Of a DNA stretch of 13,716 bases, positions 1 through 13,716 are shown piece after piece. The notes under the pieces were generated by a model that saw nothing but the letters and a program-made list of their open reading frames with translations, was not told where the DNA came from and searched no databases. The stretch comes from Myxococcales bacterium (GTDB lineage Bacteria; Myxococcota; Polyangia; Fen-1088). Location of the stretch: positions 308-14,023 of the forward strand of contig PMCR01000156.1 in NCBI GenBank assembly GCA_003155465.1, read 5' to 3'. Both the position numbers and the translations under genes were made by a program. Each line of letters starts with the position of its first letter. Positions within the stretch are counted from its first letter, which is position 1.

Positions 1-1139
1 TAGTACTCGCGCAGGTTCCGGTCATCCACGATCACGTTGTTGCTGCCGCGCTTTTCCTCCTGATTGTAGACGAAGAAATGCTTCATCGTCGCGGCGGCTT
101 GCAAAGCGCGCGGGTCGCTTCCCTGCAGGCCGCGGACAAGCGCCTTGGCCAGCTCCCCAACCAGGTACGGGTCCTCGCCCAGACTTTCCTCGGCGCGGCC
201 GGCCCGGGGATCTCGCGACAGGTCCACCACGGGTGCGCGGATGGCCAGGCTGACTTGCTTCCCGGAGTTCTTCTTGAAATAGACGCGGGCCTCGTTCCCC
301 ACCTGGGCAAATGCCTGGGTGAGAACGTCGGGATCCCAGGTCTCGCCCAGGCCCGAGGCCTGCGGAAACTGGGTCGAGAGGACGGCCGACACGCCGGCGG
401 CCCAGCCCAGCCCGTGGATGCCTTCGGTAAAGGTGCTGAAGGCTGGAATTCCCAGCCGAGAAATGGTGGGCTGGTGCTCGGTGAGCAGCGACACCTTCTC
501 TGCATCGGTCAGTAGGCCCAAGAGATTGGTCACGCGATCCTCGAGCGCAAGGCAAGGATTTAGAAATGGGTACGCGTAGGCGCCGCCGGCCACACAGGTC
601 GGCGTATACGGCCCGCCGACGCCGCCAGCCGCGCTGCCGCCTGCCGACGTACCACCCTTTGCCGTGCCGCCAGTCACAATTCCACCGGTGTTCCTCCCGC
701 CCGTGCCCGAACCGCCGGTTGCGGAAGCACCGCCGATGGTAGATGGACTGCCACCCGATCTGGGCGAGGAACCTCCAGTCGCAGCCGACCTGCCGCCCGT
801 GGCAACGCCACCGCCAGACGGAATCCCGCCGGTCGCGGCAGTGCCCGCGGTTCCCAGCACGCCGCCAATAGCGGAGTTCCCGCCACTAGACGGAACCCCA
901 CCCGTGGTGGCCACGCCCCCAGTGGACGTAGATCCCCCGGCGCTTCCGCCGACCGATGAAACCGCGCCTGCTTGACCCGTTCCTCCGTCGCTGGACAGAT
1001 CGCCGCCCGTCGTCCCGGTGGCCCCAGCCTGCCCACCCGAGTTCCCGCAGCCCAGGGCCAGCAGAACTGACAGAAGGCCTAGCGGTGCGATGGTCTTGCC
1101 TGGTCTCAGAGCACTCGTGGTTGCGTGGGGTTGGGACAT
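1..1139 (-). CDS. Glycoside hydrolase family 3 lipoprotein with Gly-rich linker (3' part off the window)
   Basis: Only the first 379 codons are present. Residues 1-31 look like a lipoprotein signal (Arg/Lys, then a hydrophobic run ending LLALGC, Cys31), so the enzyme is probably exported and membrane-anchored; the lipobox is not ideal. Residues 32-177 are a Gly/Thr/Ser linker. The GH3 N-terminal barrel starts near residue 193 and shows EGIHGLGW, RDPRAGRAEESLGEDPYL (309-326) and MKHFFVYNQEE (from 352), which include the conserved substrate-contacting Arg and Lys-His. GH3 enzymes hydrolyse beta-glucosides or beta-xylosides with retention; this subtype resembles xylosidase/glucosidase members, but the substrate cannot be told. 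The Asp nucleophile would lie beyond the edge. Ala313 sits where the family usually has Trp. The start is the ATG at 1139, preceded by AGGAGA. It is divergent from the repair fusion gene. Confidence 0.9.
   Translation of the reverse strand, partial: MSQPHATTSALRPGKTIAPLGLLSVLLALGCGNSGGQAGATGTTGGDLSSDGGTGQAGAVSSVGGSAGGSTSTGGVATTGGVPSSGGNSAIGGVLGTAGTAATGGIPSGGGVATGGRSAATGGSSPRSGGSPSTIGGASATGGSGTGGRNTGGIVTGGTAKGGTSAGGSAAGGVGGPYTPTCVAGGAYAYPFLNPCLALEDRVTNLLGLLTDAEKVSLLTEHQPTISRLGIPAFSTFTEGIHGLGWAAGVSAVLSTQFPQASGLGETWDPDVLTQAFAQVGNEARVYFKKNSGKQVSLAIRAPVVDLSRDPRAGRAEESLGEDPYLVGELAKALVRGLQGSDPRALQAAATMKHFFVYNQEEKRGSNNVIVDDRNLREY
609..1046 (-). repeat. Low-complexity linker-coding repeat (TGG-type)
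   Basis: This part of the GH3 gene codes residues 32-177 as irregular repeats of the type (A/S/T)TGG(x)3-6 with almost only Gly, Ser, Thr, Ala and Val. There are no Cys residues in it and few charged ones. It joins the probable lipid anchor to the catalytic domain and would form a flexible spacer of about 146 residues. The opposite strand is open over part of it as a proline-rich frame, which is just the complement of Gly codons. Such spacers are common in exported proteins of large-genome soil myxobacteria (family knowledge), and the unit count is likely to vary between strains (inference). Confidence 0.8.
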
Positions 1140-1143
1140 CTTG

Positions 1144-1149
1144 TCTCCT
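1144..1149 (-). promoter_or_regulatory. Ribosome binding site of the GH3 gene
   Basis: AGGAGA lies 4 bases before the ATG at 1139 on the minus strand. It is one of only two clear Shine-Dalgarno matches in the window and fixes the GH3 start codon. Confidence 0.75.
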
Positions 1150-1175
1150 GTTCGATCCATACAGTGCACGGAAGA

Positions 1176-1218
1176 GCGGATTTCGGTTCTCTGGTTTGCG
1201 GGAACCGGGCCAATCCGC
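1176..1218 (-). promoter_or_regulatory. Two-part inverted repeat upstream of the GH3 gene
   Basis: GCGGATT (1176-1182) pairs with AATCCGC (1212-1218), and nested inside it CGGTTC (1184-1189) pairs with GAACCG (1202-1207). Together these give 13 perfect base pairs with a small asymmetric internal loop (1 base against 4) and a 12-base apical loop. The element ends 37 bases before the GH3 start codon. It has no T-run after it on either strand, so it is not an intrinsic terminator. It could be a leader hairpin or a paired operator for a sugar-responsive regulator; which of these cannot be decided from the sequence. Confidence 0.45.
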
Positions 1219-1413
1219 ACGTGCGCGCCCGAGAAGGCTTCCGCGCCTCGCCACAGGGCGGCGTTTGCCCCTGATAACGCGGCATCGCGTACGAGTGACA
1301 GTCTACTCGTGTCAGAGCCTCGGGGTCTTTGCCAGTTCCATATTGTTGCTGCCACAGCCGACCCCCAGCGTGAAAGCCAAGAGCGATGACACCAGGGTGC
1401 ATTGCGCGGACAG

Positions 1414-1432
1414 GATCTTCGTACGGAAGATC
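1414..1432 (+). promoter_or_regulatory. Perfect inverted repeat upstream of the EndoQ-helicase gene
   Basis: GATCTTC, a 5-base spacer (GTACG), then GAAGATC: a perfect 7-base dyad ending 92 bases before the GTG start of the fusion gene. Its size and spacing would fit a dimeric repressor site or a small hairpin. No T-run follows. I do not recognise the motif as a known operator. Confidence 0.35.
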
Positions 1433-1524
1433 GTAGCAAGAACCACCGACGCGGGACGAAGCGGGCGCTGCCGGGCAAGTGAGTGTGAGCTGGGACAGGC
1501 AGGACTTGATACACTCCGTCCGCC

Positions 1525-4500
1525 GTGCGGTTCGTGGCTGACCTGCATATCCACTCGTATCTGTCACGGGCGACCAGCAAGGAGCTGACCCTCGAACAGC
1601 TCCATCGCTGGGCCCAGCGCAAAGGGATTGCCGTGGTCGCCACCGGCGACTTCACCCATCCGCGCTGGTTTGCCGAATTGCGCGACAAGCTGGTTCCCGC
1701 GGGGGACGGCCTTCTTGCCCTGCGCGAGGAATTGGCCCGGGCGGTGGACGCCGAGGTGCCTGCCGCTTGTCGTGCTCCCGTGCGTTTCATGTTGTCGGTC
1801 GAGGTCAGCAGCATCTACAGCCGCGGCGATCGGGTGCGCAAGGTACACAATCTCATCTACGCACCCGACTTCGAGTCCGCGGCACGCGTGTCGTCACGCC
1901 TGGCCCGCATCGGCAACATCGAATCCGACGGCCGCCCGATCCTCGGCGTCGATTCACGAGACCTTCTGGAGATCACGCTCGCATCGTCGCCAGATGCCTT
2001 TCTGATTCCCGCGCATATCTGGACGCCCTGGTTCTCGGCCTTGGGCTCGCAGTCTGGCTTCGATTCCCTTGCCGAGTGTTTTGCTGATCTGGCGGATCAC
2101 ATCTTCGCGGTCGAGACCGGTCTCTCGTCGGATCCGGCGATGAACTGGCGCCTGTCCGCGCTGGATCGCTACGCGCTGGTCTCCAGTTCCGATGCCCATT
2201 CGCCGGAGAAGCTGGGCCGCGAAGCCAACCTGTTCGACTGCGATCTGTCCTACTTTGCCATGCGCGACGCGCTTCGCGAGCGCGGGGCCGGGTTTCTCGG
2301 CACACTCGAGTTCTTTCCCGAGGAGGGCAAGTACCACGCCGAAGGCCACCGCAAATGCGAGGTCGCGCTGACGCCCGAGGAGGCGGAGGCCTGCGGAAGG
2401 ATCTGCCCCCGCTGCGGAAAGTCTCTTACCGGCGGGGTGCTGGGTCGAGTGGCGGCGCTGGCTGACCGACCCGCGGGTTTTCGGCCCGAAGGAGCCAAGC
2501 CTTTTTCCAGCCTGGTGCCTCTGGCCGAGGTATTGGGCGAGGTGCTGGGCGTGGGCGCGGGCAGCAAGCGAGTGTGGAGCGCCTGGCAGCAACTGGTGTC
2601 GCGGGTCGGTCCCGAGCTGACCGTGCTGCGGGATGCTCCCTTGGAAGACCTGGGCCGCGAGGGACCGCCCCTACTGGCCGAAGCCCTGCGCCGCATGCGC
2701 GCGGGCGAGGTGAGACGGCAGGCCGGCTATGACGGCGAGTACGGCGTCGTGCGCATGTTCGACGAAGACGAGCGCCTGCGTTTGCTCGCGCAGACGACCT
2801 TCGCCTTTGGCAGCGCGGCGGTGACTCCTGCCGAGAAACCCACGCCCCAGCCAGCGATGCGTCCGGCAAGCGAAGAAGCGCCCCAGGACCACGCCGCCGG
2901 TCCCAATCTCGAACAGGAGGCAGCTATCGCCCATGGCGAGGGGCCGCTGCTGGTGGTGGCGGGGCCAGGCACCGGAAAGACGCGCACCCTGGTGGAGCGG
3001 ATTGCGCGGATGGTGCGTGATTGCGACGCTGCGCCGGCGGAGATCACTGCCATCACCTTCACGCGCAAGGCAGCGACCGAGCTGCGTGAGCGCCTCGCGA
3101 GTCTGTTGGGCACGCGCGCCGATGGCGTTTCGGTGCAGACCTTCCACGCGCTCGGCCTTGATCTGCTCCGGGCGCACGCTGCTGCCGCCGGGCTGCCGCC
3201 GCACTTCGCGATTCTCGACGAGGCAGGCCGGCGGGAGTTGCTCGCTCGGTTGCACGCCGAGACGGACGCGTGCGAGCTAACACTGGCGCGGTTGTCCAGT
3301 GCCATCTCGGCGGCCAAGGCCGCGCTGGTCGCGCCGGCAGACGCGGCACCCGAGCTGACCGCCATCTACACTGCGTACGAGAAGGCGCTGGCCGACGCGG
3401 GCGCGGTGGATTTCGACGATCTGGTGGCGCGGGCAGTCCGTTTGCTGGAAACAGACGAAGCTGCGCTCGCCTTCGCGCTCCGTCGCTGTCGCCACTTGCT
3501 GGTGGACGAGTATCAGGACATCAATGCCGCCCAATACCGACTGGTGCGCCTGCTGGCGCCCGCGGGGCGTTCGACGGACCTGTGCGCGGTCGGCGATCCC
3601 GATCAGGCCATCTACGGCTTTCGCGGCTCCGACCCTTCCTATTTCGGCCGCTTCACTGTCGACTATCCCGGGGCTCGCACCCTCACCCTGGCGCGCAACT
3701 ACCGTTCCGTCGCGTCGGTCGTGCGCCTGGCCACCGCCGTCATCGAACGCACCCCGGAACGCGTCCCGCGACCGCTGCAGCCGGTTTCGGCGCGCGCAAG
3801 CAAGATCCTGCGCCAGGTTCTGGCCGATGAGCGCGCCGAGGCGGACTTCATCGCCGCCGAGATCGAGGCGCAGGTTGCGGGCACGAGTTTCCTTTCCATG
3901 GACGCGGGCCACGCCGTGCAGGGGCACGGCCTGGCCTTTCACCAGATCGCAGTGTTGGTGCGCCTGTCAGCCCAGGCCGATGCCATCGAGGAGGCGCTCG
4001 ACCGAGGCGGGATCCCTTGTCATCGGCGGGGCGACGACGCCTTTGCCGCGCGCCCGCAAGTGGGGGACATCCTGGCCAAGCTGCGCCGCCACGTCGATGG
4101 ACAGGCAGGTGAAATTCGCCACCCACCCGTTGCCGATCTACTCACCAGCTTGGTCCCCGACGCTGCGACCGACCCGCGCCGTCTGCGCGCGCTGGATCTC
4201 CTGCGGGCTTTCGCGGTTCCCTATGCCACCGATGCGGCCGCCTTCCTGTCCGAGATGGCGCTTGCGCGCGAAACCGACCTTGAGCATCTCCCGCAGAAGG
4301 TGGCGCTTCTGACCTTGCATGCCAGCAAGGGCCTGGAGTTCCCGCTGGTCTTCATTGCCGGGTGCGAGAACGGCATCTTGCCGCTGCGTCTTCCGTGGCT
4401 GCCGCCCGCCGACGTGGAAGAAGAACGTCGTCTGCTCTACGTCGGCATGACCCGGGCGCAGCAGCACCTGATCCTGACCGCTGCTTCCCGCCGCACCCTG

Positions 4501-4623
4501 GCCGGCCGCACCGTCGAGAATCTGCCCTGCCCATTTCTCGACGACTTGCCACCTGAACTGCTCGCCACCTCTCGCTCGGCCCCGCGCCGCCGCAAGCCGC
4601 GTCAGCTGTCGCTGTTGGATTGA
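1525..4623 (+). CDS. Endonuclease Q (PHP/Zn-ribbon) fused to UvrD/Rep-type superfamily 1 helicase
   Basis: The protein has 1032 residues. Residues 1-430 match endonuclease Q: a PHP-type nuclease start DLHIHSYLSRATSK (6-19), GDFTHP (41-46), E93, H108, H164 and SSDAH (221-225) as likely metal ligands, then HRKC and CPRC (Cys278, 294, 297) of the zinc ribbon. EndoQ nicks 5' to uracil, hypoxanthine, xanthine and abasic sites. A Pro/Ala-rich linker (431-459) leads to a complete SF1A helicase: Q-motif Gln464, Walker A AGPGTGKT (479-486), TFTRKAATELRER (Ia), DEYQD (661-665), GDPDQAIYGFRG (III), ARNYRS (IV), TLHASKGLEF (V) and YVGMTRAQQHL (VI). The 2B region looks short. The C-terminus reads RQLSLLD, like a beta-clamp peptide. 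The start is GTG; an in-frame stop lies 16 bases upstream, and no Shine-Dalgarno is visible. The joint role in alternative excision repair is inferred. Confidence 0.93.
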   Translation: MRFVADLHIHSYLSRATSKELTLEQLHRWAQRKGIAVVATGDFTHPRWFAELRDKLVPAGDGLLALREELARAVDAEVPAACRAPVRFMLSVEVSSIYSRGDRVRKVHNLIYAPDFESAARVSSRLARIGNIESDGRPILGVDSRDLLEITLASSPDAFLIPAHIWTPWFSALGSQSGFDSLAECFADLADHIFAVETGLSSDPAMNWRLSALDRYALVSSSDAHSPEKLGREANLFDCDLSYFAMRDALRERGAGFLGTLEFFPEEGKYHAEGHRKCEVALTPEEAEACGRICPRCGKSLTGGVLGRVAALADRPAGFRPEGAKPFSSLVPLAEVLGEVLGVGAGSKRVWSAWQQLVSRVGPELTVLRDAPLEDLGREGPPLLAEALRRMRAGEVRRQAGYDGEYGVVRMFDEDERLRLLAQTTFAFGSAAVTPAEKPTPQPAMRPASEEAPQDHAAGPNLEQEAAIAHGEGPLLVVAGPGTGKTRTLVERIARMVRDCDAAPAEITAITFTRKAATELRERLASLLGTRADGVSVQTFHALGLDLLRAHAAAAGLPPHFAILDEAGRRELLARLHAETDACELTLARLSSAISAAKAALVAPADAAPELTAIYTAYEKALADAGAVDFDDLVARAVRLLETDEAALAFALRRCRHLLVDEYQDINAAQYRLVRLLAPAGRSTDLCAVGDPDQAIYGFRGSDPSYFGRFTVDYPGARTLTLARNYRSVASVVRLATAVIERTPERVPRPLQPVSARASKILRQVLADERAEADFIAAEIEAQVAGTSFLSMDAGHAVQGHGLAFHQIAVLVRLSAQADAIEEALDRGGIPCHRRGDDAFAARPQVGDILAKLRRHVDGQAGEIRHPPVADLLTSLVPDAATDPRRLRALDLLRAFAVPYATDAAAFLSEMALARETDLEHLPQKVALLTLHASKGLEFPLVFIAGCENGILPLRLPWLPPADVEEERRLLYVGMTRAQQHLILTAASRRTLAGRTVENLPCPFLDDLPPELLATSRSAPRRRKPRQLSLLD

Positions 4624-4625
4624 AT

Positions 4626-5486
4626 CTACAGGACTCGTACGTGGCCCTGGTCGTCGATGTCGACCAGTCGCTGTCGGAGCAGTCTTCCCACTGCGCGCTT
4701 GAAGGCTTTCTTGCTCAGGCCGAACAGCGCGCGAATCTGCTCGGGATCCGAGCGATCCCCGAGCTTGGGTGCGCCCGACCGGACGAGCAGTTGCAGGATC
4801 TTCTGGCCGTCGCTTTCCAGCTCTTCGTGCGCATGCGCGCGCAGCGAGAGCTCGATCTTTCCGTCCGGGTGGACGTGGGTCACGCGAAAGTTTGCCGCTT
4901 GGCCGCGCGACAGGGCGTGCGGCTCGTGCTTGGGTACCAGCCCGACGAAGCGCCGCTGCACAATCACGAACAGGCCAATCTCGGAATCGTTGCGCCATGC
5001 CTCGCCCTCCACCCATTCGCCCGGTGCAAAGGCATTGCTTCCGCCCAGCCATTCACTGACCCGCATGGTTCCAGCAAGACGGCCGGTGTTGTCGAGGTAG
5101 AGGCCGATCGGACTGCGTTCGCCGACACCCAACTTTCTGGTCTGCTCCGCGAACGGCACCAACAATTCTTTGGGCAATCCCCAATCCACAAATGCCCCGA
5201 ACTCCGTGCACGCGGTCACCGTGAGAAAGGCGACTTCGCCCAGCGCCAGCTTGGGGGTTTTGGTCGTGGCCAGCGGGCGGCCCTCGGAGTCGAGCGTGAC
5301 AAAGACAGCCACCTCGTCGCCCTCGCGCGCATCTCTCGGGATCTCCGGCCCGAGGAGCAACAGCGTGTCTGCCTCAATGCCTGCCCTCTTCTCCGCCAGA
5401 AAAGCCCCCGGGCTGCCAAAGCGCCGAATCTCCAAGGTGGCAAAGCGGCCAAGGAGATCGTGGAAGGGCGGCGCGAGAACCGACAT
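4626..5486 (-). CDS. CvfB family S1-domain RNA-binding protein with winged-helix C-terminus
   Basis: The product has 286 residues from the ATG at 5486. It has the CvfB/YitL layout: three S1-like OB folds (about 12-75 with LATTKTPKLALGE at the end of the first, 83-145 with GAFVDWGLPKELLVPF at 97-112, and 155-215 with DGKIELSL after it), then a winged-helix segment (about 230-286) with DRSDPEQI and GLSKKAFKRAVG. Family members bind RNA; in Staphylococcus CvfB affects virulence gene expression. No enzyme function is known. In-frame starts further out exist at 5504, 5513 and GTG 5594, but none has a good ribosome site and the family begins only about ten residues before the first S1 strand, so 5486 is preferred. 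Its stop is 2 bases from the convergent stop of the repair fusion. Confidence 0.88.
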   Translation of the reverse strand: MSVLAPPFHDLLGRFATLEIRRFGSPGAFLAEKRAGIEADTLLLLGPEIPRDAREGDEVAVFVTLDSEGRPLATTKTPKLALGEVAFLTVTACTEFGAFVDWGLPKELLVPFAEQTRKLGVGERSPIGLYLDNTGRLAGTMRVSEWLGGSNAFAPGEWVEGEAWRNDSEIGLFVIVQRRFVGLVPKHEPHALSRGQAANFRVTHVHPDGKIELSLRAHAHEELESDGQKILQLLVRSGAPKLGDRSDPEQIRALFGLSKKAFKRAVGRLLRQRLVDIDDQGHVRVL

Positions 5487-5607
5487 CGCAGGCAAGTGTG
5501 CCATGAATAGCATGGCTCGACTGGTCGAGCGTCCGGATCCCCGGCAGCGAACTTCGGCAACGGCACGCCGAGTTTGGCCAGGACGAGGCGGCACTCGCCG
5601 TCCGCGC

Positions 5608-5954
5608 CTATGCTTTGCGCAACAGCGCCGCGTGACTGGACTTGATGACCAGCTCGCATGCGACGGAGAGCCCCGCCTGCTTGGCCAGGCTCAGAGTCTT
5701 GGCAAAACCCTCTCTGCTCACATGGCCCCGCGGCTCGGCCACCAGCATCTGGGCCCCGGACGCGAGAGCACGCGCCGCCTCGACAAAGAAGCCCGCCTGG
5801 TCGGAAAGCTCGTGGAGCATGGCAAAGGCGAGAACGAAATCCACCCTTGATTCGAGATCGTCCGTTCCCAGCCGATCCGCCTGCGCCTGACGCGCGTCGA
5901 TGCGCCCGGCCAGACTGGCTCCGCCCTGCGCGCCCTCCGTGTTGAGCAGGCCAA
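5608..5954 (-). pseudogene. 5'-truncated class I SAM methyltransferase remnant
   Basis: The frame reads ADRLGTDDLESRVDFVLAFA, then MLHEL, AARAL, LLVAEPRGHV-like (actual MLVAEPRGHVSREGF) and SSHAALLRKA before TAG. This is the second half of a small methyltransferase family whose members read VDF-LAFA-HE and VAEPRGHV. The SAM-binding first half (motif I, GxGxG) is absent: going upstream the frame contains no ATG, GTG or TTG before it enters the end of hflX, whose stop codon it abuts. The first in-frame start is GTG 5844, which would give only 78 residues and no cofactor site. There are no internal stops, so the loss may be recent or the fragment may be translated. Upstream of about 5910 the similarity is doubtful. 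Confidence 0.6.
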
Positions 5955-7619
5955 CTACTCGTGCAGGGTCCCGCGCTCCATGCGGCCTTCGCGCCAGAGG
6001 GCTTCCTCCATGGCGGCGAGCAAGGGGCGCGTGGTCTGGGCGTCGGGCGCGCTCAACGCAATGGCCTGCCGATCGGCGGCGAGCCCCGCGCGTTCGTCCG
6101 GGGTCAGGCGATCAATCTTGTTGTAGACGAGCAACCGGGGCGTTCCGGCCAGATCCAGTTCATTCAGGATGCGTTCGACGGCCACGATGTGCGCCTCCCG
6201 GTCGGCATCTGCGCTATCAACCACGTGCAGAAGCAGGTCCGCGTCCTGCAACTCCTCCAGGGTGGCGCGAAAGGCCTGGGCCAGGTCCTTGGGCAGGTCG
6301 CGGATGAAGCCCACTGTGTCGGCCAGGATCAGCTCGCGCTCGCGCGGAAAACGCAGCCGCCGGGTGGTGGGGTCGAGCGTGGCAAAGAGCTTGTCCTCGA
6401 CCAGCACCTCACTGCCAGTCAGGGTGTTGAGCAAGGTGGACTTGCCCGCGTTGGTGTAGCCCACGATGCCCACGATGGGGACTTCCCGCCGGGTGCGCTG
6501 GGCGCGCCGGCCGGCGCGCTGGCGGCGGGTTTGGTCGATTTCGTGTTCCAGCCGGTGCACGCGCTCGCGCGCGCGGCGGCGGCCGATTTCCAACTTGGTC
6601 TCGCCTGGACCGCGGCCGCCAATGCCACCGACCAGGCGGCTCATCATGGTGTTCTCTTCCTGCAAGCGTGGCAGCCGGTAGCGCAGTTGCGCCAACTCGA
6701 CCTGCAGCTTGGCGTCGCGGCTGCGTGCCCGCTGGGCGAAGATGTCTAGGATAAGGATTGTGCGATCGATGACCTTGAGGTCGGTAAAATCGGAGATGGC
6801 GTGGGCCTGTCCGGGCGTCAGATCGGGGTCGAAGATGAGTAGTCCGGCGTCGTATTGCATGGCCCGCACCAACACATCCTCCAGTTTCCCGCGACCGATG
6901 AGGTACTTGGGGTCAGGATCGGGTCGGCGCTGAATGGCCACGTCGGTGACCGCAATGCCCGCGGTTCGACACAGTTCGCGCAGTTCGTGAACCCGACTGT
7001 CCGTGCCGCCTGAGGCGCGTGTCTGGCGCGATTCCAGCACCACCAGCACGGCGCGCTCAGCGCCCGAGGTGGCACGCGTGGCGGGCAAGGCGCGGTCGAA
7101 TTCCTCTTCCAACGCGCCGACCAGTTCTTCAACATCAACCGACGCGCGGTGGAATGGCACGGGCACGAGCACGGTCCACGGCGACGATTTCTCCCGCGGG
7201 GGCATCAGGTGGGCCAGATGCAGGTCACCCGTGCGTCCATCCTGGGTCACGCCCACCGCCGCCACCAGGTCCAGACGCAGAAGCGCCAGGTCAACCAGAT
7301 CGTCGCGCGAGATGGGCTCGTTGCGCAGATGGGTGTGCACGAGGCGCAGACCGCGGAAACGTCCATGACCGGCGCGCACGCGCCCCACCGCGGGCAGCAT
7401 GATGCGTGAGGCATCGCCGACCACGACGTGCTCGATGTCACCCCGGCGCGAGATCAGTGCGCCCACCTGCCGCCCGATCTCGCGCGACAATGCGCACATG
7501 AAAGTGGCCAGTTCGGCTGACACAAGCTCGTGCGGCGGTACACGCCTTCGGTAAATGCGCTCCAGGCCCTTCAGCTCACTGGGCTTCAGCCCGCTGAGGT
7601 TGCCAGTCACTTCACGCAT
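5955..7619 (-). CDS. hflX: GTPase HflX, long form
   Basis: A ribosome-associated GTPase that splits stalled 70S/100S ribosomes, for example after heat stress (family knowledge). From the ATG at 7619 it has 554 residues. Residues 1 to about 185 form an extension absent from E. coli HflX but usual in deltaproteobacterial and clostridial long forms ([20 protein letters not shown] near the start). The HflX domain follows with [11 protein letters not shown] and the glycine-rich [14 protein letters not shown] loop (331-344). The GTPase domain has G1 GYTNAGKST (387-395), G2 FATLDPTT, G3 DTVGF (434-438), G4 NKID (500-503) and a short tail after G5. An in-frame TTG at 7634 is possible but adds only five residues. 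Both candidate starts lack a strong ribosome site. Confidence 0.96.
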
Positions 7620-7941
7620 GAGAACACCGCCCAAGAATTTGGCATGTCACCACCGAGGGGGGTGGGCACACATCGGAGACCGGCCTCCCCGCCCAGCCCA
7701 GGTCGACCAGCATGAGCGGTAGCGGTAGCGTGAGCGACCGGCGTATAGCGGCCTGCGTGGGCGGCTCGCGTGAGCGGCCACGCGGCACGCTCTCCGCCTT
7801 CCGCGCACTCCCACACGCCCACGCTCACGCCCTCGCTCACGCCCTCGCGCCCCGCCATCCGCAAGCCGGTCCATCGGGCGGCCCGAAACTTCCCAACAGG
7901 CTCCGTCGAACTCCCAACGTCGCTGCAGTCACAAGATTCAG
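7620..7941. other. Intergenic region between the FrzS/AglZ-like gene and hflX
   Basis: There is no gene here that I can support. It is unusually rich in short repeats (listed separately at 7711-7846). A small dyad CCAA-gaat-TTGG (7631-7642) lies 11 bases before the hflX ATG and could be an operator or a structure masking the start. No T-rich tract follows the upstream gene's stop, so a classical Rho-independent terminator is not evident. A promoter for hflX is expected in this stretch but none stands out. Confidence 0.5.
7711..7846. repeat. Intergenic GC-rich direct and inverted repeats
   Basis: The 9-mer GCGTGAGCG occurs at 7728-7736 and 7768-7776, and its reverse complement CGCTCACGC at 7822-7830 and 7834-7842. 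The second pair sits within a perfect 12-base tandem duplication GCTCACGCCCTC (7823-7834 and 7835-7846). GCGTGGGCG (7755-7763) is also matched by CGCCCACGC (7816-7824). A hexamer pattern GCGGTA is repeated at 7716-7727. The right half can therefore fold back on the left half in several registers, in either DNA strand or in read-through RNA from the upstream gene. Confidence 0.6.
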
Positions 7942-10356
7942 CTACCCCTCGTCCGGCGAGCGCGTCACGGACGGCGGAGATGCGGCCGCCGGCGTCGCCG
8001 CGCCCCGATCGTCAAGCAGGGTGAGCGCGACAGCCAGGGCCCGCTTCGCCTTGTCCACGATCTTGTCGTCGTTGCGCAGTTTCTGGTAGGCGCGCAGGAT
8101 CTGGTCCTCGAAGTCGGCCAGCTTGGTCTCCAACTCGCTGGTGCGGTCACGTGCCTGGGCCAGCTTCACCTCGCGGTCGCGTAGGTCAGCGCGTGCGGTG
8201 TCCAGCTCCCCCTCTAACCGCAATGCGCGCCGACTGAGTTCGCCCAGTTCCTGGGTGCGGGCAGCCAGCTCGCCCTCGGCGCGCGATGCCCGGGCCAATG
8301 TCTGGTCCGATTCTGCACGGTGGCGTTCGGCCATCTCGGTCTTCTCGTCCAGGTGCCGACGATCCATCTCAGCGACCGCGCTGTGGTGCTCCTCGTCGCG
8401 CGCCTGCAGCTCGGCACGGCGCCGTTCGTCGGCTGTGGTCAGCTCGGCCGACTGGCGCGCGGCCGCTTCTTCCAGTTCGCGCTGGCGCCGAGCCTCCGCG
8501 GAAGCCAACTCGTCTTCCAGCCGGCGGCGCAGGGCCTGGATCTCGTTCTTGTGGTCGCGCTCCTTGGCCTCCAAAGCCGTTTCATGGGCCTGACGCTCGG
8601 CCGCAAGTTGGGCTGACGACTCTTCCTTGAGCGAAGCGACGGCCTTCTCTTGCTCGCGCCGCAGTCGCGTCAGCTCGACATCGTGGCGGTCCTCCAAGGC
8701 CGCCAGCTCGTCCGCTGCGCGCCGCTGTTGCGCCTCCAACTCGGCCGCACGATCCATGTCCGTGCGCGCCTTCTCCGCCCGAGCCTGCTCCTCGCGCGCG
8801 GCCTCGGCTGCTTGGCGCTCGTTCACCATCTGCGCGACCTCGGCCCGGTGAACCTGCTCCATGTCCGAGACATGGTTCTCCAGATCCTGCCGGATCTTCT
8901 CGACCTCAGCGCGCGACCGATCCTCGGCGGTCGCGAGACGCTTGCGCAGAGACTCGATCTCGTCTTGCGCCTTGGCGAGCTCGAGGTGGTTGTCGTCGAG
9001 TCGAACCTTGAGCGCGCGCTCACGCTCGACGGCTCGATCCTTGTCCTGGGCCAGAGCGGTCACGCGCTCGCTGGCGTAGACCAGGCTCTTCTCCATGGCG
9101 AGCATCTTTTCCTCAAGATCGCGGCGCGCGCGCTCGTGCTCGCGAATGCGGTCCTTGTGGTCGAGCATCTGGCGCTCTCTGGCGTCGAGCGCGTCCCGCA
9201 GGTCAAGCAGGTCCTTCTCCTTGCGATTGATGGTCTCGCGCAGACCGAGCAGGTCTCGTTCCTTGTGGAAAGGCTGCGCCTGCAGGCGCCCGTTCAACTC
9301 CTCCAGCTCACTTTGCAGGCGGCGCTTGTCGTTTTCCAGCTCGTGGATGCGCTCCTGCAGTTCGGCCAGCAAGCCTTCGGGGGCATCACCCGCGGGGAGG
9401 GCCTCCACCGATGTGGCGTTCACCGCGTCTGGCTCGGGCGGGGGACCTGCCTCGTCGACTGGATCGCGCAGCAAGTCCAGCGGAAGGTCGAGCTCTGTCT
9501 CGGGCGTGACAGCTTGTGGCGCGTCCTGCGCCGGTTCGACGGGTGGCACCATTCCCGGCATCATGCGCATCGTCGCAGCAGGTCCAGGCTGGCCCGCCCC
9601 GCTGGGCGGCGGCAACAGATCAGCCGCGAGACTCGCCGGCGCCACAGACGTGGCCGCTTGTTCGTCCCAGGGCTCAGGTCTCTCGTCGAGGGAGCCAGGC
9701 ACTGGCGCGCTTACCGTCGGCTGCTCGTGGATCTCGAGGGCGTCGAAAGCCGCCTGGGCCTCTTTGTCGAAGATCGCGTCCAAGCTGGGTCCCAGCGCGG
9801 ACGAGTCGCTCGACTCTGCCTCGATTTCCACGACCGCGCCACCGCCGAGCGCCCCGGGCGAGACCGGCGGCGGGGTCGGGATGCGCGAGTCGTCGACGAT
9901 GTCATCTGCCTCGATGGCGATTTCCGACGACAGTAGGTCGGAACTCAGGAATATCTCATCCGTCGGGGAGCCAGCCGCCGCGCTCAACCCCACCAGCTTG
10001 TCCACCTTGCGGCAAAGCTCCTCGGTATCGAATGGCTTGAAGATGTACTCGTCAGCACGCAGCTTGAAAGTCTTGTGTTGCTCGAACTTGGCAGGCACCT
10101 CATCCGACGAGGTCAAAATGAGCGGGATGTTCTTCAGCTCGGCATTGCGCTTGAGCTTGTTGCAGATGGCATAACCCACCTTCTTGGGCTCGACCGAGAC
10201 GATGATGAGCGCAGGAAGGTTCTTCCGGCCCCATTCCAGCGCCTCGTCTCCGTTGATGAGGTTCATGATTTCGAACCCGTAGGGCGCCAGCGTGGCCGAC
10301 AGCTGTTGCAGGGCGGCCTGGTCCGGTTCCACGCACAGAAGCGTTCTCGTCGCCAT
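7942..10356 (-). CDS. FrzS/AglZ-like pseudo-receiver with long coiled coil
   Basis: The product has 804 residues. Residues 1-124 are a response-regulator fold (CVEPD at 8-12, GYAICNKLKRN at 61-71, IPLILTSSDE, ADEYIFKPFDTEEL). The phosphoacceptor Asp position after the third strand reads SVEP (Ser54, Glu56), so phosphorylation is unlikely; FrzS of Myxococcus is similarly atypical. Residues 125 to about 327 are an acidic, Pro/Ala-rich linker. About 328 to 775 is continuous heptad-like sequence very rich in E, R, A, L and Q. The end (about 750-778), YQKLRNDDKIVDKAKRALA, resembles the conserved tail of FrzS/AglZ. Those proteins localise dynamically to cell poles and drive type IV pilus (FrzS) or gliding (AglZ) motility. 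Which of the two this corresponds to, or a third paralogue, cannot be told; no motility genes lie next to it. Confidence 0.85.
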   Translation of the reverse strand: MATRTLLCVEPDQAALQQLSATLAPYGFEIMNLINGDEALEWGRKNLPALIIVSVEPKKVGYAICNKLKRNAELKNIPLILTSSDEVPAKFEQHKTFKLRADEYIFKPFDTEELCRKVDKLVGLSAAAGSPTDEIFLSSDLLSSEIAIEADDIVDDSRIPTPPPVSPGALGGGAVVEIEAESSDSSALGPSLDAIFDKEAQAAFDALEIHEQPTVSAPVPGSLDERPEPWDEQAATSVAPASLAADLLPPPSGAGQPGPAATMRMMPGMVPPVEPAQDAPQAVTPETELDLPLDLLRDPVDEAGPPPEPDAVNATSVEALPAGDAPEGLLAELQERIHELENDKRRLQSELEELNGRLQAQPFHKERDLLGLRETINRKEKDLLDLRDALDARERQMLDHKDRIREHERARRDLEEKMLAMEKSLVYASERVTALAQDKDRAVERERALKVRLDDNHLELAKAQDEIESLRKRLATAEDRSRAEVEKIRQDLENHVSDMEQVHRAEVAQMVNERQAAEAAREEQARAEKARTDMDRAAELEAQQRRAADELAALEDRHDVELTRLRREQEKAVASLKEESSAQLAAERQAHETALEAKERDHKNEIQALRRRLEDELASAEARRQRELEEAAARQSAELTTADERRRAELQARDEEHHSAVAEMDRRHLDEKTEMAERHRAESDQTLARASRAEGELAARTQELGELSRRALRLEGELDTARADLRDREVKLAQARDRTSELETKLADFEDQILRAYQKLRNDDKIVDKAKRALAVALTLLDDRGAATPAAASPPSVTRSPDEG

Positions 10357-10402
10357 GAGGAAGAAGACGTTACTACGGATGGGCCCGCAGTACCAACTGA
10401 GC

Positions 10403-10422
10403 CGCCGCGTTGCGACGCGGTG
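10403..10422. other. Small hairpin between the anti-sigma and FrzS/AglZ-like genes
   Basis: CCGCGT-TGCG-ACGCGG (10405-10420) is a perfect 6-base stem with a four-base loop, extendable by a G-T wobble and one more pair to 10403-10422. It lies about 76 bases after the anti-sigma stop on the minus strand. No T-run follows, so at most it could help Rho-dependent ending or protect an RNA 3' end. Confidence 0.3.
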
Positions 10423-10497
10423 AGCTGCACGCTTCGCGCGCCCTCGCCACCGCTGTCGACGACCGCTCAGTCAGCCACGGATTCTCGATAGGCGGCA

Positions 10498-11277
10498 CTA
10501 CCGCCGTTCCAGGTACACCGTCTCGACCCAGTGGGCCAGCGCATCTTCGTCGAGGTCCGCAGTGAACACGTAGGTCAGCCCGTCCGGTCCATGGTATGCG
10601 GCGGTCGATACGCCGCGGCTGCTGCCCACGTACACATCGCGCCCACCCAGGGTCCGACGGCGCGGGCCAAAGGCGAGGTCATCATCGGCTGGAAACACCA
10701 TCAGCCCCAGACGGTGGCCGGCCGGGACCTGATAGACGACATAGGCCCCAAAGCGCTCGCGCACATTCACCAGCCGGCCGCCCTGGCAGCGCGTCCGGTC
10801 AGCGCCGGCGGCAGCCGGCATCGTGAAGTCTAGCTTGCCGCGAAACCAGTCGGTGACCGCGGCGCAACTCTGTGACAGCACGTCGAGCGGCAGGTCGTGA
10901 TGGAAGGTGGACAGGGCCTGCTCAAGCACCGGGGACGAGGGGCTACGCCGCGGGCTGGCCACCAGCAACACTACCGCTGCCGACGCCGCGATGGCCAAGG
11001 TGAAGATACGTGGGTAGGCCTGCCAGGGCCACTGACGTCGCGCCGGGGGCTCGGCCTCAAGCGCCGTGTGAAGGCGCTGACGCAAGCTCTCAGGAACTTC
11101 CGGCCGCGGCAGATGTCCGCGCAGGGCCGCCTTGAAACGCGCCTGCAAGCGCGTGGCGTGCGCGCAGGCATCACAACTCACCAGGTGGGCCTCGTAGGCA
11201 GTCCGATCCGATCCGGACAACTCGCCATCGACAAAGGCGTACATGATGGCGTCCGCCTGCGAGCATTTCATCCCCAT
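10498..11277 (-). CDS. Zinc-binding membrane anti-sigma factor
   Basis: From the ATG at 11277 the product has 259 residues. The cytoplasmic N-terminus holds the zinc anti-sigma (zf-HC2) pattern with Cys5 and H-x3-C-x2-C (His31, Cys35, Cys38: HLVSCDAC), which binds and holds the sigma factor encoded just upstream. One membrane helix follows (about 90-107, FTLAIAASAAVVLLVA). The remaining roughly 150 residues should be periplasmic; they have two cysteines (near 136 and 163) and no domain I can name, though similar C-terminal regions with WFRGKLDF and YVVYQV occur in related anti-sigma factors. It overlaps the sigma stop codon (TGATG), and AGGAGG at 11285-11290 serves it; an in-frame GTG at 11280 is an alternative start. 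It is presumably released by proteolysis or an envelope signal. Confidence 0.88.
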   Translation of the reverse strand: MGMKCSQADAIMYAFVDGELSGSDRTAYEAHLVSCDACAHATRLQARFKAALRGHLPRPEVPESLRQRLHTALEAEPPARRQWPWQAYPRIFTLAIAASAAVVLLVASPRRSPSSPVLEQALSTFHHDLPLDVLSQSCAAVTDWFRGKLDFTMPAAAGADRTRCQGGRLVNVRERFGAYVVYQVPAGHRLGLMVFPADDDLAFGPRRRTLGGRDVYVGSSRGVSTAAYHGPDGLTYVFTADLDEDALAHWVETVYLERR

Positions 11278-11933
11278 CACCCGCCCTCCTGTTTCATCTT
11301 GCGAAAACCATCCAAATCAACCACCTGACCTTCGGCCGTCTCATCCGCCTCCGCTTCGCTGCCGCCTTGCTGACCGCGGATGATACCCGACTCGACCGCG
11401 TAGTCGTGCAGCCGCTTCTGCAGCAGCCTTCGCCCGCGATAGAGCCGGCTCATGACCGTGCCCGCCGGGCACTCCATGACATCGGCGATTTCCTTGTACG
11501 ACAGATCTTCCAGGTCGGCCAGGATGACCGGCAAGCGGAACTCGGCAGGCAAGGCGGCGAGCGCCTTCTCCACGTCGCGTGAGAGCATGCGGCCGAAGAG
11601 CGCACTTTCTGCGTCACGCGGGGTCTGACCTTGAAACTGACCTAGATGCGCGTCGCAGCATTGCGCCTCGGCCATGATTTCCTGTTCCCGCTCCCATTCC
11701 CGGTAGCGATTTCGGAAGGAGTTGGTGAGAATACGCAAGAGCCATGCCTTGCAGTTGGTGCCAGCCTCGAAGCTGTCCCAGAAGCGGTAGGCGCGAAGCA
11801 CGGTCTCCTGTACCAAGTCCTCGGCGTCGCCCTCGACCCTAGTCATGCGCAGGGCCACGCCGTAAAGCAGGCGAAGATGCGGCATCACCTCGCGTTCGAA
11901 ATCTGGCTTGGATGGGGCAGCGCGGAACAGCAT
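11277..11933 (-). CDS. ECF-type RNA polymerase sigma factor
   Basis: The product has 218 residues from the ATG at 11933. Region 2 is clear: LRLLYGVALRMTR, DAEDLVQETVLRAYRFW and GTNCKAWLLRILTNSFRNRY. Region 4 follows with ALPAEFRLPVILADLEDLSY, KEIADVMECPAGTVMSRLYR and RGRRLLQKRL, a helix-turn-helix for -35 recognition. There is no region 1 or 3, as in group IV factors. The wording of region 2 is like SigR/RpoE-type members that pair with zinc anti-sigma factors, and such a gene overlaps its 3' end. A charged tail of about 35 residues (GSEAEADETAEG) follows region 4. The open frame continues to an ATG at 11993, but that would place the start ahead of a candidate -10 element, and the extra 20 residues are not family-like. 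The stimulus is unknown. Confidence 0.92.
   Translation of the reverse strand: MLFRAAPSKPDFEREVMPHLRLLYGVALRMTRVEGDAEDLVQETVLRAYRFWDSFEAGTNCKAWLLRILTNSFRNRYREWEREQEIMAEAQCCDAHLGQFQGQTPRDAESALFGRMLSRDVEKALAALPAEFRLPVILADLEDLSYKEIADVMECPAGTVMSRLYRGRRLLQKRLHDYAVESGIIRGQQGGSEAEADETAEGQVVDLDGFRKMKQEGG
11285..11290 (-). promoter_or_regulatory. Ribosome binding site of the anti-sigma gene, inside the sigma gene
   Basis: A perfect AGGAGG inside the last codons of the sigma gene, 7 bases before ATG 11277 (4 before GTG 11280). With the TGATG overlap it points to translational coupling, keeping sigma and anti-sigma in fixed proportion. Confidence 0.75.
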
Positions 11934-11954
11934 GGTCAGCTTGCAGTTTCTAAA

Positions 11955-11982
11955 CAGATCATAGCCCAGGATTATTTCCTGG
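11955..11982 (-). promoter_or_regulatory. Candidate promoter with overlapping dyad for the sigma/anti-sigma operon
   Basis: On the minus strand CCAGGA-AATAA-TCCTGG (11982-11966) is a perfect 6-base inverted repeat with a 5-base spacer, directly followed by TATGAT (11963-11958), a good -10. Alternatively GGAAAT (11979-11974) and TCTG (11958-11955), 15 bases apart, resemble an ECF-type -35/-10 pair, which would allow autoregulation. Either reading puts the transcript start just downstream, about 20 bases before ATG 11933. No housekeeping -35 is visible at the right distance. Confidence 0.4.
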
Positions 11983-12035
11983 CATGCGCACATCCGCGCG
12001 TTCTTGCACCGTTCCCAAGGCCAGGCCGTGGAGAC

Positions 12036-13340
12036 CTAGGGCAGCTCGGCAGGGCTCAATACCGTGACCAGGTAGCGCTGGCTTCCCCCAGGAACCGCAG
12101 CGTCAGCCCGAGTGGACGAGCCCGGCATGTCCAGGTAGGTGACGTAGACCGCGTCATTGCCTACCCAGGATGAGACTAGACCGGTGTTGCCAGCCATGCT
12201 GGGCAGGTAGAGCGTCCTTCCCCTGGGGTCGGCGTAGGCGTCGAATCGCACGACCTGCGGCCCCCGCGATCCTGCCAGCCCGATGGTGAACTCGTCGCCA
12301 GCAGGGGCGATCCAGTGCAGCTTGGGCATTTGCGAGTAGCCACCCCAGGAGGCCGACGCCAGTACCGGGCGGGTCAGCACGAGGGGGGCCACCTCTGGGC
12401 CCGCATCCGGGGGAGCCGGTGTCAAGATGGCGAAGTCCGTGCCGCCCTTGTCGGAGCTGTTCTGCCACGCCAAGAGATAGCCGTCGGAATTGGGTGTGGA
12501 GACGATGCGACAATCGGTCACATCGAGGTTCACGGCAATAGTGGTTTCCCCGCCGTGGGAGCCGTCATCATTCATGTCGAAGCGACGCCAAGCTGGCAGT
12601 AGCGGATGTCGATTCGCCTCGTTGGGAGCCTCAATCAAGGTGACGGCCAGGTTCGGAGCGTTCTGCGTGATATCGAGGCAGCTCCAGAGCGCAATGCTAT
12701 TCGGGCTGGAAGCGCCGGGGATTTGTCCCAAGCCACCCACCAGCGCCCCGTCGGTCTTGAGCATCTGGTAGTGGATCGGCGCAAGCTGGCCCTCCACACC
12801 CCACAGGACCAGTGCCCTTGTGCCGTTGGGCGCGCTGCCCGCCACCAGCCGGACTTTTCCTGAGTTTGCAGCCGCCACTTGCACGCCCAGGATCTGCGTG
12901 GTCACCGGCACCCTGGATCCCAAATCATAGACCCGGGCATGCACCGCGTATTCATTCGTGTTCCCGGCCACCCCCGTCACCACCACGAGCTGATCGCCAG
13001 GCGCGGTCTTGCTGGTGACCGCGAAAAGCGGGCCGAGCGCTTGCTCCCCAGTGATCGTCACAGGGGTCTCGGGTAGCTCGAAGTCGGATTCGCCGCTGAG
13101 AACGCCGCTGCTACTGAGTTGACCCCATCGCACAGTGGTCCCGTCAAGCCCCGCCAACACGAATCCATCGCCCGCACGCAAGAGCACCGCGTTCCGGGAA
13201 AGCGCCAGGGGCGAGTCGCTGGGAAGTGGAGCCTGCTGGCCGACCTCGGCACAGAGCGGCGGATCCGATCCGCAGCCAGCCCAAAACAACGAGGTGAGCC
13301 CGGCGACTGACCAAACGTAGCCACCGACCTTGGGAGTCAT
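12036..13340 (-). CDS. Putative lipoprotein of unknown function
   Basis: The product has 434 residues. The first 23 form a short signal with Lys4, a hydrophobic stretch and AGC ending at Cys23, followed by Gly-Ser-Asp, so it is probably exported and lipidated; the -3 Trp makes the lipobox atypical. The rest is beta-rich, Gly/Thr/Val/Ala-heavy sequence with loosely repeated blocks such as GFVLAGLDGTTVRWGQL, GYLLAWQNSSDKGGTDF and DAVYVTYLDMPGS, spaced like blades of a beta-propeller (inference from pattern only). DMNDDG at 255-260 resembles a calcium-binding loop. I recognise no named family. It starts 55 bases after secA ends and lacks a visible ribosome site; it may be co-transcribed with secA. 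About 100 bases separate it from the sigma gene start. Confidence 0.75.
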   Translation of the reverse strand: MTPKVGGYVWSVAGLTSLFWAGCGSDPPLCAEVGQQAPLPSDSPLALSRNAVLLRAGDGFVLAGLDGTTVRWGQLSSSGVLSGESDFELPETPVTITGEQALGPLFAVTSKTAPGDQLVVVTGVAGNTNEYAVHARVYDLGSRVPVTTQILGVQVAAANSGKVRLVAGSAPNGTRALVLWGVEGQLAPIHYQMLKTDGALVGGLGQIPGASSPNSIALWSCLDITQNAPNLAVTLIEAPNEANRHPLLPAWRRFDMNDDGSHGGETTIAVNLDVTDCRIVSTPNSDGYLLAWQNSSDKGGTDFAILTPAPPDAGPEVAPLVLTRPVLASASWGGYSQMPKLHWIAPAGDEFTIGLAGSRGPQVVRFDAYADPRGRTLYLPSMAGNTGLVSSWVGNDAVYVTYLDMPGSSTRADAAVPGGSQRYLVTVLSPAELP

Positions 13341-13395
13341 AGGGAGATTCTACACCGCCCCGCGCTCAACCAGCTACGAACTCCCTAGAGGCGGC

Positions 13396-13716
<321 letters not shown>

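What the first reader, a model, noticed from the sequence alone, without database searches (positions are those of the whole stretch)
1525..4623. Endonuclease Q fused to a UvrD/Rep-type helicase
The sequence directly shows a complete EndoQ (PHP ligands plus Cys ribbon) followed by a complete SF1A helicase with all motifs. EndoQ is known mainly from archaea and a few bacteria as a stand-alone enzyme nicking 5' of deaminated bases. A helicase on the same chain suggests that the nick is opened at once, either displacing the damaged strand for long-patch repair or loading at the nick in a fixed direction. Similar fusions may exist under generic helicase annotations; I know of no functional study.
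Basis: partly seen in the sequence, partly recalled or inferred. Interest (0 to 1): 0.85.

Follow-up and report, generated by a model that had tools for sequence, protein, structure and literature searches.

The report
EndoQ nickase–UvrD helicase fusion, clamp-tailed
Many bacteria carry one long protein that joins a nuclease for chemically decayed DNA letters to a DNA-unwinding motor and ends in what looks like a hook for the replication clamp, suggesting a one-piece repair machine that still has to be tested in the laboratory.

Summary

Best explanation (inferred): a clamp-tethered enzyme that nicks 5' of deaminated or abasic sites, then peels off the lesion-bearing strand. Activity and clamp binding are untested. 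The gene is patchy in some phyla (8 of 146 Myxococcota), commoner in others; fusion genomes usually keep UDG (42 of 44) and another PcrA/UvrD (29 of 32). No paper seen describes the fusion.

The parts
1525..4623 (+). Complete gene of the EndoQ-helicase fusion, GTG start, 1032 aa plus stop
   Evidence: ORF
1525..2760 (+). EndoQ-like domain (residues 1-412): PHP core D6 H8 H10 D42 E93 H108 H164 D223 H225, pocket G199 S201, zinc ribbon H275 C278 C294 C297
   Evidence: TIGR00375, 5zb8; listed residues invariant in 81 of 81 except H8 (80 of 81) and H275 (79 of 81)
2791..2808 (+). Internal motif QTTFAF (residues 423-428) where archaeal EndoQ carries its PIP box; QxxLF in some relatives
   Evidence: Qxx[FLM]x[FL] in 107 of 116 close homologues (4 of the 120 gave no anchor), shuffled mean 5.55; QxxLF-type in 25 of 81 diverse fusions, shuffled mean 4.0, and 16 of 20 Desulfobacterota fusions. 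Clamp binding not tested
2800..2895 (+). Flexible linker between the halves (residues 426-457)
   Evidence: the only segment of 3 or more residues with pLDDT under 50
2896..4578 (+). SF1A UvrD/PcrA-like helicase (residues 458-1018)
2962..2982 (+). Walker A GPGTGKT (residues 480-486, K485)
   Evidence: K485, D661, E662 and R977 invariant in the 81-row alignment
4042..4269 (+). Reduced 2B subdomain (about residues 840-915, borders approximate)
   Evidence: 51 aa between PcrA-aligned stretches where PcrA has 132; region missing in P0088, P0107, P0108, P0111
4603..4617 (+). C-terminal QLSLL, beta-clamp-binding-type motif (residues 1027-1031)
   Evidence: 115 of 120 homologues; 69 of 76 diverse complete fusions, shuffled tails mean 0.38; 0 of 29 other PcrA/UvrD

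Best explanation
A single-chain, sliding-clamp-tethered repair enzyme for deaminated and abasic DNA. Shown: an EndoQ-type nuclease site and an SF1A motor site, both conserved, on one chain; a conserved clamp-type motif at the C-terminus; in many relatives a second one after EndoQ; a reduced 2B subdomain. Inferred: the tail(s) hold the enzyme on the beta clamp (a dimer with two clefts); the EndoQ half flips out uracil, hypoxanthine or an abasic site and nicks 5' of it, leaving a 3'-OH and a 5' end that still bears the lesion; the 3'-to-5' helicase, loaded on the unnicked strand, moves into the duplex downstream of the nick and displaces the lesion-bearing strand while a polymerase on the same clamp extends the 3'-OH; a flap nuclease and ligase finish. 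With 2B reduced, a monomer may be active without dimerising or an activator. This would supply a lesion-removal step that EndoQ alone lacks.
For: EndoQ residues mapped to PfuEndoQ E76, H84, H139, G169, S171 (roles as in PMC8307549, passages) invariant in 81 of 81 fusions; helicase K485, D661, E662, R977 invariant, so both sites are kept together. C-terminal motif in 115 of 120 and 69 of 76, against a mean of 0.38 of 76 in shuffles and 0 of 29 other PcrA/UvrD. Where the helicase is a separate gene the motif can still be there: 114 of 120 proteins nearest the L056 partner helicase; L056 (Omnitrophota) has adjacent EndoQ (QLTLF) and helicase (QMTLF) genes, each tailed. Archaeal EndoQ is stimulated by PCNA through a C-terminal PIP box, and clamp-motif sequences were already noted at the C-terminus of bacterial EndoQ homologues (PMC4858679, passages). 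The beta clamp has two clefts (PMC3022782, passage). Deleting 2B activates a Rep monomer (PMC13238157, passages). dnaN lies divergently about 0.5-3.2 kb from the fusion in five deltaproteobacterial loci (one of these dnaN checked with TIGR00663, E 1.7e-76).
Against: No biochemical data: nicking, unwinding and clamp binding are untested. The clamp tail is absent from the last 18 aa of 30 of 30 classical Bacillota EndoQs and of 22 of 22 further separate EndoQ rows (two genomes are in twice), so EndoQ does not always need it. 28 of 29 separate EndoQs examined have no helicase nearby; in 20 genomes with separate EndoQ only the EndoQ-adjacent helicase had a strict clamp tail among those fetched, one other had a loose one (QKGLF), and one could not be read to its end. 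The internal motif is not of QxxLF form in 56 of 81, the window included; the six-residue form may be conserved for structure. The reduced 2B still superposes on DNA-bound UvrD with most of the helicase (536 aligned), so it may keep part of its regulatory role. dnaN proximity is rare (6 of 130 loci) and mostly one lineage. No LexA-type box in 24 Actinomycetota/Bacillota upstream regions. No sign that it stands in for UDG: 42 of 44 genomes have a UDG match.
Confidence: 0.6

Rival explanations
1. Replication-coupled, strand-directed repair: the clamp tail orients the enzyme so that it removes uracil put in as dUMP, or it acts like a clamp-activated nickase plus UvrD, rather than repairing resident deamination.
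For: Clamp-type tails; UvrD is thought to displace the strand in mismatch repair (PMC7690668, passage); dnaN neighbourhood in five deltaproteobacterial loci; UDG already present in 42 of 44 fusion or split genomes, leaving room for a special role.
Against: EndoQ pocket residues said to exclude T and A are invariant, so no sign of mismatch recognition; dnaN proximity rare (6 of 130).
Confidence: 0.2
2. Anti-phage defence against phages with uracil or hypoxanthine-like bases in their DNA, with a Gabija-like nuclease plus UvrD logic.
For: Patchy distribution in Myxococcota (8 of 146) and Actinomycetota (7 of 246, two of them weak PHP matches); PADLOC GajB models match the helicase (268.8 bits); a possible antiviral role of Bacillus EndoQ is mentioned in PMC8307549 (passage).
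Against: GajB matches only reflect UvrD homology; no GajA among seven other window ORFs scanned; the recurrent families among 439 flanking ORFs of 62 loci (at most 6 loci each) are, by eye, not defence genes; half or more of the sampled genomes of two phyla carry an EndoQ match (125 of 249; 103 of 148), unlike a sporadic defence gene, although these counts include separate EndoQs.
Confidence: 0.08
3. The two halves act independently; fusion is only co-regulation of a nickase and a general helicase.
For: Of 101 Desulfobacterota-sample genomes with a match at E up to 1e-20, 54 have separate-length frames, and 28 of the 29 examined have no helicase nearby; the linker is modelled with low confidence.
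Against: The fusion-type clade's 84-row core (SH-aLRT 100) is 72 fused plus 3 probably fused; the helicase carries a clamp-type tail that 29 of 29 other PcrA/UvrD from such genomes lack, so it is not a general PcrA that happened to be joined.
Confidence: 0.12

Closest known systems
Endonuclease Q (PfuEndoQ PF1551, TkoEndoQ, Bacillus pumilus EndoQ; TIGR00375, COG1379)
   Different: A separate, deep clade; below the TIGR00375 cut-off; His-Cys3 ribbon; fused to a helicase
UvrD / PcrA / Rep (SF1A helicases)
   Different: Below the pcrA, uvrD and rep cut-offs; reduced or missing 2B; C-terminal clamp-type motif, which 29 of 29 other PcrA/UvrD lack
Nick plus UvrD displacement in mismatch repair (passage in PMC7690668; the rest recalled)
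   Same: Nick, then strand displacement by a UvrD helicase
   Different: Recognition, nick and motor are on one chain and, by residue conservation, aimed at deaminated or abasic sites
Gabija GajA-GajB
   Same: Nuclease paired with a UvrD-like helicase
   Different: Other nuclease (recalled), no GajA seen here, clamp-type tail, no defence context seen

Membership tests
Endonuclease Q | EndoQ fold and full-length similarity to solved EndoQ | tested here: met
Endonuclease Q | Catalytic and pocket residues (PfuEndoQ E76, H84, H139, G169, S171 plus PHP Asp/His) | tested here: met
   81 of 81 for each except H8 (80 of 81)
Endonuclease Q | Four-cysteine zinc ribbon | tested here: not met
   first Cys is His in 79 of 81; four potential ligands remain
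Endonuclease Q (TIGR00375 model) | Score over the curated cut-off 326.6 bits | tested here: not met
   154.6 bits; 0 of 20 fusion or split genomes reach it
Endonuclease Q | Nicks 5' of dU, dI, AP sites | not testable with these tools
   needs purified protein
UvrD/PcrA/Rep SF1A helicases | Pfam PF00580 and PF13361 over gathering score; SF1A motif residues | tested here: met
   236.2 and 127.1 bits; invariant columns
PcrA, UvrD or Rep orthologue | NCBIfam equivalog cut-off | tested here: not met
   pcrA 406.7 of 911.2; uvrD 327.4 of 1144.45; rep 355.4 of 951.45 bits
UvrD/PcrA/Rep SF1A helicases | Full 2B subdomain | tested here: not met
   51 aa where PcrA has 132; region absent in P0088, P0107, P0108, P0111
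Beta-clamp-binding proteins | Terminal Q-L-x-L-[L/F]-type motif (consensus recalled), conserved above chance | tested here: met
Beta-clamp-binding proteins | Physical binding to DnaN | not testable with these tools
   no assay or complex prediction made
Gabija | GajA partner next to GajB | tested here: not met
   no such protein among the seven other window ORFs scanned; the ORF at the window's left end was not scanned

The most novel reading that the evidence does not exclude
A widespread, unrecognised bacterial excision-repair route: a one-chain enzyme bound to both clefts of the beta clamp through two motifs (after EndoQ and at the C-terminus), with a naturally 2B-reduced, self-activated helicase, nicks at a deaminated or abasic site and peels off the lesion strand in step with clamp-bound synthesis. 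It arose by joining two clamp-tailed neighbour genes, an arrangement still seen (or seen again) in Omnitrophota and Nitrospirae.
Probability: 0.35. Interest if true: 0.87.

Novelty: new variant of a known kind. Interest (0 to 1): 0.72.

Why it matters
EndoQ leaves the damaged base on the 5' side of its nick; in the passages I saw, the steps after the nick are proposed rather than shown. A chain that carries its own strand-peeling motor and a clamp-type hook makes that question directly testable in one purified protein. It also shows that EndoQ-like genes are not rare in bacteria (matches in 125 of 249 sampled Bacillota, and 103 of 148 of the Desulfobacterota sample; separate and fused forms together), offers natural tests of the 2B autoinhibition model, and gives many generically named helicase entries a concrete hypothesis.

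Tried and rejected
Assembly join or chance fusion: rejected. Gabija-type defence system: weak. Replacement of UDG: not supported, 42 of 44 fusion or split genomes carry a UDG match. Replacement of PcrA: not supported, in 29 of 32 fusion or split genomes a separate PcrA/UvrD without EndoQ was fetched; in the other three the best match was the fusion or split helicase itself. SOS control: no LexA-type box in 24 upstream regions with one simple pattern; other LexA consensus types not tried. Conserved neighbours: families seen in at most 6 of 62 loci; a deltaproteobacterial group has dnaN and, by eye, gyrB nearby. First AF2 model from 21 close sequences was poor (pLDDT 70.6) and was replaced. The 2B spacing estimate was noisy (21 of 76 gave no value, one had no motif V) and is not used. 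'EndoQ always ends in a clamp motif' was considered and rejected (0 of 30 and 0 of 22). Rows dropped: the tree used 106 of the domains, leaving out near-duplicates, repeated or cut loci, 20 of the 30 classical Bacillota rows, and five separate EndoQs scoring 80 bits or less (L168, L170-L173). One search's second entry was an arbitrary 33-aa piece and means nothing. Whether the 120 helicases lie next to EndoQ genes could not be tested: the Omnitrophota genome search did not complete.
Full report

Active sites. Mapped on PfuEndoQ, D6, H10, D42, E93, H108, H164, G199, S201, D223 and H225 are identical in 81 of 81 aligned fusions, H8 in 80 of 81; the zinc ribbon is His-Cys-Cys-Cys, the first Cys being His in 79 of 81. 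PMC8307549 (passages) says that changing E76, H84 or H139 of PfuEndoQ abolishes activity and that H139, G169 and S171 hinder T and A. On the helicase side G482, G484, K485, T486, D661, E662, Q694, R727, H932, K935 and R977 are invariant in the same alignment. Motif names are recalled.

The fusion is real and widespread. A search with the whole protein scored 7996 candidates (capped) and listed 120; 111 of these pass a full-length filter (at least 940 aa with the N-terminal EndoQ motif). A search with the EndoQ part of P0111 scored 7997 long candidates, all at E 0.001 or better (capped); how many are true fusions was not counted, and other PHP proteins may be among them. Record titles name Myxococcales, Caldilineaceae/Anaerolineae, several Actinomycetota genera, Binatia, Planctomycetota, Fibrobacteres, Opitutaceae, Gemmatimonadetes, Gastranaerophilales, Desulfobacterales and other deltaproteobacteria, Elusimicrobia, Alphaproteobacteria, Caldithrix, KSB1, Bacteroidota, Rickettsiales, Nitrospirae, Omnitrophota and Neglectibacter. 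Many are MAGs.

Census by sampled phylum (TIGR00375, E up to 0.001; length of the open frame at the match; each sample includes its centre genome, chosen because it has the gene). Myxococcota: 8 of 146 genomes; 6 of the 8 frames reach 900 aa, the others are 599 and 832. Actinomycetota: 7 of 246; two are weak PHP matches, 4 of the other 5 reach 900 aa. Pseudomonadota: 18 of 200; 10 fused-length, 8 separate-length. Bacillota: 125 of 249; of 127 matches with E up to 1e-20, 27 are fused-length, 94 separate-length, 6 other. Desulfobacterota sample: 103 of 148; of 101 genomes with E up to 1e-20, 41 fused-length (870 aa or more), 54 separate-length, 6 other. So the gene is patchy in the window's own phylum and commoner elsewhere.

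Phylogeny. In a tree of 106 EndoQ domains (quick IQ-TREE, SH-aLRT only) fusion-type EndoQs (fused, split and some separate) part from classical Bacillota EndoQ and PfuEndoQ with support 100; an 84-row core (support 100) holds 72 fused, 3 probably fused, 7 separate and 2 split rows. The splits L056 and L066 lie inside fused groups, suggesting secondary splitting; Bacillota separate or split forms branch near the base. Of 103 inner branches 30 are open, so finer order is unsure. With a profile of the EndoQ half, fusion-type domains in the rows shown score 458 bits or more (one contig-cut fragment 246) and the others 68-135.

Clamp-type tail. The protein ends ...RKPRQLSLLD. Of 120 listed homologues 115 have Q-[LMI]-x-[LM]-[LFIWG] in the last 10 residues, against 2 interior matches in 121,763 residues. 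Of 76 complete diverse fusions 69 have the strict form Q[LMI]x[LMF][LFIWY] in the last 14 residues; shuffled tails give a mean of 0.38 (maximum 2); the other 7 mostly show near variants such as QQRLF or QMSIF. In 20 further Desulfobacterota fusions 19 have it (overlap with unmapped loci not excluded). Control: 0 of 29 complete PcrA/UvrD proteins without EndoQ, one from each of 29 fusion or split genomes, have it; one matches a looser pattern. That QL[SD]LF is the beta-clamp consensus is recalled. PMC4858679 (passages) already notes beta-clamp-type motifs in the C-terminal region of bacterial EndoQ homologues, and shows that archaeal EndoQ uses a C-terminal PIP box to bind PCNA (KD 55 nM for TkoEndoQ) and be stimulated. 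What I did not find reported is the tail on the helicase fusion.

Split genes. L056 (Omnitrophota) has EndoQ (430 aa, ends QLTLF) followed by a 507-aa helicase ending QMTLF; L066 (Nitrospirae) has EndoQ (423 aa, ends QGTLF) and a 650-aa helicase ending QMGLF. In L194 a helicase starts 1 nt after EndoQ, whose tail is QMRLL; that helicase, seen in full as L261, ends QMELFS. L166 has an adjacent helicase ending QASLF, while its EndoQ has no such tail. Of the 120 listed proteins closest to the L056 helicase (8000 scored, capped; size window 279-887 aa; at least one, P0210, looks like a fusion fragment) 114 have the strict and 119 the loose tail; 96 are 480-539 aa. Their genome context was not seen. 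In the Desulfobacterota sample, among the best-scoring loci, 26 of 29 complete separate EndoQs end in a strict (19) or loose (7) motif, but only one has a helicase within the fetched flanks. Against a general rule: 0 of 30 classical Bacillota EndoQs and 0 of 22 other separate EndoQ rows have it in the last 18 residues. In 20 genomes with separate EndoQ, the helicases fetched show a strict tail only in the EndoQ-adjacent one, and a loose one (QKGLF) in one 558-aa protein.

Second motif. At the end of the EndoQ domain, where archaeal EndoQ has its PIP box, 25 of 81 diverse fusions have Qxx[LMIF][FLWY] (shuffled mean 4.0, maximum 9), and 16 of 20 Desulfobacterota fusions do (often GQQSLF, no shuffles made there). 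The window's group instead keeps a six-residue form (window QTTFAF; 107 of 116 close homologues, shuffled mean 5.55, maximum 11). As it lies at the end of a modelled helix (414-424), structural conservation is a fair alternative. The beta clamp is a homodimer with two clefts (PMC3022782, passage), so two motifs on one chain could occupy both; this is a hypothesis.

Helicase anatomy. Against PcrA, window helicase residues 6-400 align with 12-400 and 452-563 with 533-650, leaving 51 residues for PcrA's 132: 2B is reduced. What remains still superposes on DNA-bound UvrD (536 aligned), against 456-458 for open forms such as 1pjr. In P0088, P0107, P0108 and P0111 the region is missing, and by a rough spacing measure it is short in most of the proteins. 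Deleting 2B activates a Rep monomer and 2B is regarded as autoinhibitory (PMC13238157, passages). So this motor may be active alone; inferred.

Mechanism. EndoQ cuts 5' of dU, dI, dX and AP sites, leaving 3'-OH and 5'-phosphate (PMC4357722 and PMC6202378, passages), so the lesion stays on the downstream strand at the nick. A 3'-to-5' SF1A motor on the unnicked strand moves in the direction that displaces that strand, with a polymerase on the clamp following. This geometry is my deduction. Both sites are kept together in all 81 aligned sequences, which speaks against a dead partner domain.

Context. In the window the gene faces a convergent S1/CvfB-like gene (4626-5594), then an HflX GTPase gene (5955-7634). 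Among 439 flanking ORFs of 62 loci no family is found in more than 6 loci. In L068, L073, L076, L079 and L252 dnaN is divergent from the fusion, about 0.5-3.2 kb away between open frames, and a dnaN-like gene lies 0.9 kb away in L028: 6 of 130 loci scanned, many too short to show neighbours. Of 44 fusion or split genomes 42 have a UDG match; in 29 of 32 a separate PcrA/UvrD was fetched. No LexA-type box was found in 24 upstream regions.

Literature. Listings: 'endonuclease Q' plus EndoQ (11 papers), EndoQ plus UvrD (3), COG1379 (2), TIGR00375 (0), PHP domain/UvrD/helicase/fused (1), EndoQ alone (16, at least three off topic by title), clamp-binding motif/helicase/UvrD-like (0). I saw passages of PMC4357722, PMC6202378, PMC8307549, PMC4858679, PMC3820547, PMC7776575, PMC7690668, PMC11354406, PMC13238157 and PMC3022782; none of these passages mentions an EndoQ-helicase fusion. 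The other EndoQ papers in the listings were not opened. The 2017 Bacillus pumilus EndoQ paper and the structure paper of Shi and colleagues were seen only as references. Subscription papers and preprints may describe the fusion.

Verdict. A real and widely spread domain fusion of known enzyme kinds, not described in what I searched, with a clamp-type tail on its helicase end that makes a concrete, testable model. Function remains inferred.

Noticed in passing
L068, L073, L076, L079, L252: The fusion gene is divergent from dnaN, about 0.5-3.2 kb away; gyrB-like genes (by eye) lie beyond in the first four.
   Followed up: partly
L056:6384-7907 and P0135-P0254: A group of mostly 480-539-aa UvrD-like helicases without most of 2B and with a C-terminal clamp-type motif (114 of 120 strict).
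   Followed up: partly
L163:3570-7199 and 14253-15512: One genome of the Bacillota sample holds a fused and a separate fusion-type EndoQ about 7 kb apart.
   Followed up: no
L124, L130, L174-L177: Pseudomonadota-sample fusion-type EndoQs without helicase or clamp tail, several on long branches inside the fused clade: possible helicase loss and drift.
   Followed up: partly
window 7942-10356 (-): Response-regulator receiver domain followed by a long region without a Pfam match, coiled-coil-like by eye, 804 aa.
   Followed up: no
window 5955-7634 (-): HflX GTPase with an extra N-terminal stretch of about 190 aa before the family match (194-546).
   Followed up: no
window 10498-11993 (-): ECF sigma factor gene followed by a zf-HC2 anti-sigma-like gene.
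   Followed up: no
window 12036-13340 (-): 434-aa ORF without a Pfam or NCBIfam match at E up to 0.01.
   Followed up: no
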